Of a stretch of DNA of 64,000 bases, positions 1 through 64,000 are shown piece after piece. The position numbers and the translations under genes were made by a program. Source of the DNA: a virus. The DNA lies in the IMG/VR virus record IMGVR_UViG_3300044591_000896, positions 1 through 64,000 of that record. One strand, written 5' to 3'. Position 1 is the stretch's first letter. Each line of letters opens with the position of its first letter. The notes below the pieces were generated by a model, which was not told where the DNA came from, searched no databases, and saw nothing but the letters and a program-made list of their open reading frames with translations.

Positions 1-88
1 CTTCTGCTGCTGCTTGAGCGGCGTTAGCCTTTGAAGTAGCGTCTGCTGCTGCAGTGGCTTCTGCTGCTGCTTGAGCGGCGTTAGCCTT
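1..88. repeat. 57-bp direct repeat in fibre shaft coding sequence
   Basis: About 31 bp beginning CTTCTGCTGCTGCTTGAGCG occur at 1 and again at 58, a 57-bp period (19 codons). A related unit recurs near 205-250. The repeats encode the Ala-rich shaft. Confidence 0.7.
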
Positions 89-505
89 AGATGTTGCATC
101 AGATGCTGCGGTTGAAACTGAAGCTGCGTCGCCTGATACTCTAAGTGCTGCTTCTGCTGCTACCTTAGTTGTAGCATCTGTTGCTGCAGCAGTAATTGCT
201 GCAGACTGTGCTGCGTTAGCCTTAGATGTTGCATCAGATGCTGCGGTTGCTTCTGCTGCAGACTGTGCTGCTTCTGCAGAACCTGCAGGATCAAATACGC
301 CAGATTTTACGGAAAGCTTTCCTGCTCCATTTACTTCAAGCTGTGTAGCCTCTACGGACTTTACAAGAGTTGCTCCACCAACAAGATTCAGAATATAATT
401 ATCTGCACCTGTTTCTGTAAGTATGTTTTGGCCATTAATTGTACCCGTTGTACCTTCTACAATTAAGCCTTGTTTAATTCTAAAGTTCTTATTTACTGTT
501 GCCAT
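1..505 (-). CDS. Alanine-rich tail-fibre-like virion protein, C-terminus cut off by window edge
   Basis: An open frame runs from the ATG at 505 (behind an AAGGGGG-like site) off the left edge of the window, so the C-terminus is missing. The first ~85 residues are mixed beta-type sequence (starts MATVNKNFRIKQGLIVEGTT). The rest is an Ala/Ser/Thr/Asp heptad-like stretch with repeated ATSKANAAQ units, as in the coiled-coil shafts of phage fibres. It lies in the same orientation as the virion genes that follow and resembles the shaft of the 3748-5691 protein. Fibre or structural role is inferred from composition and context; no receptor-binding domain is visible. Confidence 0.7.
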   Translation of the reverse strand, partial: MATVNKNFRIKQGLIVEGTTGTINGQNILTETGADNYILNLVGGATLVKSVEATQLEVNGAGKLSVKSGVFDPAGSAEAAQSAAEATAASDATSKANAAQSAAITAAATDATTKVAAEAALRVSGDAASVSTAASDATSKANAAQAAAEATAAADATSKANAAQAAAE

Positions 506-519
506 TTGCAACCCCCTTG

Positions 520-1071
520 TTAAGCTTTAAGCGCAGTTCTGTAATATCTAGCAGTTACACTAGCGGCTACAGGAGTTACGCATAAACCAATTATACCTGA
601 ATTTTCTTCAAAAGTGACGGAAGCAAGCGTATTATTTGTATTAGAAATAATGTTTGATTCTGCCACATTTATGTTTGTACCATCATTCAAAATCACTAGA
701 GATGAAGAAACGTATTCATTACCTCTTGTAATCTGAAGTTCATATTTTACTGTTCTATATACTGTTTTTGAAAAAGTATCAATTGTTGTTTTGTTTTCTA
801 TGCCGTTTATAACAAGATCATTATTACCTTCAAGACCAAAAAGGATATCTCCAGAGTCTGTGGTATTTTGAAGTGTTGTAATAGCAGTAGAAAGCTCTGA
901 GACCTTATAGTCTAATGAGTCTGGATCTGCTGATCCATCTACACCGACCTTTGTCTGTATTGCTTCTAAAGCATCATTGATGTCTGTGTGAAGAGCTGCG
1001 TGACCAGATAAAGAGTCTGTTGCTGACGGATTATCTAGGTTGTCTAAAGTTGTTGGAAAATCTGTTGCCAT
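520..1071 (-). CDS. Phage virion-associated protein with N-terminal 'HAxxHTDINDAxEAxQTKVGVDGS' type motif
   Basis: This 183-residue protein begins MATDFPTTLDNLDNPSATDS and carries HAALHTDINDALEAIQTKVG (about residues 24-43). That kind of motif recurs at the start of many phage tail and appendage proteins. The remainder is beta-rich with no catalytic signature. It has a good GGAGG ribosome site 6-7 bases before the ATG and lies 14 bp upstream of the Ala-rich fibre gene, so both are probably one transcription unit. The structural assignment rests on the motif and context; the exact part of the virion is unknown. Confidence 0.65.
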   Translation of the reverse strand: MATDFPTTLDNLDNPSATDSLSGHAALHTDINDALEAIQTKVGVDGSADPDSLDYKVSELSTAITTLQNTTDSGDILFGLEGNNDLVINGIENKTTIDTFSKTVYRTVKYELQITRGNEYVSSSLVILNDGTNINVAESNIISNTNNTLASVTFEENSGIIGLCVTPVAASVTARYYRTALKA

Positions 1072-1124
1072 GTTGCCTCCATGCGGTGTAACCTTATCTA
1101 ATTATATCGTATATTTTATTAAGG

Positions 1125-1358
1125 CTACCACTTTTTTAGTGGACATTCCGCATATTTTATTTTTGTTTTAGCTTTCATTATGCATCCACATTCTTTACAT
1201 TGTGTTGTAAGACTTATGAATCTTGGACATTGTTTACATATGGATAGCTTTTCTGCCGCTTCATCATCAGATACATATTCAGTTCTAGGATTTAATAAAT
1301 CCCATGGCCTTGTATCTCCAAGCTTTTCTTTATAGTTTTCCCACGCAGAAAGTGTCAT
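1125..1358 (-). CDS. Small cysteine-rich zinc-ribbon-like protein within tail gene block
   Basis: 77 residues with six cysteines arranged as CKQC, CKEC-GC and a final C near the C-terminus (CPLKKW), a pattern suited to binding one or two zinc ions. Small proteins of this form are often seen next to phage tail-fibre genes. Its ATG overlaps the stop codon of the upstream 792-residue fibre gene (TAATG), indicating translational coupling. Function is not known. Confidence 0.7.
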   Translation of the reverse strand: MTLSAWENYKEKLGDTRPWDLLNPRTEYVSDDEAAEKLSICKQCPRFISLTTQCKECGCIMKAKTKIKYAECPLKKW

Positions 1359-3736
1359 TAGTACCTAAATCCAAAACGTGGTGGTGAAACAGCAAAGTGA
1401 GGTGGGAAGAACGGTGGGAAGTGTGGTGGTGTGAATGCAAAGTATGGGTATCCGCTAAAGTACGGCGGGAAGAACGGTGGGAAGTGTGGTGGGAAGAACG
1501 GTGGGAAGTGTGGTGGGAAGAATGGTGGGAAGAACGGTGGGAAGTGAGGTGGGAAGAACGGTGGGAAGTGTGGTGGTGTGAATGCAAAGTATGGGTATCC
1601 GCTAAAGTACGGCGGGAAGAACGGTGGGAAGTGTGGTGGTGAAAACGCAACGGTTGCACAAGCTCCATTTGCGGCGGCGGCTAATGCTTCTGCTGCTGTT
1701 GCTGCATACACTGTATATGTTGAAAGCCTTCCTCCAGTTGTATAAACATTTGCAGGAATTGCAGCTGCTGTATATGGTCCGTCAACGGCAGGTGCAGAAA
1801 CATAAGTTCCATTTTGTACATCACAAGAAGAAGTTCCTCTATAGTATTCTACTGCAATTGGCTCAACATATCCGCAATCTGCAGAATTCCACGTCCAATA
1901 TACAGTTGCCTGATATGTCTTATCTCCATATGTTGGTGACCCAGTACAATCTCTATAAGTGCTTTGTGCGACTCCATTTAAATAATACTGCTCTCTGTAT
2001 CCATAAATTGGTCTAGACCAAGTCATTTTTGTTGTTCCAGAACAATCATATCCATAGTCGGTTCCATTGTTATATTGTGTACATGGTCCCCATGATGCAA
2101 CTGGGGCTGGTGCGGATGGGACTCTAGAATTTGATGTTGCAGTTGCTGATCCTGCGCTATTGCTTGCAGTAACTATACATTTAATTGAAAATCCATCTAG
2201 GTACGATGGTGTTGTTATTGAAGAATCATTGCCTATATTTATCCAAACTGATCCTTGATCATTATACTGCCATTGATACGAATATGATGTTGGATTGTTA
2301 TTCCAAGTACCAACACTTGATACTGACCAATCTCTATTTGATCCAGAAATAACTGGTGAGCCACCAGCCCATGTTGGTGCAATAACTGTAGGCGGCTTTG
2401 GAATGGATTGTGCTGAATTACTACTCATAGTTGCACTAGTTGTTCTTAAATCTGTTGTTAATACATAGACCGAACATGTTATTGATTTATTATCATATGC
2501 AGTCGTATCATAAAGATTCATTGTATCTGATTCATATATAGCAAAATCATTTATAGCAACGCCGTCTGCAAACCATTCATATAGGTACATTGAGATTGAA
2601 GATGTGTTTGACCAAGTTCCAGTTGTTGCCGAAAATATTCTTCCATTTGAAGTTGAAACAGTAGGGGCAACTTGATTTACTGGTAGTGGGTTAACTGGGT
2701 AAGATATTGTAAGTCCTGGAGATGAGCTCCAGGAGGTTTCATCAAATCTTGGTGCCGTTCCAGTTACTGTTACTGTAAAGGATCCAAAAGTAGTTCCGCC
2801 TTCTCCAAATTGCTGGATATCTAAAGATGTTGCAGATGCTCCTCCAGACATAAATGCAGAAGCATAGAATTGACCATTATTATATACAACCCAGTCTGTC
2901 TGCTGTATTAGATTAGTAGACCAGCTTATTCTACCTCCCCAAAAGAAAGATTCCATTGTTGCTGTGACTGTAGGCTTGTTTGGCTTTAAATCATTAACTA
3001 CTCCATTTTTACCATATCCAGTTATTGTCATTCCACTTACATTAGAAGTATTCTTAGGATTAACTAATAAGCCAATAGTGCCATCTGCATTTCCAGTATC
3101 AAATGTATATGTGTTAACATCTCCAAGAGAAGGTACCTCAGTAAATGTTACTTCAGGACCTTGATATTGTAGATAAAAATCATTTGCTCCAACTGGCTTT
3201 ACCCAGTCTAGCTTTACAACACCATTTTCTACAACTGTTACAGTTAAGTTTGTTAATTTTTGTGGGGCAACAATAGGAGTAGGCAATGTATATACTGGCT
3301 CTCTATTGTCTCCATATTGATTAGTTGCAGTAACCTTACATCTTAATACATATCCAACATATTTTAATGTTCTTGAAGAATCCCATTCATCTTCATTTAA
3401 AAATAATGAATTTTCTGTTTTACCAGTAATGTCAGACCAGTTTAAAGATGATCCAGAATAAGGTGCTTTTTGCCATTGGTATTTATAAGATGTTGGAGAA
3501 TTATCCCATGTTCCAGTTGACACAGATATAGTTTCTTGTGCCCCATATAAATAATTATCTGGCTGTAAAGATATGGTTGGCAATACTTTATTTATTGGAG
3601 TAACTTCTGTTACTGGCTTCCAAGTTGTGCCGTCGTAAATAAAAATGCGCTGAGCATCATTCCAGGTAACCCCGTTATGAATCTTGATTTTTTTGAAGGG
3701 ATTCCATGAAGAACCATTCCAAATATTTAGCGGCAT
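1358..3736 (-). CDS. Large tail-fibre/adhesin protein with Ig/Fn3-like repeats and a Pro-Phe-His-rich tail
   Basis: 792 residues. The N-terminal ~45 residues hold three short copies of a (N/D)G(S/V/T)(S/T)W motif (IWNGSSWN, IHNGVTWN, IYDGTTWK), a likely virion-attachment segment. At least three Ig-like units follow, each containing a 'tGtW.n.p.sY.YqW' core (about residues 70-140, 355-440 and 455-540), with an Fn3-like stretch near 160-250. The last ~90 residues are an unusual repeat of PPHFPPFF and YFSGYPYFAF units. A receptor-binding or adhesive role is inferred. The start at 3736 follows AGGAGA. It lies 11 bp downstream of the next fibre gene. Confidence 0.8.
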   Translation of the reverse strand: MPLNIWNGSSWNPFKKIKIHNGVTWNDAQRIFIYDGTTWKPVTEVTPINKVLPTISLQPDNYLYGAQETISVSTGTWDNSPTSYKYQWQKAPYSGSSLNWSDITGKTENSLFLNEDEWDSSRTLKYVGYVLRCKVTATNQYGDNREPVYTLPTPIVAPQKLTNLTVTVVENGVVKLDWVKPVGANDFYLQYQGPEVTFTEVPSLGDVNTYTFDTGNADGTIGLLVNPKNTSNVSGMTITGYGKNGVVNDLKPNKPTVTATMESFFWGGRISWSTNLIQQTDWVVYNNGQFYASAFMSGGASATSLDIQQFGEGGTTFGSFTVTVTGTAPRFDETSWSSSPGLTISYPVNPLPVNQVAPTVSTSNGRIFSATTGTWSNTSSISMYLYEWFADGVAINDFAIYESDTMNLYDTTAYDNKSITCSVYVLTTDLRTTSATMSSNSAQSIPKPPTVIAPTWAGGSPVISGSNRDWSVSSVGTWNNNPTSYSYQWQYNDQGSVWINIGNDSSITTPSYLDGFSIKCIVTASNSAGSATATSNSRVPSAPAPVASWGPCTQYNNGTDYGYDCSGTTKMTWSRPIYGYREQYYLNGVAQSTYRDCTGSPTYGDKTYQATVYWTWNSADCGYVEPIAVEYYRGTSSCDVQNGTYVSAPAVDGPYTAAAIPANVYTTGGRLSTYTVYAATAAEALAAAANGACATVAFSPPHFPPFFPPYFSGYPYFAFTPPHFPPFFPPHFPPFFPPFFPPHFPPFFPPHFPPFFPPYFSGYPYFAFTPPHFPPFFPPHFAVSPPRFGFRY
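1411..1638. repeat. Long direct repeat (two copies, 147-bp spacing) plus 12-15 bp tandem units
   Basis: A stretch of about 80 bp starting ACGGTGGGAAGTGTGGTGG occurs at 1411 and at 1558. Between them are tandem GGTGGGAAGNNNG units. On the coding (minus) strand these give the Pro-Phe-His repeats that end the 1358-3736 protein. Confidence 0.85.
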
Positions 3737-3747
3737 TTAATCTCCTA

Positions 3748-5691
3748 TCAGTATTGTATGTAAATATCTCCAGCTACGGGGCTCACTATAGAAGGTGTCT
3801 CTGATGTTCCGTATGCAATTTTGTTCTGTACATTTGGTGCAGATGGATTTGCGTATCCACCTAATGTTATTGATTCTCCCAAATTTATGGTATTCCCATT
3901 GACTTCAACATAAGCATTTTCTATTTTGCTATTTGGAATCGATCCAGTTAATGCTGAACTTGCTATTGATGAATCTGCAAAAGTAACATTGGCATTAGCA
4001 AATGAAACCGTTCCTGCAAAAACTGGGCTAATTAGAGTTGCATATAGAGAAAGGTCGACTGATGCCCATGATGCAGATGATCCGTTTGTTGTTAAAAATT
4101 TACCACTATTGTCTAATTGATTTGGTAGCGTATTGATTCCAGTAACTGTTGCATTTGTAAAGTCTACAGTTCCAGAAAATGATGGCGATGCAAGTGGTGC
4201 TTTGAGTTCTAAATCAGATTGAGATCCTTTTAAGTCTAAAGCAGCTTGTGTTGCTGTTGAAATAGGTTTATCTAAATCGCTAGTATCATTAGCATTTCCA
4301 AGACCAACCATTGATTTTGTTATTCCAGAAACAGTTCCTGTAAATGTAGGATTTGCAATTGGTGCTTTAAGAGCAACATTATCAATTGTTTCATATGTAG
4401 ATGCTGCTGTATGTATTGCTAGCTTTGTTCCTATTAGTGTTGTCAGTGCATCTATTGCGCTGTCATCATTTCCTAAAGCAGCAGAAAGCTCTGCAATTGT
4501 ATTTAATGCTTCTGGGGCATTTCCTACTAGTGCTGCAATTGCATTATCTGTATATGTTTTTGTTGCAATTGTATCTGGTATTACTGATTCTAATATTTTT
4601 GATGATGCATTTAATCCAGCATATCCGTTAGGCTGGTTTCTTAAAGATTCTAAAACATAGTTATCCAAAGAGTTTCCTATATTTGTAACATCTTGATTTG
4701 TATCAGCAATCATGTCCATTAAAAATGTTCTTAATTGGTCATCTGCATCTTGTAATGATGCTACTCTTGAATTAATTGTTGGAGTCAATGCTGCAATTGC
4801 TCTAGGGTTTGTAAAATAAAGATTGGTGCCTTCTGGGAGGTTAGTGGTAGAAGTTATTATGCTCCCGCCGCTTCCTACTGGTATTGCTGCAATGGCTGCT
4901 GTAATATCTGGGGCGACTGCATCTTTAGCTCTTTGTGCTGTAAAATATAGTCTACTTCCCTCTGCTACATCGGAGGTTGTAAGATCCATAATTTCAGCTT
5001 GTATTGCAATATTTCTATTTATAACTTCATTACCTATTGCTGTGCTTATTGCGGTATTTCTGTCACCGACTTCTTGTGTAATTGCTGTTGATACAGCAGT
5101 GTTAATTGCAGAAGTTGTATCAGTTAAAGCTTGATTAACTTTAGTTGTTGCATCGTTTGAAGCTGTGCTTATTGCTTCTGACTTGGCAGTTGCAATTTTA
5201 CCTTCAGCATTTGATATTGCTGTTGCCTGGGCTGTATTAGCTTTTGTTGTTGCATCTGTTGCAGCAGCAGCTATGGCTGCAGCTTGTGCTGCATTTGCTT
5301 TTGTTGTTGCGTCTGCTGCAGCAGTTGTTGATATACCTGAAACAATTGAAGCATTTGCTGCAATTGCTCTAGCGTCAGTAAAGTATTTATTTGTTCCTTC
5401 AGCTAGGCTTGTTGTAGTTAATGCGGCTATAGCGGCGGCAACTTCTCCAGAGACTGAGGTTTGGTTTGGCAGTTGTGATGTAGGAATTTTACCACTTGAA
5501 TCAAGTGTTGCTATACCATTTGCTTCTCCTGGCTTAAATGCATAAGATGCTATTGAGTTCCATCTTGATCCATTACCTATTTTAAACTTGTTTGTGTCTG
5601 ACTCTATTCCTATTTCTCCAGAAAGAAGAATTGGATTATTTAATACCCAGTTTGATGCGGTATCTCTTCTAAGTAATATTCTAACTGCCAT
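3748..5691 (-). CDS. Tail-fibre protein with major-tropism-determinant-like N-terminus and coiled-coil shaft
   Basis: 647 residues. The first ~50 residues (RRDTASNWVLNNPILLSGEI ... FKIGNGSRWNS) match the pattern of the phage tropism-determinant/tail-fibre N-terminal domain, which docks fibres to the virion. A long Ala-rich region follows (about 95-330) with TTKANAAQ-type units and repeated 'LAEGTNKYFTDARAIAA' or 'LPEGTNLYFTNPRAIAA' motifs. The C-terminal part holds 'KAPIANPTFTGTV' style repeats, typical of phage fibre shafts. It abuts the 5691-6143 gene (shared base). A receptor-binding fibre is likely; host receptor unknown. Confidence 0.82.
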   Translation of the reverse strand: MAVRILLRRDTASNWVLNNPILLSGEIGIESDTNKFKIGNGSRWNSIASYAFKPGEANGIATLDSSGKIPTSQLPNQTSVSGEVAAAIAALTTTSLAEGTNKYFTDARAIAANASIVSGISTTAAADATTKANAAQAAAIAAAATDATTKANTAQATAISNAEGKIATAKSEAISTASNDATTKVNQALTDTTSAINTAVSTAITQEVGDRNTAISTAIGNEVINRNIAIQAEIMDLTTSDVAEGSRLYFTAQRAKDAVAPDITAAIAAIPVGSGGSIITSTTNLPEGTNLYFTNPRAIAALTPTINSRVASLQDADDQLRTFLMDMIADTNQDVTNIGNSLDNYVLESLRNQPNGYAGLNASSKILESVIPDTIATKTYTDNAIAALVGNAPEALNTIAELSAALGNDDSAIDALTTLIGTKLAIHTAASTYETIDNVALKAPIANPTFTGTVSGITKSMVGLGNANDTSDLDKPISTATQAALDLKGSQSDLELKAPLASPSFSGTVDFTNATVTGINTLPNQLDNSGKFLTTNGSSASWASVDLSLYATLISPVFAGTVSFANANVTFADSSIASSALTGSIPNSKIENAYVEVNGNTINLGESITLGGYANPSAPNVQNKIAYGTSETPSIVSPVAGDIYIQY

Positions 5692-6143
5692 TAGATTGAT
5701 GCTCCTCCGTCAAGGATATCTCCAACAAAATCTGTTGAATCTCCTCCTATAATTAATGTGTCTTCTGGTGTTTCTTCTGGTTCTCCACCATCAAATAATG
5801 TTAGATTGTCCCAGCTTGGGTTTTCATTTGATAAAGAAGGTGTTCCACCTTCTACTCCAATAACTTCTGGGAGGATAACTGCGGGAGATGCAATTTCATT
5901 ATACTCCAAGAAAGTAATTGGATTTTGAATATCAATTGTATGAACTTCTCCATCAAATGCGTGAGTATGTCTATAAAATGGAGTTGGGTCTGTACTTGGT
6001 GGTGTTAGCTCAATCCATGAATCACCATTGTGAATTCTTAAATTTTTGCTAATTACATTAAAATAGACATCGCCTTCTTTTCCAGATGACGGATCTACTT
6101 CCATTGTAAGTAAGTTTAACGCAACTTTCATTTGTCTAGACAT
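5691..6143 (-). CDS. Tail-fibre-associated virion protein
   Basis: 150 residues. It contains VDPSSGKEGDVYFNVISKNL and 'IHNGDSWIELTP', the short beta 'GDVYFN...L.I.NG..W' motif shared with the neighbouring 322-residue fibre protein (VSGQVYYNTGDNIMYFWNGT). The second half is acidic and low in complexity. It is packed into the fibre operon with 1-bp spacing on each side. A structural or assembly role is inferred from the shared motif and position. Confidence 0.65.
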   Translation of the reverse strand: MSRQMKVALNLLTMEVDPSSGKEGDVYFNVISKNLRIHNGDSWIELTPPSTDPTPFYRHTHAFDGEVHTIDIQNPITFLEYNEIASPAVILPEVIGVEGGTPSLSNENPSWDNLTLFDGGEPEETPEDTLIIGGDSTDFVGDILDGGASI

Positions 6144-6144
6144 A

Positions 6145-7113
6145 TTAACCTACTACTACTACTTTAAACTCTCCAGCTGAAGGTGCTACTGCAAAATCAA
6201 CTTTAACATTATTTTCATCATGCAACTTAATATCTGCTTCTACAAGTGAACCAGTTGCTGTATCAAATACCTGTACTGTAACCTCTAATGTTCCAAGTTT
6301 ATGCTCTACTGTATATGATGTTTGTGATGTCCCAAGTGTTGTTACTGACTTTCTAGCAATTGAGTGATAGTCTACTCCATTGTTTGTTAGTGACCACTTG
6401 TCTGTTGCTTCATTCCATAAAATTTCAACATCTGCATCTGAACCACGCTCTACCATTATTCCAGCATTTGTAGTTGCAGATCCAGTGGCATTGCTATTAA
6501 GCTTTACCTTGTTATCTTCAATGTTAATCTGTGTAGTGTTTACAGAGTTAACTGTTCCAATAACATTAAGGTTTCCGCCAACCTGCAAGTTGCCAGTAAT
6601 CTCTACGTTGTCTGGCAATCCAATTGTTACGGCTGCATCATGACCACTATTTGGTGAAACTGTAATTTCATTTGCTGTTCCAGCAATTGTAGCTACATAA
6701 TCTCCTGTGGTCTGTGTGCTTAAAGGAACAATTAAGTCTGCCTGACTTGCAGCAGTTAATCTACCTTGCTGATCTACTGAAAATGTTACTGTTTTTGATG
6801 TAGACCCATATGTTCCAGCAGTTACTGCTGTATTGTCTAGATCTATGGTTGTTACGCCAGTTGTGTCATTGTATGAACGAGTTAATCCAACTCCGCCTTC
6901 TACATACTGACCAATAGCATCTTGAATTACTTCTAATGAACCTGATGTGGAAATCCACTCTGTTCCATTCCAGAAGTACATGATGTTGTCGCCAGTATTG
7001 TAGTAAACTTGACCTGATACTGGATTTGAAGGGGCTGCCCCTAAGTTTTGAATTCTAGCATTGAGTAACTCATTCTTGTTGAGATCAATACTAACTAAAT
7101 ATTTTTTTGCCAT
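6145..7113 (-). CDS. Tail-fibre protein
   Basis: 322 residues. The N-terminus has LGAAPSNPVSGQVYYNTGDN and YFWNGTEWIST, the attachment-type motif seen in many actinophage and other tail fibres. The middle is a repetitive beta region (TGNLQVGGNLNVIGTVNSVN) resembling bacteriophage T4 short-fibre-like shafts. The C-terminal ~70 residues (HSIARKSVTTLGTSQTSYTV) form a compact domain that resembles the end of the 146-residue protein next to it (a shared 'YsVeI.HnLGy...V.V' pattern). Fibre function is inferred. Confidence 0.75.
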   Translation of the reverse strand: MAKKYLVSIDLNKNELLNARIQNLGAAPSNPVSGQVYYNTGDNIMYFWNGTEWISTSGSLEVIQDAIGQYVEGGVGLTRSYNDTTGVTTIDLDNTAVTAGTYGSTSKTVTFSVDQQGRLTAASQADLIVPLSTQTTGDYVATIAGTANEITVSPNSGHDAAVTIGLPDNVEITGNLQVGGNLNVIGTVNSVNTTQINIEDNKVKLNSNATGSATTNAGIMVERGSDADVEILWNEATDKWSLTNNGVDYHSIARKSVTTLGTSQTSYTVEHKLGTLEVTVQVFDTATGSLVEADIKLHDENNVKVDFAVAPSAGEFKVVVVG

Positions 7114-7127
7114 TTGCTATCTCCCTT

Positions 7128-7568
7128 TTAGGACAGGTGTGCTGTCCCTGAAAATGGCTGTGCCATTGTCAATGTTATTTTATTAAAGCTGTTGTAATCT
7201 ATGCCTGTTTCAAGAATATCCCCAGCACTTGACTTCACAGTTACATTTGGATTGTATCCAAGGTTGTGAATAATTTCTACTGAGTACACTCCATCTACTG
7301 GACCCTGAAGTTGAGCAAGTTCCCAGGATGTTGTTAGAGTTGAGTTTGTTAATATAATTACTTTTGCGTCTGCCCAAGAAGAATCACTAGTCTTTGGACC
7401 GATAAATTTATTTAATGTCGTTTCATAGTAAAAATCTCCAGTTAGCCCAAGGTTGTTTGCTGGGTTACCGACTCCATTGAGTATTGTTCTACCTCTTGGT
7501 CCTTGTGGACCAGGAGATGAAATAATTAGATTATTTTTTTGTTCTTTAACTATTACTTTGTCGACCAT
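7128..7568 (-). CDS. Short fibre/collagen-like virion protein
   Basis: 146 residues with a brief collagen-like GPQGPRGRT segment near residue 20 and a C-terminal domain resembling that of the 6145-7113 fibre (EIIHNLGYNPNVTVKSSAGD). It sits between the longer fibre and a baseplate-like protein and shares a base with the latter. Likely a virion appendage component, by context. Confidence 0.6.
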   Translation of the reverse strand: MVDKVIVKEQKNNLIISSPGPQGPRGRTILNGVGNPANNLGLTGDFYYETTLNKFIGPKTSDSSWADAKVIILTNSTLTTSWELAQLQGPVDGVYSVEIIHNLGYNPNVTVKSSAGDILETGIDYNSFNKITLTMAQPFSGTAHLS

Positions 7569-7918
7569 TATATAGTTACCGACCTACTGAGAGTAATGAA
7601 CCCCTCTAGGAGTTTAATCTTATTCCCATTAGTGTCAATAACCATAATGTCATATGCAGATTTTGGATAAAAGAGTTTGTTGGTTTGTGTTGGAGTCATC
7701 TTTACATCTAATGTTCCTGTTGGTCCATTGATTGTAATTCCACCCGCTGGTGAGGTTAGTGTGAAAGCAAGCTTGCTGCCACCCTGTGTATCACGAACTT
7801 GTAGCTTTGCTGATGCACCAGTAAGATCAATAGCTGTTACCTCGTCATCTTCAGTATATTGTATCTGAAAATTAAATGTAGCGTTTTGATCTACTTCGAA
7901 ATTCTTTTTTACTGCCAT
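7568..7918 (-). CDS. Baseplate/appendage protein with beta-sandwich-like fold
   Basis: 116 residues beginning MAVKKNFEVDQNATFNFQIQ. The 'dq..tf...i.y...d....DLTG..a..qvR' pattern and 'YDIMVID..GN..kLLeG.i.lSrsVT' end are typical of small phage appendage proteins with an Ig-like or BppU-N-like fold. First gene of the fibre unit downstream of the hairpin/promoter at 7941-7974. Exact role not determined. Confidence 0.6.
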   Translation of the reverse strand: MAVKKNFEVDQNATFNFQIQYTEDDEVTAIDLTGASAKLQVRDTQGGSKLAFTLTSPAGGITINGPTGTLDVKMTPTQTNKLFYPKSAYDIMVIDTNGNKIKLLEGFITLSRSVTI

Positions 7919-7940
7919 TTGCCATAGTCTCCTAAATAGG

Positions 7941-7974
7941 AATACTCCTGTACCAATTTTAGCACAGGAGTATT
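7941..7974 (-). terminator. Hairpin between holin candidate and fibre operon
   Basis: ATACTCCTGT (7942-7951) pairs perfectly with ACAGGAGTAT (7964-7973) across a 12-base loop. It lies downstream of the 7988-8227 gene. The loop contains, on the minus strand, TGCTAAAAT, which also resembles an extended -10 box for the following gene, so terminator and promoter may overlap. No long T tract is present. Confidence 0.5.
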
Positions 7975-7987
7975 TCTAATCGACTAA

Positions 7988-8227
7988 TTACTTAGCTGGA
8001 GCCTTAAAACCAAATTCTTGGTTGCTTGGGCTTAATGCCTTTAGAATAACTGGAGCAACTGCTGCAACTCCACCCATCAAAAGGTCTCTTGGATTTGTAT
8101 TTCCAGTCATGTACAAAGCAATTGCTGCTGAAAGGAATGCTCTCGCATATGTTCCAAGTGCTGCTAAAATTTGTTCTGTCATTGTTACCTTTCCGTCTTT
8201 GTTTAAATCGGCTTTATCGTGTGCCAT
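7988..8227 (-). CDS. Holin candidate
   Basis: 79 residues: a short EF-hand-like start (DLNKDGKVTMTE), a hydrophobic helix (AFLSAAIALYMTG), a second hydrophobic stretch (LLMGGVAAVAPVILKAL) and a charged tail. Small two-helix proteins with this layout at the end of tail-fibre operons are usually annotated as holins, which permeabilise the membrane so that the endolysin can reach the cell wall. The endolysin itself lies far away at 50.3 kb. No sequence motif proves holin activity. Confidence 0.6.
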   Translation of the reverse strand: MAHDKADLNKDGKVTMTEQILAALGTYARAFLSAAIALYMTGNTNPRDLLMGGVAAVAPVILKALSPSNQEFGFKAPAK

Positions 8228-8294
8228 TTAATCATCTCCATCTCAGGGCGGTGTGCCCAGGAATTTTGGTTTTACCCAATACTATATTCTACCA

Positions 8295-10226
8295 CTATGC
8301 TGATATATCTACAATTTCGCAATTTCCGTCAGAAGTACACGCTAGGGTCTGGGTTCCGCTTGTCCCATCCTCTGTCTCATAGAAAGATAGATCTTCCCAG
8401 CGAATGCTTTTTGGCATTCTTGCAACAAGGTCTTCATATTCTTCCTTGCTTACTTCTTGATATGGAGCTTGCTTGTATGAGTGTTCTGAGTGGGGCAGGA
8501 ATGAGATTCCAGATACTTCATCAAAGTGCTTGTATACCCATGCTCCAACTTCCATCCATTCATCTTCCTTTACAGAAACTGTAATAGAAGGCTTGTGCTC
8601 ACACCATGCACGTTGGTAAACTAACCAAATGTTTAAGTGTTCAATAGCTGTTAGATCATTTCTAACAATTGCACCTTCTGGTGCCTTTACTGGAAATGAG
8701 AAAACATATGTATCGTTTGGCTTCATTACATCATCTTCTACTGGAATCCCAACTTCTTTAAGAAATACAGAAATTGGATCTCCCTTTGAACCACGAACTG
8801 TTCTAATGTAATATGGAGAATGCCATGCATGCATTCCTGAAGATACCCCGACCAATTGGGAAACTGTTCCTGATGGCTTCACACATGTAATAGCTGCAGA
8901 CTCAGGAATACCAATTTTCCCAGCCTCTTCTTTATTCTTTGCTCTTGCTGATTCTCTAAGAGTCATTAAAAATGATTCTAGCGCAACTAGGTCTTGTTTG
9001 CCTGACATAAACTTATGTCCAAATTGCCCAGTCAATGAAACTCCCAGAAGTCTTTCCTCTTCTGTATTGTCTTTCCAAATCTTACGAAGGTACTTAAAGT
9101 CTGTAAGAGTAGACTGCCAAGTTCCAAGAATAGTTGCTAACTCTACCTTACGCTCAATATCTTTCTTTGTATCATTTTCACGTAGTACGACTTCTGAAAG
9201 GTTACAAAACTGATAAGGACGTAGAATAATTTCTGAGCACGGGTTAGTTCCGTAGTGAATATCTGGATCTCTTCTTCCAAACTTGGCTGCTTGGGCTTGA
9301 GCTGCGGCCACATTGTATATACCTCGTTCTCCTGATTTCGAGTCATATAAAGATTTCCATTCTGCAATAAATTGCTCCATCTCTGGTTTGCGAGAATAAG
9401 CAACAGAGTTATTTGATAAAGCACGTTGAGTATTATTTTCCCACCAGTTGCCAGACTTTGCAGCAGCCATTTCAATGTCATTGATGTTTGATAAAGAAAT
9501 CATTGCTGAGCGTCTTACTCCACCTACAACAACTACTTCTCCAATCTTACACATTATGTCATGTGCCTCAATTGGCTTTAGTTGACGTCCTGCTGCAGAT
9601 TTAAACTTTGCAATTGTAAAATCAAAAAGATTAATCAGTGGTTGTGGTCCAGAAGATCTTCCGCCCATGGTCTTAAGTCTTGCTCCTGCTGGACGAAGTT
9701 TACTGACATCAATTGCTGGAATTTGACCTGACCAAAGCAGTGCTAGTAGCTCACGATATGCTTTTGCCCATCCTTGTTTTGAATCTTCAACTGTAATAAC
9801 GGTTGTTGACTTATCAAATGAATCTGGGACGGCAGGAAGCTTATTAACATACTTATACTCAACAGAGAATCCAACACCAGTACCACACATTAAGATGTAC
9901 ATGGTTTCATCAAATGATCTTGGTGAATCTACTGGTACAAATGAACAGTTATATCCTGCTACATGGTCTCTATCTAATGCTGCTCCAGCTGTCATGACTG
10001 AACGCATGGATGGCATAACATTTCTGTTATATACTGCTTCTTTTATTTCAGCAACTACTTTTGAATCTGGAACATAGTCCATAGTTTTGAGATGTGATAG
10101 CATAAAGTCAAAATATCTATCTACTGTCTCACCCCATGTTTCACGACGATTATCTTCTTGTAACCATCTTGCATATCTTGACAATGCAATAAAGTTTTCA
10201 TATGGGTTTTCAATAGTTCTTGACAT
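8295..10226 (-). CDS. nrdJ: Adenosylcobalamin-dependent (class II) ribonucleoside-triphosphate reductase
   Basis: 643 residues, converting ribonucleotides to deoxyribonucleotides with B12. The active-site layout of the Lactobacillus leichmannii-type enzyme is visible: redox pair C94 (GYNCSF) and C341 (QFCNLSEV), radical cysteine C330 and glutamate E332 in TNPCSEI, the MCGTGVGFSVE motif at 113-123, and C-terminal shuttle cysteines C630 and C636. It is shorter than the ~740-residue bacterial enzyme. A thioredoxin that could reduce it lies at 38.5 kb. The start at 10226 follows GAAGAGG. Use of class II enzyme makes dNTP supply oxygen-independent but dependent on host cobalamin. Confidence 0.95.
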   Translation of the reverse strand: MSRTIENPYENFIALSRYARWLQEDNRRETWGETVDRYFDFMLSHLKTMDYVPDSKVVAEIKEAVYNRNVMPSMRSVMTAGAALDRDHVAGYNCSFVPVDSPRSFDETMYILMCGTGVGFSVEYKYVNKLPAVPDSFDKSTTVITVEDSKQGWAKAYRELLALLWSGQIPAIDVSKLRPAGARLKTMGGRSSGPQPLINLFDFTIAKFKSAAGRQLKPIEAHDIMCKIGEVVVVGGVRRSAMISLSNINDIEMAAAKSGNWWENNTQRALSNNSVAYSRKPEMEQFIAEWKSLYDSKSGERGIYNVAAAQAQAAKFGRRDPDIHYGTNPCSEIILRPYQFCNLSEVVLRENDTKKDIERKVELATILGTWQSTLTDFKYLRKIWKDNTEEERLLGVSLTGQFGHKFMSGKQDLVALESFLMTLRESARAKNKEEAGKIGIPESAAITCVKPSGTVSQLVGVSSGMHAWHSPYYIRTVRGSKGDPISVFLKEVGIPVEDDVMKPNDTYVFSFPVKAPEGAIVRNDLTAIEHLNIWLVYQRAWCEHKPSITVSVKEDEWMEVGAWVYKHFDEVSGISFLPHSEHSYKQAPYQEVSKEEYEDLVARMPKSIRWEDLSFYETEDGTSGTQTLACTSDGNCEIVDISA

Positions 10227-10307
10227 ATACGACCTCTTCTCCGCCCTGCGGTGTAATTTTTTGTGTGAAGTCCTAGTGTATCAAACTTTTTTTTACAGGT
10301 CTAGTGT

Positions 10308-11297
10308 TTAAGAAAACTTTTTAAAAATATGATCGAATGAATTTTTAGTTAACTGAATCCAATTATATTTTTCATGTATCTTAGTTGACTGAGCATAATA
10401 GTATCCTGCATAGGCTGGGAAATCAATAGCAACTTCTCTCATAAGCTCAAGTAAGTGTTGATAGTTTGGTTCAAAAACTTTTCCTTCATGTGGATATGGC
10501 CATGGAGAATCTATTAACTTTGATTTTAACTTTAGTGGACCAAGAAAATTTTCATAATCTGCCCATCCACTTGTACAGATTGTAGGCATACCAGTTGCTA
10601 AAGCCTGAAGAGGGATGAAACCAAATCCTTCTCCATAACTTGGATAGATTAAAACATCGTGATCATAATAAAGTTCAAGTAGTTGACTTTCTGAAAGTTC
10701 TTCTGTTATAATATTTATATTATTATATATAGTATTAGGTAAACCTATAATTTGTTTATCTATATAATTATTATATATTCTAGTAGTATTATCTTTATAT
10801 GCTTTAATAGTTAAAGAATAAGATGGATTGTTTCCGTATAATTGTGTGAATGCGTCAACAACCATTTGTCCAGCTTTTCTTGGTGCTGGTTCTCCGATGT
10901 GTAAAAATTTTATTACATCGCTTGATCTTCTTTTTAGGGGCTTCCAGATTTCAGATATACCATGTGGATAAACTTTAACATCTTTAAATCCATTGTCTTC
11001 AAAAACATTTCCACACCATTCAGATGTTGTCCAAATTTCATCGCAGACAAGCATTTTTTCTCTCCAAGAATCTGGAATTTTTGTTGACTCCCAAGGTGTA
11101 TATGCAATTTGATATTGATTCCTATGCAGCTTAAAATTAAAAGGTTGTGCAAAATTTAGCTGTACTGGTGCTTTAGAATAAGAGTACGGAACAGAGTGCC
11201 CAAGTGATTTGAGGGACTCAACAATGTTTAATCCAGCATAACCATAGCCATTTGATGTTTTTAAGTTCATGGTTGGTGTGGAAAATGATATTTGCAT
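10308..11297 (-). CDS. Family GT4-type glycosyltransferase
   Basis: Moves a sugar from an activated donor to an acceptor. The C-terminal half has IKFLHIGEPAPRKAGQ (donor-domain start), then the GT4 'ExxxxxxxE'-like segment YPSYGEGFGFIPLQALATGM with the catalytic/donor-binding glutamates, followed by 'PTICTSGWADY'. The N-terminal half carries a glycine-rich GYGYAGLNIV motif. A TTG at 11315 is also open, but the ATG at 11297 has AGAAAGGG at a normal distance and is chosen. The TTG region overlaps the -35 box of the divergent lysozyme gene. Acceptor unknown. Confidence 0.88.
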   Translation of the reverse strand: MQISFSTPTMNLKTSNGYGYAGLNIVESLKSLGHSVPYSYSKAPVQLNFAQPFNFKLHRNQYQIAYTPWESTKIPDSWREKMLVCDEIWTTSEWCGNVFEDNGFKDVKVYPHGISEIWKPLKRRSSDVIKFLHIGEPAPRKAGQMVVDAFTQLYGNNPSYSLTIKAYKDNTTRIYNNYIDKQIIGLPNTIYNNINIITEELSESQLLELYYDHDVLIYPSYGEGFGFIPLQALATGMPTICTSGWADYENFLGPLKLKSKLIDSPWPYPHEGKVFEPNYQHLLELMREVAIDFPAYAGYYYAQSTKIHEKYNWIQLTKNSFDHIFKKFS

Positions 11298-11320
11298 GGA
11301 TCCCTTTCTGGTCAACTGAC

Positions 11321-11350
11321 TTGACAGCTATTTGCAATCAATGTTATGAT
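11321..11350 (+). promoter_or_regulatory. Sigma70-type promoter for the lysozyme-like operon
   Basis: TTGACA (11321-11326), 18-bp spacer, TATGAT (11345-11350) preceded by TG one base upstream (extended -10). It drives 11384 onward and overlaps the divergent glycosyltransferase start. Confidence 0.75.
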
Positions 11351-11383
11351 TGTAGTTCGTTATCTCTAAAGGAGGAAATGCCA

Positions 11384-11947
11384 ATGGAGAATATAAAACA
11401 AAAGCTTAGTGATTTTGTTCATAGTACAACTGCTATAGTAATGATAACATTATTTCTATTCAGTAACAATACTGTGATTGCAATACAAAATTCACAAGCT
11501 CTAATAGTAAAACCAAAGACAGAAGTACAACTTAAGAAAGAAACCTTAGAAAAGTACAGCAATACTGTTTATAAGCCTTCTCAGGCTCTGTCAGATGAAG
11601 ATTTAAAAGATCTTCTTTGGGCAGTAGGTTTTGAAGGAAAAGCCCTTAAAACGGCTTGGGCCATTGCTAAGAGGGAGTCCAACGGACGACCAATGGCGTA
11701 TAATGGCAACAGGAATACTGGAGACAGTTCCTATGGAATTTTTCAGATTAATATGTTGGGTAACCTCGGAATTGATCGAAAAGAAAAGTTCGACCTGAAG
11801 TCAAATGTACTATTATTTGACCCAGTAATCAACGCAGAGATAACGTACTATATGACTAATGGCGGTGAGAATTGGTCAGCTTGGAAGGGTTTAACCCAAA
11901 GAGCACAGGAATTTTATTTAAAGTTCCCAACAGACACGAAGAAGTAG
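11384..11947 (+). CDS. Membrane-anchored lysozyme/transglycosylase-like protein
   Basis: 187 residues. A hydrophobic segment (IVMITLFLFSNNTVIAI, about 18-34) acts as signal or anchor. The C-terminal domain (80-185) has AIAKRESNGRPMAYN with a candidate catalytic E98, then TGDSSYGIFQINM and a Trp-rich end, the pattern of SLT/lysozyme-like peptidoglycan enzymes. The upstream ATG at 11378 lies only 2 bases from AAAGGAGG, so 11384 (8 bases) is preferred. It probably digests peptidoglycan during entry or lysis; a CHAP endolysin is encoded separately at 50.3 kb. Confidence 0.75.
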   Translation: MENIKQKLSDFVHSTTAIVMITLFLFSNNTVIAIQNSQALIVKPKTEVQLKKETLEKYSNTVYKPSQALSDEDLKDLLWAVGFEGKALKTAWAIAKRESNGRPMAYNGNRNTGDSSYGIFQINMLGNLGIDRKEKFDLKSNVLLFDPVINAEITYYMTNGGENWSAWKGLTQRAQEFYLKFPTDTKK

Positions 11948-11953
11948 GAGACT

Positions 11954-12172
11954 ATGCAAAGGATACAGTATGTATCTAAATACATAGCAATGGCTGAAGA
12001 AGGCCTTGTTCCGCAATTGGAATGCCCAATGGATCAAGGTCTTCTTTATCCCAATCAAGATTTAGAAGACAACCTTTATCTTTACTGCTTGTCGTGCAAC
12101 TACAAAAAATTTATAGGCTTTGGCTTTTATGATGATATTGTAAAAGCAGTTCAAAGGGGCGGTTCCAAATGA
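11954..12172 (+). CDS. Small zinc-finger-like protein
   Basis: 72 residues with ECPMDQG and YCLSCNYKK, a spaced Cys set (C-x-n-CLSC) suggesting zinc binding. Follows the lysozyme-like gene by 6 bp and couples to the next gene through an ATGA overlap. Function unknown. Confidence 0.7.
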   Translation: MQRIQYVSKYIAMAEEGLVPQLECPMDQGLLYPNQDLEDNLYLYCLSCNYKKFIGFGFYDDIVKAVQRGGSK

Positions 12173-12282
12173 CATGTGGAAGTAATGACTGCAAGTGTCA
12201 AAATGAATCACAACCAATCCCCATAACAGACGCTATGGGCAGAGAAATATTTTGGGAAGATTTAGGTAGAAAGAATGACTGA
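12169..12282 (+). CDS. 37-residue cysteine-containing peptide
   Basis: Frame begins ATGACATGTGG and encodes MTCGSNDCKCQNESQ..., with three clustered cysteines. Its start overlaps the previous stop (ATGA) and its stop overlaps the next start (ATGACTGA), so it fits the operon exactly. Function unknown. Confidence 0.6.
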   Translation: MTCGSNDCKCQNESQPIPITDAMGREIFWEDLGRKND

Positions 12283-12481
12283 AGAACAGGCAACAACAAA
12301 TCTAGAAGATAATCTTCCTATGGTGACATATATTATGCTCCATAGGATTTATGATCTGCTTACACTAATTTCGAATAAAGTGGTAGGCGGAGAAGACACA
12401 CAAAAGATGATAAATTATCATGAACAGGGCTATCTATTAGGCCCTGCCCCAGCGTATACAACAGGAGAAGAAAATGGATAA
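12275..12481 (+). CDS. Small acidic protein, paralogue of the next gene
   Basis: 68 residues. Contains NLPMVTYIMLHRIYDLLTLI, which aligns with SLPSITYLMGLVFDKLDE in the following 64-residue protein, so the two are probably an old tandem duplication. No recognisable domain. Confidence 0.65.
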   Translation: MTEEQATTNLEDNLPMVTYIMLHRIYDLLTLISNKVVGGEDTQKMINYHEQGYLLGPAPAYTTGEENG

Positions 12482-12668
12482 AGATAGAGACTCAGTTGTC
12501 AACTTAATGACAAGAGTTTTCCAAAACGGCAACAAAATGATGTGCATTCAATCAGGAATGTCTGAAGAAGAAACTGAAGAAAAGATGGGCCAAAGCTTGC
12601 CATCAATTACATACCTAATGGGATTAGTTTTTGACAAGCTTGATGAAAACAATCTTATTGTAGAATAA
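12474..12668 (+). CDS. Small acidic protein, paralogue of the previous gene
   Basis: 64 residues; overlaps the previous gene by 8 bp. Shares the LP.(V/I)TY(I/L)M core with it. Last gene before the 12.7-kb terminator. Function unknown. Confidence 0.65.
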   Translation: MDKDRDSVVNLMTRVFQNGNKMMCIQSGMSEEETEEKMGQSLPSITYLMGLVFDKLDENNLIVE

Positions 12669-12671
12669 TCC

Positions 12672-12700
12672 TTGACTTAGGACAAAATCTATTTTACAAT
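12672..12700 (+). promoter_or_regulatory. Promoter with only ~80 bp before a strong terminator
   Basis: TTGACT (12672-12677), 17-bp spacer, TACAAT (12695-12700). Nothing coding lies between it and the terminator ending at about 12786, which suggests a short untranslated RNA. Confidence 0.6.
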
Positions 12701-12706
12701 AATATT

Positions 12707-12786
12707 GTAAGTTGAGCTTTTAGTTCCTTACATGTGCTTAGGCACAACAAAACCCAGTCGGATCCGCCTCTGACTGGGTTTTGTAT
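12707..12786 (+). ncRNA. Candidate small RNA
   Basis: Bounded by the promoter at 12672-12700 and the terminator at 12749-12785. It holds one extra hairpin, TGTGC-TTAG-GCACA (12733-12746). About 80 nt, no open frame. A relic of an unrelated promoter inside the terminator region is the alternative. Confidence 0.45.
12749..12785. terminator. Strong bidirectional terminator
   Basis: AAAACCCAGTC (12749-12759) pairs with GACTGGGTTTT (12772-12782), 11 bp, flanked by A and T runs on both sides. Separates the convergent operons ending at 12668 (plus) and 12789 (minus). Confidence 0.9.
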
Positions 12787-12788
12787 TA

Positions 12789-13355
12789 TCAACTGTAACT
12801 TTTTACCAGTGTTCCTTTTTTAAAAACAAATCCTGTTATAAAATACCTAGTTCCTGATATCACATGCTTAACCGCATGAGTGTATTCTTTGTAACCAGAG
12901 TGAACAAGCATTCTTCCAGCTTTTGGTTTAATTTCGATACCTTTATTAATGTAAACTGTTTCTCCACCTTCAAAATTGTCATTAAAATAAATTATATAAC
13001 CCTTGGTAACATTAACACTACGGCCATCGCCATACTCATGATTATCTGCATGTACTCCAAGAGCCCAGTCAGTACCGTTTCCAGTAGATACACGAAGTCT
13101 GTTTATAATGGTATTGCTGTTTGACTCTTCTTCATCATTGTTAATAATAGCTTCTAGACGAGTGTTTATTTCTTGACGAAGTTCTCTAGAATGCGTACAT
13201 TCTTTTAAATTATTTTCCCACGCTCCGCCTTCGCCATACCATCCATTTTCTTCAAGGCACTCAGACATCATTACATCTATTTCTTCTTTTGATAAGAAGT
13301 CATCTATGTAGTATATTCCGTCATCAACTTTAGTTATGATGTATTTATTATCCAT
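12789..13355 (-). CDS. Fe(II)/2-oxoglutarate-dependent oxygenase, prolyl-4-hydroxylase-like
   Basis: 188 residues. Iron-binding triad H102-x-D104 (GVHADNH) and H160, with 2-oxoglutarate-binding R170 in SGTRYFITGF. The 'YFNDNFEGGETVY' and 'PKAGRMLVHSG' segments are typical of the P4H-like family. It should hydroxylate a protein or small-molecule substrate; substrate unknown. The -10 TAGAAT lies 6 bases before the ATG, so the mRNA is probably leaderless. First of four oxygenase-like genes in this minus block. Confidence 0.88.
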   Translation of the reverse strand: MDNKYIITKVDDGIYYIDDFLSKEEIDVMMSECLEENGWYGEGGAWENNLKECTHSRELRQEINTRLEAIINNDEEESNSNTIINRLRVSTGNGTDWALGVHADNHEYGDGRSVNVTKGYIIYFNDNFEGGETVYINKGIEIKPKAGRMLVHSGYKEYTHAVKHVISGTRYFITGFVFKKGTLVKSYS

Positions 13356-13367
13356 ATCTATATTCTA
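13353..13367 (-). promoter_or_regulatory. Leaderless -10 element for the 13355 gene
   Basis: Minus-strand TAGAAT (13362-13367), six bases, then ATG at 13355. No Shine-Dalgarno sequence. Confidence 0.5.
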
Positions 13368-13459
13368 TCATTTTGCAGAACATAGTGCGAAAAATAGTGC
13401 AAAAAAAGTGCTTCGGCGGCAGAAGAACCCTTTTATAAATTTAGGTGTATAATAATAAT

Positions 13460-13621
13460 ATGAGTCCAAGACATTTTTCAAAGATGATGTATGGCCCATA
13501 TTTTTTAAGTGATAATCATCCCGATTCTCATCATACAAAGATAGAGGCCAAGATAGAAGAGAATGCCAAAAAGTTTTGGCATATACTCTTAAAGCCTTTC
13601 TCTAAGTTCACCAAATCCTAA
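13460..13621 (+). CDS. Candidate small leaderless protein
   Basis: 53 residues starting MSPRHFSKMMYGPYFLSDNH, ending basic. TATAAT (13448-13453) lies exactly six bases before the ATG, as in other leaderless starts in this window. Its 3' end overlaps the convergent oxygenase gene. Coding status is uncertain. Confidence 0.45.
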   Translation: MSPRHFSKMMYGPYFLSDNHPDSHHTKIEAKIEENAKKFWHILLKPFSKFTKS

Positions 13622-14131
13622 AGATACTCCAAAGCGGGGGGAAGAAGCAATAACATTATGCATTCTACCATTAGGACAATATAGAACATCTCCTGGACCA
13701 ATTACCTTATCAAATTCAATTTCACTATTAGTCTTATCATAGATCTGCCATCTGGAATATCCCTGAAGCTGCCAGAATATAACATTTTCATAATCTACAT
13801 GTGGTCCACCATATGCTGATGGATCTGTAGTTAAGGACATATATATCTGATGATCACTACCTTCCTCTTCAGCCAATGGAGATTCATGGAGTACCTCTAA
13901 TAAATTCTCTAAGGCTTCTCTAACGGGTTTGATCCTATGTGCCTGTCTTATCTTATACCCGCCAAATTTAAATCGCTTCTGACCATGCTTTCTGCCGTTT
14001 TTTACATCATCATCTAGAAGCATAAATACTTCATCCCATGTGACTTCTGGCATATTTAGGTCAGTGCGATGGTCTATATGTCTGTTTTGTATGTTTTGTA
14101 GCAATTTGATATCATTTTTAAAATCATACAT
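13589..14131 (-). CDS. Cupin/JmjC-like Fe(II) oxygenase
   Basis: Metal site H111-x-D113 (GPHVDYENVIFW) and H158 (GRMHNV), with the 'GPGDVLYCPNGRMHNV' cupin strand and a Trp-rich 'QLQGYSRWQIYD', the pattern of cupin-like protein hydroxylases (JmjC/Cupin_8 type). Residue numbers are from the ATG at 14131; an in-frame TTG at 14143 would add four residues. Clear paralogues are at 14804 and, more distantly, 36537. Substrate unknown; ribosomal-protein or arginyl hydroxylases of the same family are a known precedent. Confidence 0.8.
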   Translation of the reverse strand: MYDFKNDIKLLQNIQNRHIDHRTDLNMPEVTWDEVFMLLDDDVKNGRKHGQKRFKFGGYKIRQAHRIKPVREALENLLEVLHESPLAEEEGSDHQIYMSLTTDPSAYGGPHVDYENVIFWQLQGYSRWQIYDKTNSEIEFDKVIGPGDVLYCPNGRMHNVIASSPRFGVSLGFGELRERL

Positions 14132-14155
14132 AATTCTAGTCAACTACTTTCATAG

Positions 14156-14230
14156 TAGGAGTAGTCAGATTTGAACTGACAGTCGATTGTATATAAGACA
14201 ATTGCTTTCACCAGATTAAGCTATACTCCC
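14156..14230 (-). tRNA. tRNA-Ile (anticodon TAT)
   Basis: Full cloverleaf on the minus strand: acceptor GGGAGTA/TACTCCT, D stem GCTT/AAGC, anticodon stem ATTGT/ACAAT with loop CTTATAT, T stem GTCAG/CTGAC with TTCAAAT loop, discriminator A. CCA is not encoded. It reads the AUA codon, common in AT-rich phage genes. Confidence 0.88.
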
Positions 14231-14304
14231 GTAAATACCTGCAGCGCTAAGCCACATATATGTACGAGTATAGTTACAATTCCAACCCACAGTATTAACT
14301 TCAT
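14221..14304 (-). CDS. 27-residue membrane peptide
   Basis: Encodes MKLILWVGIVTILVHICGLA and a short tail: one transmembrane helix. Starts with an ATGA overlap on the previous oxygenase gene and ends inside the 5' end of tRNA-Ile. Small and unproven. Confidence 0.45.
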   Translation of the reverse strand: MKLILWVGIVTILVHICGLALQVFTGV

Positions 14305-14807
14305 GGAGTAAACTCCAGAGAATCATCTCCATATGCAAATCCAGTAATATAGTATCTACATCCTGAAGTAACTACTTGAACCTTATGTGGGATATCTCCT
14401 CTATGAATTAGCATTGATCCCACCTTTGGTTTAAATGCTAGATCAATATCTGGATACTCAATCTTCCCGCCTTCATATTCATCATTGAGATAAATTACAA
14501 TGCCCCATTTGATTCCAACTTGATCTGGACGCTCTCCATATGCATCATCACGATGTAGATCCATTCCGCTATTGGTTTCCCATCTTTGAACTCTATAAAA
14601 CCCCGCCATTCTTTCTAAGTTTTTAAACATAGGATCAACTCTACTACGTAATTTACGAAACAATGGAGCAAAATCATTATGCTCAAAATATAGCTGCATC
14701 TCACCATCATTTTTAAGATTTCTTTTTGAAATTTCCATAAATGCTGCTATCTCACTATCTGAGATATAATTTTCAAACTCATAGATACCATCTGCAATTA
14801 AATTCAT
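14301..14807 (-). CDS. Fe(II)/2-oxoglutarate-dependent oxygenase, prolyl-4-hydroxylase-like
   Basis: 168 residues with H85-x-D87 (DLHRDDAYG), H141 (IPHKV) and R151 (SGCRYYITGF); 'IYLNDEYEGGKIEYP' and 'PKVGSMLIHRGD' complete the family signature. It is a diverged paralogue of the 12789-13355 protein. Its ATG overlaps the end of the 14804 cupin gene, so the two oxygenase types are co-translated. Substrate unknown. Confidence 0.87.
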   Translation of the reverse strand: MNLIADGIYEFENYISDSEIAAFMEISKRNLKNDGEMQLYFEHNDFAPLFRKLRSRVDPMFKNLERMAGFYRVQRWETNSGMDLHRDDAYGERPDQVGIKWGIVIYLNDEYEGGKIEYPDIDLAFKPKVGSMLIHRGDIPHKVQVVTSGCRYYITGFAYGDDSLEFTP

Positions 14808-15376
14808 TTTAAATCCCCAAATCCTAGAGAAGCACCAAACCTTGGAGTAATAGCTTCTACCTTATGTGGTCTACCATATGGACAGTAAAGAATATCACCT
14901 GGTTCTAGTATAACATCTACATCTATCAAATCATCTGAGACATTTTCTAGATCTGGATATTCCCCCGCTTTATAAATTGTCCATCTTGACTTACCTTCAA
15001 TATTCCAGAAGATCACATTCTCAGTATCCTGATGCAGCTTCCAGTATGTTCCATCTTGTGTAGTAATATTCATGTATAGATGTGTAGATCTACCCTCAAC
15101 CTCAAGTTGATAGTTTGATTCTGTGAAAATTTCTAATAATTTTTTTTGTGCATCTGCAATTCCTGGAATACGCATTGCATTTAGGATTCTGAATCCACCA
15201 TTCTCATATCGCTTTTGTCCATACAGATTTCCTGCTTTCACATCCTCATCTAAGATTCTGAATGCGTCGTCCCATTTGATCTTTGGTAACCCCGCCACAT
15301 TTTTTGCAACATGAACAGTAGCGTTGTTGAAAGCTGATCTAAACTCAGCGTCATCAAAGATATCAAAAGTTGTCAT
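14804..15376 (-). CDS. Cupin/JmjC-like Fe(II) oxygenase
   Basis: 190 residues from the ATG at 15376. Metal site H115-x-D117 (KLHQDTENVIFW) and H171 (GRPHKV), with 'LEPGDILYCPYGRPHKV', closely parallel to the 13589 protein. An in-frame TTG at 15412 would add 12 residues, but those codons are the parS site itself; the ATG has TATACT exactly 6 bases upstream and is chosen. Same substrate questions as its paralogue. Confidence 0.8.
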   Translation of the reverse strand: MTTFDIFDDAEFRSAFNNATVHVAKNVAGLPKIKWDDAFRILDEDVKAGNLYGQKRYENGGFRILNAMRIPGIADAQKKLLEIFTESNYQLEVEGRSTHLYMNITTQDGTYWKLHQDTENVIFWNIEGKSRWTIYKAGEYPDLENVSDDLIDVDVILEPGDILYCPYGRPHKVEAITPRFGASLGFGDLK

Positions 15377-15388
15377 GCCTCTAGTATA
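15374..15388 (-). promoter_or_regulatory. Leaderless extended -10 for the 15376 oxygenase gene
   Basis: Minus-strand TGCTATACT, six bases, ATG. The parS palindrome lies directly upstream, within the usual -35/spacer region, so ParB binding could block this promoter. Confidence 0.6.
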
Positions 15389-15395
15389 GCATTTG

Positions 15396-15411
15396 TGTTT
15401 CACGTGAAACA
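15396..15411. promoter_or_regulatory. parS: Perfect parS centromere site (ParB-binding)
   Basis: TGTTTCACGTGAAACA, a 16-bp perfect palindrome identical to the bacterial chromosomal parS consensus. It lies at the border between the minus oxygenase block and the plus early region. No ParA or ParB gene is seen in the window, so a host ParB would be the reader. Confidence 0.85.
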
Positions 15412-15554
15412 AGTTCTAGTCAACTACTATTTCAGATTTGAGAAAATGTTAATATTTATTTTTCTTGTATGATACACACCTAAAAAAAGAACGATAAATC
15501 TTGATAGTCCGCCCATATTGTCCTCAATGTCCGATTTATACACTAAAAAAGTCG

Positions 15555-15570
15555 TGTGATGTGCCTCACA
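15555..15570. promoter_or_regulatory. CRP/GlxR-type operator (perfect)
   Basis: TGTGA-N6-TCACA, centre 15562.5, 41.5 bp upstream of the TGTCAG box at 15604. Confidence 0.75.
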
Positions 15571-15603
15571 ATGTCCGAATTGCACCTTTTTTGAGTTGAT
15601 ATT

Positions 15604-15625
15604 TGTCAGACCCCCGTGTTATGAT
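15604..15625 (+). promoter_or_regulatory. TGTCAG-N10-extended -10 promoter, copy 1
   Basis: TGTCAG (15604-15609), ten bases, TATGAT (15620-15625) with TG one base upstream. Followed by ACGAAAGGAG before the 15663 ATG. Confidence 0.75.
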
Positions 15626-15662
15626 TTATATATAAAGAAAAACAAACGAAAGGAGTCAAAAA

Positions 15663-15818
15663 ATGACTCAACTTACAGAAACACTATTCTCAACAATAGT
15701 TCACGACTACCATAACGGCGGAGTAAAATCCTCATATGGATTAGATAACTACACACGCAAGGAAATCCTTGCCTACCTTATCCGCTCTAAGGGTTGCGAG
15801 TGCATAAACTGTCTGTGA
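15663..15818 (+). CDS. Small early protein with C-terminal CEC-INC motif
   Basis: 51 residues, ATG behind GAAAGGAG. Ends GCECINCL, a compact cysteine cluster. First gene of the plus-strand early region. Function unknown. Confidence 0.65.
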   Translation: MTQLTETLFSTIVHDYHNGGVKSSYGLDNYTRKEILAYLIRSKGCECINCL

Positions 15819-15829
15819 TAGACATCACA
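15814..15829. promoter_or_regulatory. CRP/GlxR-type operator (perfect)
   Basis: TGTGA-N6-TCACA overlapping the stop codon of the 15663 gene, centre 25.5 bp before a weak TGTCAT box at 15847. Confidence 0.65.
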
Positions 15830-15846
15830 CGCAATAGCCTTGCAAA

Positions 15847-15868
15847 TGTCATACTTATTTGATACCTT
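15847..15868 (+). promoter_or_regulatory. Weaker TGTCAT-N10-TACCTT promoter
   Basis: Same geometry as the TGTCAG family (ten-base spacing, TG before the -10) but with a mismatched box and -10. Upstream of 15903. Confidence 0.45.
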
Positions 15869-15902
15869 TATCTTATTGAACTACTAAAGAAAGAAGAAAC
15901 AA

Positions 15903-16094
15903 ATGTCATACTCATTCGATACTAATACAGCCTCTAAGTGGGATACCATTCAAGAAGATGTTGCCGATATGTACCTAGAAGATGTCGAAGAAACAGAAGA
16001 AGAAGATTTCTTCGGTTTCTCTAAGTCTATCGAAACAGACCACTTAACAGATGAACAGATTGACACACTACTAACTACTATCGATTGGAACTAA
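15903..16094 (+). CDS. Small acidic early protein
   Basis: 63 residues, very acidic (DVEETEEEDFFGF), preceded by AGAAAGAAG. Acidic mini-proteins are common in phage early regions, where some mimic DNA or bind host factors; no such role is shown here. Confidence 0.65.
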   Translation: MSYSFDTNTASKWDTIQEDVADMYLEDVEETEEEDFFGFSKSIETDHLTDEQIDTLLTTIDWN

Positions 16095-16098
16095 TCTA

Positions 16099-16269
16099 AT
16101 GACTATCACTTACTCAATTTGGCAAGGCTCTCGCTTACTATCTATCGACAATGTAGCGCATGAGGTTAAGGCTATTGACCACCTAATAGATTCGCTTAAC
16201 GATAGCGACCTAGGCAAGAAAACAAAATTCACCGCTAACATTCAAAACATAAAGGTAGGGGCTAACTAA
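16099..16269 (+). CDS. Small hypothetical protein
   Basis: 56 residues starting MTITYSIWQGSRLLSIDNVA. Linked to the next gene by a TAATG overlap. No domain recognised. Confidence 0.6.
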   Translation: MTITYSIWQGSRLLSIDNVAHEVKAIDHLIDSLNDSDLGKKTKFTANIQNIKVGAN

Positions 16270-16406
16270 TGACTATTGAACTAGATAACTATGGTTTCAT
16301 GCTAGATACAGAATGGTGCTATGTTGCACTATCATGGCAACTACTAATCACCACCGCCCTACTAGTAACCGCTTACAAGATTTACAAGAGAAAGAAGAAT
16401 AAGTAA
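16269..16406 (+). CDS. Small single-helix membrane protein
   Basis: 45 residues; hydrophobic helix WQLLITTALLVTAY followed by a basic KIYKRKKNK tail, predicting an inner-membrane protein with a cytoplasmic C-terminus. TAATG overlaps on both sides. Confidence 0.6.
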   Translation: MTIELDNYGFMLDTEWCYVALSWQLLITTALLVTAYKIYKRKKNK

Positions 16407-16558
16407 TGAGAAAATGCAAGATAGATGTATGCGATTCCACCGAATTAGTTTATAGCGGTGTAGATGCTTTCCTATTGGGTGTTCCTACAGAAACCTATTG
16501 CTATGAATGTTCTAACAATGGAGATGCACATAGAGAATTGCTAGAGGTTTCTAACTAA
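16406..16558 (+). CDS. Small zinc-finger-like protein
   Basis: 50 residues with CKIDVC and YCYEC, a two-pair cysteine arrangement. TAATG overlap with the next gene. Function unknown. Confidence 0.6.
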   Translation: MRKCKIDVCDSTELVYSGVDAFLLGVPTETYCYECSNNGDAHRELLEVSN

Positions 16559-16680
16559 TGAATAGACTATTAACTACTATCGTTCAACTATCTATTGCTA
16601 TCCCCGCCCTATACATGATGAGGATCGTGTATCATGATTTCAAGGCGGAGATGCGTGAGATGTGGCAAGAATCACACTAG
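16558..16680 (+). CDS. Small membrane-associated peptide
   Basis: 40 residues; hydrophobic N-terminal helix (LLTTIVQLSIAIPALYMM) then an amphipathic charged tail. Last gene of the TAATG-coupled chain 16099-16680. Confidence 0.55.
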   Translation: MNRLLTTIVQLSIAIPALYMMRIVYHDFKAEMREMWQESH

Positions 16681-16684
16681 CCTA

Positions 16685-16830
16685 ACGGCGTGTCGGCTTG
16701 ACATTGTCAAGCTGGCCCGCAAAGGCGCGGGGTCGGGCGTGTCGTTATGAACATGTTATAAAATCCCCTGAAATTTACGGCGTGTCGATTTGACAGACAA
16801 AACGGACATATTGGTGTGATGCTTATCACA
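16685..16830. repeat. Composite intergenic control module, copy A
   Basis: In order: CGGCGTGTCG, palindrome GCTTGACATTGTCAAGC, GGCCCGC hairpin, CCTGAAATTT (16767 on), CGGCGTGTCG again, and a perfect CRP-type site (16815-16830). The same blocks recur near 18.25, 19.45, 21.33, 22.65 and 24.93 kb. Confidence 0.7.
16815..16830. promoter_or_regulatory. CRP/GlxR-type operator (perfect)
   Basis: TGTGA-TGCTTA-TCACA, 57.5 bp (centre) before the TGTCAG box at 16880. Confidence 0.75.
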
Positions 16831-16879
16831 TGCGTTGAGCGTCTTACTATATGGACTTACTGGCTAGTAATGTCATAAA

Positions 16880-16901
16880 TGTCAGTCCCATCTGGTACAA
16901 T
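16880..16901 (+). promoter_or_regulatory. TGTCAG promoter, copy 2
   Basis: TGTCAG, ten bases, TACAAT with TGG directly before it. Leader contains CAACGAAAGAAGG before the ATG at 16935. Confidence 0.75.
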
Positions 16902-16934
16902 ACTCTTATAACAACAACGAAAGAAGGTCAATTC

Positions 16935-17054
16935 ATGAACCTAGATGAATTCCGTGCCCATGTAGAGGCAACCCGTCAAGCAAGCAAGGCAGAAGCCTTG
17001 TCAGTGCTATCTGCTACAATGTCCGTATCAACAACAACGAAAGAAGGTCGCTAA
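16935..17054 (+). CDS. 39-residue peptide overlapping the next promoter
   Basis: Begins MNLDEFRAHVEATRQASKAE. Its last ~20 codons coincide with a second TGTCAG promoter and leader (16999-17040), so the C-terminal TTTKEGR is encoded by the downstream gene's ribosome site. It may be a true small protein or a by-product of promoter duplication. Confidence 0.5.
   Translation: MNLDEFRAHVEATRQASKAEALSVLSATMSVSTTTKEGR
16999..17020 (+). promoter_or_regulatory. TGTCAG promoter, copy 3 (inside 39-residue ORF)
   Basis: TGTCAG, ten bases, TACAAT. The leader shares CAACAACGAAAGAAGGTC with copy 2. Drives 17054. Confidence 0.7.
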
Positions 17055-17260
17055 TGTCAGCGAATGTCTATAATGTCGAAAGCCTCTTAGTAGGTAAAAT
17101 GTATTACTCTAATTCAGTAAAGGGCGAGATTATCTCAGCCGAAAAAAATGATGATGTATGGTACTCAGGTGCAGATACATACAAGGTGCAAATTCGCCCT
17201 GTAAATTCTTTTGATTTCAAGGACACATACCGCTATGTAGCGGTGAAGGTTGGTGAATAA
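17054..17260 (+). CDS. Small hypothetical early protein
   Basis: 68 residues, beta-rich (VGKMYYSNSVKGEIISAEKN), resembling a small SH3-like barrel by strand pattern only. First gene of the 17054-17565 unit. Function unknown. Confidence 0.65.
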   Translation: MSANVYNVESLLVGKMYYSNSVKGEIISAEKNDDVWYSGADTYKVQIRPVNSFDFKDTYRYVAVKVGE

Positions 17261-17422
17261 ATGATAGATGTAATTGACTCAACCGAATTTTATTCGGTAC
17301 TAGATGAATCACACTTCTGCTGTGATGAAATGCAATTCCGTTATGTATGCAAGGCGCATGATGAATACATGGGTTGCTACTTTTGCGAATTTGATTACAA
17401 CAAAGAATGTGAGTGTGAATAA
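17261..17422 (+). CDS. Cysteine-rich zinc-binding-like protein
   Basis: 53 residues with seven cysteines (CC, VC, GCYFC, CEC), so one or two zinc sites are plausible. TAATG overlap to the next gene. Confidence 0.6.
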   Translation: MIDVIDSTEFYSVLDESHFCCDEMQFRYVCKAHDEYMGCYFCEFDYNKECECE

Positions 17423-17565
17423 TGGGATACATTGAGATTTTTAGAATGGATCAAAATGGTGCAGGTTGGGTAGATTTATCTGACGCTACCCCTGATGAAC
17501 TATTTACTATTGAGGTAGGGCTACTTAATGAGGGAGCCTTATTCCATACCCCCGAATCTGACTAA
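17422..17565 (+). CDS. Small hypothetical protein
   Basis: 47 residues, starts MGYIEIFRMDQNGAGWVDLS. No motif recognised. Its stop lies immediately before the next TGTCAG promoter. Confidence 0.55.
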   Translation: MGYIEIFRMDQNGAGWVDLSDATPDELFTIEVGLLNEGALFHTPESD

Positions 17566-17567
17566 TT

Positions 17568-17589
17568 TGTCAGACCCCTCTGCTACAAT
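17568..17589 (+). promoter_or_regulatory. TGTCAG promoter, copy 4
   Basis: TGTCAG, ten bases, TACAAT with TGC before it. Leader CACGAAAGGG. Drives 17618. Confidence 0.75.
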
Positions 17590-17617
17590 ACTCTAACAAC
17601 CACGAAAGGGAAAACCT

Positions 17618-17824
17618 ATGTACCAAATCTCTGTTTCATACGATAGCAAGCCTATCCATTTCAATAAAAACTATGTAGACGCTTTAGAGGCTTTTACCGA
17701 ATTCAACAAATTTGTTGATTGGGGTTGGGCTAATGAATACTCAACTGTAAATCTACAAATGCCAACTGGCAAAATGTATACACGCACATTTTATCGTGAA
17801 GGACGAAAGGTCGTAACAAAATGA
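17618..17824 (+). CDS. Small protein homologous to N-terminal half of the 42390 protein
   Basis: 68 residues. 'SVSYDSKPIHFNKNYVDALE', 'DWGWANEYSTVNLQ' and 'GKMYTRTFYREG' align with 'TIARDGESPVRSIYHLNNA', 'DWGFAKDYLTVSLH' and 'GKITTKVLKRP' of the 42390-42845 protein. Overlaps the next gene by 4 bp (ATGA). Function unknown. Confidence 0.7.
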   Translation: MYQISVSYDSKPIHFNKNYVDALEAFTEFNKFVDWGWANEYSTVNLQMPTGKMYTRTFYREGRKVVTK

Positions 17825-18006
17825 TGACACGCAAAGACTATGTAGCAACCGCAGAAATTCTAAAGTATGCAAGCGATAAAGCGCACCCCGCTTTATTTTC
17901 TAAAATGGTAAATGATTTTGCGGAAATGTTTGCAAAAGATAATCCGCGTTTTGATGTTGTGAGATTTCACGAAGCAAGCAATTACAAAGTAAAGGTAGGC
18001 AAATAA
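17821..18006 (+). CDS. Small protein homologous to C-terminal half of the 42390 protein
   Basis: 61 residues. 'DYVATAEILKYASDKAHPAL' and 'DFAEMFAKDNPRFDVVRFHE' align with 'DYIKAEEILLSVRPHLDPEI' and 'DFAGLFSRDNIRFDVSRFFK' at the end of the 42390-42845 protein. The two plus-strand genes are thus a split version of that single protein. Confidence 0.7.
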   Translation: MMTRKDYVATAEILKYASDKAHPALFSKMVNDFAEMFAKDNPRFDVVRFHEASNYKVKVGK

Positions 18007-18117
18007 ATGCAAATCGTTGAAATGTTTGTGTGTTCAGATTGTGAAGATTTCGGTGCAGTTTATATTGAAGGGAATGTGTTAAGTGTTAAAAGATGTGAAT
18101 GTATTGCAGAAGATTAA
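18007..18117 (+). CDS. Small zinc-knuckle-like peptide
   Basis: 36 residues with CSDC and RCECIAED. Start codon directly follows the previous stop. Function unknown. Confidence 0.55.
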   Translation: MQIVEMFVCSDCEDFGAVYIEGNVLSVKRCECIAED

Positions 18118-18214
18118 ACGAATTCAAGAATTGCGAAGATCAAATGCAGCAACCGCAATTCCTTCAAAGAAAAAATATTCACGAAAGCGCAAGCATAAAA
18201 ATTCAGAGTATTGA
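18083..18214 (+). CDS. Small basic protein
   Basis: 43 residues from a GTG with GAAGGGA upstream: MLKDVNVLQKIKRIQELRRS, ending in a Lys/Arg-rich KKKYSRKRKHK tail. Preferred over the ATG frame 18099-18284, which shows no protein-like composition. It may bind nucleic acid through its basic tail. Confidence 0.5.
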   Translation: MLKDVNVLQKIKRIQELRRSNAATAIPSKKKYSRKRKHKNSEY

Positions 18215-18221
18215 ATATTTA

Positions 18222-18300
18222 TGCGGCCCGCAATCTTTTGTGGGGGGCAAGTGTGAATTACGACACATTTTAAAAATCGCCTGAATTTTGCGGCGTGTCG
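18222..18300. repeat. Composite intergenic control module, copy B
   Basis: GGCCCGCAA, a near-match CRP site (18252-18267), TTACGAC, CGCCTGAATTTT (18278-18289) and CGGCGTGTCG. Confidence 0.65.
18252..18267. promoter_or_regulatory. CRP/GlxR-type operator (one mismatch)
   Basis: TGTGA-ATTACG-ACACA, 50.5 bp (centre) upstream of the TGTCAG box at 18310. Confidence 0.5.
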
Positions 18301-18309
18301 ATTATGATA

Positions 18310-18331
18310 TGTCAGTGGCCCATGGTATTAT
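18310..18331 (+). promoter_or_regulatory. TGTCAG promoter, copy 5
   Basis: TGTCAG, ten bases, TATTAT with TGG before it. Leader AACGAAAGG. Drives 18361. Confidence 0.75.
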
Positions 18332-18360
18332 TCTCTTAAATCTAACGAAAGGTCCAACTC

Positions 18361-18570
18361 ATGGAACTATTTACTGTTGCTTGCTTGAACTATGAAATTT
18401 GTGGCGATATGGCTACCTTTGATTCTGATTCAGAATATGAAATCTATGGCGATGATTATATCTGCGCTGAATGCTATGCGTCTGAGGAAATGGAATTCTT
18501 TGAAACTATAGGCTGGGCAGATTCAGACGCATTAGCGTCTGCAGGCCATGGAATGGATGAGGATTACTAA
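18361..18570 (+). CDS. Small acidic zinc-finger-like protein
   Basis: 69 residues. CLNYEIC and CAECYASEEMEFFE give two cysteine pairs; strongly acidic. One base separates its stop from the GP88 start. Function unknown. Confidence 0.65.
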   Translation: MELFTVACLNYEICGDMATFDSDSEYEIYGDDYICAECYASEEMEFFETIGWADSDALASAGHGMDEDY

Positions 18571-18571
18571 T

Positions 18572-19321
18572 ATGTCAGATCTAACCGCTATAATTACCCC
18601 TATGAAACTTAAACGGTCCAACGATAGAAAGGTGGCTAACCTTGTCACAAAAAATGGAAAGCAAGCAGCAATTGCTAACACATTCGGATTACCTGCAGGA
18701 AAAGACTATTCATGTCCTGGCGCTACGTCTATCTGCGAAAGTGTTTGCTACGCTGGCAAATTGGAAAAGCTCTTCCCTGGTGTAAAAACTAATCTTCTCC
18801 ACAATTGGGAGCTCTTACGCAATGCAGACATGGACACAATGCTCATTCTATTAGATGAGATGATTGTTGAATTTATTGCTGATTGTGAAAAGAAAGACGC
18901 TCCTAAATTATTCCGTATCCACTGGGACGGTGATTTTTTCAATGATACATATACATATGCGTGGAAAGTAATTATTACTAATCATCCTGATATTCAATTT
19001 TGGGTTTATACTCGTGTAAAGTCTGCAGCGCTTATTCTTAAGGATGTTGCTAACCTATCTCTTTATTATTCCACCGACGATGATAATAAAGAAATTGGTC
19101 ATGAGTTAAAAGTAAATGAAGGTATTCGCCTTGCATATCTTGGGAAGACTTTTGCCGTAACTGAGGGCACCATGAAAGAATTGACTGGCAAGCCTGGCGC
19201 TAAATGTCCTGAGAATATGAAAAGCATTCCACTTATTAGCAATGCAGGCTCTGCATGCGTGTCATGCGGTCTCTGCGTATATGGTAAAGCGGATGTTAGA
19301 TTTTCTGCGAGTAAAAAATGA
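18572..19321 (+). CDS. GP88-family phage protein
   Basis: 249 residues from the ATG at 18572 (upstream in-frame ATGs lie within the previous gene). Hallmarks are an N-terminal 'NGKQAAIANTFGLPAG' region, 'CPGATSICESVCYAGK' with conserved cysteines, 'FRIHWDGDFF' and 'FWVYTR', and a C-terminal CVSCGLC cluster. This is the GP88 family found in actinobacteriophages and related elements; the cysteines suggest an Fe-S or zinc centre, but the activity is not established. Confidence 0.8.
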   Translation: MSDLTAIITPMKLKRSNDRKVANLVTKNGKQAAIANTFGLPAGKDYSCPGATSICESVCYAGKLEKLFPGVKTNLLHNWELLRNADMDTMLILLDEMIVEFIADCEKKDAPKLFRIHWDGDFFNDTYTYAWKVIITNHPDIQFWVYTRVKSAALILKDVANLSLYYSTDDDNKEIGHELKVNEGIRLAYLGKTFAVTEGTMKELTGKPGAKCPENMKSIPLISNAGSACVSCGLCVYGKADVRFSASKK

Positions 19322-19413
19322 CGGATATACTAGGGGCAATTATTGGAGTCGGGATCTTAATCGGATTACTGGTCCCGCTTCCAATAATTATTTATACAAT
19401 ATTTAAACAATAG
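19318..19413 (+). CDS. 31-residue membrane peptide
   Basis: MTDILGAIIGVGILIGLLVP then PLPIIIYTIFKQ: nearly all hydrophobic. ATGA overlap with the GP88 gene. Confidence 0.55.
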   Translation: MTDILGAIIGVGILIGLLVPLPIIIYTIFKQ

Positions 19414-19460
19414 CGGCGTGTCAGCTTGACAAGATCAAGCTGGCCCGCAATGTTGCGGGG

Positions 19461-19469
19461 TTATCCACA
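19461..19469 (+). promoter_or_regulatory. DnaA box (perfect)
   Basis: TTATCCACA, 9/9 to the bacterial DnaA-box consensus. Confidence 0.65.
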
Positions 19470-19481
19470 GGGTTACGGGAG

Positions 19482-19490
19482 TTATCCACA
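19482..19490 (+). promoter_or_regulatory. DnaA box (perfect)
   Basis: TTATCCACA, same orientation, 21 bp after the first. Confidence 0.65.
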
Positions 19491-19502
19491 ATCCCTTGAA
19501 AT

Positions 19503-19518
19503 TGTGATTAATCTCACA
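19503..19518. promoter_or_regulatory. CRP/GlxR-type operator (perfect)
   Basis: TGTGA-TTAATC-TCACA, centre 41.5 bp upstream of the TGTCAG box at 19552, the same distance as at 15555. Confidence 0.75.
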
Positions 19519-19551
19519 AAAGCTGCGACACGCCGTAAATGGATTAGGTAA

Positions 19552-19573
19552 TGTCAGTGGCATAGTGTAAAAT
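19552..19573 (+). promoter_or_regulatory. TGTCAG promoter, copy 6
   Basis: TGTCAG, ten bases, TAAAAT. Leader AAACGAAAGG. Drives 19603. Confidence 0.75.
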
Positions 19574-19602
19574 ACTCTTATCAACCAAACGAAAGGCAAC
19601 AA

Positions 19603-19827
19603 ATGTCAAATGTAATCCGTGTTCCACACACAGTAGTATTCGAGGCTATTATTAACCTTGATACTATTCCTGCAAACCTACTACCTGCGCTAATTGCGCT
19701 TGATGAAGCAACAATGACTCAAATGTGCAAAGAAGCAACACTACACGCACTTGCTATGTCTAATGTATTACCACTTGCAAATGAAAATAATACTTGGGCT
19801 GAAGTAACTATCAAGGGAGATAACTAA
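19603..19827 (+). CDS. Small hypothetical early protein
   Basis: 74 residues with an amphipathic helix-rich core (PANLLPALIALDEATMTQMC). Behind an AAAGG leader. Two bases separate it from 19830. Function unknown. Confidence 0.65.
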   Translation: MSNVIRVPHTVVFEAIINLDTIPANLLPALIALDEATMTQMCKEATLHALAMSNVLPLANENNTWAEVTIKGDN

Positions 19828-19829
19828 TA

Positions 19830-20096
19830 ATGGGATACACAACAGCATTAGCATTAGAAGAAGAATTGTCTTTAGAGGCAGGACTTGCTTATCACTTGCA
19901 GGGTAATCATTACCCACCCGTTCCCGTCTCAATGGTGCAACCTTGCATAGACGCTATTGATGCGTTCTATGATGAGGATTTTGATCGTGAGATTAATTTA
20001 CCTGAAGGTATCTCTTGGCGAGGTAAAACTTCAGCACCCGCATCTGCCATAATTGATGCTCACCACTTAGACCCGTGGCTACCTGAGTGTGATTAA
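19830..20096 (+). CDS. Hypothetical early protein
   Basis: 88 residues, acidic, with GNHYPPVPVSMVQPCIDAID, a pattern seen in small phage proteins of unknown role. Its stop overlaps the CRP-type site at 20088. Confidence 0.65.
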   Translation: MGYTTALALEEELSLEAGLAYHLQGNHYPPVPVSMVQPCIDAIDAFYDEDFDREINLPEGISWRGKTSAPASAIIDAHHLDPWLPECD

Positions 20097-20103
20097 CCTC
20101 ACA
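20088..20103. promoter_or_regulatory. CRP/GlxR-type operator (perfect)
   Basis: TGTGA-TTAACC-TCACA, centre 46.5 bp before TGTCAG at 20142. Confidence 0.75.
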
Positions 20104-20141
20104 CAATAATTTTCTCAAATACTGAGATAGGGCTAGACAAA

Positions 20142-20163
20142 TGTCAGACCCCAATGTTATACT
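20142..20163 (+). promoter_or_regulatory. TGTCAG promoter, copy 7
   Basis: TGTCAG, ten bases, TATACT with TGT before it. Leader AAAGAAAAGAGG. Drives 20192. Confidence 0.75.
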
Positions 20164-20191
20164 ACCTACCTAACAAAGAAAAGAGGCAAAA

Positions 20192-20368
20192 ATGACAATC
20201 AACGACAAGTTGTATCAGGTTGGCGATTTATTCACCACCCTAAAGTCAAAGAAAACAGGTGTGATTAAGGAAATCCACCCACAGGCATCTGGCTCGGTGC
20301 GTGTGTTGCTAGAAATGCCAAACAAGGAAACTCGCTGGACTTCGGTATCAGCAAGCACTTTGGCATAA
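20192..20368 (+). CDS. Small hypothetical protein
   Basis: 58 residues, beta-rich: 'GDLFTTLKSKKTGVIKEIHP' and 'VRVLLEMPNKETRWTSV' resemble a small SH3-like barrel. Function unknown. Confidence 0.6.
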   Translation: MTINDKLYQVGDLFTTLKSKKTGVIKEIHPQASGSVRVLLEMPNKETRWTSVSASTLA

Positions 20369-20383
20369 AACTAAATAATCGAA

Positions 20384-20448
20384 ACAGGGGCAGTTTAAGA
20401 GAGTGTTCTCGCCCAATGTCGTAAGTAAGAACTCTCTCCCTTCGGGGA
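20384..20448 (+). other. Structured intergenic RNA element, copy 1
   Basis: GGGGCAG at the start, AGAGAGTGTTCT pairing with AGAACTCTCT, then CCC-TTCG-GGG. It resembles the element at 20933-21001 in its AGTAAG centre and CTCTCCCTT-NN-GGG end. Could be the 3' structure of the 20192 transcript. Confidence 0.4.
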
Positions 20449-20450
20449 AA

Positions 20451-20472
20451 TGTCAGACCCCCCTGCTATACT
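20451..20472 (+). promoter_or_regulatory. TGTCAG promoter, copy 8
   Basis: TGTCAG, ten bases, TATACT with TGC before it. Leader CAACGAAAGG. Drives 20510. Confidence 0.75.
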
Positions 20473-20509
20473 ATCCACTAACAACAACCCACCAACGAAA
20501 GGTAACACA

Positions 20510-20926
20510 ATGTCAAGAGCAATCACAGTAAAGGTGGCAACACCTAAAGTAATCAAGGCTTTGGAAACAAAGTTAGCAACAATCAAGAAGGACTATGCAG
20601 AGCAAGGTGCAAACGAGGCTAAGTATGAAAAGGCTCGTAAGGCTTGGCAGAAAGAACTTCAGGATTATGCAATCGCAAACATCAAGAAGTCAGAGAACCT
20701 TCGCACAAACTATCGTTCTTGGAATAACACACTCAACATTGACTTTGATTTGACAGTATCCGAAAAGGATTTGCCAAAAGAGCCTGAGCGTGATTTTACA
20801 GTTATGCACCAACACTCATACAATGAAATTGTAGAGGACATTACAAATGCTCTCACAATTCTAAAGATGACAGATGAGGAAACAGTAAATGCTTCTACAA
20901 TGAAGCAAATTGCTCGTTATCTCTAA
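20510..20926 (+). CDS. Hypothetical helical early protein
   Basis: 138 residues from the ATG at 20510 (the 20450 ATG lies in the promoter). Charged and helix-rich: 'VIKALETKLATIKKDYAEQG' and 'YEKARKAWQKELQDYAIANI' suggest a coiled coil. No enzymatic motif. Confidence 0.65.
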   Translation: MSRAITVKVATPKVIKALETKLATIKKDYAEQGANEAKYEKARKAWQKELQDYAIANIKKSENLRTNYRSWNNTLNIDFDLTVSEKDLPKEPERDFTVMHQHSYNEIVEDITNALTILKMTDEETVNASTMKQIARYL

Positions 20927-20932
20927 ATAATT

Positions 20933-21001
20933 TGGGGGGCAGAACTAAAGTCCTGAACCCAAACGACCTGAGTAAGTCGCCAAACTGCTCTCCCTTATGG
21001 G
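20933..21001 (+). other. Structured intergenic RNA element, copy 2
   Basis: GGGGGGCAG can pair with CTGCTCTCC over 9 bp (two wobbles), enclosing CGAC-CTGAGTAA-GTCG; CCC-TTAT-GGG follows. It lies in the leader of 21026, which has no TGTCAG promoter of its own. Confidence 0.4.
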
Positions 21002-21025
21002 ACAACTACTAACAAAGGTAATACA

Positions 21026-21286
21026 ATGGCAAATCGTTTTAGAGTTGAAATCTATGACGCAAACAAAATGAATGACATCACAATCTATTCAGATCAAGGT
21101 GTTGATAAAGAATACTTAACTGAATTAGTATTCAGCAACATCAGAAACTTTAGCGGAAGAGTTAATGCTTATGTTTTTGATAATGTAAAAAAGAAAAAGA
21201 CAACTGCATTATTTTTTGATGAGAAGACAGTTGAAAAAGTTAATTCAATTACACGTGGCTTAAAGAAAATGGAGTTGGGGTTATAA
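21026..21286 (+). CDS. Small hypothetical early protein
   Basis: 86 residues, alternating beta and helix (NRFRVEIYDANKMNDITIYS). Basic C-terminal half. Preceded by AAAGG. Function unknown. Confidence 0.6.
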   Translation: MANRFRVEIYDANKMNDITIYSDQGVDKEYLTELVFSNIRNFSGRVNAYVFDNVKKKKTTALFFDEKTVEKVNSITRGLKKMELGL

Positions 21287-21316
21287 ACCCCAGCTTCGCC
21301 CGCAATATTGCGGGGT

Positions 21317-21325
21317 TATCCACAG
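21317..21325 (+). promoter_or_regulatory. DnaA box (perfect)
   Basis: TTATCCACA directly after the palindrome at 21300. Confidence 0.65.
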
Positions 21326-21359
21326 GTTTACGACTGCTTGTGGAAAACGCCTGAATTTT

Positions 21360-21375
21360 TGTGAGATTACTCACA
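21360..21375. promoter_or_regulatory. CRP/GlxR-type operator (perfect)
   Basis: TGTGA-GATTAC-TCACA, centre 46.5 bp before TGTCAG at 21414, identical to the 20088/20142 pair. Confidence 0.75.
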
Positions 21376-21413
21376 TGGATCAAATCGGACAAATGACTAA
21401 CTAATCTAGACAA

Positions 21414-21435
21414 TGTCAGTGCCACCTGTTATAAT
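21414..21435 (+). promoter_or_regulatory. TGTCAG promoter, copy 9
   Basis: TGTCAG, ten bases, TATAAT with TGT before it. Leader ATCGAAAGG. Drives the DUF932 gene. Confidence 0.75.
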
Positions 21436-21467
21436 TGCTTAATCAACCAATCGAAAGGAATAAATCC

Positions 21468-22472
21468 ATGGCTCATAATCTAGAAATGGAAAATGGCGAA
21501 GTTGCATTTGCACTTCGTGGCGCACCTGCTTGGCATAATCTTGCCAATCGTATTTTCTCACAAGATGAGGAAGTAACTACACAATCTATGCTTGAAGAAG
21601 CAAAGTTATCAAATTGGAATGTTCGTCTATCTCCAATCACTGAGCACATTCCAGAATCTTGGAATGATGTATCTACTGCATCTCTTGTCATTCGTGATAA
21701 TCCATTCAATGGCGGAACTGATGTTCTTGCTACTGTTGGTAAGCGTTACAAGCCTGTGCAGAATGAAGAATTGTTTGCATTTGCTGATGCAATTCACGAT
21801 GCCAATGCTGATTGCCGTTGGGAATCTGCTGGCTCACTAAAGAAGGGCAAAGTTGTATTCGGTACTGTGGATATTCCTCGTACAATGGTTCTTGACCCAC
21901 AAGGTGCTAACGATGAAACTAAACTCTATCTAATTGTTTGGACATCACACGATGGTTCTGTTGCGGTGCAGGCTGCCGTTACTCCTGTTCGTGTTGTATG
22001 CCAAAACACTCTCAACCTTGCAATGAAAAGCGCAAAGCAATCTTTCAAGATTCGCCACACGCAATCTGTTGAAGGTCGCATTCAAGTTGCTCGTGAAACT
22101 CTTGGGCTTGCTCTTGGATACTTTGATGAATTCGAAAAAGAGGCTCAATCTCTTTACACTCAGGCAATTACTGATGCTGAATTCTCTAAGTTGATTCAGA
22201 CAATCTATCCAAAGCCTGAAAAGGATTCTAAGGGTGCGCTAAAGAAGTGGGAAAATAAGGTTGTTCTACTTGATGACCTTTATCATAACTCACCAACTAA
22301 CGCTACAATCAAGGGAACAAAGTGGGGCGCATTCAATGCACTTACTGAGCGACTTGATTACTATCGTTCAGGTCGTGGTAATTCTGAATCACTAATGGCT
22401 GGTGCATCAGGATTTGACCCTGTACTAACCGCAGAGAAAAATAAAATTCTCAAGTTAGTAAAATCATTTTAA
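21468..22472 (+). CDS. DUF932 / phage-plasmid-like protein
   Basis: 334 residues, starting MAHNLEMENGEVAFALRGAP then 'AWHNLANRIF'. The 'VGKRYKPVQNEELFAFADAI', 'SHDGSVAVQAAVTPVRVVCQ' and 'NTLNLAM' blocks identify the DUF932 family, widespread on phages and plasmids, with unknown biochemistry. Start 21468 follows AAAGGAA; an upstream ATG at 21435 lies in the promoter. Ends just before a strong terminator, so it forms a single-gene unit under TGTCAG copy 9. Confidence 0.88.
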   Translation: MAHNLEMENGEVAFALRGAPAWHNLANRIFSQDEEVTTQSMLEEAKLSNWNVRLSPITEHIPESWNDVSTASLVIRDNPFNGGTDVLATVGKRYKPVQNEELFAFADAIHDANADCRWESAGSLKKGKVVFGTVDIPRTMVLDPQGANDETKLYLIVWTSHDGSVAVQAAVTPVRVVCQNTLNLAMKSAKQSFKIRHTQSVEGRIQVARETLGLALGYFDEFEKEAQSLYTQAITDAEFSKLIQTIYPKPEKDSKGALKKWENKVVLLDDLYHNSPTNATIKGTKWGAFNALTERLDYYRSGRGNSESLMAGASGFDPVLTAEKNKILKLVKSF

Positions 22473-22483
22473 CTAAATGATTA

Positions 22484-22512
22484 ACGGGGGAGAGAAATCT
22501 CCCCCGTTTTAT
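22484..22512 (+). terminator. Rho-independent terminator after DUF932
   Basis: ACGGGGGAGA pairs with TCTCCCCCGT around GAAA; TTTTATTT follows. Ten-bp GC-rich stem. Confidence 0.92.
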
Positions 22513-22514
22513 TT

Positions 22515-22588
22515 GGTTCGTTAGCTTAGTTGGATAAAGCGCTACCCTGTCACGGTAGAGATCACGGGTTCAAGTCCCGTACGAATCG
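22515..22588 (+). tRNA. tRNA-Asp (anticodon GTC)
   Basis: Acceptor GGTTCGT/ACGAATC (one wobble), D stem GCTT/AAGC, anticodon stem CTACC/GGTAG with loop CTGTCAC, T stem ACGGG/CCCGT with TTCAAGT, discriminator G. CCA not encoded. It directly follows the terminator, so it may be transcribed by read-through. Confidence 0.92.
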
Positions 22589-22623
22589 CAATAAATATTT
22601 ATGCACATTCATGCATAATTATT

Positions 22624-22690
22624 CGCCCGCAATGTTAAGGGAAAATTTGTTGTGTTACGGATCACATAAAAAAAGCCCTGAAAACTATAG
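22624..22690. repeat. Composite intergenic control module, copy E (degenerate)
   Basis: CGCCCGCAATGTT, a CRP site with one mismatch (22651-22666), GTTACGG and GCCCTGAAAA. Confidence 0.55.
22651..22666. promoter_or_regulatory. CRP/GlxR-type operator (one mismatch)
   Basis: TGTGT-TACGGA-TCACA, 38.5 bp (centre) before TGTCAG at 22697. Confidence 0.5.
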
Positions 22691-22696
22691 ACAAAT

Positions 22697-22718
22697 GTCA
22701 GTGGGGTCCTGTACAATA
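22697..22718 (+). promoter_or_regulatory. TGTCAG promoter, copy 10
   Basis: TGTCAG, ten bases, TACAAT. Leader CAACGAGAGAGG. Drives 22747. Confidence 0.75.
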
Positions 22719-22746
22719 CTCCTATATAACAACGAGAGAGGTAAAT

Positions 22747-23172
22747 ATGTCAAATAGAACTAAAGGATATACTGGAACAATTGTTGACGGCAAGAAGCTT
22801 GCTGAAATTGCAAACGGTATTTATAATCTACAGTATAGCTCAGACTTTTCTGAGTGCACAGTAGATAATCTATTGTTCATTGAACTAGAAGAGAAGAATG
22901 TTTTTGGTGATCCAAAATATGCTCTTGTATGCTCAGAAGGTGTTGGTTGGGAACAAGATACATATGGTTGCTTGGAAGTCCCTACTAATATTGGACAAAT
23001 GGGCCTATGGAATGGACGTGTATTTATCTCAGTAGATACTGTTAAGTCTTGCCTTACTGATAAGACTGAGGATATATCAGATTACATTAGAGTCTTTGGC
23101 TCCCGCCTTGATTCTAACTGTTCCCTATGGCAATCCAAAATGTCAGTGGCCTCTGGTACACTAGCGATATGA
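22747..23172 (+). CDS. Hypothetical early protein
   Basis: 141 residues; 'GVGWEQDTYGCLEVPTNIGQ' and 'WNGRVFISVDTVKSCL' are compact beta-type segments. No known domain. Its last ~10 codons carry the next TGTCAG promoter, and its stop overlaps the following start (ATGA). Confidence 0.65.
   Translation: MSNRTKGYTGTIVDGKKLAEIANGIYNLQYSSDFSECTVDNLLFIELEEKNVFGDPKYALVCSEGVGWEQDTYGCLEVPTNIGQMGLWNGRVFISVDTVKSCLTDKTEDISDYIRVFGSRLDSNCSLWQSKMSVASGTLAI
23141..23162 (+). promoter_or_regulatory. TGTCAG promoter, copy 11 (intragenic, leaderless output)
   Basis: TGTCAG, ten bases, TACACT, then exactly six bases to the ATG at 23169: this member would give a leaderless mRNA. Confidence 0.65.
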
Positions 23173-23831
23173 CCAACGAACTCATATCAAGTAAGTATAC
23201 ATTTGTCTGTGACCCAGATGAATGCGACTCATTAATTGAATTAACATCCTCAGACGGATTTGGATTCCCGTCTGGTGTGATGGAACTCACATGTCCATGT
23301 GGCCGTAAGACTACCTTATTGTCAGTGGAGCATGCTACAATTGCACCTTCAAACCAAACGAAAGAGGAAACCATGGAAACAACAATTGGCTCAGATGCAT
23401 TCCACTCACCTGCAGTAGAATACAATCCTGATTTACTAGTTACATATAAAGTAATCAAGGGTTACTCTGACCCTGAATTCACAACATCAAAGGTTACCAG
23501 TCTTGAGTGGGACCTACACAATGGACGACAATCACAAAAGCGTGTTGGTCTTCTTGAATCTAACATTAACACAGTTAAAGATATTATTACTGAAGTTTAT
23601 TCAGACTCAGATGACCAAGATACACTTCGTTCAATCGCTGAAGCGCTTGGCATTGAATTAACTCGAACAGTTGAATTCACTGCAACCATTGAGGTTAGTG
23701 GAACAATTGACCTTAACTTACTTGAAGACTATGACTTCGAAACAGAAATCACAGATAATCTTTATGTTGATTCACAGAGTGGCAACATTGAGATTGGCGA
23801 TACTGAAATCTGTTATGTGAGGGAAGCATAA
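23169..23831 (+). CDS. Zinc-finger N-terminus continuous with an early protein (nested starts)
   Basis: 220 residues. Residues 1-55 hold CDPDECDSLIELT and CPCGRKTTLL, a small zinc-finger unit. The frame then continues without a stop through a full TGTCAG promoter, ribosome site and ATG (23373) into a 152-residue acidic protein with no recognised fold. The long form is a fusion; the short form could be made separately from 23373. Confidence 0.6.
   Translation: MTNELISSKYTFVCDPDECDSLIELTSSDGFGFPSGVMELTCPCGRKTTLLSVEHATIAPSNQTKEETMETTIGSDAFHSPAVEYNPDLLVTYKVIKGYSDPEFTTSKVTSLEWDLHNGRQSQKRVGLLESNINTVKDIITEVYSDSDDQDTLRSIAEALGIELTRTVEFTATIEVSGTIDLNLLEDYDFETEITDNLYVDSQSGNIEIGDTEICYVREA
23320..23341 (+). 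promoter_or_regulatory. TGTCAG promoter, copy 12 (inside the 23169 frame)
   Basis: TGTCAG, ten bases, TACAAT with TGC before it. Leader AAACGAAAGAGG before the in-frame ATG at 23373. Confidence 0.7.
23373..23831 (+). CDS. Short form of the nested gene (internal start)
   Basis: 152 residues in the same frame as 23169-23831, beginning METTIGSDAFHSPAVEYNPD. It has its own promoter and AAAGAGG site 7-8 bases upstream, so it is probably the main product. Contains 'TVEFTATIEVSGTIDLNLLE', a beta-rich domain. Function unknown. Confidence 0.6.
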   Translation: METTIGSDAFHSPAVEYNPDLLVTYKVIKGYSDPEFTTSKVTSLEWDLHNGRQSQKRVGLLESNINTVKDIITEVYSDSDDQDTLRSIAEALGIELTRTVEFTATIEVSGTIDLNLLEDYDFETEITDNLYVDSQSGNIEIGDTEICYVREA

Positions 23832-24043
23832 TGTATTTTGAACTTACTGCTCCATCTCAGGTAGCCTTTGCACGGGCTACCTGGGAAGCGGAGTTGATTG
23901 GGTTGGACCCAATGACAATTGCACCATTGACTTTCAATATCGGAACTGGTAGTATTGAGAAGGTAAGTCGTATTCGTGATAAGTATAATCTAATAGAATC
24001 ATACACATCAGACTACGAGCCAACAGGATACACAGGGAGATAA
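23831..24043 (+). CDS. Small hypothetical protein
   Basis: 70 residues: MYFELTAPSQVAFARATWEA. TAATG overlap with the upstream gene. No domain. Confidence 0.6.
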   Translation: MYFELTAPSQVAFARATWEAELIGLDPMTIAPLTFNIGTGSIEKVSRIRDKYNLIESYTSDYEPTGYTGR

Positions 24044-24044
24044 T

Positions 24045-24191
24045 ATGTCAGACTACAGAGATGGCTTTGATGACGGTTACAAATTTGGTCGTGAAGAACT
24101 AATTGAAAAACTAAGAGAGATTGATATCTCAGATATCGATTCTTGGTTAGTTGATAAGTTAGCAGACATGATCGAAGGTAACGAGATATGA
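24045..24191 (+). CDS. Small acidic protein
   Basis: 48 residues; starts MSDYRDGFDDGYKFGREELI, the 'GFDDGYxxGR' pattern common in small phage proteins. ATGA overlap to 24188. Confidence 0.6.
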   Translation: MSDYRDGFDDGYKFGREELIEKLREIDISDIDSWLVDKLADMIEGNEI

Positions 24192-24382
24192 GTTGGATTG
24201 CATGCGATAAGTGTGGAGATTCAGCCCAAGCTAAATGGATAATTAAATTAGTTGAAGGCGAACTATACTTCTGTGGTCACCATAAAAATAAATATGAGGC
24301 GGGCCTTGCCAAGGTCTCATATGAAATGATAGAATTAGACAAGGTCGAAGAAGTACTACTACTAGAAGAGGCGGAAATATAA
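24188..24382 (+). CDS. DUF7455-like zinc protein
   Basis: 64 residues. CDKCGDSAQAKW ... GELYFCGHHKNKYE is the CxxC/CGHH zinc site of the small actinobacterial DUF7455-type family, often carried by actinophages. TAATG overlap with the next gene. Role unknown. Confidence 0.75.
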   Translation: MSWIACDKCGDSAQAKWIIKLVEGELYFCGHHKNKYEAGLAKVSYEMIELDKVEEVLLLEEAEI

Positions 24383-24780
24383 TGGGAGATAGAGCAAACT
24401 TCGGATTTAGACAGAGCAATGGCGATGTTATTGTTTTGTACGGTCACTGGGCTGGACATGAGATGCTAGCACAATTAGCAAGCGCTGTTGATGCGGCACG
24501 TCCTCGCTGGACCGATGAGGGATATGCAACACGTATTGCTATTTCTCAACTCGTGGGCCAAGACTGGGAGTCGACAACTGGTTGGGGAATTTATATTAAT
24601 ACAATTCCTGACAATGAGCACAAGATTCCTGTAATCGATTGGCGCAGTGGGACCTTTAGTCTTCATGAGGAAGCATCCTATGATGAAAGCACAAAGGTCC
24701 ATGGCATGTCAGATGAACCAATGTTTTCACAAACACTGGATGCATTTGTAAATAAATATTCCTTGGTGCTTTCTAAGTAA
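24382..24780 (+). CDS. Conserved phage hypothetical protein
   Basis: 132 residues beginning MGDRANFGFRQSNGDVIVLY, with 'YGHWAGHEM' and 'DWESTTGWGIYINTIPDNEH'. Proteins with this start are recurrent in actinophages; no function is assigned. Last gene before copy F of the control module. Confidence 0.7.
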   Translation: MGDRANFGFRQSNGDVIVLYGHWAGHEMLAQLASAVDAARPRWTDEGYATRIAISQLVGQDWESTTGWGIYINTIPDNEHKIPVIDWRSGTFSLHEEASYDESTKVHGMSDEPMFSQTLDAFVNKYSLVLSK

Positions 24781-24883
24781 CACGGAACCATATGGTGCCT
24801 CTATCAGTCATTAAATGGCCAGGGGTTAAATAAAGCAGAGTTCTTTTACTTTCGTTGGTGATACTCTAGCAGCCTATATAATA

Positions 24884-24983
24884 GCTTGACAAATCATGAT
24901 CTGGCCCGCAAAAACATAAGGGTAACATATTTTGTTTACGAGGTCAATTTAAAATCGCCTGAAATTCTGTGATCTTGACCACA
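24884..24983. repeat. Composite intergenic control module, copy F
   Basis: AGCTTGACA, TGGCCCGCAAA, TTTACGA, ATCGCCTGAAATT and a near-perfect CRP site (24968-24983). The preceding 100 bp (24781-24883) hold nothing coding. Confidence 0.6.
24968..24983. promoter_or_regulatory. CRP/GlxR-type operator (one mismatch)
   Basis: TGTGA-TCTTGA-CCACA, 53.5 bp (centre) before TGTCAG at 25029. Confidence 0.55.
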
Positions 24984-25028
24984 TGCATACAAAATGTGGT
25001 GTGGAACACACCCAAATAGTATTCCATT

Positions 25029-25050
25029 TGTCAGTGGTCCAGTGTATAAT
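25029..25050 (+). promoter_or_regulatory. TGTCAG promoter, copy 13
   Basis: TGTCAG, ten bases, TATAAT. Leader AAACGAAAGG. Drives 25079. Confidence 0.75.
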
Positions 25051-25078
25051 TCTCATATATCAAACGAAAGGATATAAT

Positions 25079-25852
25079 ATGCCAAACTGGGTATATAACA
25101 CATTGACTATTCAAGGACCTAAATCTGAGGTAGATATGATTAAAGATAGATTGAATGCTCCATTTACATTAGCACAGGAGACATTTGGTATGGGTGATAT
25201 TTCTTCTATGGGTTTCCCCACCAAAATTAAATTAGTTGAATATAATAATCCTGTCTTTGCTTTCTATAATATCCACTCATATAAGGATGACGGCATTACT
25301 GATGAGGAATATGCCTGCCAGCCTACACGTTCAGGTGCAGATATCAAAGACCCTAATTGGTTTGCACAAGAAGTAGCACATGCCAAGACTCAAAAAGATT
25401 GGTACTCATGGAACAATACTAACTGGGGCACCAAATGGGATGTAGCCGTATCAGATGATGACAAATATCCAAACACAGAATTACTTGAATATAAATCAGA
25501 GGGTGATGACAACTGGGTTGTCTATAAGTATGAAACTGCTTGGTCACCTGCTGTAACCATTCTAACTAAACTAAGTAATCTTGTTCCTAACTGCCTACTT
25601 ACTTTGGAGTATGAAGAGGAGACAGGTTGGGGTGGAGAATATGAGATTGTCCGTGGTGATGTTAAAACTATTCTAGAATATGAGAATCGTTGCTATGCTT
25701 GCCAATCTTTTGATACATTATCTTATTGTGAAGATGACTGCGGTGAATTCTGCTCTGAATGTAACCAAGGTTCTTGGCAAGATGAAGAGGCTATGAAAGA
25801 ATGTCAGACCCACATGGTACTATTAGAAACTACAGAAAAGGTGAAAGCATAA
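25079..25852 (+). CDS. Api92/YubB-like (DUF1281-type) protein
   Basis: 257 residues from the ATG at 25079 (the upstream ATG at 24983 lies in the promoter region). Starts MPNWVYNTLTIQGPKSEVDM, matching the 'MPNWcxNxLxixG' signature of Api92-like phage and plasmid proteins with a ferredoxin-like fold. A C-terminal zinc-like cluster (CYACQS, CEDDCGEFCSEC) follows. Its last codons contain the next TGTCAG box. Role unknown. Confidence 0.7.
   Translation: MPNWVYNTLTIQGPKSEVDMIKDRLNAPFTLAQETFGMGDISSMGFPTKIKLVEYNNPVFAFYNIHSYKDDGITDEEYACQPTRSGADIKDPNWFAQEVAHAKTQKDWYSWNNTNWGTKWDVAVSDDDKYPNTELLEYKSEGDDNWVVYKYETAWSPAVTILTKLSNLVPNCLLTLEYEEETGWGGEYEIVRGDVKTILEYENRCYACQSFDTLSYCEDDCGEFCSECNQGSWQDEEAMKECQTHMVLLETTEKVKA
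25802..25823 (+). promoter_or_regulatory. TGTCAG promoter, copy 14 (intragenic)
   Basis: TGTCAG, ten bases, TACTAT with TGG before it, inside the 3' end of the 25079 gene. Drives 25852. Confidence 0.65.
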
Positions 25853-26064
25853 TGGAAGCATTTACAGATACAGTTGGAGAACATATCCTTGGAGCAATTC
25901 AAGTAGATATTGAGCAACATCTATTTGAGCAATGGAATAGCAAAAACTTAGATGAAGGTAGCGATTATGCTGAATATATGTTCATGCAATTTGCTCCTGA
26001 TAGCCTAAAGCAATCATACAATGAGTATTATGGCTATATTGAGGGAGATGAGTTTCTACTATGA
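25852..26064 (+). CDS. Small acidic hypothetical protein
   Basis: 70 residues, MEAFTDTVGEHILGAIQVDI. TAATG overlap with the previous gene; an earlier in-frame ATG at 25801 lies within the promoter. Function unknown. Confidence 0.6.
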   Translation: MEAFTDTVGEHILGAIQVDIEQHLFEQWNSKNLDEGSDYAEYMFMQFAPDSLKQSYNEYYGYIEGDEFLL

Positions 26065-26213
26065 TGTTAGGATACACATTAAACGATTTAGATGAAATGA
26101 GGGCTGTTGTTACTAAGGCTCTATATGATTCTAAGGGACTGCCGACTGAAAAAGGATTAGAAAAAACAGCAGACTTTTTAGACGGGCTTTGGTCGGAGGG
26201 CTACTTTGACTAG
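26061..26213 (+). CDS. Small hypothetical protein
   Basis: 50 residues, MMLGYTLNDLDEMRAVVTKA; ends GLWSEGYFD. ATGA overlap with the previous gene. Confidence 0.6.
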   Translation: MMLGYTLNDLDEMRAVVTKALYDSKGLPTEKGLEKTADFLDGLWSEGYFD

Positions 26214-26397
26214 ATCATCACACTTCCTAGAATATATAAAGCTTCATTTAATTAGTCTTATCCAGGACTTAGATAACTTACATTCAACTGATGATAACTT
26301 TAAATTTGTTGAAGGACAAATTGAGGCAACCAGGCATTTATTGTCAGTGGCTACTGATATAATGAACTCTTCTAACGAAAGGTATAACAATGAATAA
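26206..26397 (+). CDS. Small hypothetical protein (TTG start)
   Basis: 63 residues from TTG behind GGAGGG, overlapping the previous stop. Helical: SSHFLEYIKLHLISLIQDLD. Its 3' end contains the next TGTCAG promoter. Confidence 0.55.
   Translation: MTRSSHFLEYIKLHLISLIQDLDNLHSTDDNFKFVEGQIEATRHLLSVATDIMNSSNERYNNE
26342..26363 (+). promoter_or_regulatory. TGTCAG promoter, copy 15
   Basis: TGTCAG, ten bases, TATAAT with TGA before it. Leader TAACGAAAGG. Drives 26390. Confidence 0.75.
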
Positions 26398-26662
26398 TGA
26401 AGACATTGGGCTCCCGCCCCATTTACAGCGCATGGTCAACGCAGGTGTATCAGGCCTTGACATCATGCATGGAGAACTAAAAAACCTAATGCTTATTGCC
26501 GAGCAAGAACTTGCAGAGGCCCAAGCAATTGAGGATGAGTCAGAAGAAGCAATGGACTCTATGGACCGCACACGTTGTGAAGGTGCCCTTGATACATTAG
26601 TGTCTTTATATGATTTAACATATCAACTATCATTTGCGATTGGAGCACGTAATGAAGCCTGA
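26390..26662 (+). CDS. Helical acidic protein
   Basis: 90 residues with a long acidic helix (ELAEAQAIEDESEEAMDSMD). Overlaps the next start by 11 bp. Function unknown. Confidence 0.6.
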   Translation: MNNEDIGLPPHLQRMVNAGVSGLDIMHGELKNLMLIAEQELAEAQAIEDESEEAMDSMDRTRCEGALDTLVSLYDLTYQLSFAIGARNEA

Positions 26663-26969
26663 AGATAAAGACAAACTAAATGAATGTTTAAAGATTCTAG
26701 ATAGCACTGACCTTGGTCTGTCCCTGGTTTGGCTATGGACCTGGTCCACAATCAACAACATCTTTGAGGATGAAAGTTACAAGCAGAAGGTTACTATCGA
26801 TCAAATGTGGGACAACCTCTGTGAGGCTGTGGAGGCTGGAATGGGCTTCTCACTGGAGTACGGGGCGGAACAGCACCAAGAAGATGTCCTTGAATGGATG
26901 TTAAATCGTGAATACATTGTAGACACAATGTTTGAAGAAGAGGAAGAAGACGAAGATGAAGATGACTGA
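26652..26969 (+). CDS. Acidic hypothetical protein
   Basis: 105 residues from the ATG at 26652. Trp-rich centre (SLVWLWTWSTINNIF) and a poly-acidic tail (EEEEEDEDEDD). Function unknown. Confidence 0.6.
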   Translation: MKPEDKDKLNECLKILDSTDLGLSLVWLWTWSTINNIFEDESYKQKVTIDQMWDNLCEAVEAGMGFSLEYGAEQHQEDVLEWMLNREYIVDTMFEEEEEDEDEDD

Positions 26970-27102
26970 TGAATACATCAATGATCAATTAAATACAGCA
27001 CAAAAGCTTTTGTGGGGTGGGTCAGAAACAGAAAACATTGAGGCCCATAACATCATTGCTAGATTAATTAAAGATAGAGTTGAACAGACCAATTTAGTAT
27101 AA
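26962..27102 (+). CDS. Small hypothetical protein
   Basis: 46 residues, MTDEYINDQLNTAQKLLWGG, overlapping the previous stop. Helical. Confidence 0.55.
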   Translation: MTDEYINDQLNTAQKLLWGGSETENIEAHNIIARLIKDRVEQTNLV

Positions 27103-27128
27103 GGGCAAGAAAAAAGGCTTACGGTGAC

Positions 27129-27157
27129 TATTTACAAATCCGTGAAAAGTTGCTATA
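27129..27157 (+). promoter_or_regulatory. Sigma70-type promoter for the Lsr2-like gene
   Basis: TTTACA, 17 bases, TATAAT preceded by TGC. Leader CTCGAAAGG before the 27195 ATG. Lacks the TGTCAG box. Confidence 0.65.
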
Positions 27158-27194
27158 ATTAATACAAATCAATTATCTCGAAAGGATAAATCAA

Positions 27195-27344
27195 ATGACA
27201 ACAAAGCGTGAATATCTAAAGCAGCAGGGCATTACAGTTGGAGCACGAGGACGTTTCTCAGGAGCAGCCAAGGTAGCTTTGCAAGAGGCAGTACAGAAGG
27301 GCATTACCTTCACTGCAGAAAAGCCTGTATCAAAGGCTAAGTAA
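27195..27344 (+). CDS. Lsr2-C-terminal-domain-like DNA-binding protein
   Basis: 49 residues. 'REYLKQQGITVGARGRFSGA' then 'AKVALQEAVQKG' reproduces the helix-RGR-helix layout of the Lsr2 DNA-binding domain, in which the RGR inserts in the minor groove of AT-rich DNA. It lacks the Lsr2 oligomerisation domain, so it could act as a competitor of host Lsr2. Ends before a hairpin at 27353. Confidence 0.6.
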   Translation: MTTKREYLKQQGITVGARGRFSGAAKVALQEAVQKGITFTAEKPVSKAK

Positions 27345-27352
27345 CTAACTGT

Positions 27353-27395
27353 GGGGCTGGCAATAGCGGTGGGATCCGTGGGCATTGCCAGCCTC
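27353..27395 (+). terminator. Hairpin terminator after the Lsr2-like gene
   Basis: GGCTGGCAAT pairs with ATTGCCAGCC, ten bp. The T run is weak, and the 3' arm contains the -35 of the next promoter. Confidence 0.6.
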
Positions 27396-27414
27396 GCTTC
27401 ATTTTGGTATAATG
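27386..27414 (+). promoter_or_regulatory. Promoter for 27437 gene
   Basis: TTGCCA, 17 bases, TATAAT with TGG before it; ACGAGAGG leader. Confidence 0.6.
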
Positions 27415-27436
27415 TAAGATTGACGAGAGGCGGACT

Positions 27437-27853
27437 ATGAGCAAGACACCAACAGACAAAGTAATGGAATCATTAGTTAATCTAATTGAGCAAGCATACT
27501 TCAATCCTGCACAGGTAGGTCGTTATCTATCTGAGCAACCATACTACACAACTGACCGCACAATGGAAATGATTACTGAAATCATTACACATATTGCAAG
27601 ACGGGCACAGCAAGAACAAGTTGCTGGTAAAACATCAGACGGTCTCTATCTAGCAACTGAGTTAGCCTATGCCTTAGAAGCAATTAAAGAAACATATCAA
27701 TTCAAGACTCTCAAACTACCTAGAACTCTATCTGAGATATCGGCGGGGCTACCAAAAGTAGAACTAAAAGATATAAATAGGAACTACAGATATTCCTGGT
27801 TAGATAATAACAATGAACCAGAATCAGTTAGAATTGAACACCCGTTCTTCTAG
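27437..27853 (+). CDS. Hypothetical protein
   Basis: 138 residues, helical (MESLVNLIEQA, MEMITEIITHIARRAQQEQV). The pattern recurs in small phage proteins, but no function is known. Last gene of the plus early region, followed by a terminator. Confidence 0.65.
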   Translation: MSKTPTDKVMESLVNLIEQAYFNPAQVGRYLSEQPYYTTDRTMEMITEIITHIARRAQQEQVAGKTSDGLYLATELAYALEAIKETYQFKTLKLPRTLSEISAGLPKVELKDINRNYRYSWLDNNNEPESVRIEHPFF

Positions 27854-27872
27854 CCAATGTTCCACAAATTAG

Positions 27873-27902
27873 ATCCACATCCACAGGGTGTGGATTTTTT
27901 TT
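27873..27902 (+). terminator. Terminator of the early region
   Basis: ATCCACA pairs with TGTGGAT and is followed by eight T. Confidence 0.8.
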
Positions 27903-28256
27903 GTGATCAAAATGTGTGGGCTTGTGGGCAAAAATTCCCTTTTACGACGAGCTAAAAAATACGCCTGAAATTGTATATAAATGTCGACAAATCTATATAG
28001 AATCATATAACTATTTAAACAAATGTGTGCAGAATTAGCCAAAATCTGTCAAAATTTTTCCATGAAATCTATTGACAATGTGGGCAAAATATGCCTTTTA
28101 CGAGGGCATTGACAAAATCCCTGAAATTTGCATGCATATACAAATGTCGACAAAATGATTGACATTACGGCATCTATATGATAGGGCATGTCCCATTACA
28201 TGTATATCTAAATACATATATATCTGTAGTAATTGTCGACTTATCTATAACCATAT

Positions 28257-28284
28257 TACTCCACAATACTCCACTTTACTCCAC
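28257..28284 (+). repeat. Three tandem 10-bp iteron-like repeats
   Basis: TACTCCAC at 28257, 28267 and 28277, exact 10-bp period. Confidence 0.75.
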
Positions 28285-28288
28285 ATAT

Positions 28289-28305
28289 AAAGCCTCTAGG
28301 AGGCT
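28289..28305 (-). terminator. Terminator-like hairpin for the minus operon
   Basis: AGCCTC-CTA-GAGGCT followed on the minus strand by TTATAT, downstream of 28342-28830. Confidence 0.5.
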
Positions 28306-28341
28306 GATAGAGAGGAGATAATTGGGAGGGGGATATAGGAG

Positions 28342-28830
28342 TTAAGGCGCATATTTGCCACGTATGTTGGCATTAAAGTATGTGCCAGATGTATTCCTAG
28401 ACCATCTGGATATGACATCGTATGTCATTTCATATGTTCTTTCAGTTGGAGCAGATGTTGATCCAGGAGGCCAATTAACATTTACTTGAAATACAGCTTC
28501 ATCTGATCCAGTATCTCCAATTGATTCATATATTAGAGTTGCATTTACTTCAGCTGGGTCTTCTTTCATATTTAGTGGATATTTAGCTTTAGATGGAGTT
28601 ATTGAAAAATTAAACTCATCTGTATCTATATCTTGTCTTACATTCTCTATCCACCATATATAAGCATCATCATCGTTTAAAGGCCATTCTAGTCCCTCTA
28701 GTAAGAATGCCATTGCTACTTCTTCTGAGACCCCGCCTTCTCTTGATATGGTCAAAGCCTCAAGATCAAGTTCATCCTTATATTCATCATATGAAGCCTT
28801 AATTAAATCAGAAACCAGGACCTTTTTCAT
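28342..28830 (-). CDS. Hypothetical protein
   Basis: 162 residues. Acidic N-terminal helix region (1-60), then a beta-rich part (EVNATLIYESIGDTGSDEAV, TYEMTYDVISRWSR). No known domain. Overlaps 28827 by 4 bp. Unknown function. Confidence 0.65.
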   Translation of the reverse strand: MKKVLVSDLIKASYDEYKDELDLEALTISREGGVSEEVAMAFLLEGLEWPLNDDDAYIWWIENVRQDIDTDEFNFSITPSKAKYPLNMKEDPAEVNATLIYESIGDTGSDEAVFQVNVNWPPGSTSAPTERTYEMTYDVISRWSRNTSGTYFNANIRGKYAP

Positions 28831-29054
28831 AGGTGAATCTCATTTACAGGCTCTTTAGACCAGTGTATATATGATCTAATATAGACTATTCCATAGGCTA
28901 CGGCTGCAAAGATAAATCCGTATTGCTTTGTTGTTACAGCATAAATGATCCATAGGAACTCATTAAATAATAACAGTAGCCATCCCCATATTGTCTTCCG
29001 CCCAACAAAGAATATGCCTGTTACACCAATTGCTGCTAATATATATGACCACAT
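28827..29054 (-). CDS. Three-helix membrane protein common in actinophages
   Basis: 75 residues: 'YILAAIGVTGIFFVGRKTIW', 'LLFNEFLWIIYAVTTKQYG', 'IFAAVAYGIVYIRSYIHW' form three membrane helices in a layout resembling half of a PnuC-like transporter. It is also often annotated simply as membrane protein. Leaderless: TATAAT six bases before the ATG. Confidence 0.65.
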   Translation of the reverse strand: MWSYILAAIGVTGIFFVGRKTIWGWLLLLFNEFLWIIYAVTTKQYGFIFAAVAYGIVYIRSYIHWSKEPVNEIHL

Positions 29055-29089
29055 TATTCTATTATAGCATTTATGTCAGGTACTGACAA
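29052..29089 (-). promoter_or_regulatory. Leaderless promoter for 29054 with palindromic operator
   Basis: Minus strand TTGTCA (29084-29089), 17 bases, TATAAT (29061-29066), six bases, ATG. The -35 overlaps TGTCAG-TAC-CTGACA. Confidence 0.75.
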
Positions 29090-29237
29090 TACCCTCTCTA
29101 CCGCCGCCGATTTCACTAATTGGGGTCAAATTTTCATGATATTGTATATGATAGTCTCTTAATTGATAAGTTACTGCACAATAGCATATAGGACAATTTG
29201 TGATCCATTGGGACTTATCTTCCCAATGCTTAGGCAA
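29076..29237 (-). CDS. Candidate small zinc protein in frame after an amber codon
   Basis: 53 codons starting at TTG directly after the TAG of 29238-29402, same frame: MPKHWEDKSQWITNCPICYC. The CPICYC motif is zinc-like. Either a coupled gene with a TTG start or the read-through extension of the upstream gene. It overlaps the 29054 promoter. Confidence 0.4.
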   Translation of the reverse strand: MPKHWEDKSQWITNCPICYCAVTYQLRDYHIQYHENLTPISEIGGGREGIVST

Positions 29238-29402
29238 CTATGAACTCAATCCCTTAAATGAATGGCATGCACATACGCCTACCACCTTGTATGTTCTATC
29301 TACTTCAGCTAGGTCATTATATGTTGCTACAGCCTGACAGTAGTGGCATTTCTCTTTTGGTTCCGCCTCTAAATAGGCTTCAAGGTTATCCAGGATACCC
29401 AT
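29238..29402 (-). CDS. Small zinc-finger-like protein
   Basis: 54 residues, MGILDNLEAYLEAEPKEKCH with CHYC and CAC pairs. Start directly follows the stop of 29403. Function unknown. Confidence 0.6.
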   Translation of the reverse strand: MGILDNLEAYLEAEPKEKCHYCQAVATYNDLAEVDRTYKVVGVCACHSFKGLSS

Positions 29403-29627
29403 TTACTTATTCCTTGGGATAAGTGTTTGAGGTCCTTCTGTACCAAATAAGGACTTCTTAATAGGTACGCAATTAGGGACTCTCTTACCGCCCTTGTCCT
29501 TCATGCCTACCTGCTTGTATCCCGCCCAGCAAGCTTTCTCCATGTTGTTCCAATTGTCTTCTTCTTCGTTGTCAGACTCATATCCTTTTGAAATCTCTTC
29601 ATCTGAAAGATCTTTTGTATTATCCAT
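29403..29627 (-). CDS. Phage protein with 'CWxGYxQVGxKxKxGKxVPNCVP' motif
   Basis: 74 residues. The C-terminal part, ACWAGYKQVGMKDKGGKRVP plus NCVPIKK, is a short conserved unit found alone or at the ends of phage capsid-related proteins. The acidic N-terminus is variable. Leaderless start (TAGAAT six bases upstream). Role unknown. Confidence 0.65.
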   Translation of the reverse strand: MDNTKDLSDEEISKGYESDNEEEDNWNNMEKACWAGYKQVGMKDKGGKRVPNCVPIKKSLFGTEGPQTLIPRNK

Positions 29628-29639
29628 AGTTACATTCTA
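29625..29639 (-). promoter_or_regulatory. Leaderless extended -10 for 29627
   Basis: Minus-strand TGGTAGAAT, six bases, ATG. Confidence 0.6.
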
Positions 29640-29656
29640 CCATATCTTATATTTCA

Positions 29657-29839
29657 TTATGACCTTGCTTGCATTTCCTTTACTACCATCTCTTCCGCCT
29701 GGCCTTGGCTATGGCAATATCCATATGTTAATATCTCTCCGTGCTTATATAGAGTCCATTTATATGGCATTGGATCAAGCCTAAATGCTGAACGCTTATC
29801 TTGAACTCCGTCATGCTCTTCAATTTCATGATATATCAT
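29657..29839 (-). CDS. Small hypothetical protein
   Basis: 60 residues, MIYHEIEEHDGVQDKRSAFR. No domain. Single-gene leaderless unit. Confidence 0.6.
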   Translation of the reverse strand: MIYHEIEEHDGVQDKRSAFRLDPMPYKWTLYKHGEILTYGYCHSQGQAEEMVVKEMQARS

Positions 29840-29874
29840 ATGATAAATATACTATATACGACAGGTACTGTCAA
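29837..29874 (-). promoter_or_regulatory. Leaderless promoter for 29839 with palindromic operator
   Basis: TTGACA (29869-29874), 17 bases, TATATT (29846-29851), six bases, ATG. The -35 overlaps GACAG-TAC-CTGTC, like the site at 29075-29089. Confidence 0.75.
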
Positions 29875-29904
29875 TATGTCTCTACCGCCGCACTTTTTTT
29901 TGCA

Positions 29905-30510
29905 CTAATTGAGATCAATATACTCGTATAGTCTTTGTGATAGTAGTTCATAAGACCTAAAAGCTCTATCTATACCTTCATGTTTACTAACTTCATTGCG
30001 ACAATATTGATAATACTGGTTATCCTTAGATGTAGCTATAAATACTTCATCACTCTGTGGCATAGCAAAAGTTGTAAGTTCTTTATCGCTACCAAGGGTT
30101 TTAAATATATAGTTAAATGCCCACCAAGGGTTTGTTTCAAAAGTAGTAAAGTCTACAACCATTAAGTTTTTATATTCATTTAACTTATGATATGTATCTG
30201 AGTAAGAGTTGATGATTCTAGATAACTGCTGCTCTATCATCTCTTTGGCTTCAAAAGAGTCTGAGACATTTTTGTGCGATTCATTTCTCTCAAGACTAAG
30301 TACAAGTTTAGAGGCTATTGCATCTATTGGATTTCTTACAACAGTAAGGATAGGACTGTCTTCTAAAATTTCAGCATTATTATTATCAAAGCGGTGCTGG
30401 TATATTATGTCAAAATTATCTACCTCTTGAGTAAGGTTCTCTCTTAAAAAATGAGATCCATGTCTAGGATATGTTATACAAAACAATTGTTTACTGTCTA
30501 TTGTCGACAT
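29905..30510 (-). CDS. Sulfotransferase-like protein
   Basis: 201 residues from the ATG at 30510, behind GGAGGAGG. The 5'-phosphosulfate loop CITYPRHGSHFLRE (about 10-23) and the 3'-phosphate motif VVRNPIDAIASK (near 58) are the PAPS-binding signatures of cytosolic-type sulfotransferases. It should transfer sulfate from PAPS to a hydroxyl or amine. A second sulfotransferase lies at 33.2 kb and an APS kinase at 48.6 kb. Acceptor unknown. Confidence 0.75.
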   Translation of the reverse strand: MSTIDSKQLFCITYPRHGSHFLRENLTQEVDNFDIIYQHRFDNNNAEILEDSPILTVVRNPIDAIASKLVLSLERNESHKNVSDSFEAKEMIEQQLSRIINSYSDTYHKLNEYKNLMVVDFTTFETNPWWAFNYIFKTLGSDKELTTFAMPQSDEVFIATSKDNQYYQYCRNEVSKHEGIDRAFRSYELLSQRLYEYIDLN

Positions 30511-30712
30511 CTTTAATCCTCCTCCATCTACCGTATTTTGTTGGTACATCTAAACCTATGTACTCTTGACCAGTTTCTAGATCAATAAGTAGCCATTTGC
30601 CTGGAGCTTTTGTATGTATAGTCAAATCAACTGCTTTTGGAAACTCTTCAACTGTTGCCCCTTGGTACATCTTAGGCAAGAAGTTATACACACCATCAAG
30701 TAGTTTTCTCAA
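30491..30712 (-). CDS. Hypothetical protein
   Basis: 73 residues if the TTG at 30712 (GGAAAAATAG upstream) is the start; a TTG at 30772 is also open. Contains VDLTIHTKAPGKWLLIDLET and 'GRWRRIKD'. Overlaps the sulfotransferase start by 20 bp. Unknown function. Confidence 0.5.
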   Translation of the reverse strand: MRKLLDGVYNFLPKMYQGATVEEFPKAVDLTIHTKAPGKWLLIDLETGQEYIGLDVPTKYGRWRRIKDVDNRQ

Positions 30713-30872
30713 TACTATTTTTCCAATCAACATACATCTTGTAATTATCATCTGCAATTTTAAACCAAGCAAGGCATTCTTTGCACATATAAAATGATCT
30801 AAATTTAGAAGTATACAGATGTAATTGTGAAGAGTCTATATTTTTTGCACAATGTCCACAAACTGCCTGCAT
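30696..30872 (-). CDS. Small zinc-finger-like protein
   Basis: 58 residues: MQAVCGHCAKNIDSSQLHLY, later MCKECLAWF, giving a CxxC/CxxC zinc site. ATG behind GGAGGAATT; TATAAT lies just upstream. Overlaps the next gene. Confidence 0.65.
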   Translation of the reverse strand: MQAVCGHCAKNIDSSQLHLYTSKFRSFYMCKECLAWFKIADDNYKMYVDWKNSIEKTT

Positions 30873-30898
30873 AATTCCTCCATTATAATACTATTATA

Positions 30899-31168
30899 CT
30901 ACTTATTCTTTTCTTCCATATCAGTTAATGCTGATATTGCAGCCATCATATTTTCTTCTGGGATATCATTAAAATAATATCTTCCAGCCTCTTTGTCATG
31001 ACTCCAGCTTCTCCAACCATCAATACCAGGAAAATAAAGTGATCCAGTTTCCATTGATTCTGGGTCATCCATTATAGATTTAATGTAATCGTACATATGT
31101 ACTTCTTGAATAATTGAATTTCTTAATGGTGTCCACCAAAATAATTTATTAACTAGCCAATCAATCAT
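30899..31168 (-). CDS. Hypothetical protein
   Basis: 89 residues from the ATG at 31168 behind AAAAGGATC. 'MIDWLVNKLFWWTPLRNSII' then 'YLYFPGIDGWRSWS'-type segments. 8-bp overlap with the previous small gene. Unknown. Confidence 0.6.
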   Translation of the reverse strand: MIDWLVNKLFWWTPLRNSIIQEVHMYDYIKSIMDDPESMETGSLYFPGIDGWRSWSHDKEAGRYYFNDIPEENMMAAISALTDMEEKNK

Positions 31169-31265
31169 TGTCTGGATCCTTTTCCCATGTAAGCTTTCCA
31201 TCTTTATATACTGGCCAGTATCCTAGTGGGCGCCAGTCCATCTTCATAATCTTAGGCTCTTTCAT
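31161..31265 (-). CDS. 34-residue peptide
   Basis: MKEPKIMKMDWRPLGYWPVY, ending WEKDPDND. Tightly coupled: TAATG at its start and ATGATTGA at its end. Confidence 0.55.
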   Translation of the reverse strand: MKEPKIMKMDWRPLGYWPVYKDGKLTWEKDPDND

Positions 31266-31408
31266 TAGAAAGAGTTTCTAATCTGCTCTGCAATAAGTGC
31301 TTGGCTTCGTTCAAATTTACTAATCTTTGGCTTAGCTGACAGCCTCTTTAAATTCTTTTTCTGTCTCTTCATTTTAGATTGTGAGCTTGATGCATTATTT
31401 TTTTTCAT
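31265..31408 (-). CDS. Small basic protein
   Basis: 47 residues, very basic: MKKNNASSSQSKMKRQKKNL, KRLSAKPKISKFERSQ. Leaderless start with a consensus promoter. It probably binds nucleic acid, by charge only. Confidence 0.6.
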   Translation of the reverse strand: MKKNNASSSQSKMKRQKKNLKRLSAKPKISKFERSQALIAEQIRNSF

Positions 31409-31443
31409 ATGTTTATTATACTATAACTAATAAAGCCTGACAA
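31406..31443 (-). promoter_or_regulatory. Leaderless promoter for 31408
   Basis: TTGTCA (31438-31443), 17 bases, TATAAT (31415-31420), six bases, ATG. Confidence 0.75.
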
Positions 31444-31446
31444 TGG

Positions 31447-31911
31447 CTATAGTATTTTAAACCCGCCGCATTCTTTTAGAAATAAAGAAAACTCTACTAA
31501 ATCGTCTATGCGTGGCAAATAGTTATAGGCGTATGGTCTAGCCTTACCCTTGCCTTTACACTGCCTGCAAACGCCCTTAGAAGGGTGGAAAACGCCACTT
31601 CTGGTGATCCCAAAGCCTAGGCAAGCATAGCAGTCTACATCTGGCAGTGACTCTAGAAACTTCTGGCACTCATCTACATATATTTGTATTTTACCTATTT
31701 TAAAATCACTATTTATTCTATCAGACAAAGACAAACAGTCTTTTTTATTTAATGATCCTCCATCATTTGTGTGAGGACTATCAACCTTACGGGCTATTTC
31801 TGGGTACTCGTGCTCTATATATTCCCATAATGAATGCCAGCCCCAGATATTTCTTCTAAATACCTTACCTATATCAGATGTAGGCTTAATTCCATAAACA
31901 TCCATACCCAT
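31447..31911 (-). CDS. Phage protein of 'MGMDVYG' type with DnaJ-like zinc finger
   Basis: 154 residues. The start MGMDVYGIKPTSDIGKVFRR and 'NIWGWHSLWEYI' belong to a recurrent phage and bacterial family of unknown function. Near residue 94 a DnaJ-type zinc module (CYACLGFG ... CRQCKGKGKA) is inserted. Base-sharing overlap with the glycosyltransferase gene upstream. Confidence 0.7.
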   Translation of the reverse strand: MGMDVYGIKPTSDIGKVFRRNIWGWHSLWEYIEHEYPEIARKVDSPHTNDGGSLNKKDCLSLSDRINSDFKIGKIQIYVDECQKFLESLPDVDCYACLGFGITRSGVFHPSKGVCRQCKGKGKARPYAYNYLPRIDDLVEFSLFLKECGGFKIL

Positions 31912-32627
31912 TATTTGTGCACCTTTAAACTAGAATAAGCTTTATTGCTTACCTTTATATCAAGAGATGATCCCATATCCCAGTAGAATGTTTCCATTGG
32001 TCTTCTTGTTATATAGTTGTCCGTCCATTTTGAGTTAGCCCCATAATGAAGCATTGGTGCTTCTATGTCATTTAGAACATAAAACCATTCTTCATCTACA
32101 AATTTATCTATTGCTACGTTCCATACTGGCCATCCTGTTTCTTGGTCAGAGGCTATGCTATATGAATCAAGAGACTTTAATTTAGAAATCATTAATTCTA
32201 TAACCTCTTTTAGTATTGGGTTTTCTGGACTGCAACCAAAAAACCACATTGCATATTCTGTTTTTCTATCTGCTATTGGATTTTTGATTGGAATAAAGAA
32301 TGCATCTTTATCTTGTGGTAAAAAAGAATCTATATTGCTAAATGATATTACATCTATATCTATGTACACTCCACCAAACTTATATATAGATAAGTATCTC
32401 CAAAAATCTGCTTTAATCTGTGGATGATCTATCTTAAGATATATGTCTGCCATGTCCTGATCATAGTTATCTAGTATCATCTTGTAGCAGTCTTCGTGGG
32501 TTAGATACCTATATTCCCAGCCCTCATTATTGTTTTTCCAACTGTCAGAACAAACCTTAACATACTCTGGTAAATCATTATAATCTGATAAGCATGTCTG
32601 CCAAATTATCTTTGGGATGTTACTCAT
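31911..32627 (-). CDS. DXD-containing glycosyltransferase (Gly_transf_sug type)
   Basis: 238 residues. IPKIIWQTC at the start and the 'DFWRYLSIYKFGGVYIDIDV' segment (near 73-92) with its D-x-D metal site are the marks of the OCH1/capsular-polysaccharide glycosyltransferase family using nucleotide sugars. Followed by an oxygenase and a sulfotransferase in the same operon, so its product glycan may be further modified. Acceptor unknown. Confidence 0.85.
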   Translation of the reverse strand: MSNIPKIIWQTCLSDYNDLPEYVKVCSDSWKNNNEGWEYRYLTHEDCYKMILDNYDQDMADIYLKIDHPQIKADFWRYLSIYKFGGVYIDIDVISFSNIDSFLPQDKDAFFIPIKNPIADRKTEYAMWFFGCSPENPILKEVIELMISKLKSLDSYSIASDQETGWPVWNVAIDKFVDEEWFYVLNDIEAPMLHYGANSKWTDNYITRRPMETFYWDMGSSLDIKVSNKAYSSLKVHK

Positions 32628-33198
32628 TAACAGCGTCTCTTGGCATTATGTCTATGATTAAGTGTATTCTTTCCCCGCCCCTATTTTCTACAGAGTGCAC
32701 TCTATTGTTATTAATCTCCCAGCACTCACCAGATCTTAGATGCTTTCTCTCTCCACCTACACTAAAATAGACTCTATCGTTTGTTACAATAGGAATGTGA
32801 TGTCTTCTAACTAAGCCAAGGTAGTCTCCGCTGTCTGAGTGTGGGTCTATGTCGCTTTCTTCTGAAAGCTTTACTAGCAAAGCCCTGGCCAGCACTCCGT
32901 CACAAGAATACTCTAGCCCCTTAATTATTGGGTCAATCTCTTTCCATAAATCTTCATTGGAACTTGATCTATATGTAGTGAAAGGCTCTCCATAATTCCA
33001 TTCAATTGAGCAGGAATTAATTAAATATGAATGAGTAAAAGAATGTGGGTTCTTTCTATCTGGGTATTTATTATTCTGTCTGGTGGTGTCTATCAGCCAC
33101 TCAGACTCAAATTTAGAAACTATATCAATTATAGAATCAATATTAAATTTTCCTTTAAACTTAAAATTAAAGTTTTCTTCTGCTTTATTTAATATCAT
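32620..33198 (-). CDS. Aspartyl/asparaginyl beta-hydroxylase-like oxygenase
   Basis: 192 residues. H120-x-D122 (DIDPHSDSGDYLG), H168 (NRVHSV) and R177 (ERIHLIID) form the iron and 2-oxoglutarate sites of the Asp/Asn hydroxylase family; 'RRHHIPI' and 'GECWEINN' support it. Stop overlaps the glycosyltransferase start by 8 bp. Substrate unknown. Confidence 0.82.
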   Translation of the reverse strand: MILNKAEENFNFKFKGKFNIDSIIDIVSKFESEWLIDTTRQNNKYPDRKNPHSFTHSYLINSCSIEWNYGEPFTTYRSSSNEDLWKEIDPIIKGLEYSCDGVLARALLVKLSEESDIDPHSDSGDYLGLVRRHHIPIVTNDRVYFSVGGERKHLRSGECWEINNNRVHSVENRGGERIHLIIDIMPRDAVNE

Positions 33199-33994
33199 TT
33201 TCTATACTCCTTACATAGTTATATATTGCATAATCAATATCATTTTGATCTAGTATCATCTGCTTCTCTTCTTCCGTCAACATTTCTTTTAGCTTTGATG
33301 TAGTATATTCTACACCATTATATGTAACTTCAGAAGGATTAACTCTTTTTTCTTTATTCCAGTTTATTGTAACCCCATAGTTATCTTTAAACCATTTTTG
33401 TTTCTTTGACATAAATTCATCAATGTTGTCTACTGTACCAACAATACTAAAAGAATCTATTTGCTTCTTAGCAAATTCAAGAGATGTTTTATCGTTATTT
33501 ACAAACCAAGTAAAAACTTTTCCATCATTAAATTTTCCTTCTTGCTCTAGTATAGCCTCGTCTTCTCTTATAAATTTAGATGCATTAAACAATCTTGAGT
33601 CTGTTGGATTACATATAAATCTTGCCTGATAGTTCTTGTGAGAGGCAGCATTTGGATCAGTAAACAAATAATATCTTAGTTTATCTACATATGAATCAAT
33701 ACTGTCGTACTCTTTTTGTCCTGCAAACTGTGGTTCATATATAAAATTAAAATAGCTAATTCTTGCATCTACTGGATGTCTAACAATGCAGGCAACCTCT
33801 ATGTCCTTCACAACATCAATTGGGTATGTACCAAAATGACCAGCAATATATGCCTGGTCATTTAGGTTTACATTGTGTGGGTAGTGCGTGTTGGTGTAAC
33901 TATTTATATCATTAGCATACAATGTAGTTCTAATATTTTCTTTTACAAACCTGCCAGCAGTTTTAGGTATATGCAAAAAGTATAACTGTTTCAT
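33185..33994 (-). CDS. Sulfotransferase (Sulfotransfer_2-like)
   Basis: 269 residues. FLHIPKTAGRFVKENI (residues 5-20) is the PAPS 5'-phosphosulfate loop, and 'ACIVRHPVDARISYFNFIYE' (near 88-107) the 3'-phosphate motif of carbohydrate sulfotransferases. It should sulfate a sugar or lipid. Overlaps the hydroxylase gene by 14 bp, in the same operon as the DXD glycosyltransferase. Start ATG behind GAGAGAAG. Confidence 0.82.
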   Translation of the reverse strand: MKQLYFLHIPKTAGRFVKENIRTTLYANDINSYTNTHYPHNVNLNDQAYIAGHFGTYPIDVVKDIEVACIVRHPVDARISYFNFIYEPQFAGQKEYDSIDSYVDKLRYYLFTDPNAASHKNYQARFICNPTDSRLFNASKFIREDEAILEQEGKFNDGKVFTWFVNNDKTSLEFAKKQIDSFSIVGTVDNIDEFMSKKQKWFKDNYGVTINWNKEKRVNPSEVTYNGVEYTTSKLKEMLTEEEKQMILDQNDIDYAIYNYVRSIENDIK

Positions 33995-34113
33995 TATACT
34001 TCTCTCATTTTACCGCATCTAGCACAAGCTTCATATGTCTTGCCAGTAAATGGGCAAGAACCAGCTGCAACAATATCGTGCCCAAGGATTGAGCATTTGA
34101 TTTTGCTAAACAT
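33994..34113 (-). CDS. Small zinc-finger-like protein
   Basis: 39 residues, MFSKIKCSILGHDIVAAGSC then ACARCGKM. Resembles the 'DUF-type CxxCG' mini-proteins. TAATG overlap with the sulfotransferase. Confidence 0.6.
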   Translation of the reverse strand: MFSKIKCSILGHDIVAAGSCPFTGKTYEACARCGKMREV

Positions 34114-34118
34114 AAAAA

Positions 34119-34376
34119 CTACTTAGTTGGTAGATGTTTAATTGTTGACTCGTAGTAGTCTGGTGTTGGGTTGTCGAACCAATTCTGTAGGTCCTCAAGA
34201 GACATGTCTCTTTTTTCTGATACAGGCTCCTGACCTTCTTGTGCGAAGGTAGCAACTGTTTCAAATGTTCCATCAGAATTTGGAGAGTATTCTACTCTAC
34301 CTATTTCAATTGTGAATCCGTGGTCGTAAGCTTCTCCAGATTCATCTACACCTTTTGATCCCGCTTTTGTAATCAT
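34119..34376 (-). CDS. Hypothetical protein
   Basis: 85 residues, acidic, 'GFTIEIGRVEYSPNSDGTFE' then 'QNWFDNPTPDYYES'. ATGA overlap with the 34373 oxygenase. Unknown. Confidence 0.6.
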   Translation of the reverse strand: MITKAGSKGVDESGEAYDHGFTIEIGRVEYSPNSDGTFETVATFAQEGQEPVSEKRDMSLEDLQNWFDNPTPDYYESTIKHLPTK

Positions 34377-35263
34377 TTTTCTTCCTCTTCCTTAATGATC
34401 ATGTCGTTAATTACGCCCTCTGGCACACGACCTTCTTTTACTGCATTTTCTTGGTTTCTACGTGCATTAGACTTAATGTCTGCTGTAGTCAAGCTCTCTT
34501 TAAATCCAGGTGGTAGCTTAGACTCATCGTCAACTCCAGCGTATGGATCTTCTAGTAAAGGGTGGGCAACGCCATCCTTCCATTGTGTTTTTAATTGATA
34601 TTGATGAATTCTTTCTTTTAGAATCATCCTTTCCATTTCTTGCAATTCTGCTTCTGAGTACCATGCATCTGCGTAATCCCAAAAAATAACAATAGTGTAT
34701 CTAGTACCACTTGTTATTTCTGTAACGCTATGAATGTTTTCTACTCCTCCTGGGAAGGATACAAATGAGCCAGCTTCTGGGACTACTTCTAATCCATGAT
34801 CTCTAAACTTTAAAACACCACCAGTGTAATCTGGTTGTGAGTTTAGATAAATGCCAGCGTATTGCTTATTGTCGCTCCAGCCCATGTCATTACCTTCTAG
34901 ATCTGAGCTGTCTGAGTGATCATTTGCGTATGCACCTAGCTCCCATTTCTGGGCATGCATACTGTTAATTTTCATTGGTCTTCCAGCAGCATCTGAAACA
35001 TACTGAATCATTCTTTCACGAAGATTAGCCATGTACTCTTCAGTTATTGTTGTTCCATGCTCCTTAGTAAATGGAGAAACAACATGCATTCCATATGATC
35101 CATAAAAGCAGATAAATCTCCACTCTTCTTCGTTAGCATTGAAGAATTTAATTAGCTCATCGCACTCTTCCTTAGAAAGAAAGTTTTCGTATGACCAAAT
35201 TCCTGTTCCTCCGCCACCTAAAAGCTTACCGCCTAGTTGACTAACTACCTTTGTATCTGACAT
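34373..35263 (-). CDS. Fe(II)/2-oxoglutarate-dependent oxygenase, prolyl-4-hydroxylase-like
   Basis: 296 residues. H116-x-D118 (NDHSDSSD), H178 (ENIHSVTE) and R188 (SGTRYTIVIFW) form the iron/2-oxoglutarate centre; 'YTGGVLKFRDHGLEV' and 'PEAGSFVSFPGG' are the family strands. A ~90-residue C-terminal charged extension follows. Start behind AAAAGGAG. Sixth oxygenase-like gene in the window. Substrate unknown. Confidence 0.85.
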   Translation of the reverse strand: MSDTKVVSQLGGKLLGGGGTGIWSYENFLSKEECDELIKFFNANEEEWRFICFYGSYGMHVVSPFTKEHGTTITEEYMANLRERMIQYVSDAAGRPMKINSMHAQKWELGAYANDHSDSSDLEGNDMGWSDNKQYAGIYLNSQPDYTGGVLKFRDHGLEVVPEAGSFVSFPGGVENIHSVTEITSGTRYTIVIFWDYADAWYSEAELQEMERMILKERIHQYQLKTQWKDGVAHPLLEDPYAGVDDESKLPPGFKESLTTADIKSNARRNQENAVKEGRVPEGVINDMIIKEEEEK

Positions 35264-35281
35264 GTTGTTCTCCTTTTAATG

Positions 35282-35371
35282 TTATGCAATAGATGAATCT
35301 ATTATTAAATCTACGGCATCGTCTAAAGAATTTGAGTGTTCTTTAGAGCAATTACCACATTCTTTACACAT
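35282..35371 (-). CDS. 29-residue CxxCxxC peptide
   Basis: MCKECGNCSKEHSNSLDDAV ending SSIA. A CxxCxxC cluster in a 29-residue frame between coupled genes; marginal size. Confidence 0.45.
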   Translation of the reverse strand: MCKECGNCSKEHSNSLDDAVDLIIDSSIA

Positions 35372-35373
35372 TG

Positions 35374-35577
35374 TTAAACTTTTTTACGTCCTGTTTTCTT
35401 TGGTGGCTTTGGAACATTGCTGGTTTCTCTACGAATACCATGTCTGTTTACATCCACTTTCATTCCCTGTCTAGGGTGTTTTTTTGTAGCTTCTCTACTT
35501 GTAACAGCACCAGAAGCCCCAGTGTTTGGTGGTGGGGTATTTCCAGTACCATCATTTTTTTTAAAACTATCAGACAT
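35374..35577 (-). CDS. Small basic, Pro-rich protein
   Basis: 67 residues, low complexity: GTGNTPPPNTGASGAVTSRE, KPPKKTGRKKV. Probably disordered. Base-sharing overlap with 35577. Confidence 0.6.
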   Translation of the reverse strand: MSDSFKKNDGTGNTPPPNTGASGAVTSREATKKHPRQGMKVDVNRHGIRRETSNVPKPPKKTGRKKV

Positions 35578-35762
35578 TAATCAATGTCCTCTCCGTTTGA
35601 TCCTTTTGACTCAGAATTTTCATGAGCCAAGCTTTCTTCTGATTCTGATCCAAACATTGATGGTACAGAAACTAATCCAGTAGCTCCCACATCATATACA
35701 TTTTGGTTTGGCATTGCTACGCCCATAAAATCTTGGCTACTGCATCCACATAAAGCGCACAT
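35577..35762 (-). CDS. Small acidic protein with CxxCxC start
   Basis: 61 residues, MCALCGCSSQDFMG then an acidic Ser-rich tail. Unknown. Confidence 0.6.
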   Translation of the reverse strand: MCALCGCSSQDFMGVAMPNQNVYDVGATGLVSVPSMFGSESEESLAHENSESKGSNGEDID

Positions 35763-35764
35763 TA

Positions 35765-35923
35765 TTACTTACCGTTTGCGCCTAATCCTGCTCCATCTTG
35801 TGAAGACTTATCTGTTGATGCAAATGCTCCTGCTGGTGCTTCTGTGTAGTTCTCTGTTGGCCATGGTGATGCACCTGCTGGCTTTACTTCGTTGAATCCT
35901 GTTAAATTTAATCCGTCTGACAT
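35765..35923 (-). CDS. Small low-complexity protein
   Basis: 52 residues, MSDGLNLTGFNEVKPAGASP, ending GAGLGANGK. ATG behind ATAGGAGAAAT. Extended -10 TGCTATAAT lies ~75 bp upstream. Unknown. Confidence 0.6.
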   Translation of the reverse strand: MSDGLNLTGFNEVKPAGASPWPTENYTEAPAGAFASTDKSSQDGAGLGANGK

Positions 35924-35998
35924 TTTATTTCTCCTATAGGTTATTTATTTAAGCGGGACTAGTATTCCGCTTATAAGACTATTATAGCATTTAGTTGA

Positions 35999-36121
35999 TT
36001 AGGATCTGTAATACTCGTGCCAGCAGTCATCACAGATATCTATGATTCCGCCTTCTGGTTTAGCGGCTATTTTTTTTGCCTTTTTGCCACAGCCGTTCCA
36101 TTCACACAAATCACCAAGCAT
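35999..36121 (-). CDS. Small zinc-finger-like protein
   Basis: 40 residues: MLGDLCEWNGCGKKAKKIAA and ICDDCWHEYY, two Cys pairs. TAATG-coupled to the gene upstream. Confidence 0.6.
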   Translation of the reverse strand: MLGDLCEWNGCGKKAKKIAAKPEGGIIDICDDCWHEYYRS

Positions 36122-36264
36122 TATTTAGATCCTTTGGCCGTCTGGCCACGGTATCCCGTCTTCTTTTTATTCATAGACCCTGGCTTTTTATACCCAGCCC
36201 CATTAGGCGTAGCCGCAATTCTTTGCTCTAAAGCCTTTTTAATTTTATCGTGATGCTTTCCCAT
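36121..36264 (-). CDS. Small basic protein
   Basis: 47 residues, Lys-rich (MGKHHDKIKKALEQRIAATP, NKKKTGYRGQTAKGSK). TAATG overlaps on both ends. Unknown. Confidence 0.6.
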   Translation of the reverse strand: MGKHHDKIKKALEQRIAATPNGAGYKKPGSMNKKKTGYRGQTAKGSK

Positions 36265-36482
36265 TATTTAACCTTACTTCCAAACTTGTTCCATGCTCTT
36301 TCATGTAAGAAAAAGCCAACTATCTCGCAACCAGTGTATACGAGTGCAAATGCACCAGCATATTCCCAGTGAGCTTCCCCAGTAATAGCCTTTTCAAAAA
36401 AATAAACTAATGTTCCAACGAATCCAATATGAACTATTGGCCATGTGATTGATTTATATAAACTTCTTTTGTTTGATTCCAT
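36264..36482 (-). CDS. DUF2061-like two-helix membrane protein
   Basis: 72 residues: 'SITWPIVHIGFVGTLVYFF' and 'WEYAGAFALVYTGCEIVGFF' helices, ending HERAWNKFG, the DUF2061 'HERxWNxxxxG' signature. Two further copies lie at 48.1-48.5 kb. Leaderless. Function unknown. Confidence 0.75.
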   Translation of the reverse strand: MESNKRSLYKSITWPIVHIGFVGTLVYFFEKAITGEAHWEYAGAFALVYTGCEIVGFFLHERAWNKFGSKVK

Positions 36483-36517
36483 TGTTTTATTATACTCTCT
36501 ATTGTATAAAAGTTCAA
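36480..36517 (-). promoter_or_regulatory. Leaderless promoter for 36482
   Basis: TTGAAC (36512-36517), 17 bases, TATAAT (36489-36494), six bases, ATG. Confidence 0.7.
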
Positions 36518-36536
36518 TAGGTAGAACTTTTATTTA

Positions 36537-37148
36537 TTAAAGCCAACTTCTAAATTGCAAAGATGCTCTTGGTGCTGAAACTTCTATTTGATGATATATA
36601 CCTTCTGGGAAAAATAAAAAGTCCCCTGGATTCATCTCAAATGTTTTTTGATATTTAATTGGATCTTCCCCCATGAGACTTTTGTCTGAAATTGTCCAGT
36701 AAGTTTGCCCCTGACACTGTAAAGAAAATGCTGACCAATTATCTTTATGACTTAAGTTTTGATAAGGGCCTACACATACTTTTGGCCCAGCTAAGTTTAT
36801 TGATATTCCACATTCTTGTTCTAATGTTTCTGTCATTTTAAAAATTTCTGGGAAATATTTTTTAAATCTTTCTTTTACATATGCCCCATTATCAATTCCA
36901 TTGAGCGCATTAATATATAAATTTTTACCAACAATAACCGTTCCATTCAACTTTTCATTATTACCAGCGACTATAGTAGCAAGATCATTGTCTGTTGGTT
37001 CCTGCCATTCCTCATAAATGCAATTTAAAAAATCTTGCCATGAAGGAATGTGATCTTCGCCTATAAAATTCTTAAAATATGCTGGCTCAAATTTATCGGC
37101 TGCATCTTTAATTGTTTTTTTAAATTCTTCTAAGTTATAGTTGATCAT
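36537..37148 (-). CDS. Cupin/JmjC-like Fe(II) oxygenase
   Basis: 203 residues. H134-x-D136 (LSHKDNWSAFSLQCQG) and H186 (GIYHQIEV), with 'MNPGDFLFFPEGIYHQ', a diverged relative of the 13589 and 14804 proteins. Leaderless start: TGGTAAAAT six bases before the ATG. Substrate unknown. Confidence 0.75.
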   Translation of the reverse strand: MINYNLEEFKKTIKDAADKFEPAYFKNFIGEDHIPSWQDFLNCIYEEWQEPTDNDLATIVAGNNEKLNGTVIVGKNLYINALNGIDNGAYVKERFKKYFPEIFKMTETLEQECGISINLAGPKVCVGPYQNLSHKDNWSAFSLQCQGQTYWTISDKSLMGEDPIKYQKTFEMNPGDFLFFPEGIYHQIEVSAPRASLQFRSWL

Positions 37149-37163
37149 ATATTAATTTTACCA
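37146..37163 (-). promoter_or_regulatory. Leaderless extended -10 for 37148
   Basis: Minus-strand TGGTAAAAT, six bases, ATG; no Shine-Dalgarno. Confidence 0.6.
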
Positions 37164-37164
37164 T

Positions 37165-37194
37165 AAGAGGCTGGGGATCAGGCCCCAGCCTCTT
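37165..37194. terminator. Strong hairpin after the secreted Ala/Thr-rich gene
   Basis: AAGAGGCTGGGG pairs with CCCCAGCCTCTT, 12 bp perfect, 6-base loop. Ends the 37205 unit; no long T tract. Confidence 0.7.
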
Positions 37195-37204
37195 AAAGTG
37201 TTAT

Positions 37205-38305
37205 TTACTTCTTAAGTGCAACCTTTGCCTTTGGGTTCTTGGCGTTCCACTTTTTAGCAAGAGCATTGTACTCCGCCTTATACTTTGCTGCTGATGCTGC
37301 TGCTGCAACATCGTTTGCTGCCTTGGCTGTTGCTGCATCTGTTGCTGCCTTAGCAACTGCATCTGCAAGAGCCTTATCTGCTGCAACCTTATCTGCTGCA
37401 CGTCCAGCCTTCTCTGCTGCAAGAACATTTGCTGCTGCCTGTGCATCAAGTGCACGTCCAGCCTTCTCTGCTGCAAGCTGTGCTGTGAGTGTAGCGACTG
37501 TTCCATTTAGATCTGAAACAGAAAACGCTGCCTGTGCTGCCTTTGTTGGTGCTGCTAATCCAGCAACTGTTGCTGCTGATGTTGCACCTGTTACAACAAC
37601 TGTAACTGTTCCAGCAACGCCAACTGCAAGTGATGCAGTCTTTGAGCCAGCAACTAGAGTTGTGTCTGCTGTTGCTTCTGCTGTTGTAGAAGTAACGAGT
37701 GTCTTTGTGATTGTGCCATCTGAGAAAGTTGAGCCAAGAACTGTTGCAGTAATTGTCTCACCTGTCAAGATTGCGTTTCCAAACACGTCTGTAGCAGATA
37801 CGGTAATTGTTGGAATAGTTCCAACTGCTGATGCTGCTGGGACTGCAACTGCAACATTTGATGCTGCTCCTGCTGTGCCCTTAATGTAAACAATAGTTGA
37901 GTAAGCACCATTTGTGATGGTAACTGTTCCAACCTTTACGCTTGTTGTATAAGCGTAAACAGTTACTGCTGATCCAGCAGATGTTACTGACAGTGTTGAT
38001 ACACCAGACGCAATTGTCTTAGGTGCATCTGTTGTGTGTAGTGCAGTTACAAGCTTAACTGTATCTGAAGCTACAAATGATACTACAGTGCCTGTGTCAG
38101 CTGTTGCTGCTAATGCTACTGATGTTCCAGATGTAATCTGGTTTGCTGCTGGTACCGCAACTGTTGCGGGTGCTGCAGAAGTTGTTGCGTTAGTTACTGT
38201 TGCAACTGTAACGGCTAATGGTGCTGCCGAAGACGGTGCTACAGAAACAGTGATAATTGCTAGAGCTGCAGCAGTAGCAATTGATAGTTTCTTAAATGAC
38301 TTCAT
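37205..38305 (-). CDS. Secreted Ala/Thr/Val-rich protein
   Basis: 366 residues. A clear Sec signal peptide (MKSFKKLSIATAAALAIITV ... SSAAPL) is followed by ~230 residues of Thr/Ser/Val beta repeats resembling bacterial Ig-like cell-surface domains, then an Ala/Lys coiled-coil (AAEKAGRALDAQAA units) and a basic end. AAGGAG precedes the ATG. Phage proteins rarely have Sec signals; it would be exported by the infected cell. Role unknown. Confidence 0.65.
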   Translation of the reverse strand: MKSFKKLSIATAAALAIITVSVAPSSAAPLAVTVATVTNATTSAAPATVAVPAANQITSGTSVALAATADTGTVVSFVASDTVKLVTALHTTDAPKTIASGVSTLSVTSAGSAVTVYAYTTSVKVGTVTITNGAYSTIVYIKGTAGAASNVAVAVPAASAVGTIPTITVSATDVFGNAILTGETITATVLGSTFSDGTITKTLVTSTTAEATADTTLVAGSKTASLAVGVAGTVTVVVTGATSAATVAGLAAPTKAAQAAFSVSDLNGTVATLTAQLAAEKAGRALDAQAAANVLAAEKAGRAADKVAADKALADAVAKAATDAATAKAANDVAAAASAAKYKAEYNALAKKWNAKNPKAKVALKK

Positions 38306-38352
38306 TTAATTTATTCTCCTTGTTTCCTCTGTCTCTAGGTGAGAACAGAATG

Positions 38353-38544
38353 TTAGTTTAAGTTGTTTATTCTTACTTGGAATGAGCACGGATCTCCGCC
38401 TTCATCCCATTCTTGCATTTCTTCTTCTGTCATAGGCGAACCATCATGAGTATTGCAAAATACATCAGAAATCCATCCACGATCAAAACCATTCTTTAAC
38501 CAAATTTCAAACTCCATGAAGTCATTGTCTGAGTTTATATCCAT
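38353..38544 (-). CDS. Small acidic conserved phage protein
   Basis: 63 residues with 'DVFCNTHDGSPMTEEEMQEW' and 'EGGDPC', a motif recurring in actinophages and their hosts. Overlaps the thioredoxin gene. Unknown. Confidence 0.65.
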   Translation of the reverse strand: MDINSDNDFMEFEIWLKNGFDRGWISDVFCNTHDGSPMTEEEMQEWDEGGDPCSFQVRINNLN

Positions 38545-38837
38545 TCAGACAACTCCTTTATTAGAATATGCTTTGGCTTGGCACCAGTAATAGTCTTGAC
38601 TGGCTTGCCATCTACAAATAGTACCATAGTTGGAATTGAATGTACAGCAAATTCTGCTGATTTGGTAGGATTCTCATCAACATTTAACTTTCCAACCCAT
38701 AATCCAGCCTCATTAGATATCTCATCTAATATTGGCGAGAGCATTTTGCATGGGCCACACCAAGGTGCCCAAAAATCAATAAGCACAACTTTATGGGATT
38801 GAATGACAGAGTCAAATGTATTATCTGTTACTATCAT
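38535..38837 (-). CDS. Thioredoxin
   Basis: 100 residues with the canonical WCGPC (C27, C30) and cis-proline loop 'HSIPTMVLF'. Reduces disulfides; possible partner of NrdJ. The ATG at 38837 overlaps the previous stop (ATGA), and upstream in-frame codons belong to that gene. Confidence 0.93.
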   Translation of the reverse strand: MIVTDNTFDSVIQSHKVVLIDFWAPWCGPCKMLSPILDEISNEAGLWVGKLNVDENPTKSAEFAVHSIPTMVLFVDGKPVKTITGAKPKHILIKELSEWI

Positions 38838-39304
38838 AGCGAGTCCACGTGTGTAGGCCAATAGTAATTGCAATTTTCACAACAGGTATAACCAATCTCT
38901 TTATAATCTGCATACTCACTATAGAAGTAGTAGTGAATAGGATCCTTTTCAAACAATCTTCCCTTATGAGTATAATGAACCTGGTCTTCTCCTAGCCACC
39001 AAGGTCTATCTGACTCTAATCCCAGAAAGTTTTCTTTATATATCTCATCGAACAAGGCGTGAGTTGTATTCTTATACCCACGTAGGATTATATCTCGAAC
39101 AATGGCTTCATTGTAAAGGAACAACCAATCTTCATGTCCCCTCCACATTTTGACTGCTGGGTGGTTAGACCAAGCTCCAGTTTCATATAGTCCAGCAAGT
39201 GACTTTAGAATCTGTAAATTTTCAACGCTTTGTTTAATTAATCGCTTTCTATCAAGATGCTTTGCAGTTTCTTGAAAGTCCGCCTCTGGTAGAAATGTTT
39301 GCAT
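38834..39304 (-). CDS. Pyrimidine-dimer DNA glycosylase-like protein (Pyr_excise family)
   Basis: 156 residues. Starts MQTFLPEADFQETAKHLDRK, then RLIKQSVENLQILK and 'GAWSNHPAVKMWRGHEDWL', the signatures of T4 endonuclease V-related DNA glycosylases. It should excise UV dimers or related lesions. TTGACC-17-TAAGAT lies upstream, seven bases before the ATG. Confidence 0.82.
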   Translation of the reverse strand: MQTFLPEADFQETAKHLDRKRLIKQSVENLQILKSLAGLYETGAWSNHPAVKMWRGHEDWLFLYNEAIVRDIILRGYKNTTHALFDEIYKENFLGLESDRPWWLGEDQVHYTHKGRLFEKDPIHYYFYSEYADYKEIGYTCCENCNYYWPTHVDSL

Positions 39305-39344
39305 GATACCTATCTTACTAAATTAACAAGAACTGGTCAAGTAA

Positions 39345-39560
39345 CTAGTCTTGATCTTTTAATTCATCTGCTGCTGCATTAAATTTATTCATAAAGTTTT
39401 GAATAACAAATACAGTAGTCTCATGTGCATTCTTTGACATGGCACTAAATGCTTGCTGATTTCTTTCTTCTTCAGGAAGTGCTGCTGACCACTTATTGTA
39501 CAGGTCAGTAGCAACATCCTCGATGATTCCTTCTAGTACCGTTTGCTTATTTTCATCCAT
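39345..39560 (-). CDS. Small helical acidic protein
   Basis: 71 residues, 'LEGIIEDVATDLYNKWSAAL'. 8-bp overlap with the subtilase gene. Unknown. Confidence 0.6.
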   Translation of the reverse strand: MDENKQTVLEGIIEDVATDLYNKWSAALPEEERNQQAFSAMSKNAHETTVFVIQNFMNKFNAAADELKDQD

Positions 39561-40668
39561 TAATTTTTGCCGCCCATGCTGCTTTTGTTGCTGCTAGCTT
39601 ATCTGCTGCAGCCTTAACTTCTGCTTGGTACTGTGACTCTGCTAATGCAATCGCTTTCAATGACTCAGCAATTAACAAAGCCTTTTGTTGTGCAGCCAAC
39701 TGTTCTGCTGTTACAGTAGGTGTTGATGTAACTACAGGCTTTCCTGTATAAGAAATTGCTGCTTGGAGATTAATAAGTTTATTAAATGTTCCTTGACGAC
39801 CAGTTGTGCTTGAAGCAGTTGATGTCATTGCATTTAATACCTGAGAGTATGTCCAAGAAGGATTCTTTTCTTTGATGAGCATCCAATATGCAGCAGCAAC
39901 TTGAACAGAAGCAGATGATCCAGCAATATACTTTTGAATATTTCCTGGTGACCAAGCAGCGTGATATCCTAGTGCAAATAAATCTAGGAGTGCGTTATCG
40001 TTGTTGCTGTTAGCTGCCATTTCGCCCTGTTGGTCTGTGTATCCAACTGAAATTGATTCTGGAATACAAGATGGCCAGTCAATTCTCTGATAGTCTCTGC
40101 CATTACCAGAAGGAAAGAATACTGGGATTCCGCTTGCCAATAAAGAGTTAATTGATGATCTTGTTGTTGGTGTTGCTGGGCAATAGTTTGTTCCAACAGC
40201 ACCAAGCATGTGATGACCTTGTGACATAGTTACAGCCTGAATGTTATACTTTTCCTTATTTGCATTTACCCAATTAAGTGCATTAAATACTGTCGACTCA
40301 CCAGCCGTTTGTCGTGAGCCTTTTGCTGTGTTACCAATAATTCTAACAAAAACAATCTTTGCATTTGGGTTATTAGCAATAAATACTGAGGCCATCTGTG
40401 TGCCATGATCAAATCCATTTTGAGACACATAAGGCATTTGAAGTGTAGCTGCTCCTGGGCCTTCCATAAATGTTTTTCCGTTTGGACATGATGCCCAGTC
40501 TAGAATACAAACTTCTGCGGCAATCTTATCTTTAAAGATTGGCAATGTAGAGTCTAGTGCTGTGTCTAGAATAGCAATTGTAGGTGCTGGTGCTGCCTGT
40601 GAGACAGTTGATGATAGCGGTAGGATTAGTGTTAGCGACAATAGCGCTGTTATTAGTTTTTTATTCAT
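39553..40668 (-). CDS. Secreted subtilisin-like serine protease
   Basis: 371 residues. Sec signal peptide (MNKKLITALLSLTLILPLSS, cleavage near QAA|PAP). Peptidase S8 catalytic set: D35 (AILDTALD), H88 (FDHGTQMAS), oxyanion N189 (PSGNGRD), S252 (AGSSASVQVAA). The C-terminal ~55 residues are Ala-rich coiled-coil. No pro-domain is obvious. It would be exported and cleave surface or extracellular proteins. Leaderless promoter: TTGACA-16-TACAAT, six bases, ATG. Confidence 0.88.
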   Translation of the reverse strand: MNKKLITALLSLTLILPLSSTVSQAAPAPTIAILDTALDSTLPIFKDKIAAEVCILDWASCPNGKTFMEGPGAATLQMPYVSQNGFDHGTQMASVFIANNPNAKIVFVRIIGNTAKGSRQTAGESTVFNALNWVNANKEKYNIQAVTMSQGHHMLGAVGTNYCPATPTTRSSINSLLASGIPVFFPSGNGRDYQRIDWPSCIPESISVGYTDQQGEMAANSNNDNALLDLFALGYHAAWSPGNIQKYIAGSSASVQVAAAYWMLIKEKNPSWTYSQVLNAMTSTASSTTGRQGTFNKLINLQAAISYTGKPVVTSTPTVTAEQLAAQQKALLIAESLKAIALAESQYQAEVKAAADKLAATKAAWAAKING

Positions 40669-40702
40669 ATGACAATTGTACTAAATATAATCAGGATGTC
40701 AA
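40666..40702 (-). promoter_or_regulatory. Leaderless promoter for the subtilase
   Basis: TTGACA (40697-40702), 16 bases, TACAAT (40675-40680), six bases, ATG. Confidence 0.72.
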
Positions 40703-40878
40703 TAGTCTTTTGAAGGTTTTTGGTACCATTTTCCAGAATCAAGCGAAGATGCATGATTGTTTAGTTTATCAGTTTCAGAATCTATTAGATTGCCTAGGGC
40801 AGTTGCCATTAATTCAAGATGCATTTCCATTCTTAAAACCTGCATTTCAAGCTGGCGAAGTCTCTCTGCTTTTCTCAT
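40699..40878 (-). CDS. Small coiled-coil protein
   Basis: 59 residues, MRKAERLRQLEMQVLRMEMH, heptad-like. ATGA overlap with 40875. Unknown. Confidence 0.6.
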   Translation of the reverse strand: MRKAERLRQLEMQVLRMEMHLELMATALGNLIDSETDKLNNHASSLDSGKWYQKPSKDY

Positions 40879-41210
40879 TCAGTATTCTCTCTATCTAGTG
40901 GTGTTGGTGCTGTGGCAACGCTCCCGCATTGGGCGCATTCCATGTCTAAAAAATAAGTAGCAATTTCAAAGTTATCAAAGATTGCTTTAACATTAAATAT
41001 GTTACATCCGCATATGCATTCGTGAGTTGGATTGCCTCTTAGATCCATAGAGTTTCTGTAGTCTAGCCCAACACTATTTTCTTCTTGCTCATGTGGCTCA
41101 TCTCTATCCATATAGTATAGCCCTACTTTGTATTTTTCATTAAATTTTTTGACAAGCAAAACTAACTTAACTGTTATGGCTACTGACAAGACAAAGAATG
41201 CATATATCAT
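40875..41210 (-). CDS. Membrane-anchored zinc-finger protein
   Basis: 111 residues: N-terminal membrane helix (MIYAFFVLSVAITVKLVLLV), then a soluble part with CICGC and CAQCG, a two-pair zinc site. Leaderless. Unknown. Confidence 0.65.
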   Translation of the reverse strand: MIYAFFVLSVAITVKLVLLVKKFNEKYKVGLYYMDRDEPHEQEENSVGLDYRNSMDLRGNPTHECICGCNIFNVKAIFDNFEIATYFLDMECAQCGSVATAPTPLDRENTE

Positions 41211-41245
41211 ATACCAATTATACTCTATACTTGTATGTATGTAAA
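41208..41245 (-). promoter_or_regulatory. Leaderless promoter for 41210
   Basis: TTTACA (41240-41245), 17 bases, TATAAT (41217-41222), six bases, ATG; lies inside the end of the proteasome-like gene. Confidence 0.7.
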
Positions 41246-41782
41246 GGGAGGCGCAACAGACATATTAAACTCTGCTGCCGCCTCAAGAGCAGCCTTTATT
41301 CTTACTCTTGGGTTCTTTTGATTCTTTGTTGCATATAAAGCACCAAGGGCAATCTGGCCACCGCTGCCTTCAGCCATGTAGTTAACAACATTCTCTCCAA
41401 CATGAAAGTCTTCATCTATAGTAAAGATTCTACCTTCTAGCCCGACTATAAAAATTCCACCTGTATCTTCTTCTGAGCTTGATCCTATGCTTCCGTATCC
41501 ATGATCTTTAAAAGCCTGCTTAACTGAATCAATAAACTTTGTTCTCATGAACTTATCTAGGCCTGAGTTTGTTTTGGTTGGAGTGTACTTTGGTGGAGTC
41601 CATGAGTATTGTAAAATTTGTCCCATACGAAATGAATCAGTAAAAGCAATTGCATACTGACCAGTCTTAAAACACTTAGGTTCTTTTCTTGACAGGATCC
41701 ATCCAGTTTTATCATCTGATGCGGCGTGGTCGGAACCCATATATACAGTTCCATTTTGGGCTATTGCTACTATACATGTCAT
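41225..41782 (-). CDS. Proteasome-beta/HslV-like Ntn hydrolase
   Basis: 185 residues. After Met removal the N-terminus is TCIVAIAQNG, placing a nucleophile Thr first as in HslV and proteasome beta subunits; 'YMGSDHAASD' (GSD motif), 'YAIAFTDSFRMGQ' and 'YMAEGSGGQIALGALYAT' match the family core. A threonine-type peptidase, or a related amidohydrolase, is inferred. No ATPase partner is seen. Leaderless start. Confidence 0.75.
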   Translation of the reverse strand: MTCIVAIAQNGTVYMGSDHAASDDKTGWILSRKEPKCFKTGQYAIAFTDSFRMGQILQYSWTPPKYTPTKTNSGLDKFMRTKFIDSVKQAFKDHGYGSIGSSSEEDTGGIFIVGLEGRIFTIDEDFHVGENVVNYMAEGSGGQIALGALYATKNQKNPRVRIKAALEAAAEFNMSVAPPFTYIQV

Positions 41783-41794
41783 AATACTAGTATA
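41780..41794 (-). promoter_or_regulatory. Leaderless -10 for the proteasome-like gene
   Basis: Minus-strand TATACT (41789-41794), six bases, ATG. Confidence 0.55.
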
Positions 41795-41814
41795 CTATTT
41801 TTAAATTCGAAGTG

Positions 41815-42123
41815 CTAGCCCTCATTTATGTGAATATTAATATGGCTTAATTTAATTAAAGTGTCTTCCAGCTCAGCCTTTACTGCAATTAGCTCCTGAA
41901 TGGCCTCATAATATTTATCTTTCCATTCATCTAAATCCCGCTCAAGCTTATATAATTTAATTTGAAGATCTCTTAATTCTATCTTTAAATTATCTTGTGC
42001 TTTTTCTTCTTTTCTGAGCTTTTCTCTTCTTCTCTCCCTAAGCCCAGCAATGACTCCAGTACCCAATCCGCTGAGAAGTGCGGCTAGGATAGCTACTATG
42101 ATTTCTGCTATTGATATCTGCAT
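41815..42123 (-). CDS. Membrane-anchored coiled-coil protein
   Basis: 102 residues: hydrophobic helix (IAEIIVAILAALLSGLGTGV) followed by a long charged coiled coil (about 28-95). TATAAT lies 9 bases before the ATG. Spanin- or holin-like roles are possible but unproven. Confidence 0.6.
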   Translation of the reverse strand: MQISIAEIIVAILAALLSGLGTGVIAGLRERRREKLRKEEKAQDNLKIELRDLQIKLYKLERDLDEWKDKYYEAIQELIAVKAELEDTLIKLSHINIHINEG

Positions 42124-42153
42124 TATACATCTATTATACCTTAATAATGTTTA

Positions 42154-42390
42154 TTAAACTAATAATTCAGATGCAGTAATATCATTTCCGCAGTATCTTT
42201 TTTTGATAACAAAATCTCTTACAGACTCTGATCCATACTGTCTTCCAGACAAAATGATTACCCATCTTGGCTCAAATTTTGATGTTATGCATGTCTCGCA
42301 CATTAGAAGATTGATTGGCAATAATGTGGACTTTCTAAGATTAAGTTGATTCTTTGTCTTATTACAGCTATAGCATAAAACTTTTTCCAT
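42154..42390 (-). CDS. Zinc-finger-like protein of a recurrent phage type
   Basis: 78 residues with CYSCNKTKNQL and MCETCI (CxxC/CxxC), then 'WVIILSGRQYG'. Seen repeatedly in actinophages without known function. Base-sharing overlap with 42390. Confidence 0.65.
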   Translation of the reverse strand: MEKVLCYSCNKTKNQLNLRKSTLLPINLLMCETCITSKFEPRWVIILSGRQYGSESVRDFVIKKRYCGNDITASELLV

Positions 42391-42845
42391 TATTCATTTA
42401 CCTCTTCGCATTGTGTAGATTTAAAAAATCTAGAAACATCAAATCTGATGTTATCTCTTGAAAATAATCCTGCAAAATCTTTGATCAGTATAGCATATAT
42501 CTCTGGGTCTAGGTGTGGCCTTACTGATAAAAGTATCTCTTCTGCCTTTATGTAGTCTGCCTTTACAAATACACATTCGCCAGCCTTTGGTCTCTTTAAA
42601 ACCTTAGTGGTTATTTTTCCACCTGGCTCATGTAGGCTAACTGTCAAATAGTCTTTTGCAAATCCCCAGTCCTGATATCTATTGTACGCTTCTGCTGCAT
42701 CTATGGCATTATTTAAATGATAGATTGATCTTACTGGGCTTTCTCCATCACGAGCAATTGTAAGCATGTAAGAGGCATGATTGTTCTTTTGGCTTTCTAT
42801 AAAAGACGAAACAACATCTTCATGCTCTGGCTTTAATTCATTCAT
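42390..42845 (-). CDS. Fused homologue of the 17618 and 17821 early proteins
   Basis: 151 residues from the ATG at 42845, overlapping the upstream gene by 8 bp. Residues ~20-80 match the 17618 protein and ~85-145 the 17821 protein, in order, joined by a short linker (AGECVFVK). Function unknown, but the fusion implies that the two early proteins act together. Confidence 0.65.
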   Translation of the reverse strand: MNELKPEHEDVVSSFIESQKNNHASYMLTIARDGESPVRSIYHLNNAIDAAEAYNRYQDWGFAKDYLTVSLHEPGGKITTKVLKRPKAGECVFVKADYIKAEEILLSVRPHLDPEIYAILIKDFAGLFSRDNIRFDVSRFFKSTQCEEVNE

Positions 42846-43038
42846 CTTCTTCCTCGATGTGCATAAGCACAATTTCATTCATGATAACAAAATCTTCGTT
42901 ATCTATAACTTCAACATGTTCTATTCCATCTTTTACATAAGATGCTTCTGATGCATATATTCCAATATTGCCAACTGTTCCGTAGCATTTTTCACTGTAT
43001 ATATATACAATGTTAATTATTTCAGGACTTTCTTTCAC
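42838..43038 (-). CDS. Small acidic protein
   Basis: 66 residues, MKESPEIINIVYIYSEKCYG, C-terminus EEEDE. Overlaps both neighbours. Unknown. Confidence 0.6.
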   Translation of the reverse strand: MKESPEIINIVYIYSEKCYGTVGNIGIYASEASYVKDGIEHVEVIDNEDFVIMNEIVLMHIEEEDE

Positions 43039-43345
43039 CTGGCACTCCCTCTAATTCGCATCTAACACCATAGGACTCTATGATATTTTTAACCATCTCA
43101 ACATATTCTATTACTCTTAATTTCATTGAACCGTCGTACTGACTAAAATTATCTTCGTATAACCTTATTGCTAAAAACTCTGGATACTTTACTATATCCA
43201 TTATTAAATTAGAGGCAGGCTTTTTTAATTCCCGCAATTTTGATGCCATCTCTTTTGAATAGAATACTGGCTTGTTTGGCTCACCAGTCCATTGGTTTAT
43301 GCCATACTTAAAGTGATCTTTACCATTGTTCTTATCAATAAACAT
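43022..43345 (-). CDS. Hypothetical protein
   Basis: 107 residues, 'MRVIEYVEMVKNIIESYGVR'-like helices; 'QWTGEPNKPVFYSKEMASKL'. Overlaps 43335 and 42838. Unknown. Confidence 0.6.
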   Translation of the reverse strand: MFIDKNNGKDHFKYGINQWTGEPNKPVFYSKEMASKLRELKKPASNLIMDIVKYPEFLAIRLYEDNFSQYDGSMKLRVIEYVEMVKNIIESYGVRCELEGVPGERKS

Positions 43346-43646
43346 GTTTAGCCTTCAATCTTTTCCACACTTCTTTTGTTTTATGTGAGTTTCTGACCTT
43401 GTCAATAGAACCAGAATTTAAATAAACTCCACCCCATACTCCATAGTCATTATTATTAATTCCGTTTTCATAACATATAGCTATAACTGGGCAAGAAAGA
43501 CATGCCTCATCAATTGTCCTAGCTATATTTATATCTGACTCATACTTATCAAAAAATAGATTTGTGTCCATACCTAGGCATAAAGCAAGCTTATACCAAT
43601 TTGGATCTTCTTCTTCTATACCTAGATTACTTAAAATACTTGACAT
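43335..43646 (-). CDS. WhiB-family transcriptional regulator
   Basis: 103 residues from the ATG at 43646. Four cysteines C23, C49, C52 and C58 (CLSCPVIAIC) for a [4Fe-4S] cluster, then YGVWGG (68-73) and a basic C-terminus, the full WhiB layout restricted to actinobacteria and their phages. WhiB proteins bind sigma region 4 to redirect transcription. Longer in-frame starts overlap the 43627 gene and are not needed. Confidence 0.92.
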   Translation of the reverse strand: MSSILSNLGIEEEDPNWYKLALCLGMDTNLFFDKYESDINIARTIDEACLSCPVIAICYENGINNNDYGVWGGVYLNSGSIDKVRNSHKTKEVWKRLKAKHVY

Positions 43647-43860
43647 ATTTTTTAGGCAGCTTCCAGATACCTTTACCGTTGACAGAAATTTTTTCTGCCT
43701 TACCCCATTGATTATCATGGAACATGCCACTTGTATCTGAGTAGCCGTTGTAATCTTTTTTCCAGATAACTAAATCATAATTATCCCAAAAAGATTTTTG
43801 AACTTTTGTTTGAGATCTGTTTATAAATATCTCAACGCCTTGCATTGTTAAATGAAGCAC
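43627..43860 (-). CDS. Hypothetical protein
   Basis: About 77 residues from GTG 43860 (AGGA upstream); an ATG at 43845 is also possible. The longer frame would run into tRNA-Asn. Contains 'GVEIFINRSQTKVQKSFWDN' and 'DYNGYSDTSGMFHDNQWGKA', a small phage AP2/HNH-like fragment by look only. Overlaps the WhiB start. Confidence 0.5.
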   Translation of the reverse strand: MLHLTMQGVEIFINRSQTKVQKSFWDNYDLVIWKKDYNGYSDTSGMFHDNQWGKAEKISVNGKGIWKLPKKYVKYFK

Positions 43861-43896
43861 TTCATTCCTATCAGTAAGTCCGCCTGATTTATTTCG

Positions 43897-43969
43897 CTGG
43901 CCCACCAGGTCTCGATCCTGGGACATCAGAGTTAACAGCTCTGCGCTCTACCAACTGAGCTATGGGCCA
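43897..43969 (-). tRNA. tRNA-Asn (anticodon GTT)
   Basis: Acceptor TGGCCCA/TGGGCCA, D stem GCTC/GAGC, anticodon stem CAGAG/CTCTG with loop CTGTTAA, T stem CCAGG/CCTGG, discriminator G. The T loop is ATCGAGA rather than TTCGAGA. Lies just after a TTGACA-18-TATAAT promoter. Confidence 0.9.
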
Positions 43970-43977
43970 ATAGACAG

Positions 43978-44018
43978 AACCGCAGCATTACTATAATTAT
44001 ACAGTAACTACTGCGGTT
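43978..44018 (-). terminator. Long hairpin overlapping the tRNA-Asn promoter
   Basis: AACCGCAG (43978-43985) pairs with CTGCGGTT (44011-44018); inner TTACT/AGTAA extends it. It lies downstream of 44031-44177 and contains the -10 of the next promoter. Confidence 0.5.
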
Positions 44019-44025
44019 GTGTCAA
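43996..44025 (-). promoter_or_regulatory. Promoter for tRNA-Asn and the WhiB operon
   Basis: Minus-strand TTGACA (44020-44025), 18 bases, TATAAT (43996-44001). Confidence 0.7.
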
Positions 44026-44030
44026 GAAAT

Positions 44031-44177
44031 TTACTTTTTTTCTTTTATTGAAGATATGTTAACCTTTTTGATCTCATCATCAATATTAAATATATCTCCT
44101 ATATAATCAGTAGCGTCATCTAGGTTAAATGCTTCAACCTCGACCTCTACTAATAATTTTACAATATATTTATGCAT
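44031..44177 (-). CDS. Small hypothetical protein
   Basis: 48 residues, MHKYIVKLLVEVEVEAFNLD, a beta-alpha-beta-like start. Leaderless: TGCTATACT six bases before the ATG. Confidence 0.6.
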   Translation of the reverse strand: MHKYIVKLLVEVEVEAFNLDDATDYIGDIFNIDDEIKKVNISSIKEKK

Positions 44178-44189
44178 AGTAATAGTATA
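44175..44189 (-). promoter_or_regulatory. Leaderless extended -10 for 44177
   Basis: Minus-strand TATACT (44184-44189), preceded by TGC; six bases to ATG. Confidence 0.55.
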
Positions 44190-44195
44190 GCATTT

Positions 44196-44507
44196 TTATG
44201 CTTTATTTGTAGCAGCTTTAGTTGAAATTCTACGATTTTCAACCTCTACGTCTGCCACTGTCTTTGCACTCTTATCTACTGTTGAGAATGCTGCATTAAT
44301 TTCATCTGCTGTAAGCTTGCCGTCGTCCATAAAAGCACGAGCTAATTTTTCAACTACAGCCGCTACAGCTGTTAATCCAGCTACGGTTATAGCTTTTGCA
44401 GTTGATATGCCTGCTATTGCTCCAGCGCCAATAACTGCTAGGCCATTTGCTGCGAAGACTGCTATTATACGCATTAATATATTTTTAATATTTTTTACGC
44501 TATTCAT
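44196..44507 (-). CDS. Holin-like membrane protein
   Basis: 103 residues with hydrophobic segments (LMRIIAVFAANGLAVIGAGA, ITVAGLTAVAAVVEKL) and an EF-hand-like DDGKLTADE, similar in layout to the 7988 holin candidate. The adjacent 44509 gene also encodes a membrane protein; the pair could be holin/antiholin. Not proven. Confidence 0.55.
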   Translation of the reverse strand: MNSVKNIKNILMRIIAVFAANGLAVIGAGAIAGISTAKAITVAGLTAVAAVVEKLARAFMDDGKLTADEINAAFSTVDKSAKTVADVEVENRRISTKAATNKA

Positions 44508-44508
44508 T

Positions 44509-44691
44509 TTAGTCCCCCTCTCTATTTCTTATTGGGCTGGTTAATATCCACAGTGCAGTTGTGGCAATAATTCCATAGCCAACAATTGTTTTTGCGCTAC
44601 CATCCAAAACAACCCAAGCAATAAACATACCAAGAAGGGTCCATGCTTGGTCAACCATATCCTTTAGGATATTCTTTATTATTCTTACCAT
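44509..44691 (-). CDS. Small membrane protein (holin-associated)
   Basis: 60 residues with two helices (WTLLGMFIAWVVLDG, TIVGYGIIATTALWIL). Two bases from 44196-44507 and overlapping the PA14 gene end by 7 bp. Confidence 0.6.
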   Translation of the reverse strand: MVRIIKNILKDMVDQAWTLLGMFIAWVVLDGSAKTIVGYGIIATTALWILTSPIRNREGD

Positions 44692-47105
44692 CTTCGTCCT
44701 CCTCGTGAACCTGGTGAATTTGCTCCTGAGCCTCCACCAGAACTTCCTCCGCCTCCTGTGCCACCCCCTGTGGCTCCTCCTGTAGCAACTGCTGCTGCAT
44801 TAATTGCTGCACCTGCTGCAACTACTGTGGCAACAACCATGTCTGTTGCCTCTTCTCTTTCTTCATCAGTCATATCTGCGCCTATGCTGCCAAGAGCAGC
44901 TATTGCTGCTGCTGGGTTGGTCAGCGCTGCCTCTAGCAATGCTCCTGGATCTTGAACTAATTCTATATTTGCAGCAACTGCTGCAGTAATTACAAGCGCA
45001 TTACCATTTTCATCTGTTCTGACTTCAACAGGTGTGGATGCTGGTAGGTCAGAATATGAAACACCAGCAGCTTTAATATCTGCTGCTGAAACTGATTGAC
45101 CTGGTGCAAGATTTTCTATTAATTTTTCTACAACAATTTCTTTTTGTGCTTCAGTTAGTTTGCCTTCTTCTGCTGCTTTTTTTAATTCCTCCGCCTCTGC
45201 TTTTGCTGCTTCTGCAGCTTTTGCTTCAGCTTCCGCTTTTGCATCTGCCTCTTCTTGTGCTTTAGCTTCCGCCTCTGCTTTAGCGTCTGCTTCTTCTTGA
45301 GCCTTTGCTTCTGCTTCAGCCTTTGCATCCGCTTCTGCCTGCGCTGCAGCTAATGCCTCTGCTTCTAATCTATCTGCTTCTGCCTTTGCATCTGCTTCAG
45401 CTTGTTCTTTAGCTTCTTGCTCTGCTTTAGCAGCGGCTTCTTCTGCGGCTATACGGTCAGCCTCTGCTTTAGCAGCGGCTTCTTCTGCGGCTATACGGTC
45501 AGCCTCTGCTTTAGCAGCGGCTTCTTCTGCGGCTTTAGCTTCTGCTTCTGCCTTTGCTGCAGCTTCCGCTGCTGCTTTAGCTTCTGCTTCTGCAGCTTCC
45601 GCTGCTGCTTTAGCGGCTGCTTGGGCGGCTGCTTGGGCTGCTGCGGCTTGGGCTGCTGCGGCTTCTGCTGCTGCTGCTTGGGCTGCTGCTTGGGCAGCTG
45701 CGGCTTCTGCTGCTGCTTGGGCTGCTGCTTGGGCTGCTGCTTGCTGCTCTGCATAATAATTAACTGTAACCTGTGCTGCATTTGTCATTGCAGTTACTGC
45801 TTCATTTACTTTTGTTGTTGCTGTATTAGCAAGAGTATCTGCTGCTTGAACTGTTACTGTAGCAGTTTCTGTAAGCTGAGTAAGTGTAGCAACTTCTACT
45901 GCTTTTACCTCTGTTTTATCTACAACTACTGCTTCTGCAGCAGTCTTTTGTGCAGTAAGAGTATTAAGTACTGCGGTATCAGCGTTAAGAGTTGTTTGTG
46001 CAGTAGAAACTGCGGCAACTAACACAGGATCTTTTGTAACTACTGTGGTCGCAAATGCTGTTTGATTTGGAGTAGTAAAATATCCACTTCCATCCTGCCT
46101 CATTATTAACCAGCCAAGTATAACTTGTGAACCTCCACCATTTTCATAGTACCAAATAGTAAAGTCCTGTTGCTTATCTGTAGTGGTGTTATAGGTTGGA
46201 GAGTATTGGCTCCACCCTCCGCCCTTATCAATCCATTCATTAATTGCAAGCTGTCCATCAACATACATCTTTGCTCCATCGTCTGAATGTATTGCATATT
46301 TTACCGTTACTGCTTCTTCTGGAACGGTAATAGTTCCTTCAAATTTTACAATTACATTGTCCACTCTGCCAGAATTAAATACCTCACCGCTTCCAAATTG
46401 GTGAGCTATATAAGGAACTGTTGTGGTTGAAAGTGGTGTTGCATTTTCTGCTGGAAGTGGTGGCTGCTGTCCCCCAGGTGATGCGTATGTTGTTACCTCA
46501 ATCCCATTGGTTGTTGTTTCTACAGCTGAGGCATCTGCTGCTGCCTGTGCTGTAGCAAGATTTGTGGTGTCTGTAGCAACTACAGCAGTCTGAGATTCAA
46601 CCTGTTGAGTTACTGTATTTAAATTTGTTTGAGCATTATTTAGATTTGTTGTTGCTGTGGCAACTACTGCAGTTTGTGATTCAACTGCTGCTTGGGCGGT
46701 TGCTGCAACTGTGACTGCTGTTTCAGCAGACTGTATTGCATTATTGGCTTCTTGCACCTTGACAGTAGCTTCAGCAACAGCTGTGGCTATGGGCTCTTGT
46801 GTTGTAGCAATTGTTGTAGCAGATTGAGTATCTGTGTTTGGTACATTAGCCTGTATTGTTGCCACTATTGTTGATGCTTGAGTTTCTGCTGCTTGTGATA
46901 AAGTTGTTTGTGCCGCCTCTACTTTATCTGCGACTATCTCAACTGTAATAGGAGTGGTTGCTGTGGCGGTATCTGAAACTGAACTTGGATCTGCAGGCGT
47001 TACTTGAACTGTAACTTCCTCTGCATTTGCAATGCTTGGTCCAAAAAGGAAAAGCCAGCCCATTATAAAAAGGCTGGTTAAAGAATACTGTAACTTTCTA
47101 GTCAA
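44685..47105 (-). CDS. Secreted PA14-domain protein with Ala-rich coiled coils
   Basis: 806 residues from TTG (AGGAG upstream). Sec signal peptide ending ANA|EEV. Region 35-190 is Ala/Thr/Gln-rich coiled coil with VESQTAVVAT repeats. A PA14 domain (about 205-340; FEGTITVPEEAVTVKYAIHS, DDGAKMYVDG) likely binds glycans. Region 420-660 is Ala/Glu/Lys repeats (AAAKAEADRIAAEE), and the C-terminus is Gly/Ser-rich with RGGRRW. Probably displayed outside the infected cell or on virions. Role unknown. Confidence 0.75.
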   Translation of the reverse strand: MTRKLQYSLTSLFIMGWLFLFGPSIANAEEVTVQVTPADPSSVSDTATATTPITVEIVADKVEAAQTTLSQAAETQASTIVATIQANVPNTDTQSATTIATTQEPIATAVAEATVKVQEANNAIQSAETAVTVAATAQAAVESQTAVVATATTNLNNAQTNLNTVTQQVESQTAVVATDTTNLATAQAAADASAVETTTNGIEVTTYASPGGQQPPLPAENATPLSTTTVPYIAHQFGSGEVFNSGRVDNVIVKFEGTITVPEEAVTVKYAIHSDDGAKMYVDGQLAINEWIDKGGGWSQYSPTYNTTTDKQQDFTIWYYENGGGSQVILGWLIMRQDGSGYFTTPNQTAFATTVVTKDPVLVAAVSTAQTTLNADTAVLNTLTAQKTAAEAVVVDKTEVKAVEVATLTQLTETATVTVQAADTLANTATTKVNEAVTAMTNAAQVTVNYYAEQQAAAQAAAQAAAEAAAAQAAAQAAAAEAAAAQAAAAQAAAQAAAKAAAEAAEAEAKAAAEAAAKAEAEAKAAEEAAAKAEADRIAAEEAAAKAEADRIAAEEAAAKAEQEAKEQAEADAKAEADRLEAEALAAAQAEADAKAEAEAKAQEEADAKAEAEAKAQEEADAKAEAEAKAAEAAKAEAEELKKAAEEGKLTEAQKEIVVEKLIENLAPGQSVSAADIKAAGVSYSDLPASTPVEVRTDENGNALVITAAVAANIELVQDPGALLEAALTNPAAAIAALGSIGADMTDEEREEATDMVVATVVAAGAAINAAAVATGGATGGGTGGGGSSGGGSGANSPGSRGGRRW
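45421..45540. repeat. 42-bp tandem repeat inside the PA14 gene
   Basis: Unit starting GCTTTAGCAGCGGCTTCTTC repeats about 2.7 times at 42-bp spacing (45424, 45466, 45508), encoding AAAKAEADRIAAEE blocks. Confidence 0.8.
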
Positions 47106-47116
47106 CTAGGTATCTC

Positions 47117-47160
47117 CTAAGTAATGCAATATTTTTGCTTACTTAGTAATTATACCAGAA
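47117..47160 (-). promoter_or_regulatory. Promoter and 5' hairpin for the PA14 gene
   Basis: Minus-strand TGGTATAAT (near 47149-47157); the transcript would begin with CTAAGTAA/TTACTTAG pairing around a GCAA...TTGC inner stem, before AGGAG and the TTG start. Confidence 0.55.
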
Positions 47161-47172
47161 TGTTAATTTAAA

Positions 47173-47361
47173 CTACTTAGGATTGTCTGTCTTATAAAAG
47201 CCATTACCTTTAAACTGTATCCCAAATGGAGTAAAGTGTCTTATCATTGGTGACTCACATTCTACACATTCGTAGCCTGGGTCATCTTCCACAATTGATC
47301 TATGTACTGACATGGTTGCATGTGCATCATCTTCGCTGCACTTATACTCATAAACTGGCAT
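47173..47361 (-). CDS. FmdB-like zinc-ribbon protein
   Basis: 62 residues. MPVYEYKCSEDDAHATMSVH and CVECESPMIRHF, ending GNGFYKTDNPK, match the small FmdB/CxxC zinc-ribbon family. The first CxxC is modified (only one Cys visible). Role unknown, perhaps a regulatory zinc ribbon. Confidence 0.75.
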   Translation of the reverse strand: MPVYEYKCSEDDAHATMSVHRSIVEDDPGYECVECESPMIRHFTPFGIQFKGNGFYKTDNPK

Positions 47362-48100
47362 TATCTTCTCCTAAAATCTCTAGCACAACTTGGTGTATAT
47401 CTGAATCATTCTTACCGAAAGATGTATTAGATATAAGTATATCAGTTACACCCTGATTTTCCAACTGTTTAATTTGATTCTTTATCTCTTCTTTATTACC
47501 AAATATAGTATTATTCTTTTCCTTGCCATTTGGCATGCCGTCATAAATAAACTTAGCGTGGTCATCTATAATAGCTGATAGTCTTACTATCGTTCTTCCG
47601 CCCTGTGATCCAAGCTCATCAAATTTTGATAGGGTGACTATCTGTCCATCTCCAAACTTGGCTACGCTTTCAGCAGTTTCCTTAGATGAACCGCTAAAGA
47701 ATATCTCTGGGCAATTTTTATTTACAGATCTAAGTCTTTCAACAAACAAAGCGCTTTGCTTCTTCCTGTCTTCTATTGAAGTGGGGATACAAAACAATGC
47801 TTGATCATCGTCATATGTGCCAGCTATTATATTCAAAGATATTCTGCCTGGCTCAATCTCATTAAATGCGTCTATCATCATAGAGCAATAGGCTGCTGTT
47901 ATAGCATATGGCCTAATAGCAATCATATACTTAACCTTGTCCTCAGTATTAATTGCATGGGCAGCCTTAATCCAATAGTCTGATTCGTCTGAGTGGAATG
48001 TCAGTAGCATAGAATCATACTTATAAAAGTCTATGACCTTAGATAAAGTTTTTAAATCTTTGGGATTAAGATTGTTCTTGACCATCCAATGAAATTTCAT
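47348..48100 (-). CDS. Luciferase-like (LLM) flavin-dependent oxidoreductase
   Basis: 250 residues. A compact (beta/alpha)8 barrel pattern: 'KFHWMVKN', 'MLLTFHSDESDYWIKAAHAI', 'YMIAIRPYAITAAYCSMMID', 'GRISLNIIAGTYDDD', 'RKKQSALFVERLRSV', 'FFSGSSKETAESVAKFGDGQ' follow the bacterial luciferase/F420-dependent family. It probably uses FMN or F420, but the reaction is not predictable. Phage copies are rare. Overlaps its neighbours (FmdB-like gene and DUF2061). Confidence 0.8.
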   Translation of the reverse strand: MKFHWMVKNNLNPKDLKTLSKVIDFYKYDSMLLTFHSDESDYWIKAAHAINTEDKVKYMIAIRPYAITAAYCSMMIDAFNEIEPGRISLNIIAGTYDDDQALFCIPTSIEDRKKQSALFVERLRSVNKNCPEIFFSGSSKETAESVAKFGDGQIVTLSKFDELGSQGGRTIVRLSAIIDDHAKFIYDGMPNGKEKNNTIFGNKEEIKNQIKQLENQGVTDILISNTSFGKNDSDIHQVVLEILGEDNASL

Positions 48101-48300
48101 TTTCTACCCCACTGAATGTGGTTCCACCCACGCTCATGTGCGTAGTAAATAAAGACTTTAACTACTGTCTCCCAAAAAGCAATAGCACCTGATAGAGTTG
48201 CGTCTCCAGTAATCACATAAGCAACAACAAATGATGATAGTGTTCCCCATATGCGATAACTAAGTGCTTTAGTAAATGATCTCGCTCTAGTTACTGTCAT
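48097..48300 (-). CDS. DUF2061-like membrane protein
   Basis: 67 residues; 'SFTKALSYRIWGTLSSFVVA', 'YYAHERGWNHIQWG', the classic DUF2061 layout. Overlaps the luciferase-like gene and the next DUF2061 gene. Function unknown. Confidence 0.8.
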   Translation of the reverse strand: MTVTRARSFTKALSYRIWGTLSSFVVAYVITGDATLSGAIAFWETVVKVFIYYAHERGWNHIQWGRK

Positions 48301-48500
48301 TCTTTACCCCAATTAAATGAGTTCCATACTCTTTCATGGTAGTAATAACAAATAAAATTAACAGCATTTGTTATAATAGTTGCCATTGTAGCCATGTTTA
48401 TGTCCTTGCTTAAAGCATAAAGAGTAATAAAGGTTGTCAGTAAAGCAATGGCTCTCCATGTCAAAGACTTGACAAATGATCTTTTTTTAGAGACGTTCAT
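48297..48500 (-). CDS. DUF2061-like membrane protein (tandem copy)
   Basis: 67 residues: 'SFVKSLTWRAIALLTTFITL', 'ICYYYHERVWNSFNWG'. Tandem duplicate of the next gene. Confidence 0.8.
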   Translation of the reverse strand: MNVSKKRSFVKSLTWRAIALLTTFITLYALSKDINMATMATIITNAVNFICYYYHERVWNSFNWGKE

Positions 48501-48591
48501 CGTCTACCTCTTCTTTAAACCAATTAGAATACAGTCTTGCCTCTGCATCCGCAATCTTGTTGTCAAAGAAAATGTTATAGACCCATTTCAA
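48487..48591 (-). CDS. 34-residue acidic peptide
   Basis: From TTG: MKWVYNIFFDNKIADAEARL, ending EEVDDERL. Overlaps the DUF2061 start and the kinase gene end. Marginal size. Confidence 0.45.
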   Translation of the reverse strand: MKWVYNIFFDNKIADAEARLYSNWFKEEVDDERL

Positions 48592-49336
48592 TCCGCTTTT
48601 GAGTAGCTGAAATAGCATGAATTGTTGCCCCCAAATCTACTTGCTCAATCTTATATCCTACATCACGACCATATACAATATTAGTAATGTTAGGTAATCT
48701 TAATACTAATGCACCATCCATAAATTCATCTTTGGCAATATATTCTTTTACCTGATCAAACTTAAGTGGATCCTTCTCGCTTGTTTTATATGTGTTACGC
48801 ACACCAAGCAGCACCTGCTTTGTTCTCTTTCCCGCCTCTTCATATAATGCGTGATGTCCTTCATGCCATGGCTGATACCTACCAAGCATTAATGTAGTTG
48901 GTGCTGACCAATCGTGAAGATTAAAATAACTAATAATTACTGAGGCTTTTTGCTCAGCATCTAGTTTGTGACTATCAAATTTTGCATCAGGATCTTCTGG
49001 CTTTTCAAACATCTTGTTTGTATCTTCAAATCTTCCCTCTTCTATTGTATCCATGAAGATAAGAATGTCTGGCTTACCGAATGCTGCACGAGTTAATTCT
49101 GTAGGACAAACAAAGTCAACTACTACTGGTGCTACTCCTTGCTTGGCAATTAATCTTGCCATCTCTCCCATGCGTCTTGCTTGCTCTATTCTATCTTCAG
49201 CACTAAATCCTAGGTCAGAATTTACTGTTGCACGGACTTCATCTGCATTAAGATGTATTGCGTTAATTCTTTCTTTTAAAGCTTTTGCAAGCTCTGTCTT
49301 TCCAGAACCTGGGAGACCAATTATTTGAATAATCAT
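48575..49336 (-). CDS. Bifunctional kinase (APS-kinase-like) and HxGH nucleotidyltransferase
   Basis: 253 residues. The N-terminal half has the P-loop GLPGSGKT (7-14), 'HLNADEVRATVNSDLGFSAE' and 'VVVDFVCPTELTRAAF', typical of adenylylsulfate kinase (CysC), which makes PAPS. The C-terminal half starts LMLGRYQPWHEGHHAL (149-164), the HxGH motif of nicotinamide/cytidylyl-type nucleotidyltransferases. Together they may couple activation steps; PAPS made here would feed the two sulfotransferases at 30 and 33 kb. An NAD-salvage kinase/NMNAT pair is the alternative reading. Confidence 0.75.
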   Translation of the reverse strand: MIIQIIGLPGSGKTELAKALKERINAIHLNADEVRATVNSDLGFSAEDRIEQARRMGEMARLIAKQGVAPVVVDFVCPTELTRAAFGKPDILIFMDTIEEGRFEDTNKMFEKPEDPDAKFDSHKLDAEQKASVIISYFNLHDWSAPTTLMLGRYQPWHEGHHALYEEAGKRTKQVLLGVRNTYKTSEKDPLKFDQVKEYIAKDEFMDGALVLRLPNITNIVYGRDVGYKIEQVDLGATIHAISATQKRIEMGL

Positions 49337-49387
49337 TTTAATCTTTCTGTTAAGTGGGTAGTTTTAGGACATACCCAGGTCTCACGG

Positions 49388-49804
49388 TTATTTAATTTTT
49401 AGAATTTTTGGTTGTTTTTCTTTTGGTAGATTTCTAACTACACGGATATGCAACATGCCATCCTTTAGCTCTACACTAGAAACTTCCATGTATTCACTTA
49501 GTTCAAAGATTCTTGTGAACTTACGTGCAGCGATTCCCTTGTGGACAACTTCTGCATCTGTTACTTCTGTAATTTCACCTGTGATCCAAAGACTTCCGTC
49601 TTCAATTGACACAGTCAGATCTTCTCTTGTGAATCCAGCAACTGCCAGCGTTAACTGATAGTTATCTTCGTCTAGCTTTAGCAAATCATATGGCGGGAAT
49701 GCCGTATTGTTTACCTTACTAAGACTATTGAAGCGCTCCAACTCTCTGTTGAAGCCAATAAAAAATGGATCCTTAAATAGATCCATAGCAAATTGTGTTA
49801 CCAT
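49388..49804 (-). CDS. Small heat-shock protein (Hsp20/IbpA-like)
   Basis: 138 residues with the alpha-crystallin domain: 'YDLLKLDEDNYQLTLAVAGF', 'LTVSIEDGSLWITGEI', 'KGIAARKFTRIFELSEYM', 'ELKDGMLHIRVVRNLPKEKQ'. An ATP-independent holding chaperone, as in some cyanophages. Its leader carries a strong 5' hairpin. Confidence 0.9.
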   Translation of the reverse strand: MVTQFAMDLFKDPFFIGFNRELERFNSLSKVNNTAFPPYDLLKLDEDNYQLTLAVAGFTREDLTVSIEDGSLWITGEITEVTDAEVVHKGIAARKFTRIFELSEYMEVSSVELKDGMLHIRVVRNLPKEKQPKILKIK

Positions 49805-49827
49805 TTTATTCTCCTTTTAAGCAAGTA

Positions 49828-49872
49828 ATATGGTCACCCCCATTTGGCAGGTGACCATATTATTATACCATT
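49828..49872 (-). promoter_or_regulatory. Promoter and 12-bp 5' hairpin of the hsp20 gene
   Basis: Minus-strand TGGTATAAT (TATAAT at about 49864-49869) directly precedes AATATGGTCACC paired with GGTGACCATATT (49828-49839/49851-49862); then AAAAGGAG and ATG. The hairpin could also act as a terminator for the upstream nuclease gene. Confidence 0.6.
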
Positions 49873-49891
49873 TAGGTGACTAGGATTGCAA

Positions 49892-50299
49892 CTACTTTTT
49901 TGCTTTTGCCCTAGCTTTTGCTAATGCGTCAAAATCTTTTACTTTGGTATCTCCAAGATAACCCCAAGCGTATCCTTCAGATATCATTTGCTCATTAATT
50001 GAAACTTCTGAGCCATCAAGATATACCCACCCTAATATTCTTCCGTATTTTTCTGAGCTGTCCATCTTTTCAGTTTTAATTACAACGCTTTTAGCATCTT
50101 TAATCTTTGACTTAAGATATTCTTTTGACTCAAGACCAAGAACTTTTTCTGCTTTATCTGAAGTTCTGCTTTCTGGTGTATCAATTCCAGCAAGTCTTAC
50201 TCTTGAACTAAAAGATATACTAAATCCTAAATCGATGTCAACATCAATAGTGTCTCCATCAACAACGTTTGTTACTTTTTTTACATAGTATTCAAACAT
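49892..50299 (-). CDS. Staphylococcal-nuclease-like (thermonuclease) protein
   Basis: 135 residues. 'VVDGDTIDVDIDLGF', 'RVRLAGIDTPESR' and 'EKYGRILGWVYLDG' carry the Arg/Asp/Glu catalytic residues of the SNase OB-fold family, a Ca-dependent DNase/RNase. No signal peptide, so cytosolic. Base-sharing overlap with the CHAP endolysin. Confidence 0.9.
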   Translation of the reverse strand: MFEYYVKKVTNVVDGDTIDVDIDLGFSISFSSRVRLAGIDTPESRTSDKAEKVLGLESKEYLKSKIKDAKSVVIKTEKMDSSEKYGRILGWVYLDGSEVSINEQMISEGYAWGYLGDTKVKDFDALAKARAKAKK

Positions 50300-50922
50300 T
50301 ACTTTGTTGTCTTTTTAGACGCCTTCTTAATGCCTTCTAATGTTGTTGTGTTTACTGTTTCAGTTTTTTTAGCTGCTGGCTTTTCTGCCTTTGGCTTTAC
50401 TGCTACACCAAATGCGGGTCTTCCAAATCCTACTACTGCTACTGGCTGTGACTTGCGTAGCTTTGATCCGTTCTTTTTCTTGTATGCACGAACCTTTAAG
50501 CATGCTTCTCCACCATTTCTTTGGTCTCCCTTTTTATCTGAGCTGGTGTTTCCTTCTACACATGTTACTGTTCCGTCTCCATTGTCTTTTACAACAATTC
50601 CAACGTGAGAAATTCTATCGACACCGTCTCCTGGGAAATCAAAATACAGGATATCTCCTGGCTGTGGTGTTGCTTCTTCTGCTTTCTGCCATGTGCCAGC
50701 TTTAATAAATGCTTGTGCTCCTGCTGGTGTGTAAACTGTGTTAGGAATTTTTACGCCAGCCTCATTTCCGCACCACATAACAAAGCTTCCGCACCATGGT
50801 TGAAAGTTTGCTTTAGCAAACTTGCCATACTTTGTTTCGTTATCTTTTGGTCCTTCAATATATCCAACTTCTGCAAGAGCTACTTCTACTAGTCTTGCCG
50901 CTGATCCTTGTACTGCTGCCAT
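50299..50922 (-). CDS. CHAP-domain endolysin
   Basis: 207 residues. The catalytic Cys lies in QPWCGSFVMWCGNEAG (C44) and the His in ISHVGIVV (~105), with CVEGNTSS later: the CHAP amidase/endopeptidase core. It cleaves the peptide part of peptidoglycan. A Pro/Lys-rich linker (PKAEKPAAKKTE) leads to a basic tail that may bind the wall. ATG behind TAGGAGG; extended -10 TGGTATAAT upstream, next to tRNA-Lys. Confidence 0.88.
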   Translation of the reverse strand: MAAVQGSAARLVEVALAEVGYIEGPKDNETKYGKFAKANFQPWCGSFVMWCGNEAGVKIPNTVYTPAGAQAFIKAGTWQKAEEATPQPGDILYFDFPGDGVDRISHVGIVVKDNGDGTVTCVEGNTSSDKKGDQRNGGEACLKVRAYKKKNGSKLRKSQPVAVVGFGRPAFGVAVKPKAEKPAAKKTETVNTTTLEGIKKASKKTTK

Positions 50923-50974
50923 TTTATTTCCTCCTAGAAAATTGATTACTTTAATTATACCATTTTTATATTTG

Positions 50975-51047
50975 TGTCCCCAGATGGGCTCGAACCATCG
51001 ACCCGCAGATTAAAAGTCTGCTGCTCTACCGACTGAGCTATAGGAAC
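50975..51047 (-). tRNA. tRNA-Lys (anticodon TTT)
   Basis: Acceptor GTTCCTA/TGGGGAC (wobble pairs), D stem GCTC/GAGC, anticodon stem GCAGA/TCTGC with loop CTTTTAA, T stem ATGG.../CCAT, discriminator A. CCA not encoded. Between CHAP and AhpD genes. Confidence 0.9.
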
Positions 51048-51081
51048 TTATGGCAGTTTTAAGTCTTGCCTAGGACATATA

Positions 51082-51594
51082 TTAAGCTGAGAGTATCTTT
51101 GCTAATGCGTTTACTGTTGCTGCAATTCTTCCGATATCACGCAACTGCTCGACTGAGTAGCCTTCCTCTTTCAATGTTTCATAGTGTGCTTTAACACAGA
51201 AATGGCATTTCCCTACAATAGATGAAGCTAACGAGTAAGCCTCAAATCTTGCTTTTGTAGTGCCTCCATGAGATGCTATTGCATTCATTCTAAGCTGCGC
51301 TGGTAACCCCTTTAAGTTAGGATCATCTGCCATCTCAATGTATGGATACCAAACATTATTTTGTGCCATGATAGCACCAGCTGTAAGTGCCGCATTTCTT
51401 TCTACTTCGTCTGTTGCACTTGCTGTAATAAAAGCAACAAGCTTTCCGTTTCCAGTAGCAAAGGCTGCAGCTAATGCGAGATAGGTTGCCTGTTCTGAAT
51501 CAATAGTTGATCTATTAATTACTGAATCTAGATTTAACCTAATGTCCTTAGCGTACTCTGGAAGATTTTCATTAATCTGGCCAACCCAAGACAT
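51082..51594 (-). CDS. ahpD: AhpD-like alkylhydroperoxidase
   Basis: 170 residues of the carboxymuconolactone-decarboxylase/AhpD family: C130 and C133 with H137 in VGKCHFCVKAHYET. Reduces the AhpC disulfide in actinobacteria such as Mycobacterium. It follows ahpC with a base-sharing overlap, so the pair is made together and can detoxify peroxides. Confidence 0.88.
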   Translation of the reverse strand: MSWVGQINENLPEYAKDIRLNLDSVINRSTIDSEQATYLALAAAFATGNGKLVAFITASATDEVERNAALTAGAIMAQNNVWYPYIEMADDPNLKGLPAQLRMNAIASHGGTTKARFEAYSLASSIVGKCHFCVKAHYETLKEEGYSVEQLRDIGRIAATVNALAKILSA

Positions 51595-52130
51595 TACAGC
51601 GTCTCCCCGCCAAGTGATCTATTGCATGCACATAGCTCACCAGTTTGAAGAGCATCTAGAACACGAAGAGTTTCATCTGGATTTCTTCCTACATCTAAAT
51701 TGTTTACTGTTACATGCTGGATAATATTATCTGGGTCTACAATAAATGTTGCACGATATGCTACTCCAGAAGAGTGTTGAATTCCAAGGTCACCAGATAA
51801 TTGATGTGCTGTATCTGCAAAGGACCAAGAATTAGTTTTCTTTAAATCTTCATGAGCATTGCGCCATGCAATTTTGCAAAACTCGTTATCCACTGATCCA
51901 GTCATAAGGACTGCGTCACGGTCATTAAAATCATTTACAAGAGCATCATATGCAACAATTTCTGTTGGGCATACAAAGGTAAAATCTTTTGGATAGAATG
52001 CAATAATTTTCCATTTGCCTGGAAAAGAATCTTGGTTTATTACTTCAAAAGATGAGTCGTCATAAGATAACGCTCCAGGTTTAACTCCGATAACGGCAAA
52101 GTTACCAAGTTTATCTCCTATTGTTTTCAT
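51594..52130 (-). CDS. ahpC: AhpC-type peroxiredoxin
   Basis: 178 residues from ATG 52130 (AAGGAG upstream); an upstream in-frame extension overlaps tRNA-Arg. Peroxidatic C54 (DFTFVCPTEIVAY) and C-terminal C167/C169 (ELCACNRSLGGE). Reduces H2O2 and organic peroxides; partnered by AhpD. Closest in layout to mycobacterial AhpC. Confidence 0.92.
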   Translation of the reverse strand: MKTIGDKLGNFAVIGVKPGALSYDDSSFEVINQDSFPGKWKIIAFYPKDFTFVCPTEIVAYDALVNDFNDRDAVLMTGSVDNEFCKIAWRNAHEDLKKTNSWSFADTAHQLSGDLGIQHSSGVAYRATFIVDPDNIIQHVTVNNLDVGRNPDETLRVLDALQTGELCACNRSLGGETL

Positions 52131-52165
52131 GTTTCTCCTTATATATAAGTGATACAAACGTATCG

Positions 52166-52237
52166 CACCCCTGGCTGGAATCGAACCAGCGACCAACAGA
52201 TTAGAAGTCTGTTGCTCTTCCGCTGAGCTACAGAGGT
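52166..52237 (-). tRNA. tRNA-Arg (anticodon TCT)
   Basis: Acceptor ACCTCTG/CAGGGGT, D stem GCTC/GAGC, anticodon stem ACAGA/TCTGT with loop CTTCTAA, T stem GCTGG/CCAGC, discriminator G. Reads AGA/AGG, codons used heavily by AT-rich phage genes. Confidence 0.92.
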
Positions 52238-52240
52238 ATT

Positions 52241-52546
52241 TTATTGATCTTCTTCGTCTTGATTCATTTCTACTAATCCCAGGGTCTTTGCCATCTCTTC
52301 TCCTTCTGGACTTAGCGAAAAAGTTGCTTCTAAATTTTCATCATATGAAACATTTAAAAATCCACTTTCAAATAACTTTAGCATTGCATCATCAATATAC
52401 TCTGTGTGCGCTTTCCATAACTCAGGCGCAATATCTTTGGCCTTTTCTGTTATCAGAAAAATAAACTCTCCGTCTTCGTCAATGCCTTCAACTGAAACAG
52501 CACCGATTTCTATGTAGTACTCTATATCTTTCACATATTCTCCCAT
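52241..52546 (-). CDS. Hypothetical acidic protein starting at a tRNA 3' end
   Basis: 101 residues, MGEYVKDIEYYIEIGAVSVE. The ATG at 52546 lies one base after the tRNA-Met discriminator, with no room for a ribosome site; tRNA 3' processing would leave a nearly leaderless mRNA. Beta/alpha, winged-helix-like end. Unknown. Confidence 0.65.
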   Translation of the reverse strand: MGEYVKDIEYYIEIGAVSVEGIDEDGEFIFLITEKAKDIAPELWKAHTEYIDDAMLKLFESGFLNVSYDENLEATFSLSPEGEEMAKTLGLVEMNQDEEDQ

Positions 52547-52547
52547 G

Positions 52548-52621
52548 TGCAACAGGTAGGACTCGAACCTACGATTACCGAATTATGAGTTCGGGGCTTT
52601 AACCAACTAAGCTACTGTTGC
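52548..52621 (-). tRNA. tRNA-Met (anticodon CAT)
   Basis: Acceptor GCAACAG/CTGTTGC, D stem GCTT/AAGC, anticodon stem CCGAA/TTCGG with loop CTCATAA, T stem GTAGG/CCTAC, discriminator A. Elongator-type, though a CAT anticodon can also be an Ile2 tRNA. Confidence 0.9.
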
Positions 52622-52631
52622 CTAGTTGCAA

Positions 52632-52880
52632 TTATAGTATAACCTTATCGTTATTGTCAATGGTTTTTTCAACTATCTGCTGCACGTATTCTGAAAAATG
52701 TTTTCTTATTTTTCCAGGTGGCCTTGATCCAATAGAGTTCCAAACTCTAGTGTATTCCATTATATTGGCAAATGTAGTTGGGCATACAACTATGCCATTA
52801 AACTCTCTCAATACAGTTGGAAGTGGAACATGCTTGCCACAGCACTTACACTCTTTAGCTTTATCTTGATATTCACTCAT
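52632..52880 (-). CDS. Small zinc-binding protein
   Basis: 82 residues, 'ECKCCGKHVPLPTVLREFNG' with C-x-C-C and a later 'VVCPTTF', a zinc-ribbon-like pattern. ATGA overlap with terminase. Unknown; small zinc proteins next to terminase are often HNH relics, but no HNH is visible. Confidence 0.65.
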   Translation of the reverse strand: MSEYQDKAKECKCCGKHVPLPTVLREFNGIVVCPTTFANIMEYTRVWNSIGSRPPGKIRKHFSEYVQQIVEKTIDNNDKVIL

Positions 52881-54676
52881 ATTATTTGCATCCTGTCCAT
52901 TGCTTCTCTTAAATCTTGTGGCATTCTTGGTGCCCTAATCATATTAGTTGATGTTACATCTGGGTTATCTCTACTAAAATCATCATGTATTGACATTGAC
53001 TCATATGTATGAATGTTTATTTCATTATTCATGTCTGGCCTTGTTCTACTAATTGAATTAAATATAGATCCACAGACTGCATCCGCCAAGTCTTTAGAAC
53101 CTTTTCGTGGGTGATCAACCTTATCACGCATAATTTTTAACTGCAACAATTCATCAATTAGAAGTGGTATATATGGACCATTGAGTCTTTCTTCTAATAC
53201 AACCATAGCCATATCGTCATAATGCTTTTTAGCCACCGACAAAATTTCAGTATTAATTCCATATTGCTTTAGCTGCTGCATCATATCATGCGAGTTCCAT
53301 CGGTCAAATGTACACACTCCTATATTAAACCCACGTGTTTTAAGTGCAAGTATATAGTCTTTAACCTCAGTAAAATCAACAGACTTATCAGGCGTAGGTG
53401 TCCAGTATCTAACTGCATCTACACTAACAATTGGTGCTGGCTGAGAGTACTCGTTTGTAACTCTAACATTAACCCATCTTTCAACATGTGCTAGCGAGAC
53501 TGCACAGTGGTCGTGCTTTTGTGCAAGGTCAACGTGTATAAAGTATCTTGTATCTTCTTTTGGTTTAAACCATTCTTCTAATCTACCAAAGCTATCTACA
53601 GAAAGAGCAGTATTATTAAATGCCTTCTCTACCTTTTCACGTGACTTAAAGAAAGCATCTACCATCTCTGGTGGCATGCAAGCAAATCTACCAAGAGCGT
53701 CTAACGAATTCTTGTAGAAGTCTACCTTAAAATCTTCAATCTTTTTAGTTGGGTTGACTTCCCATGTTGGCCTCTTTAAAGCATATGTCTTAGGATACAG
53801 ATAAGATATGATGTGGTCTTCTTCCCAATCAATAGTTATCTCATTACCATCAGTTCCGTCTGGGAGATCATCGTCCATCTTAAGAGTCTTTGTTCTAATA
53901 ATAGTTTCTTTTTCTCCAATAACAGACTCATAGAATTTTTGTATTGGATCATTTTTGAAACGGGGGAATGAAAGTAAAATTACTTTTCCATAGTCTGGGA
54001 AACGGGACATCACAGATGCACGGTACATGTCATATATAGCATCAGCTGTCTTAGCCTGGTCATGTCCTGTTGTATTTTCCATGGCAAAACCAGAGATCTC
54101 ATCAAGGATAACAGTTATAACGTTGTATCCTTCCCATGCTTCTCTTTGAGAGTGGCCTGAGTATACATTTACATTCTTATCAAATTTAATTTCAGATGCT
54201 TTAGGCTCATATTTTCCAGCAAACCATGGGGACAATTCAATTCTTGTCTTAAATCCTTTAAAGAAAACATTGTTTGCCTGCTGTGCGTTAATAGCAATAT
54301 TTAGGATATCAATTGTGTCACCTGGTGGCTTACCATAGTATGTTGCTGGATCTTTTAGACATAGCAATAAATAAACTTGATAGGCAACTGAAATCGTAGC
54401 AGTGTAGTCTTTACCAGAACCTTTACCTAGCTGTGCAATTACTTCATTGCATGTCTGCTTAAATCTTAGCTTTCCATCCTCTTCGCCAAAAAGCTTTATT
54501 AGAGTGGACTCTTTATATATCTGGGAAGACTTTTCAATAAGCGTATACTGTAGTTCAGATAATTGTGGCAGCCCTAAATAATTTGGATCAGTAACAAATG
54601 TTTGTAGGTCTACTGGACGCTCTTCAAATTCTTCTCCGTCAAGTATGTCAATTAAATCTGAAAAATCAAACGACAT
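52877..54676 (-). CDS. terL: Terminase large subunit
   Basis: 599 residues. Walker A QLGKGSGKDYT (83-91), Walker B VITVILDEISG (DE at 192-193), and a nuclease domain beginning near FIHVDLAQKHDHCAVS and continuing 'VCTFDRWNSHDMMQQL'. Cuts and pumps phage DNA into heads. Overlaps the small-subunit candidate by 11 bp. Confidence 0.92.
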   Translation of the reverse strand: MSFDFSDLIDILDGEEFEERPVDLQTFVTDPNYLGLPQLSELQYTLIEKSSQIYKESTLIKLFGEEDGKLRFKQTCNEVIAQLGKGSGKDYTATISVAYQVYLLLCLKDPATYYGKPPGDTIDILNIAINAQQANNVFFKGFKTRIELSPWFAGKYEPKASEIKFDKNVNVYSGHSQREAWEGYNVITVILDEISGFAMENTTGHDQAKTADAIYDMYRASVMSRFPDYGKVILLSFPRFKNDPIQKFYESVIGEKETIIRTKTLKMDDDLPDGTDGNEITIDWEEDHIISYLYPKTYALKRPTWEVNPTKKIEDFKVDFYKNSLDALGRFACMPPEMVDAFFKSREKVEKAFNNTALSVDSFGRLEEWFKPKEDTRYFIHVDLAQKHDHCAVSLAHVERWVNVRVTNEYSQPAPIVSVDAVRYWTPTPDKSVDFTEVKDYILALKTRGFNIGVCTFDRWNSHDMMQQLKQYGINTEILSVAKKHYDDMAMVVLEERLNGPYIPLLIDELLQLKIMRDKVDHPRKGSKDLADAVCGSIFNSISRTRPDMNNEINIHTYESMSIHDDFSRDNPDVTSTNMIRAPRMPQDLREAMDRMQII

Positions 54677-55202
54677 CTGCGTCCTGAATTACTATTGCCT
54701 CCACTACGCCAGTAATCTGGGATAGCCTTTTTGCAACATCCATTTTACACTTAGGACAAGATGCAGTTACTTCTTTTAATATACCTACTAGTATTTCTTG
54801 CTTACGTTCTGTCTCTGCAATTTGTGATGCTATCTGTGTATTCTCTAGAACTCCAACAGATTGAAGCATGGCTATTCTTTTAGTCTCTATATCTGCAATT
54901 AGTTTTAGTGCTCCCGCCTTAACACTAAGCTGCCCGCTTTGATCTGCGTCTTCTACGGTCTTCCAGGCCTCTTTAATAAGCATTGCATAGTGTTGGTCAG
55001 CACCAGAGATTGCTTCTCTTGCTCTATCTCTTATATTAGAATCATTGTGTACGACTGTCTTCCACTCATCAATAAACTCTAGGACTTCTTTTCTAGAAAA
55101 TCCTGTAGCTGCTGCTATCTGCGTGGCTGAATTTCCCTTGAGTAATTCCTCAACGACTTTATTCATTCGGTCAAAATGTACTGCTGGCTCTATATCGCTC
55201 AT
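54666..55202 (-). CDS. Terminase small subunit candidate (HTH)
   Basis: 178 residues with an N-terminal helix-turn-helix (TQIAAATGFSRKEVLEFIDE, about 31-50) and a helical core, directly upstream of terL, the usual place for the DNA-recognising subunit. A CPKC pair lies near 150. Leaderless: TTGCCA-17-TATAAT, six bases, ATG. Confidence 0.65.
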   Translation of the reverse strand: MSDIEPAVHFDRMNKVVEELLKGNSATQIAAATGFSRKEVLEFIDEWKTVVHNDSNIRDRAREAISGADQHYAMLIKEAWKTVEDADQSGQLSVKAGALKLIADIETKRIAMLQSVGVLENTQIASQIAETERKQEILVGILKEVTASCPKCKMDVAKRLSQITGVVEAIVIQDADVV

Positions 55203-55237
55203 GATACTATTATACTTCTAGTCGACTGAAATGGCAA
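55200..55237 (-). promoter_or_regulatory. Leaderless promoter for the terminase operon
   Basis: TTGCCA (55232-55237), 17 bases, TATAAT (55209-55214), six bases, ATG 55202. Confidence 0.72.
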
Positions 55238-55562
55238 CCTGAGACATGGCTATTCTTAATAACACCAGGTATCCAATTAAATCATCAACATCATTATCTC
55301 CAGCATACCCCTGTGAGTTCTTAATCCTATTTAATTTATCATCAATGCGAACCTTTAATTGCTCTACTGAATCTGACTGTGCAAATAATCTCATTGGATT
55401 TAAAGCAGAATCTCCGTATGATACATTTTTTTTAATTAACATCTCAGCAATATCAAGACATTCATTCATAATTTTATTTCCTGATGGTGCATCTGTAGCT
55501 AACAACTGCAGGTCTGTAACCCACATTTGAAAACCCTTTTCTCTTTCTGGATAACCCGCCAT
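55218..55562 (-). CDS. 'KNxxYGDS' phage nucleotide-metabolism-like protein (DUF6378/MazG-related)
   Basis: 114 residues with 'IAEMLIKKNVSYGDSALNP' and 'RIDDKLNRIKN' and 'DDLIGYLVLLRIAM', the pattern of small phage proteins related to all-alpha NTP pyrophosphohydrolases. TAATG overlap with the sugar nucleotidyltransferase. Activity not proven. Confidence 0.65.
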   Translation of the reverse strand: MAGYPEREKGFQMWVTDLQLLATDAPSGNKIMNECLDIAEMLIKKNVSYGDSALNPMRLFAQSDSVEQLKVRIDDKLNRIKNSQGYAGDNDVDDLIGYLVLLRIAMSQVAISVD

Positions 55563-56221
55563 TATTCCATCTCCTTATATAGTCTCTTTAGTCCCTTTAG
55601 TGTTCCAATATCCATATATTGTCCACCTGGCTTTACTGCACGAACATCTAAATTCATATCGATCCATTCCTGTATTTGTTTTCCTGGGTGGTCCAACGAT
55701 GAATCAACATATCTTATCAAATTTTTTCTAAATAGCATAGTGCCCCACATGTAAGAATAATCGCAATCATCTACTTTATCTTTAGAGTAAACTACTTTAT
55801 CTCCAGATAAATGTATCTGGCCTACCCTGCCCTTAAGATCTTCAGTGCATTCCCATGCACCTAGCACTAGGTCTCCGCTAGACTTAACCATTTCTTTATA
55901 TATATTATTTGGTGATCCTAATATAAATGTATCTGGCATGCCTATAAGTACGGTGTCATTGCTTTCGCCAACCATAAAGTTTACAGCATCAGACATTGTT
56001 GATGGCTCACGAACTATAAGTTTAATATTCATATCCATATTTTGAATGATTGGAACCCATTCTGCTCTTGTAGATATTCTTACTTCATCACAAACTTCAA
56101 GCATTTGCTCTACATGCCATTGTATTAATGATCTCTCATCTGATATAGGCAGGCAAAACTTTGGTATGCCCCCAACTCTAGAAGCCTTTCCAGATGCTGG
56201 CAGTAGCCCTATCGTAGCCAT
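55562..56221 (-). CDS. Sugar-1-phosphate nucleotidyltransferase-like protein
   Basis: 219 residues. 'IGLLPASGKASRVGG' is the G-x-G-x-R-like NTP-binding loop, then 'IPKFCLPI', 'VLIGMPDTFI' with the metal-binding D, and 'YMWGTMLF'. Makes a nucleotide-sugar from NTP and sugar phosphate, supplying glycosyltransferases. Overlaps the GT2 gene by 13 bp. Confidence 0.8.
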   Translation of the reverse strand: MATIGLLPASGKASRVGGIPKFCLPISDERSLIQWHVEQMLEVCDEVRISTRAEWVPIIQNMDMNIKLIVREPSTMSDAVNFMVGESNDTVLIGMPDTFILGSPNNIYKEMVKSSGDLVLGAWECTEDLKGRVGQIHLSGDKVVYSKDKVDDCDYSYMWGTMLFRKNLIRYVDSSLDHPGKQIQEWIDMNLDVRAVKPGGQYMDIGTLKGLKRLYKEME

Positions 56222-56850
56222 TCTTGTGACCTTCTTCTATTTAAAGACCAATCATTTGTTAATTGAAAATTGTTTTCAGCTTTAAAATCATAGTACTCTT
56301 TATTCTTTAAAAATGTTTCATCATTTCTATTTCTTAAACTTGAGTCACTATTAATAGTTTGGCTTCCTGAAGATGGCTTTGTTTTTATTGATGTTGTTAC
56401 AATGGTTCCTTCTGGACAAAACCTTGAAACTCTTTCATGAAAATCATTATCCTCAAAATATATTGGATAAAAGTATTCATCAAAAAGCCCCACCTCTTCA
56501 ATAACATTTTCACCAACAGAAAAACACCCATAGGCATCATCTGTTAAAACAACTTTATCTGGCCCACTTGTCTCATCTATTTCTTTTAAAGAGTTCTCTC
56601 CCCAAATTGTGTCAGCTGATGCAAATAGCCAATACTTTGAATGTGGGTAAAGTTTTATACCTAAATTCCATGATGCAGACATTCCTAAATTAGCTGGCAT
56701 ATTTAGAACAGTTACCTTCTTGTCTGTCTTGTATCCGTTACCATTATCTATAACCAATATATTATCTACTGGGTAGTTTATATTATCTAGCATGCTATCT
56801 AGAAGATCATACCTATTTAATGTAGGTATGATTATTACTGGTATGCTCAT
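56209..56850 (-). CDS. Family GT2-type glycosyltransferase
   Basis: 213 residues. 'IIIPTLNRYDLLDSMLD', 'ILVIDNGNGY', 'NLGMSASWNLGIKLYPHSKY', 'FASADT' (DxD-like) and a later 'GLFDEYFYPIYFEDNDFHER' catalytic-like segment fit GT2/GT-A fold. Acceptor unknown. ATGA overlap with the HTH gene. Confidence 0.82.
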   Translation of the reverse strand: MSIPVIIIPTLNRYDLLDSMLDNINYPVDNILVIDNGNGYKTDKKVTVLNMPANLGMSASWNLGIKLYPHSKYWLFASADTIWGENSLKEIDETSGPDKVVLTDDAYGCFSVGENVIEEVGLFDEYFYPIYFEDNDFHERVSRFCPEGTIVTTSIKTKPSSGSQTINSDSSLRNRNDETFLKNKEYYDFKAENNFQLTNDWSLNRRRSQEWLR

Positions 56851-56993
56851 CTTTTTTTAATTAATCCAAACTGCTCTAGGTATCTTTGTATGGTCATAGC
56901 AGATACTTGACACTCTTTTCCAATTTCAGTGACTGTCTTTCTTTGAACTACATATCTTCTATACAGCCACTCTTTACTTTGGTAAAGCTTCAC
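56847..56993 (-). CDS. Small HTH protein
   Basis: 48 residues from GTG, overlapping the methyltransferase stop. MKLYQSKEWLYRRYVVQRKT then VTEIGKECQVSAMTIQRYLE: a helix-turn-helix resembling resolvase or homing-endonuclease tail HTH. May be a regulator or relic. Confidence 0.6.
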   Translation of the reverse strand: MKLYQSKEWLYRRYVVQRKTVTEIGKECQVSAMTIQRYLEQFGLIKKR

Positions 56994-57583
56994 ATCGTGT
57001 TCCATTTAAAATGCTGTCTGTAATCTGTGTAACCAATAGCGCTTCTATCAACCCACCAGTCTTCATGGAAATCTCTAACCACAAGAGCATATCCAAGTGA
57101 ATCAAGTATCTGTCTTTGTGCATCACGCATAGCTATATTATTTAAAACTAAATTAGCATCATGCTCAAATGTTATTACTGTAAATCTATACTGGTTTAAT
57201 GGTACTGCTAATAAGCCATGTAAAGATAGGTATGGGTTGCCAACGGCATAGCCCTTTGGATCATACCCGCCATCAATATCTACCTGTAGGTAGTCTATCT
57301 GCTTTGGGAAATTGTTCTCTTCAAAATAATTAATATAATTAAACTGAGTAGCATCTCCAAGGATACATGGGTTCTTTCTATTTTCTGATACCTCTTTGTG
57401 AAATTCTGGAACTATCTCAAAAGAAACGCCCTTCCAGTCAAACTCATTTTCTAGTCTATAGGTATTGCTTCCATTCTTAGAATGAAATGCTCCTAGCTCT
57501 ACATAATATCCTTCTTTTTTATTGTCAAGTAAGCTTAAAACAAATTCTTCTTGAGCACTCTTCTCTTGCCAGTCTGGACTCAT
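56990..57583 (-). CDS. FkbM-like methyltransferase
   Basis: 197 residues. The SAM-binding glycine motif is EGYYVELGAFHSKNGSNTYR (about 24-43), followed by 'FEIVPEFHKE' and 'DYLQVDIDGG' as in FkbM-family O-methyltransferases that modify sugars or lipids. Part of the sugar-modification gene run 55562-57583. Confidence 0.75.
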   Translation of the reverse strand: MSPDWQEKSAQEEFVLSLLDNKKEGYYVELGAFHSKNGSNTYRLENEFDWKGVSFEIVPEFHKEVSENRKNPCILGDATQFNYINYFEENNFPKQIDYLQVDIDGGYDPKGYAVGNPYLSLHGLLAVPLNQYRFTVITFEHDANLVLNNIAMRDAQRQILDSLGYALVVRDFHEDWWVDRSAIGYTDYRQHFKWNTM

Positions 57584-58146
57584 CGTTTAGTTAACACCTC
57601 ATTGGAATAATGTGCAATGCCGAATGCATCTGCAACATCAAAATCATTTAAATTTAAACCATACATCTTATTAAAATAATCAACAGTCCTTTGCTTACGC
57701 ATATTTCTTAATTGATTTTTGTACCAAGAGTCAGCATAACCTGGATTCTTAGTACGGATTGCTTCCTTCTCAGCTTTTGTTGGGTTCTTATTCCCAATAT
57801 GCGCCTGCCATGAGCTGGGTGGTATTGTTATAACTTTTGCCCCCGTGGACATAAGCTCTGCAATTACAACTCCATACACATAAGACAATTTTATCACAGC
57901 ATCTGGTGATCTGACAAGTATGGCGCCCTCAACAACTATATAATCTGATTTAAGTTCCTCTAACATAACAGACATTTTCTTTTTAGCATCATATATTTTT
58001 TCATATATATCCATGCCAGCAAGATCAATCTTTCCCCACTTTAATGGCTTGTTGCCTTCCATTAGGCAAAAAGCAATAGAGTTTGTTGACGCATCTATCC
58101 CAAGGACACGGTGCGCTTTTGTCTTTACAAGGCTACTTAATTTCAT
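57580..58146 (-). CDS. RuvC-like Holliday-junction resolvase
   Basis: 188 residues. Acidic set: D18 (LGIDASTNSIAF), E73 (IVVEGA) and the C-terminal pair in NDFDVADAFGIAHY. RNase H-fold resolvase that resolves branched DNA before packaging. ATGA overlap with the methyltransferase and overlap with the zinc protein upstream. Confidence 0.83.
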   Translation of the reverse strand: MKLSSLVKTKAHRVLGIDASTNSIAFCLMEGNKPLKWGKIDLAGMDIYEKIYDAKKKMSVMLEELKSDYIVVEGAILVRSPDAVIKLSYVYGVVIAELMSTGAKVITIPPSSWQAHIGNKNPTKAEKEAIRTKNPGYADSWYKNQLRNMRKQRTVDYFNKMYGLNLNDFDVADAFGIAHYSNEVLTKR

Positions 58147-58408
58147 CTATAATTTCCTGAAGCAGGCTCTTGGTTCTGCTTCTTTTCTTTTCGCAATGGG
58201 CGCATATAGTATCAGTGTTGTACCTGCTTAGCTTAGCCTTACATTTAGAACACTGCCTAACAGATCCATTTTTAATTGCTTTTCTTTCATAATATTTTTC
58301 CATTATCCTTCTGTTTGTTGCAACTCTGCAACACTCATCAGTACAATATTTTTGATTATGAGTCTTGGGATCAAAATCTTTTGCACACTCTTTATTTGAA
58401 CATATCAT
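58133..58408 (-). CDS. Zinc-finger protein, HNH/zinc-ribbon type
   Basis: 91 residues with two zinc modules: CSNKECAKDFDP ... YCTDECCRVATNRR (an 'FxPxxHNQKYC' ribbon) and CSKCKAKL ... CAHC. Lies in the replication block; DNA binding is likely. Confidence 0.7.
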   Translation of the reverse strand: MICSNKECAKDFDPKTHNQKYCTDECCRVATNRRIMEKYYERKAIKNGSVRQCSKCKAKLSRYNTDTICAHCEKKRSRTKSLLQEIIDEIK

Positions 58409-59196
58409 AATTTTGGTACGCTATACATTTCTATCTGAACAGTTCCTACTGGACCAGACTTATCGTAGCATGCTTTCTTGACAGGGCAATATGTACATGG
58501 CATTTTAGATTTAGTAGCACCAGCAGGTCTCATTGGCAAATCTCCATTTTGGAAATTATCCCAAACTTCTTGCATCCACAAGAATGTATCTTCAATTATC
58601 TTCTTGTTCTTATCATTCATTGATACTGGAATAATCAAAACTTCTTGTGTATTTTTATTCTCGTATAGGAAGAAGCCTTCTTTGGCATTCTTTAATTTCA
58701 TGTATGTAAGTAACTGTAGCATGTGGTTTGGTGAAGACTTCATCTCTGACTGCCTTGTATCCCATACCTCCTGCTTAGCCGTCTTGATTTCACCAATAAC
58801 GGTTTCACCATCGTACTCCATGATCAAGTCAATAAAGCCACGGATAGGTGGGTACTCATTGGTAATCTCTTCTTCTTCTGCAACAAACTGAGGCATTGTG
58901 GAAATAAGCTTTTGTAGTCTTTCGTGGGCCTGTGTTCCCTGGGCCATGTTTGCAACAGCAACAGCATCATTATCATCAATGAACATTGCTCCGCTAAATG
59001 CCATATACCAATATCTTGGGCATGTTCCATGTCCGTACCCTAAAGAGCTTGGGCTAAATGACTTCTTTGTCATGTCTCCGTCAGCACGTTTAGTATTACG
59101 ATATGACTCATCAAGCAGTTGGGCAAATAGCTCTGGATCAAAATGCTTACCCGTATGCTTCTTAAACTTTAAATTTTTTACAATGTCTCTTGCCAT
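58405..59196 (-). CDS. PD-(D/E)XK nuclease (RecB/Cas4-like)
   Basis: 263 residues. Nuclease core 'PPIRGFIDLIMEYDGETVIG' with D, then EIKTAK; upstream 'YGHGTCPRYWYMA' and C-terminal 'MPCTYCPVKKACY' supply four cysteines for a Fe-S cluster as in AddB/Cas4 proteins. Processes DNA ends in recombination. Stop overlaps the zinc-finger start. Confidence 0.85.
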   Translation of the reverse strand: MARDIVKNLKFKKHTGKHFDPELFAQLLDESYRNTKRADGDMTKKSFSPSSLGYGHGTCPRYWYMAFSGAMFIDDNDAVAVANMAQGTQAHERLQKLISTMPQFVAEEEEITNEYPPIRGFIDLIMEYDGETVIGEIKTAKQEVWDTRQSEMKSSPNHMLQLLTYMKLKNAKEGFFLYENKNTQEVLIIPVSMNDKNKKIIEDTFLWMQEVWDNFQNGDLPMRPAGATKSKMPCTYCPVKKACYDKSGPVGTVQIEMYSVPKL

Positions 59197-59535
59197 TTAT
59201 GAATTATACCTAACGACATACTTAAGTGCATCTACAAGTTTGTCTATGGACTCCTTTACTGAATAGTAAATGTTCTTCTTATTGTTATTGGCTGTTCCAG
59301 CCTTGTCTTTTGCAATTGTTGAATATACAGATGCAAGAACAGCAAACTTAGTTGACATTGCCTGTAGCTCCATAATTAAATGTGGTGCCTTTGCTGAAGG
59401 AACATCTGGGTTCATTAACAATTTTACCACAATAGCAAGAGCTTTATCCAAGTGTTCATCCTGCATGAACTCATGGAGATCATTAAACTCTGTTATATCG
59501 CTTATAAGCTCTAATGTATTCTTATCCTCTGCCAT
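59197..59535 (-). CDS. Hypothetical helical protein of the replication block
   Basis: 112 residues, mostly helical: 'HEFMQDEHLDKALAIVVKLL', 'HLIMELQAMSTKFAVLASVY'. Conserved position next to nuclease and SSB. Unknown. Confidence 0.65.
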   Translation of the reverse strand: MAEDKNTLELISDITEFNDLHEFMQDEHLDKALAIVVKLLMNPDVPSAKAPHLIMELQAMSTKFAVLASVYSTIAKDKAGTANNNKKNIYYSVKESIDKLVDALKYVVRYNS

Positions 59536-59626
59536 CTTTTTCCCTCTTATCTAATTTGTCAATAAATAAACCAAGGCCGTAACCAATAATAAATCCAATT
59601 GCCGCCCCACAAATAAAAGAAATCAC
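59522..59626 (-). CDS. 34-residue membrane peptide (GTG start)
   Basis: MISFICGAAIGFIIGYGLGL then FIDKLDKREKDGRG: one membrane helix. GTG overlaps the ssb stop (TAGTG). Confidence 0.55.
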   Translation of the reverse strand: MISFICGAAIGFIIGYGLGLFIDKLDKREKDGRG

Positions 59627-60012
59627 TAGAAAGGAACCTCTGCGTTCATGTCCCAGCTTGCGCCAGATGAAATCTTCTCACGTGAAACAGACCATGGAGT
59701 CAAGCCAATGCTAGTGGCTTTAATTTCGTAGCTATTTTTAGCTTGCCCTGTCTCTTTATCTTTCCATGTTTCTTCATAGATCACACCAGAAATAGTAACC
59801 TCTTGTCCCTTCTTAAGGACGTCTTTAGCTTGCTCTGCAAGTCTATTCCAAACCTTAACTGTCCACCAAGAAGTTGGTCCATCTTTCCATTCTCCTGTAG
59901 AGTCATCTCTAATGCGGTCATTGGTTGCAACTCTTAATCTTAATCCGCCATTGCCAAGAACAACTGGATCTTGTCCAATCTTACCTACCAAATTAATATC
60001 TGGATTACTCAT
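59626..60012 (-). CDS. ssb: Single-stranded DNA-binding protein
   Basis: 128 residues. OB fold: 'NLVGKIGQDPVVL', 'LRLRVATNDRIRD', 'SWWTVKVWNRLAEQAKDVLK', 'GQEVTISGVIYEETWKDKET', and an acidic C-terminal tip ending EVPF similar to the DDIPF partner-binding tail. Contains a parS-like half site at 59678-59693. Confidence 0.92.
   Translation of the reverse strand: MSNPDINLVGKIGQDPVVLGNGGLRLRVATNDRIRDDSTGEWKDGPTSWWTVKVWNRLAEQAKDVLKKGQEVTISGVIYEETWKDKETGQAKNSYEIKATSIGLTPWSVSREKISSGASWDMNAEVPF
59678..59693. promoter_or_regulatory. parS-like half site inside ssb
   Basis: On the minus strand TGTTTCACGTGAGAAG matches the 16-bp parS consensus at 13 positions; one half is perfect. The sequence is constrained by codons, so function is doubtful. 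Confidence 0.3.
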
Positions 60013-60310
60013 GATTTTCCTCCCAAAACGATATCAGTTCTTCTAATACCGTCCATTCAATGATTCCAAGACGAACCTTAGAATCAGTTCCTATAATTAT
60101 TTTTAACGCTGGGTGCATATCTCTACTTACTTTAAATGTATCAGTGCATATCTTAGACCACACTGGTTTGTTTAAAGTAAAAGAAGAAGATGCTTCTTTG
60201 TAATCAACAAGGAACTGATTCCATTTGGCATCACCCTTTTGATAATCTCCACGTCCACTATTCTTCTGTGCTCTTGCACCATCTCTTTTGACTTCTGATC
60301 TTTCTGACAC
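60005..60310 (-). CDS. Hypothetical protein of the replication block
   Basis: 101 residues, basic N-terminus (SERSEVKRDGARAQKNSGRG). Overlaps ssb and 60310. Unknown. Confidence 0.65.
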   Translation of the reverse strand: MSERSEVKRDGARAQKNSGRGDYQKGDAKWNQFLVDYKEASSSFTLNKPVWSKICTDTFKVSRDMHPALKIIIGTDSKVRLGIIEWTVLEELISFWEENHE

Positions 60311-60504
60311 TAGCCCACCTGATGCTTTGTCTCATGTCCATTGGAACATGTCCATTGCATAGTTAAACTTTCTGGATCCCACAACCCACCATCCACATCA
60401 AGCTCACATTTAGAACAGGGTCTTATACCTTCAAGGCTTTCCAATGTGGAACGCAAAGCCTCTTTCTGCTCTTTGTTATTTAAGAATTCATTAAGATCTG
60501 GCAT
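60310..60504 (-). CDS. Small zinc-binding protein
   Basis: 64 residues with CSKCELDVDGGLWDPES and 'WTCSNGHE', a zinc ribbon. Base-sharing overlap; unknown. Confidence 0.65.
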   Translation of the reverse strand: MPDLNEFLNNKEQKEALRSTLESLEGIRPCSKCELDVDGGLWDPESLTMQWTCSNGHETKHQVG

Positions 60505-61495
60505 TTATTTCATCAGCCAATTCTGTAACTACTTCTGGATTTTCTTTTAAGTAAGCAACTGCTTTTGCACGTCCCTGAAGTCTTTCTCCATTGACAGTAT
60601 ACCAAGCACCACCTTTTTCTACTACGCCAACCATTTCTGCAACATCTAATGTTTCTCCTACTGCATCTACTCCTAAGATTTCTCCTTGATAGTAGAAGTC
60701 GTATTGTCCTGAAAGATTAGGGGGGCCGAGTTTGTTGTAATCAATAATCCAATTGACTGGTCTGCCAACTCTTTGCTCAATGATTTTGTCACCAACTTTA
60801 ATGCCCGCTTTAATCGCATTAGCCTCAGCTTCTGAAGACCATAGCTTAATGACCGTGGAAGAGAAGAATTTAACTGCCATTCCTCCTGTCGGAATATGGG
60901 AGGCATGCATAGATCCAAATTGATTTCTTTGCTGTGAGATGAGTACCAATAGTGTATTTTTGTTTGCATAATTTAACATCTTGACTGCATGAGTCATATC
61001 CTTTGCTTCTGCTCCGATTTGCTTAGTGTCTTGCAAATCTTTCATTTCATTTCCATCTTTTTCAAAATAAATTGCTGGCAATAGTGCTGAGATTGAGTCT
61101 ACAACAATGATATCAACACCAGCATCCATTAGCTTTGTAGCAACATCAACCATATCATTTACAGTTTTTGCTGGTGAATAGATAAGAGAAGAGGAATCTA
61201 CTCCAAGCATTTCTGCCCAAGACTGGTCGTATGAAGCTTCAGCATCAATCCAAGCACATGTCTTTCCCTCTTTTTGTGCCATGCCAATCATCTGCAGACA
61301 GAAAGAAGACTTACCAGCAGACTTGTTTCCCCAAACTAAAACCTGTCTTCCATATCCAAGCCCACCTTTTAATGCCATGTTTAAACCAATGCTAGGTGTC
61401 AACTGCTTTTCAACTTTTACGTCTTGTGCAGACTGAACTCTTGCTCTAGTTTTTGGATCTAACTTTGCTAATATATCATTTATTTGTATAGTCAT
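60491..61495 (-). CDS. recA: RecA recombinase
   Basis: 334 residues. Walker A GNKSAGKSS (56-64), Walker B 'VDIIVVDSISALLPA' (near 126-140) and 'LLVLISQQRNQFG'. Forms filaments on single-stranded DNA for strand exchange. Start ATG behind AAAAGG; extended -10 TGCTATACT upstream. Confidence 0.92.
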   Translation of the reverse strand: MTIQINDILAKLDPKTRARVQSAQDVKVEKQLTPSIGLNMALKGGLGYGRQVLVWGNKSAGKSSFCLQMIGMAQKEGKTCAWIDAEASYDQSWAEMLGVDSSSLIYSPAKTVNDMVDVATKLMDAGVDIIVVDSISALLPAIYFEKDGNEMKDLQDTKQIGAEAKDMTHAVKMLNYANKNTLLVLISQQRNQFGSMHASHIPTGGMAVKFFSSTVIKLWSSEAEANAIKAGIKVGDKIIEQRVGRPVNWIIDYNKLGPPNLSGQYDFYYQGEILGVDAVGETLDVAEMVGVVEKGGAWYTVNGERLQGRAKAVAYLKENPEVVTELADEINARS

Positions 61496-61524
61496 ATAAA
61501 CCTTTTCTTTGTATTAGTATAGCA

Positions 61525-61866
61525 TTAAAACAAATTCCCGTGAAGCCTTTGTCTCTCTTTATTTTTATTTATTTTATTGTCCATTACTTCATCCAAAGAA
61601 TGTTCAACAAATCCTTCATTCATCATTGCAGCATAAAGGTCAAGTAGTCTAATAATTACATCAGCCATCTCTTCTACAATTTCTTCTGATCCTTTATCTT
61701 TACGAATAGCTTCTAGTACTTCAGTTACTTCTGAATGAACCAAGGCAAGCTTGTTGCCAATCTTGTCATATGTAATCTCGCCATCCCAAAAACCTTTTTC
61801 TAAAGCTAACTCATGTAGGACTGCTGCAAATGCATCAAGTCCATAATCAGTGCTTAGAGCTGTCAT
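61525..61866 (-). CDS. MazG-like nucleotide pyrophosphohydrolase
   Basis: 113 residues. 'ALVHSEVTEVLEAIRK' and 'EEIVEEMADVIIRLLDLY' supply the ExxE...ExxD metal site of MazG-type enzymes, which hydrolyse (d)NTPs or alarmones. Overlaps the next gene by 20 bp. Confidence 0.85.
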   Translation of the reverse strand: MTALSTDYGLDAFAAVLHELALEKGFWDGEITYDKIGNKLALVHSEVTEVLEAIRKDKGSEEIVEEMADVIIRLLDLYAAMMNEGFVEHSLDEVMDNKINKNKERQRLHGNLF

Positions 61867-62059
61867 CTTTTACCTTTAACTTAAATACAAATGTCTGATT
61901 ATCTGCATCATAATCAACCTGTAGTTCCTTGTCCTCATTTAAAGCATCAATTAAAACACTGGTAGGAACCATTAGCTCCTTGTGTGATTCTAATATTGCT
62001 ACTAATATCTTTGTAACATTTAGCTGTGCAAAGATATCCTCTGGTGCTTCTTCTGTCAT
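61847..62059 (-). CDS. Small hypothetical protein
   Basis: 70 residues; 'DIFAQLNVTKILVAILESHK' and 'DADNQTFVFKLKV'. ATGA overlap with the polymerase gene. Unknown. Confidence 0.6.
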   Translation of the reverse strand: MTEEAPEDIFAQLNVTKILVAILESHKELMVPTSVLIDALNEDKELQVDYDADNQTFVFKLKVKDDSSKH

Positions 62060-64000
62060 AGTATTTCCTTTATATTCAATGTGCCGTCATCTAATTTAGA
62101 TAGCACAACCTTACACTTCATTCCCTCTCGCATTTTAGCAAGAGACATCTTATACATTGTTGGGAAAGCAATAACTCTAGTTAATTCTTTATCCTTGTTA
62201 GACAATACAATATGGCTCATTTGTTTTCCAGCCTTTGTTGTATATGGAGTAAAGTTAACTACAATATACTCATCTTCCTCTAGGTCATATTCTTTTCTAT
62301 ATAGGTAGTCGACAAACAAATCATCTGACTTAGGATCAATATCGCTTACCTTAATATATCTGGCAATACGATTATCTCCAACTAAAATAAAGTACATCTG
62401 ATTGGTTTCAATTTGTGTTTGCTCTGTATGGAATAGACCAATAGAACCAGTTTCATCTACCAGTTCAACTCTTGCCCAGCCACTTCCACGCTTAATTGAT
62501 TTAACCATTCCAAACATTACAAATGAACCTAGGTCATCGAAGTCTTGAATTGGTCTTGCCTGCGCTTTAATACGTGGCGGAATTCCAGCTAAATTAAATG
62601 TTGGTATTCCTAGGTATTCGTAGTAGTTGTCTTTCTCGTTACCTTGTCTTGGATTATCGTCAAAAGCCGCACCACCGATGGAATTAAGAGCAGTGATAGC
62701 CCTGCTATTAATGCCGCTACCTTTTTTCGACGCCTTATCAATGAAATCAGCATAGTCTTTGTATGGTCTCTTTTCTATGATCTTGTTTGCAATACTGTCT
62801 GAGATAAACTTTACCTCAGCTAAACCAAATCTAATAGACTCTCCTTGTAAAGAGAAGTAAATATCAGACTCGTTAATGTGTGGAAGCTTGATACTCAAGC
62901 CAAGTCTTTTTGCTTCAATTAAATATTCTGTTCTTGCGTCCTTGTCATTTTCGTTTTTAAGAATCGAGAACATGAATTCCAAAGGATAATAAGTTTTGAG
63001 CCAAGCAGTATAGTAAGATAGCATAGAGTAAGCAACAGCATGGGAACGGTTAAAAGAATAACCTGCGTGAGCCTCAAAGTCATGCCATAGTTCTTCTGCT
63101 TTTTTCTTAGTAATGTGCTTTGAAGCCCCAGTAACAAACTGATCTTTGAATTGGTCGAACTCTTTTGCATCTTTCTTTTTACCAATAATCTTGCGTACCT
63201 TGTCGGCTTCAGACCAAGACATCCCTCCTAGGTGTACGCATGCCTGCATAACCTGCTCTTGATATATAATAACACCATATGTGTTTTCTGTAAAAGGCTT
63301 AAGAATGGTGTGCGTATATTCTACCGCTTCACGACCATGCTTACGATTAATATAAGATGCACCAACTGTATTCATCGCACCAGGGCGAACTAGGGCATTT
63401 GATGCAGCAAGATCTTCAAATTTGTCTACACCCATTTTCATTAAAAGGTTTGTGTATGGGGTTGCTTCTGCCTGAAACACTCCCTTTGTATAACCTTCTG
63501 AAAGCATTTGATAAACCTTTGGGTCATCCATAGATAGCCCAGAAAGATTAATATCCTTCTTGTGTCTTTTTTTAATTGAGCCAAGAGTGTCTGATATTAC
63601 AGATAAAGTTTTAAGACCTAGCGCATCTAGCTTAATAAGACCAATGTCTGCAACGGTATCCATATCATATGCTACAACAGGAATTCTTCCTGAAACTTTG
63701 TCCTGTGAGTCTTCACGAGATTCAACTGGGGCAAACTTTCGCAAGTCATCTTTTGCTACCACAACTCCAGCAGCATGTACTCCAACTGACCTGATTCTTC
63801 CACGAAGTCTGTCTGCAAGCCAAACTACTTCTGGGTACCGCAATCTAAATTCTTTTGTGTTTGGTGAGTCAATAAAATCTTCAAATGTATCTACAGACTT
63901 AAGTGCACGATTAACCTCTTGAAGTGGAACCATAAATACACGAGCAGCATCTCTAACAACTCCCTTATCCTTAAAGTAGGTATAGGTTGAAATAGAAGCA
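62056..64000 (-). CDS. dnaE: DNA polymerase III alpha subunit (DnaE-type), N-terminus beyond the window
   Basis: The frame is open to the window edge (an internal Met at 63933 is not the start). 'YEERLRGRIRSVGVHAAGVV'-type, 'FSRSHAVAYSML'-like 'YSFNRSHAVAYSMLSYYTAW' and 'VYQEQVMQ' segments fit the bacterial family C polymerase: 'GRIPVVAYDMDTVADIGLIK' holds catalytic Asp residues, and a C-terminal OB fold ('FGMVKSIKRGSGWARVELVD') follows. It replicates the phage DNA. The catalytic PHP and N-terminal regions lie outside the window. Confidence 0.9.
   Translation of the reverse strand, partial: ASISTYTYFKDKGVVRDAARVFMVPLQEVNRALKSVDTFEDFIDSPNTKEFRLRYPEVVWLADRLRGRIRSVGVHAAGVVVAKDDLRKFAPVESREDSQDKVSGRIPVVAYDMDTVADIGLIKLDALGLKTLSVISDTLGSIKKRHKKDINLSGLSMDDPKVYQMLSEGYTKGVFQAEATPYTNLLMKMGVDKFEDLAASNALVRPGAMNTVGASYINRKHGREAVEYTHTILKPFTENTYGVIIYQEQVMQACVHLGGMSWSEADKVRKIIGKKKDAKEFDQFKDQFVTGASKHITKKKAEELWHDFEAHAGYSFNRSHAVAYSMLSYYTAWLKTYYPLEFMFSILKNENDKDARTEYLIEAKRLGLSIKLPHINESDIYFSLQGESIRFGLAEVKFISDSIANKIIEKRPYKDYADFIDKASKKGSGINSRAITALNSIGGAAFDDNPRQGNEKDNYYEYLGIPTFNLAGIPPRIKAQARPIQDFDDLGSFVMFGMVKSIKRGSGWARVELVDETGSIGLFHTEQTQIETNQMYFILVGDNRIARYIKVSDIDPKSDDLFVDYLYRKEYDLEEDEYIVVNFTPYTTKAGKQMSHIVLSNKDKELTRVIAFPTMYKMSLAKMREGMKCKVVLSKLDDGTLNIKEIL

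Follow-up and report, generated by a model that had tools for sequence, protein, structure and literature searches.

Lytic phages are usually thought to begin transcription from strong, unregulated promoters. In bacteria, the operators of Corynebacterium glutamicum GlxR follow exactly the consensus TGTGA-N6-TCACA; a better match to it leads to higher binding and promoter activity, and GlxR activates ldhA from a site of this type (PMC7999487). Class I activation by CRP displays a periodicity of about 10.5 bp (PMC6301791). Among phages, the SAS/ESAS elements of Cluster K mycobacteriophages place a short conserved element before many non-structural genes, and approximately half of these elements possess an extra upstream inverted repeat that is kept gene by gene (PMC3203893). 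At the locus described here, the known CRP/GlxR-type operator consensus is arrayed on phage early promoters. It is part of an IMG/VR virus record of 115,479 bases, the first 64,000 of which constitute the window; motif counts are given for both.

Dyads and promoters of the early region

Seven perfect TGTGA-N6-TCACA sites were detected in the window, all at 15.5-23.3 kb in the plus-strand early region (Table 1). By chance, 0.13 are expected per 64 kb; the shuffle maximum was 2 and 0 of 100 shuffles reached 7, which is the enrichment over shuffled sequence that an earlier, sequence-only reading of this DNA had called for. All six perfect sites listed in that reading were confirmed, while the seventh (23276-23291) had been missed. 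The three near matches that it listed (18252, 22651 and 24968) proved genuine, each with one mismatch, and 16661 is another such site. The perfect sites lie in the plus-strand early region, as it had stated, and the remainder of the 115,479-base record has none. The reversed pattern, employed as a control, yielded 0 matches across the 115-kb record. Dyads with up to two mismatches, taken together, were not enriched (36 versus 40 expected).

Numerous individual promoters in the early region follow the pattern (weak -35)-TGTCAG-N7-TGn-TAnnnT, and a CRP-type dyad lies upstream of roughly half of them. TGTCAG was considered as the -35 hexamer and rejected, since it is located only 10 bp from the -10; TTGACA- or TAGACA-like hexamers directly precede TGTCAG in some promoters at the proper 17-bp spacing. 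Dyad centres lie 41.5 bp (15555, 19503) or 46.5 bp (20088, 21360) before TGTCAG, the two pairs noticed previously, and 57.5, 50.5, 37.5, 53.5 and 36.5 bp before it at the other sites. The earlier reading had given mostly 38-58 bp. The dyad at 15814 is followed by a degenerate TGTCAT in place of the box. The promoter at 20451 has no CRP-type site and neither do its 75 orthologues, which indicates that the TGTCAG and CRP elements are separable.

The promoter regions also contain GACACGCC, which was found 143 times versus 0.82 expected, at fixed positions; this type of element is at least as prominent as the CRP-type sites. With a GACAC / GAYACRCY core near the promoter, it fits a candidate WhiA site. 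No WhiA gene was found in the phage. DnaA-box-like TTATCCACA and several other repeats are present in the same intergenic regions as the dyads.

Table 1. Features of the early region and the WhiB-family gene, in window coordinates
Feature	Position	Strand	Remarks
Perfect dyad TGTGATGTGCCTCACA	15555..15570	+	33 bp upstream of TGTCAG promoter 15604; out-of-phase class
TGTCAG-N7-TGn-TAnnnT promoter	15604..15625	+	
Perfect dyad	15814..15829	+	No TGTCAG box; 17 bp upstream of degenerate TGTCAT box 15847
GGCGTGTC element	16779..16786	-	More copies at 16687, 16736, 19415
Perfect dyad	16815..16830	+	49 bp upstream of TGTCAG promoter 16880; in phase
TGTCAG promoter	16880..16901	+	With CRP-type site
One-mismatch dyad	18252..18267	+	42 bp upstream of promoter 18310
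GGCGTGTC WhiA-core-like element	18292..18299	-	With GTGTC; 15 bp upstream of TGTCAG
TGTCAG promoter	18310..18331	+	With CRP-type site and GGCGTGTC element
Perfect dyad	19503..19518	+	33 bp upstream of promoter 19552; GACACGCC element in between
GACACGCC WhiA-core-like element	19527..19534	+	Fits GAYACRCY; 25 bp upstream of TGTCAG
TGTCAG promoter	19552..19573	+	With CRP-type site and GACACGCC element
Perfect dyad	20088..20103	+	38 bp upstream of promoter 20142; in phase; orthologues at 18, 28 or 38
TGTCAG promoter	20142..20163	+	With CRP-type site
TGTCAG promoter	20451..20472	+	Without CRP-type site (0/75 orthologues)
Perfect dyad	21360..21375	+	38 bp upstream of DUF932-gene promoter 21414; dyad at 37-38 in 81/81 orthologues
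TGTCAG promoter of DUF932 gene	21414..21435	+	With CRP-type site
DUF932 gene	21468..22472	+	Bait used to gather relatives
One-mismatch dyad	22651..22666	+	29 bp upstream of promoter 22696; in phase
TGTCAG promoter	22696..22717	+	With near-match CRP-type site
Perfect dyad, seventh	23276..23291	+	28 bp upstream of promoter 23320; in phase
TGTCAG promoter	23320..23341	+	With CRP-type site
One-mismatch dyad	24968..24983	+	45 bp upstream of promoter 25029
Two-mismatch dyad	24995..25010	+	In-phase 18-bp gap to promoter 25029; one-mismatch site at same gap in many orthologues
TGTCAG promoter	25029..25050	+	With near-match CRP-type sites
WhiB-family gene	43335..43718	-	Actinobacterial host marker

Conservation and helical phasing across the clade

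The CRP-site clade was sampled with 125 IMG/VR loci (80 close and 45 more distant), and perfect dyads were present in every one (80/80 and 45/45). The CRP-type sites come in arrays of 4-10 per phage. Upstream of the DUF932 gene, dyad conservation amounts to 96-100% versus 68% in the left flank. A collection-wide scan for the composite pattern returned at least 120 stretches, and the control with reversed half-sites returned 6. Of 119 examined matches, 116 belong to the CRP-site clade, whereas none of the 6 control matches does. Many TGTCAG promoters carry no CRP-type site, and a more distant sister clade has kept the TGTCAG promoters without CRP sites, which makes the CRP layer specific to one lineage.

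Spacer and phasing were analysed in 536 non-redundant TGTCAG promoters. Here 137 perfect dyads have a spacer of 6, and the remaining spacers between 2 and 10 account for 1 in total; together with the window sites, this near-exclusive spacer identifies the dyads with the CRP/GlxR operator form TGTGA-N6-TCACA. Dyad-to-promoter gaps cluster at 18, 28, 38, 48, 59-60 and 70-71, and the best period for the 136 non-redundant sites is 10.25 bp (nR2 65.6; 2,000 jittered controls reached 10.8 at most), so that the sites lie upstream of the -35 at helically periodic distances, as in class I promoters. Single orthologous promoters vary by whole turns (gaps of 18/28/38 or 28/38/48), which goes beyond what common descent alone gives. 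A half-turn class with gaps of 33-34 (12/136 sites) and a few more at 41-46 is off the single face. This phasing is what one would expect of an activator that acts stereospecifically in the manner of class I CRP; it indicates an interaction, not its sign.

The recognition of a CRP consensus in the sequence-only reading is supported by the exact match to that of GlxR (PMC7999487). Its CRP interpretation gains from clade conservation, placement upstream of early promoters and phasing, but describes one layer only, given the TGTCAG promoters without CRP sites in relatives and the WhiA-like GACACGCC.

Host, regulator and rival explanations

The phage is a WhiB-encoding freshwater actinophage that is distantly related to the Streptomyces Samistivirus phages, to judge from the head maturation protease (44-45%), DUF932 (51-52%), a common gene order and WhiB as host marker. 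Its structural and early genes point to a Stanwilliamsviridae-like actinophage, which denotes likeness and not formal taxonomy. No named phage matched the early region in a megablast search. WhiB, which is confined to actinobacteria (PMC10202952, PMC6802176), was found in 22/22 relatives tested, and the WhiB gene marks the host as an actinobacterium. One scan of genome contigs gave a single match, a phage contig that had been assigned to a cyanobacterial genome bin; this cyanobacterium was rejected as host, given that WhiB is present in every phage tested. A literature search on CRP in Nanopelagicales produced nothing useful.

The absence of a crp gene, previously noted for the window, extends to the whole record in profile searches for cNMP-binding and Crp-HTH domains, and the idea of a phage crp gene beyond the window was rejected on this basis. 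As the cNMP-binding family was likewise absent from the relatives (0/22), a host CRP/GlxR protein is the likeliest binder, and the phage side is consistent with a regulator supplied by the host. Our main reading, held at a probability of about 0.72, is that the dyads are operators for a host CRP/GlxR-type regulator and act as upstream activator sites of immediate-early phage promoters. We infer each of its parts, namely binding by host CRP, activation over repression, and dependence on cAMP or nutrient state. The early region corresponds to the one found in the terminal repeats of related Streptomyces phages, where the DUF932 gene is present in two copies per record near the genome ends. The host regulator would already be on the dyads within the first minutes of infection. 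Held to one helix face, these could allow the bound regulator to touch RNA polymerase, at the alpha C-terminal domain for instance, and this contact may make up for the weak -35.

It is possible, and proposed tentatively, that the immediate-early promoters of the whole clade are composite gates on host physiology. They would join a phased CRP/GlxR site (cAMP, carbon state) to a WhiA core immediately before the -35 and to TGTCAG in the spacer, with sites like DnaA boxes at some of them; WhiB, which partners WhiA, would be made later to retune them, and CRP would have been added in one lineage onto an older WhiA/TGTCAG design. It seems doubtful that a phage-encoded regulator of a family not known reads TGTGA-N6-TCACA and times early expression with a merely convergent likeness to CRP. 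Most small early proteins are without a known family and could hide a new DNA-binding protein, and the TGTCAG box, without a known binder, points to unidentified factors; yet the CRP match is exact in sequence and spacing, the profile searches found no cNMP or Crp-HTH gene in the record and no cNMP gene in the 22 relatives, and early genes located in the terminal repeats of related Streptomyces phages imply that the regulator would be needed before phage proteins exist.

Repression or delay of early genes by bound host CRP, for example in a starving host, is also unlikely: CRP/GlxR proteins act both ways and polymerase-contacting or loop-forming repressors also give phasing, but the sites occur singly per promoter at -54.5 and further upstream, clear of the core promoter, which is the usual placement for CRP activation, and numerous separate repressor sites for a regulator not its own would bring a lytic phage little benefit. 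That the dyads are non-regulatory repeats for replication, packaging or genome structure, as TTATCCACA and other repeats in the shared intergenic regions might suggest, is very improbable, since they are tied to promoters, fixed in phase to the -10/TGTCAG and each conserved before its own gene. An origin by chance or as an artefact of AT-richness, compatible with two-mismatch matches at chance level, is already refuted by the count of perfect sites (seven versus 0.13 expected), the phasing statistics and the composite scan.

The activator reading suggests that a lake-actinophage clade turns on its early genes via the host's own nutrient-state regulator. If true, the outcome of infection in abundant lake actinobacteria would be coupled to cellular nutrient state through the host's global cAMP regulator, and a connection of carbon supply with viral lysis could be tested directly. 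The phasing data derive from natural variation and show activator-site-to-promoter spacing evolving in whole turns. The arrays further hint at WhiA as another host regulator; its partner WhiB is widespread in actinophages for unclear reasons.

Comparison with known systems

The early genes of Samistivirus (Stanwilliamsviridae; for example Streptomyces phage NootNoot) are syntenic with those of the phage, with 51% identity in the DUF932 gene, and have separate promoters after terminators, with CGGACA-type elements; the Samistivirus early region, as in NootNoot, contained no perfect TGTGA-N6-TCACA and no comparable TGTCAG promoter array. The Cluster K SAS/ESAS elements are similar in arrangement but unrelated in sequence; the ESAS repeats are 17 bp long and adjoin a start-codon element, and the authors named no matching host regulator (PMC3203893). 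GACACGCC matches the core of WhiA sites at 8/8 positions, directly upstream of the putative -35, and it occurs in both orientations, as WhiA sites do (PMC3781837, PMC11701221). As a further parallel to WhiA/WhiB promoters, WhiB is also encoded by these phages, whereas the WhiA sites found in the literature belong to cellular promoters only, the phage WhiB gene lies outside the early region and the phage sites are putative.

With the GlxR operators of C. glutamicum, the phage sites share consensus and upstream placement; they differ by their position in an early region, in arrays of 4-10 and beside a TGTCAG box, and are known here from sequence. Class I CRP promoters of the E. coli lac type similarly combine one upstream dyad in whole-turn steps, a weak -35 and a period of about 10 bp (PMC6301791). 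The phage promoters differ in having TGTCAG in the spacer, a phase shifted by about 3 bp and a minority class half a turn off. With assumed start sites that set the -10 hexamer at -12, the putative site centres are -54.5, -64.5, -74.5 and -84.5, about 3 bp away from the E. coli class I positions (-61.5, -71.5/-72.5, -82.5), and E. coli activation is much weaker about 3 bp off the best class I positions (PMC6301791). The phage promoters are therefore called class I-like and not of the E. coli type.

Perfect dyads and early promoters

Seven perfect dyads of the CRP type (TGTGA-N6-TCACA) were detected in a scan of the window, whereas dinucleotide shuffles of the same sequence contained 0.13 on average and never more than 2. 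The sequence-only reading had listed six perfect sites, all of which are present, but its count fell one short; its three near matches proved real. Matches with up to two mismatches occur at chance level in the whole window, so that a single near match counts only through its conservation and position. A whole-record scan returned no further perfect dyads in the rest of the 115,479-base virus record, and the reversed dyad pattern had zero matches in this record.

Upstream of the early genes on the plus strand stands TGTCAG-N7-TGn-TAnnnT; by its sequence this would be an extended -10 element whose spacer contains a conserved box. Some promoters carry a TTGACA- or TAGACA-like hexamer 17 bp upstream of the -10 element, and the -35 element is weak in most CRP-bearing promoters. 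Hairpin-like repeats (CTTGACA..TCAAG and GCCCGCAA..TTGCGGG) lie before many early promoters and are probably terminators insulating each early unit.

Positioned features of the early region (window coordinates)
Feature	Positions	Remark
Perfect dyads	15555, 15814, 16815, 19503, 20088, 21360	listed in the sequence-only reading
Perfect dyad	23276	overlooked in the sequence-only reading
Near matches	18252, 22651, 24968	
Exact copies of the enriched 8-mer	16687, 16736, 16779, 18292, 19415, 19527	confined to the early region
TTATCCACA	19461-19490, 21315-21325	DnaA-box-like; also in the close loci L013-L092
ATGTCCGATTT	15572-15577	also in related promoters
Hairpin-like repeats	16683-16733, 19411-19461, 21298-21332, 22625-22640	

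Helical phasing of the dyads

Promoters were collected with one fixed pattern, only perfect matches were counted as sites, and redundancy was removed by 8-mer overlap, not by tree. Across 536 non-redundant promoters, perfect sites (n=136) were found at gaps (bp from dyad to TGTCAG box) of 17-19, 27-29, 37-39, 47-49, 58-61 and 70-71. The best period was 10.25 bp (nR2 = 65.6), compared with an nR2 of at most 10.8 in 2,000 controls in which each gap was jittered by no more than 5 bp. A half-site spacer of 6 gave 137 matches, and all other spacers from 2 to 10 combined gave 1. Gaps at orthologous promoters of different phages vary by whole turns: 18, 28 or 38 for the gene of the promoter at 20142, 28, 38 or 48 for that at 16880, and 28 or 38 for another. 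The main exception to the phasing is a gap of 33-34 (12 sites); in most of these promoters GACACGCC or a TGTCCG element sits between dyad and box, which suggests a different protein arrangement. The commonest distances of the sequence-only reading, 41.5 and 46.5, correspond to gaps 33 and 38 and thus represent the out-of-phase and in-phase classes.

Conservation, lineage and host group

A DUF932 protein query recovered 80 close IMG/VR relatives and, via the relative L093, 63 more distant ones. All 80 close loci contain at least two perfect sites each, with 6-17 promoters per locus, and at least one perfect site is present in 45/45 of the distant loci L105-L149. The 18 loci L150-L167, whose DUF932 identity to L093 is at most 56%, hold one perfect site in total. 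Many keep TGTCAG promoters nearly without CRP sites, so the promoter design predates the sites, which this sister clade lost or never gained. Several of its members retain GACACGCC; L165, where eight sites with a single mismatch occur, may be intermediate. In 54 distinct DUF932 promoter sequences the half-sites are 96-100% conserved versus a left-flank mean of 68%, a contrast somewhat inflated by preselection at one mismatch or fewer.

Among all viral contigs, at least 120 stretches matched the dyad plus promoter pattern, compared with 6 for reversed half-sites. At a threshold of at least 25% shared translated coverage, 116/119 loci among the matches listed and 0/6 controls belonged to the clade. 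The architecture marks out a single phage lineage rather than phages in general. A literature search with few subscription papers in its scope turned up no description of CRP sites in comparable phages.

Profile searches identified RecA, DNA polymerase III alpha, class II ribonucleotide reductase, portal, head protease, GP88, DUF932 and WhiB. The nearest named phages are Streptomyces Samistivirus (Stanwilliamsviridae), with identities of ~44-45% for the head protease and ~51-52% for the DUF932 protein; NootNoot shares the gene order round the transglycosylase, glycosyltransferase, ribonucleotide reductase and early block. Each record of the Streptomyces phages has the DUF932 gene at two positions, and one distant relative carries it close to both contig ends (L159 and L160), so the early block is terminally repeated in relatives; this block would enter the cell first. 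WhiB is encoded by the present phage and by 22/22 relatives tested. In the literature whiB counts as actinobacteria-restricted and serves as a marker of actinophages (PMC10202952, PMC6802176), which makes the host an actinobacterium. L093 (CAINGU010000031.1, 109,918 bases), a 110-kb clade phage, is binned in a public cyanobacterial metagenome-assembled genome, probably by a binning error.

Candidate host regulators and comparison with class I geometry

The most enriched 8-mers upstream of early promoters are GACACGCC (143) and its shift CGACACGC (139), each expected below 1; anagram controls are rare. GACACGCC is fixed relative to TGTCAG (GTGTC at -15/-14 or GACAC at -25/-26), directly upstream of -35, and fits the WhiA GACAC and broader GAYACRCY cores (PMC3781837, PMC11701221) at all positions. 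This motif match makes it a candidate element for a second host regulator, WhiA, which in Streptomyces acts together with WhiB (PMC6282962), a protein encoded by the same phages. The intergenic regions of the early promoters are also rich in TTATCCACA: 1.33 Mb of relatives contain 320 copies on one strand and 94 on the opposite strand, most of them 90-98 bp upstream of TGTCAG. DnaA may act at early promoters too, or the region may contain an origin. ATGTCCGATTT, a third element with a set position, is found 23 and 32 bp upstream of TGTCAG, and its reverse complement CGGACA recurs upstream of early genes of NootNoot; it may be the oldest component of the design.

The sequence-only reading saw no crp gene, and this holds for the whole record, which contains neither a cNMP-binding gene nor a Crp-type HTH; cNMP-binding genes are likewise absent from 22 relatives. 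For this reason the regulator is most likely host CRP/GlxR. The GlxR consensus is identical to the phage dyad, its binding is cAMP-dependent, and sites closer to consensus show higher binding and expression (PMC7999487). Binding, activation and cAMP dependence would be expected at the phage dyads.

Phased dyads are the trace that class I CRP activation would leave. In E. coli such activation peaks at -61.5, -71.5/-72.5 and ~-82.5 and is gone in between (PMC6301791), whereas the dyad centres inferred for the phage promoters are -54.5, -64.5, -74.5 and -84.5. The E. coli geometry is thus not exactly reproduced, and the offset of ~3 bp may stem from where transcription truly starts, from another kind of polymerase contact or from a TGTCAG-bound factor.
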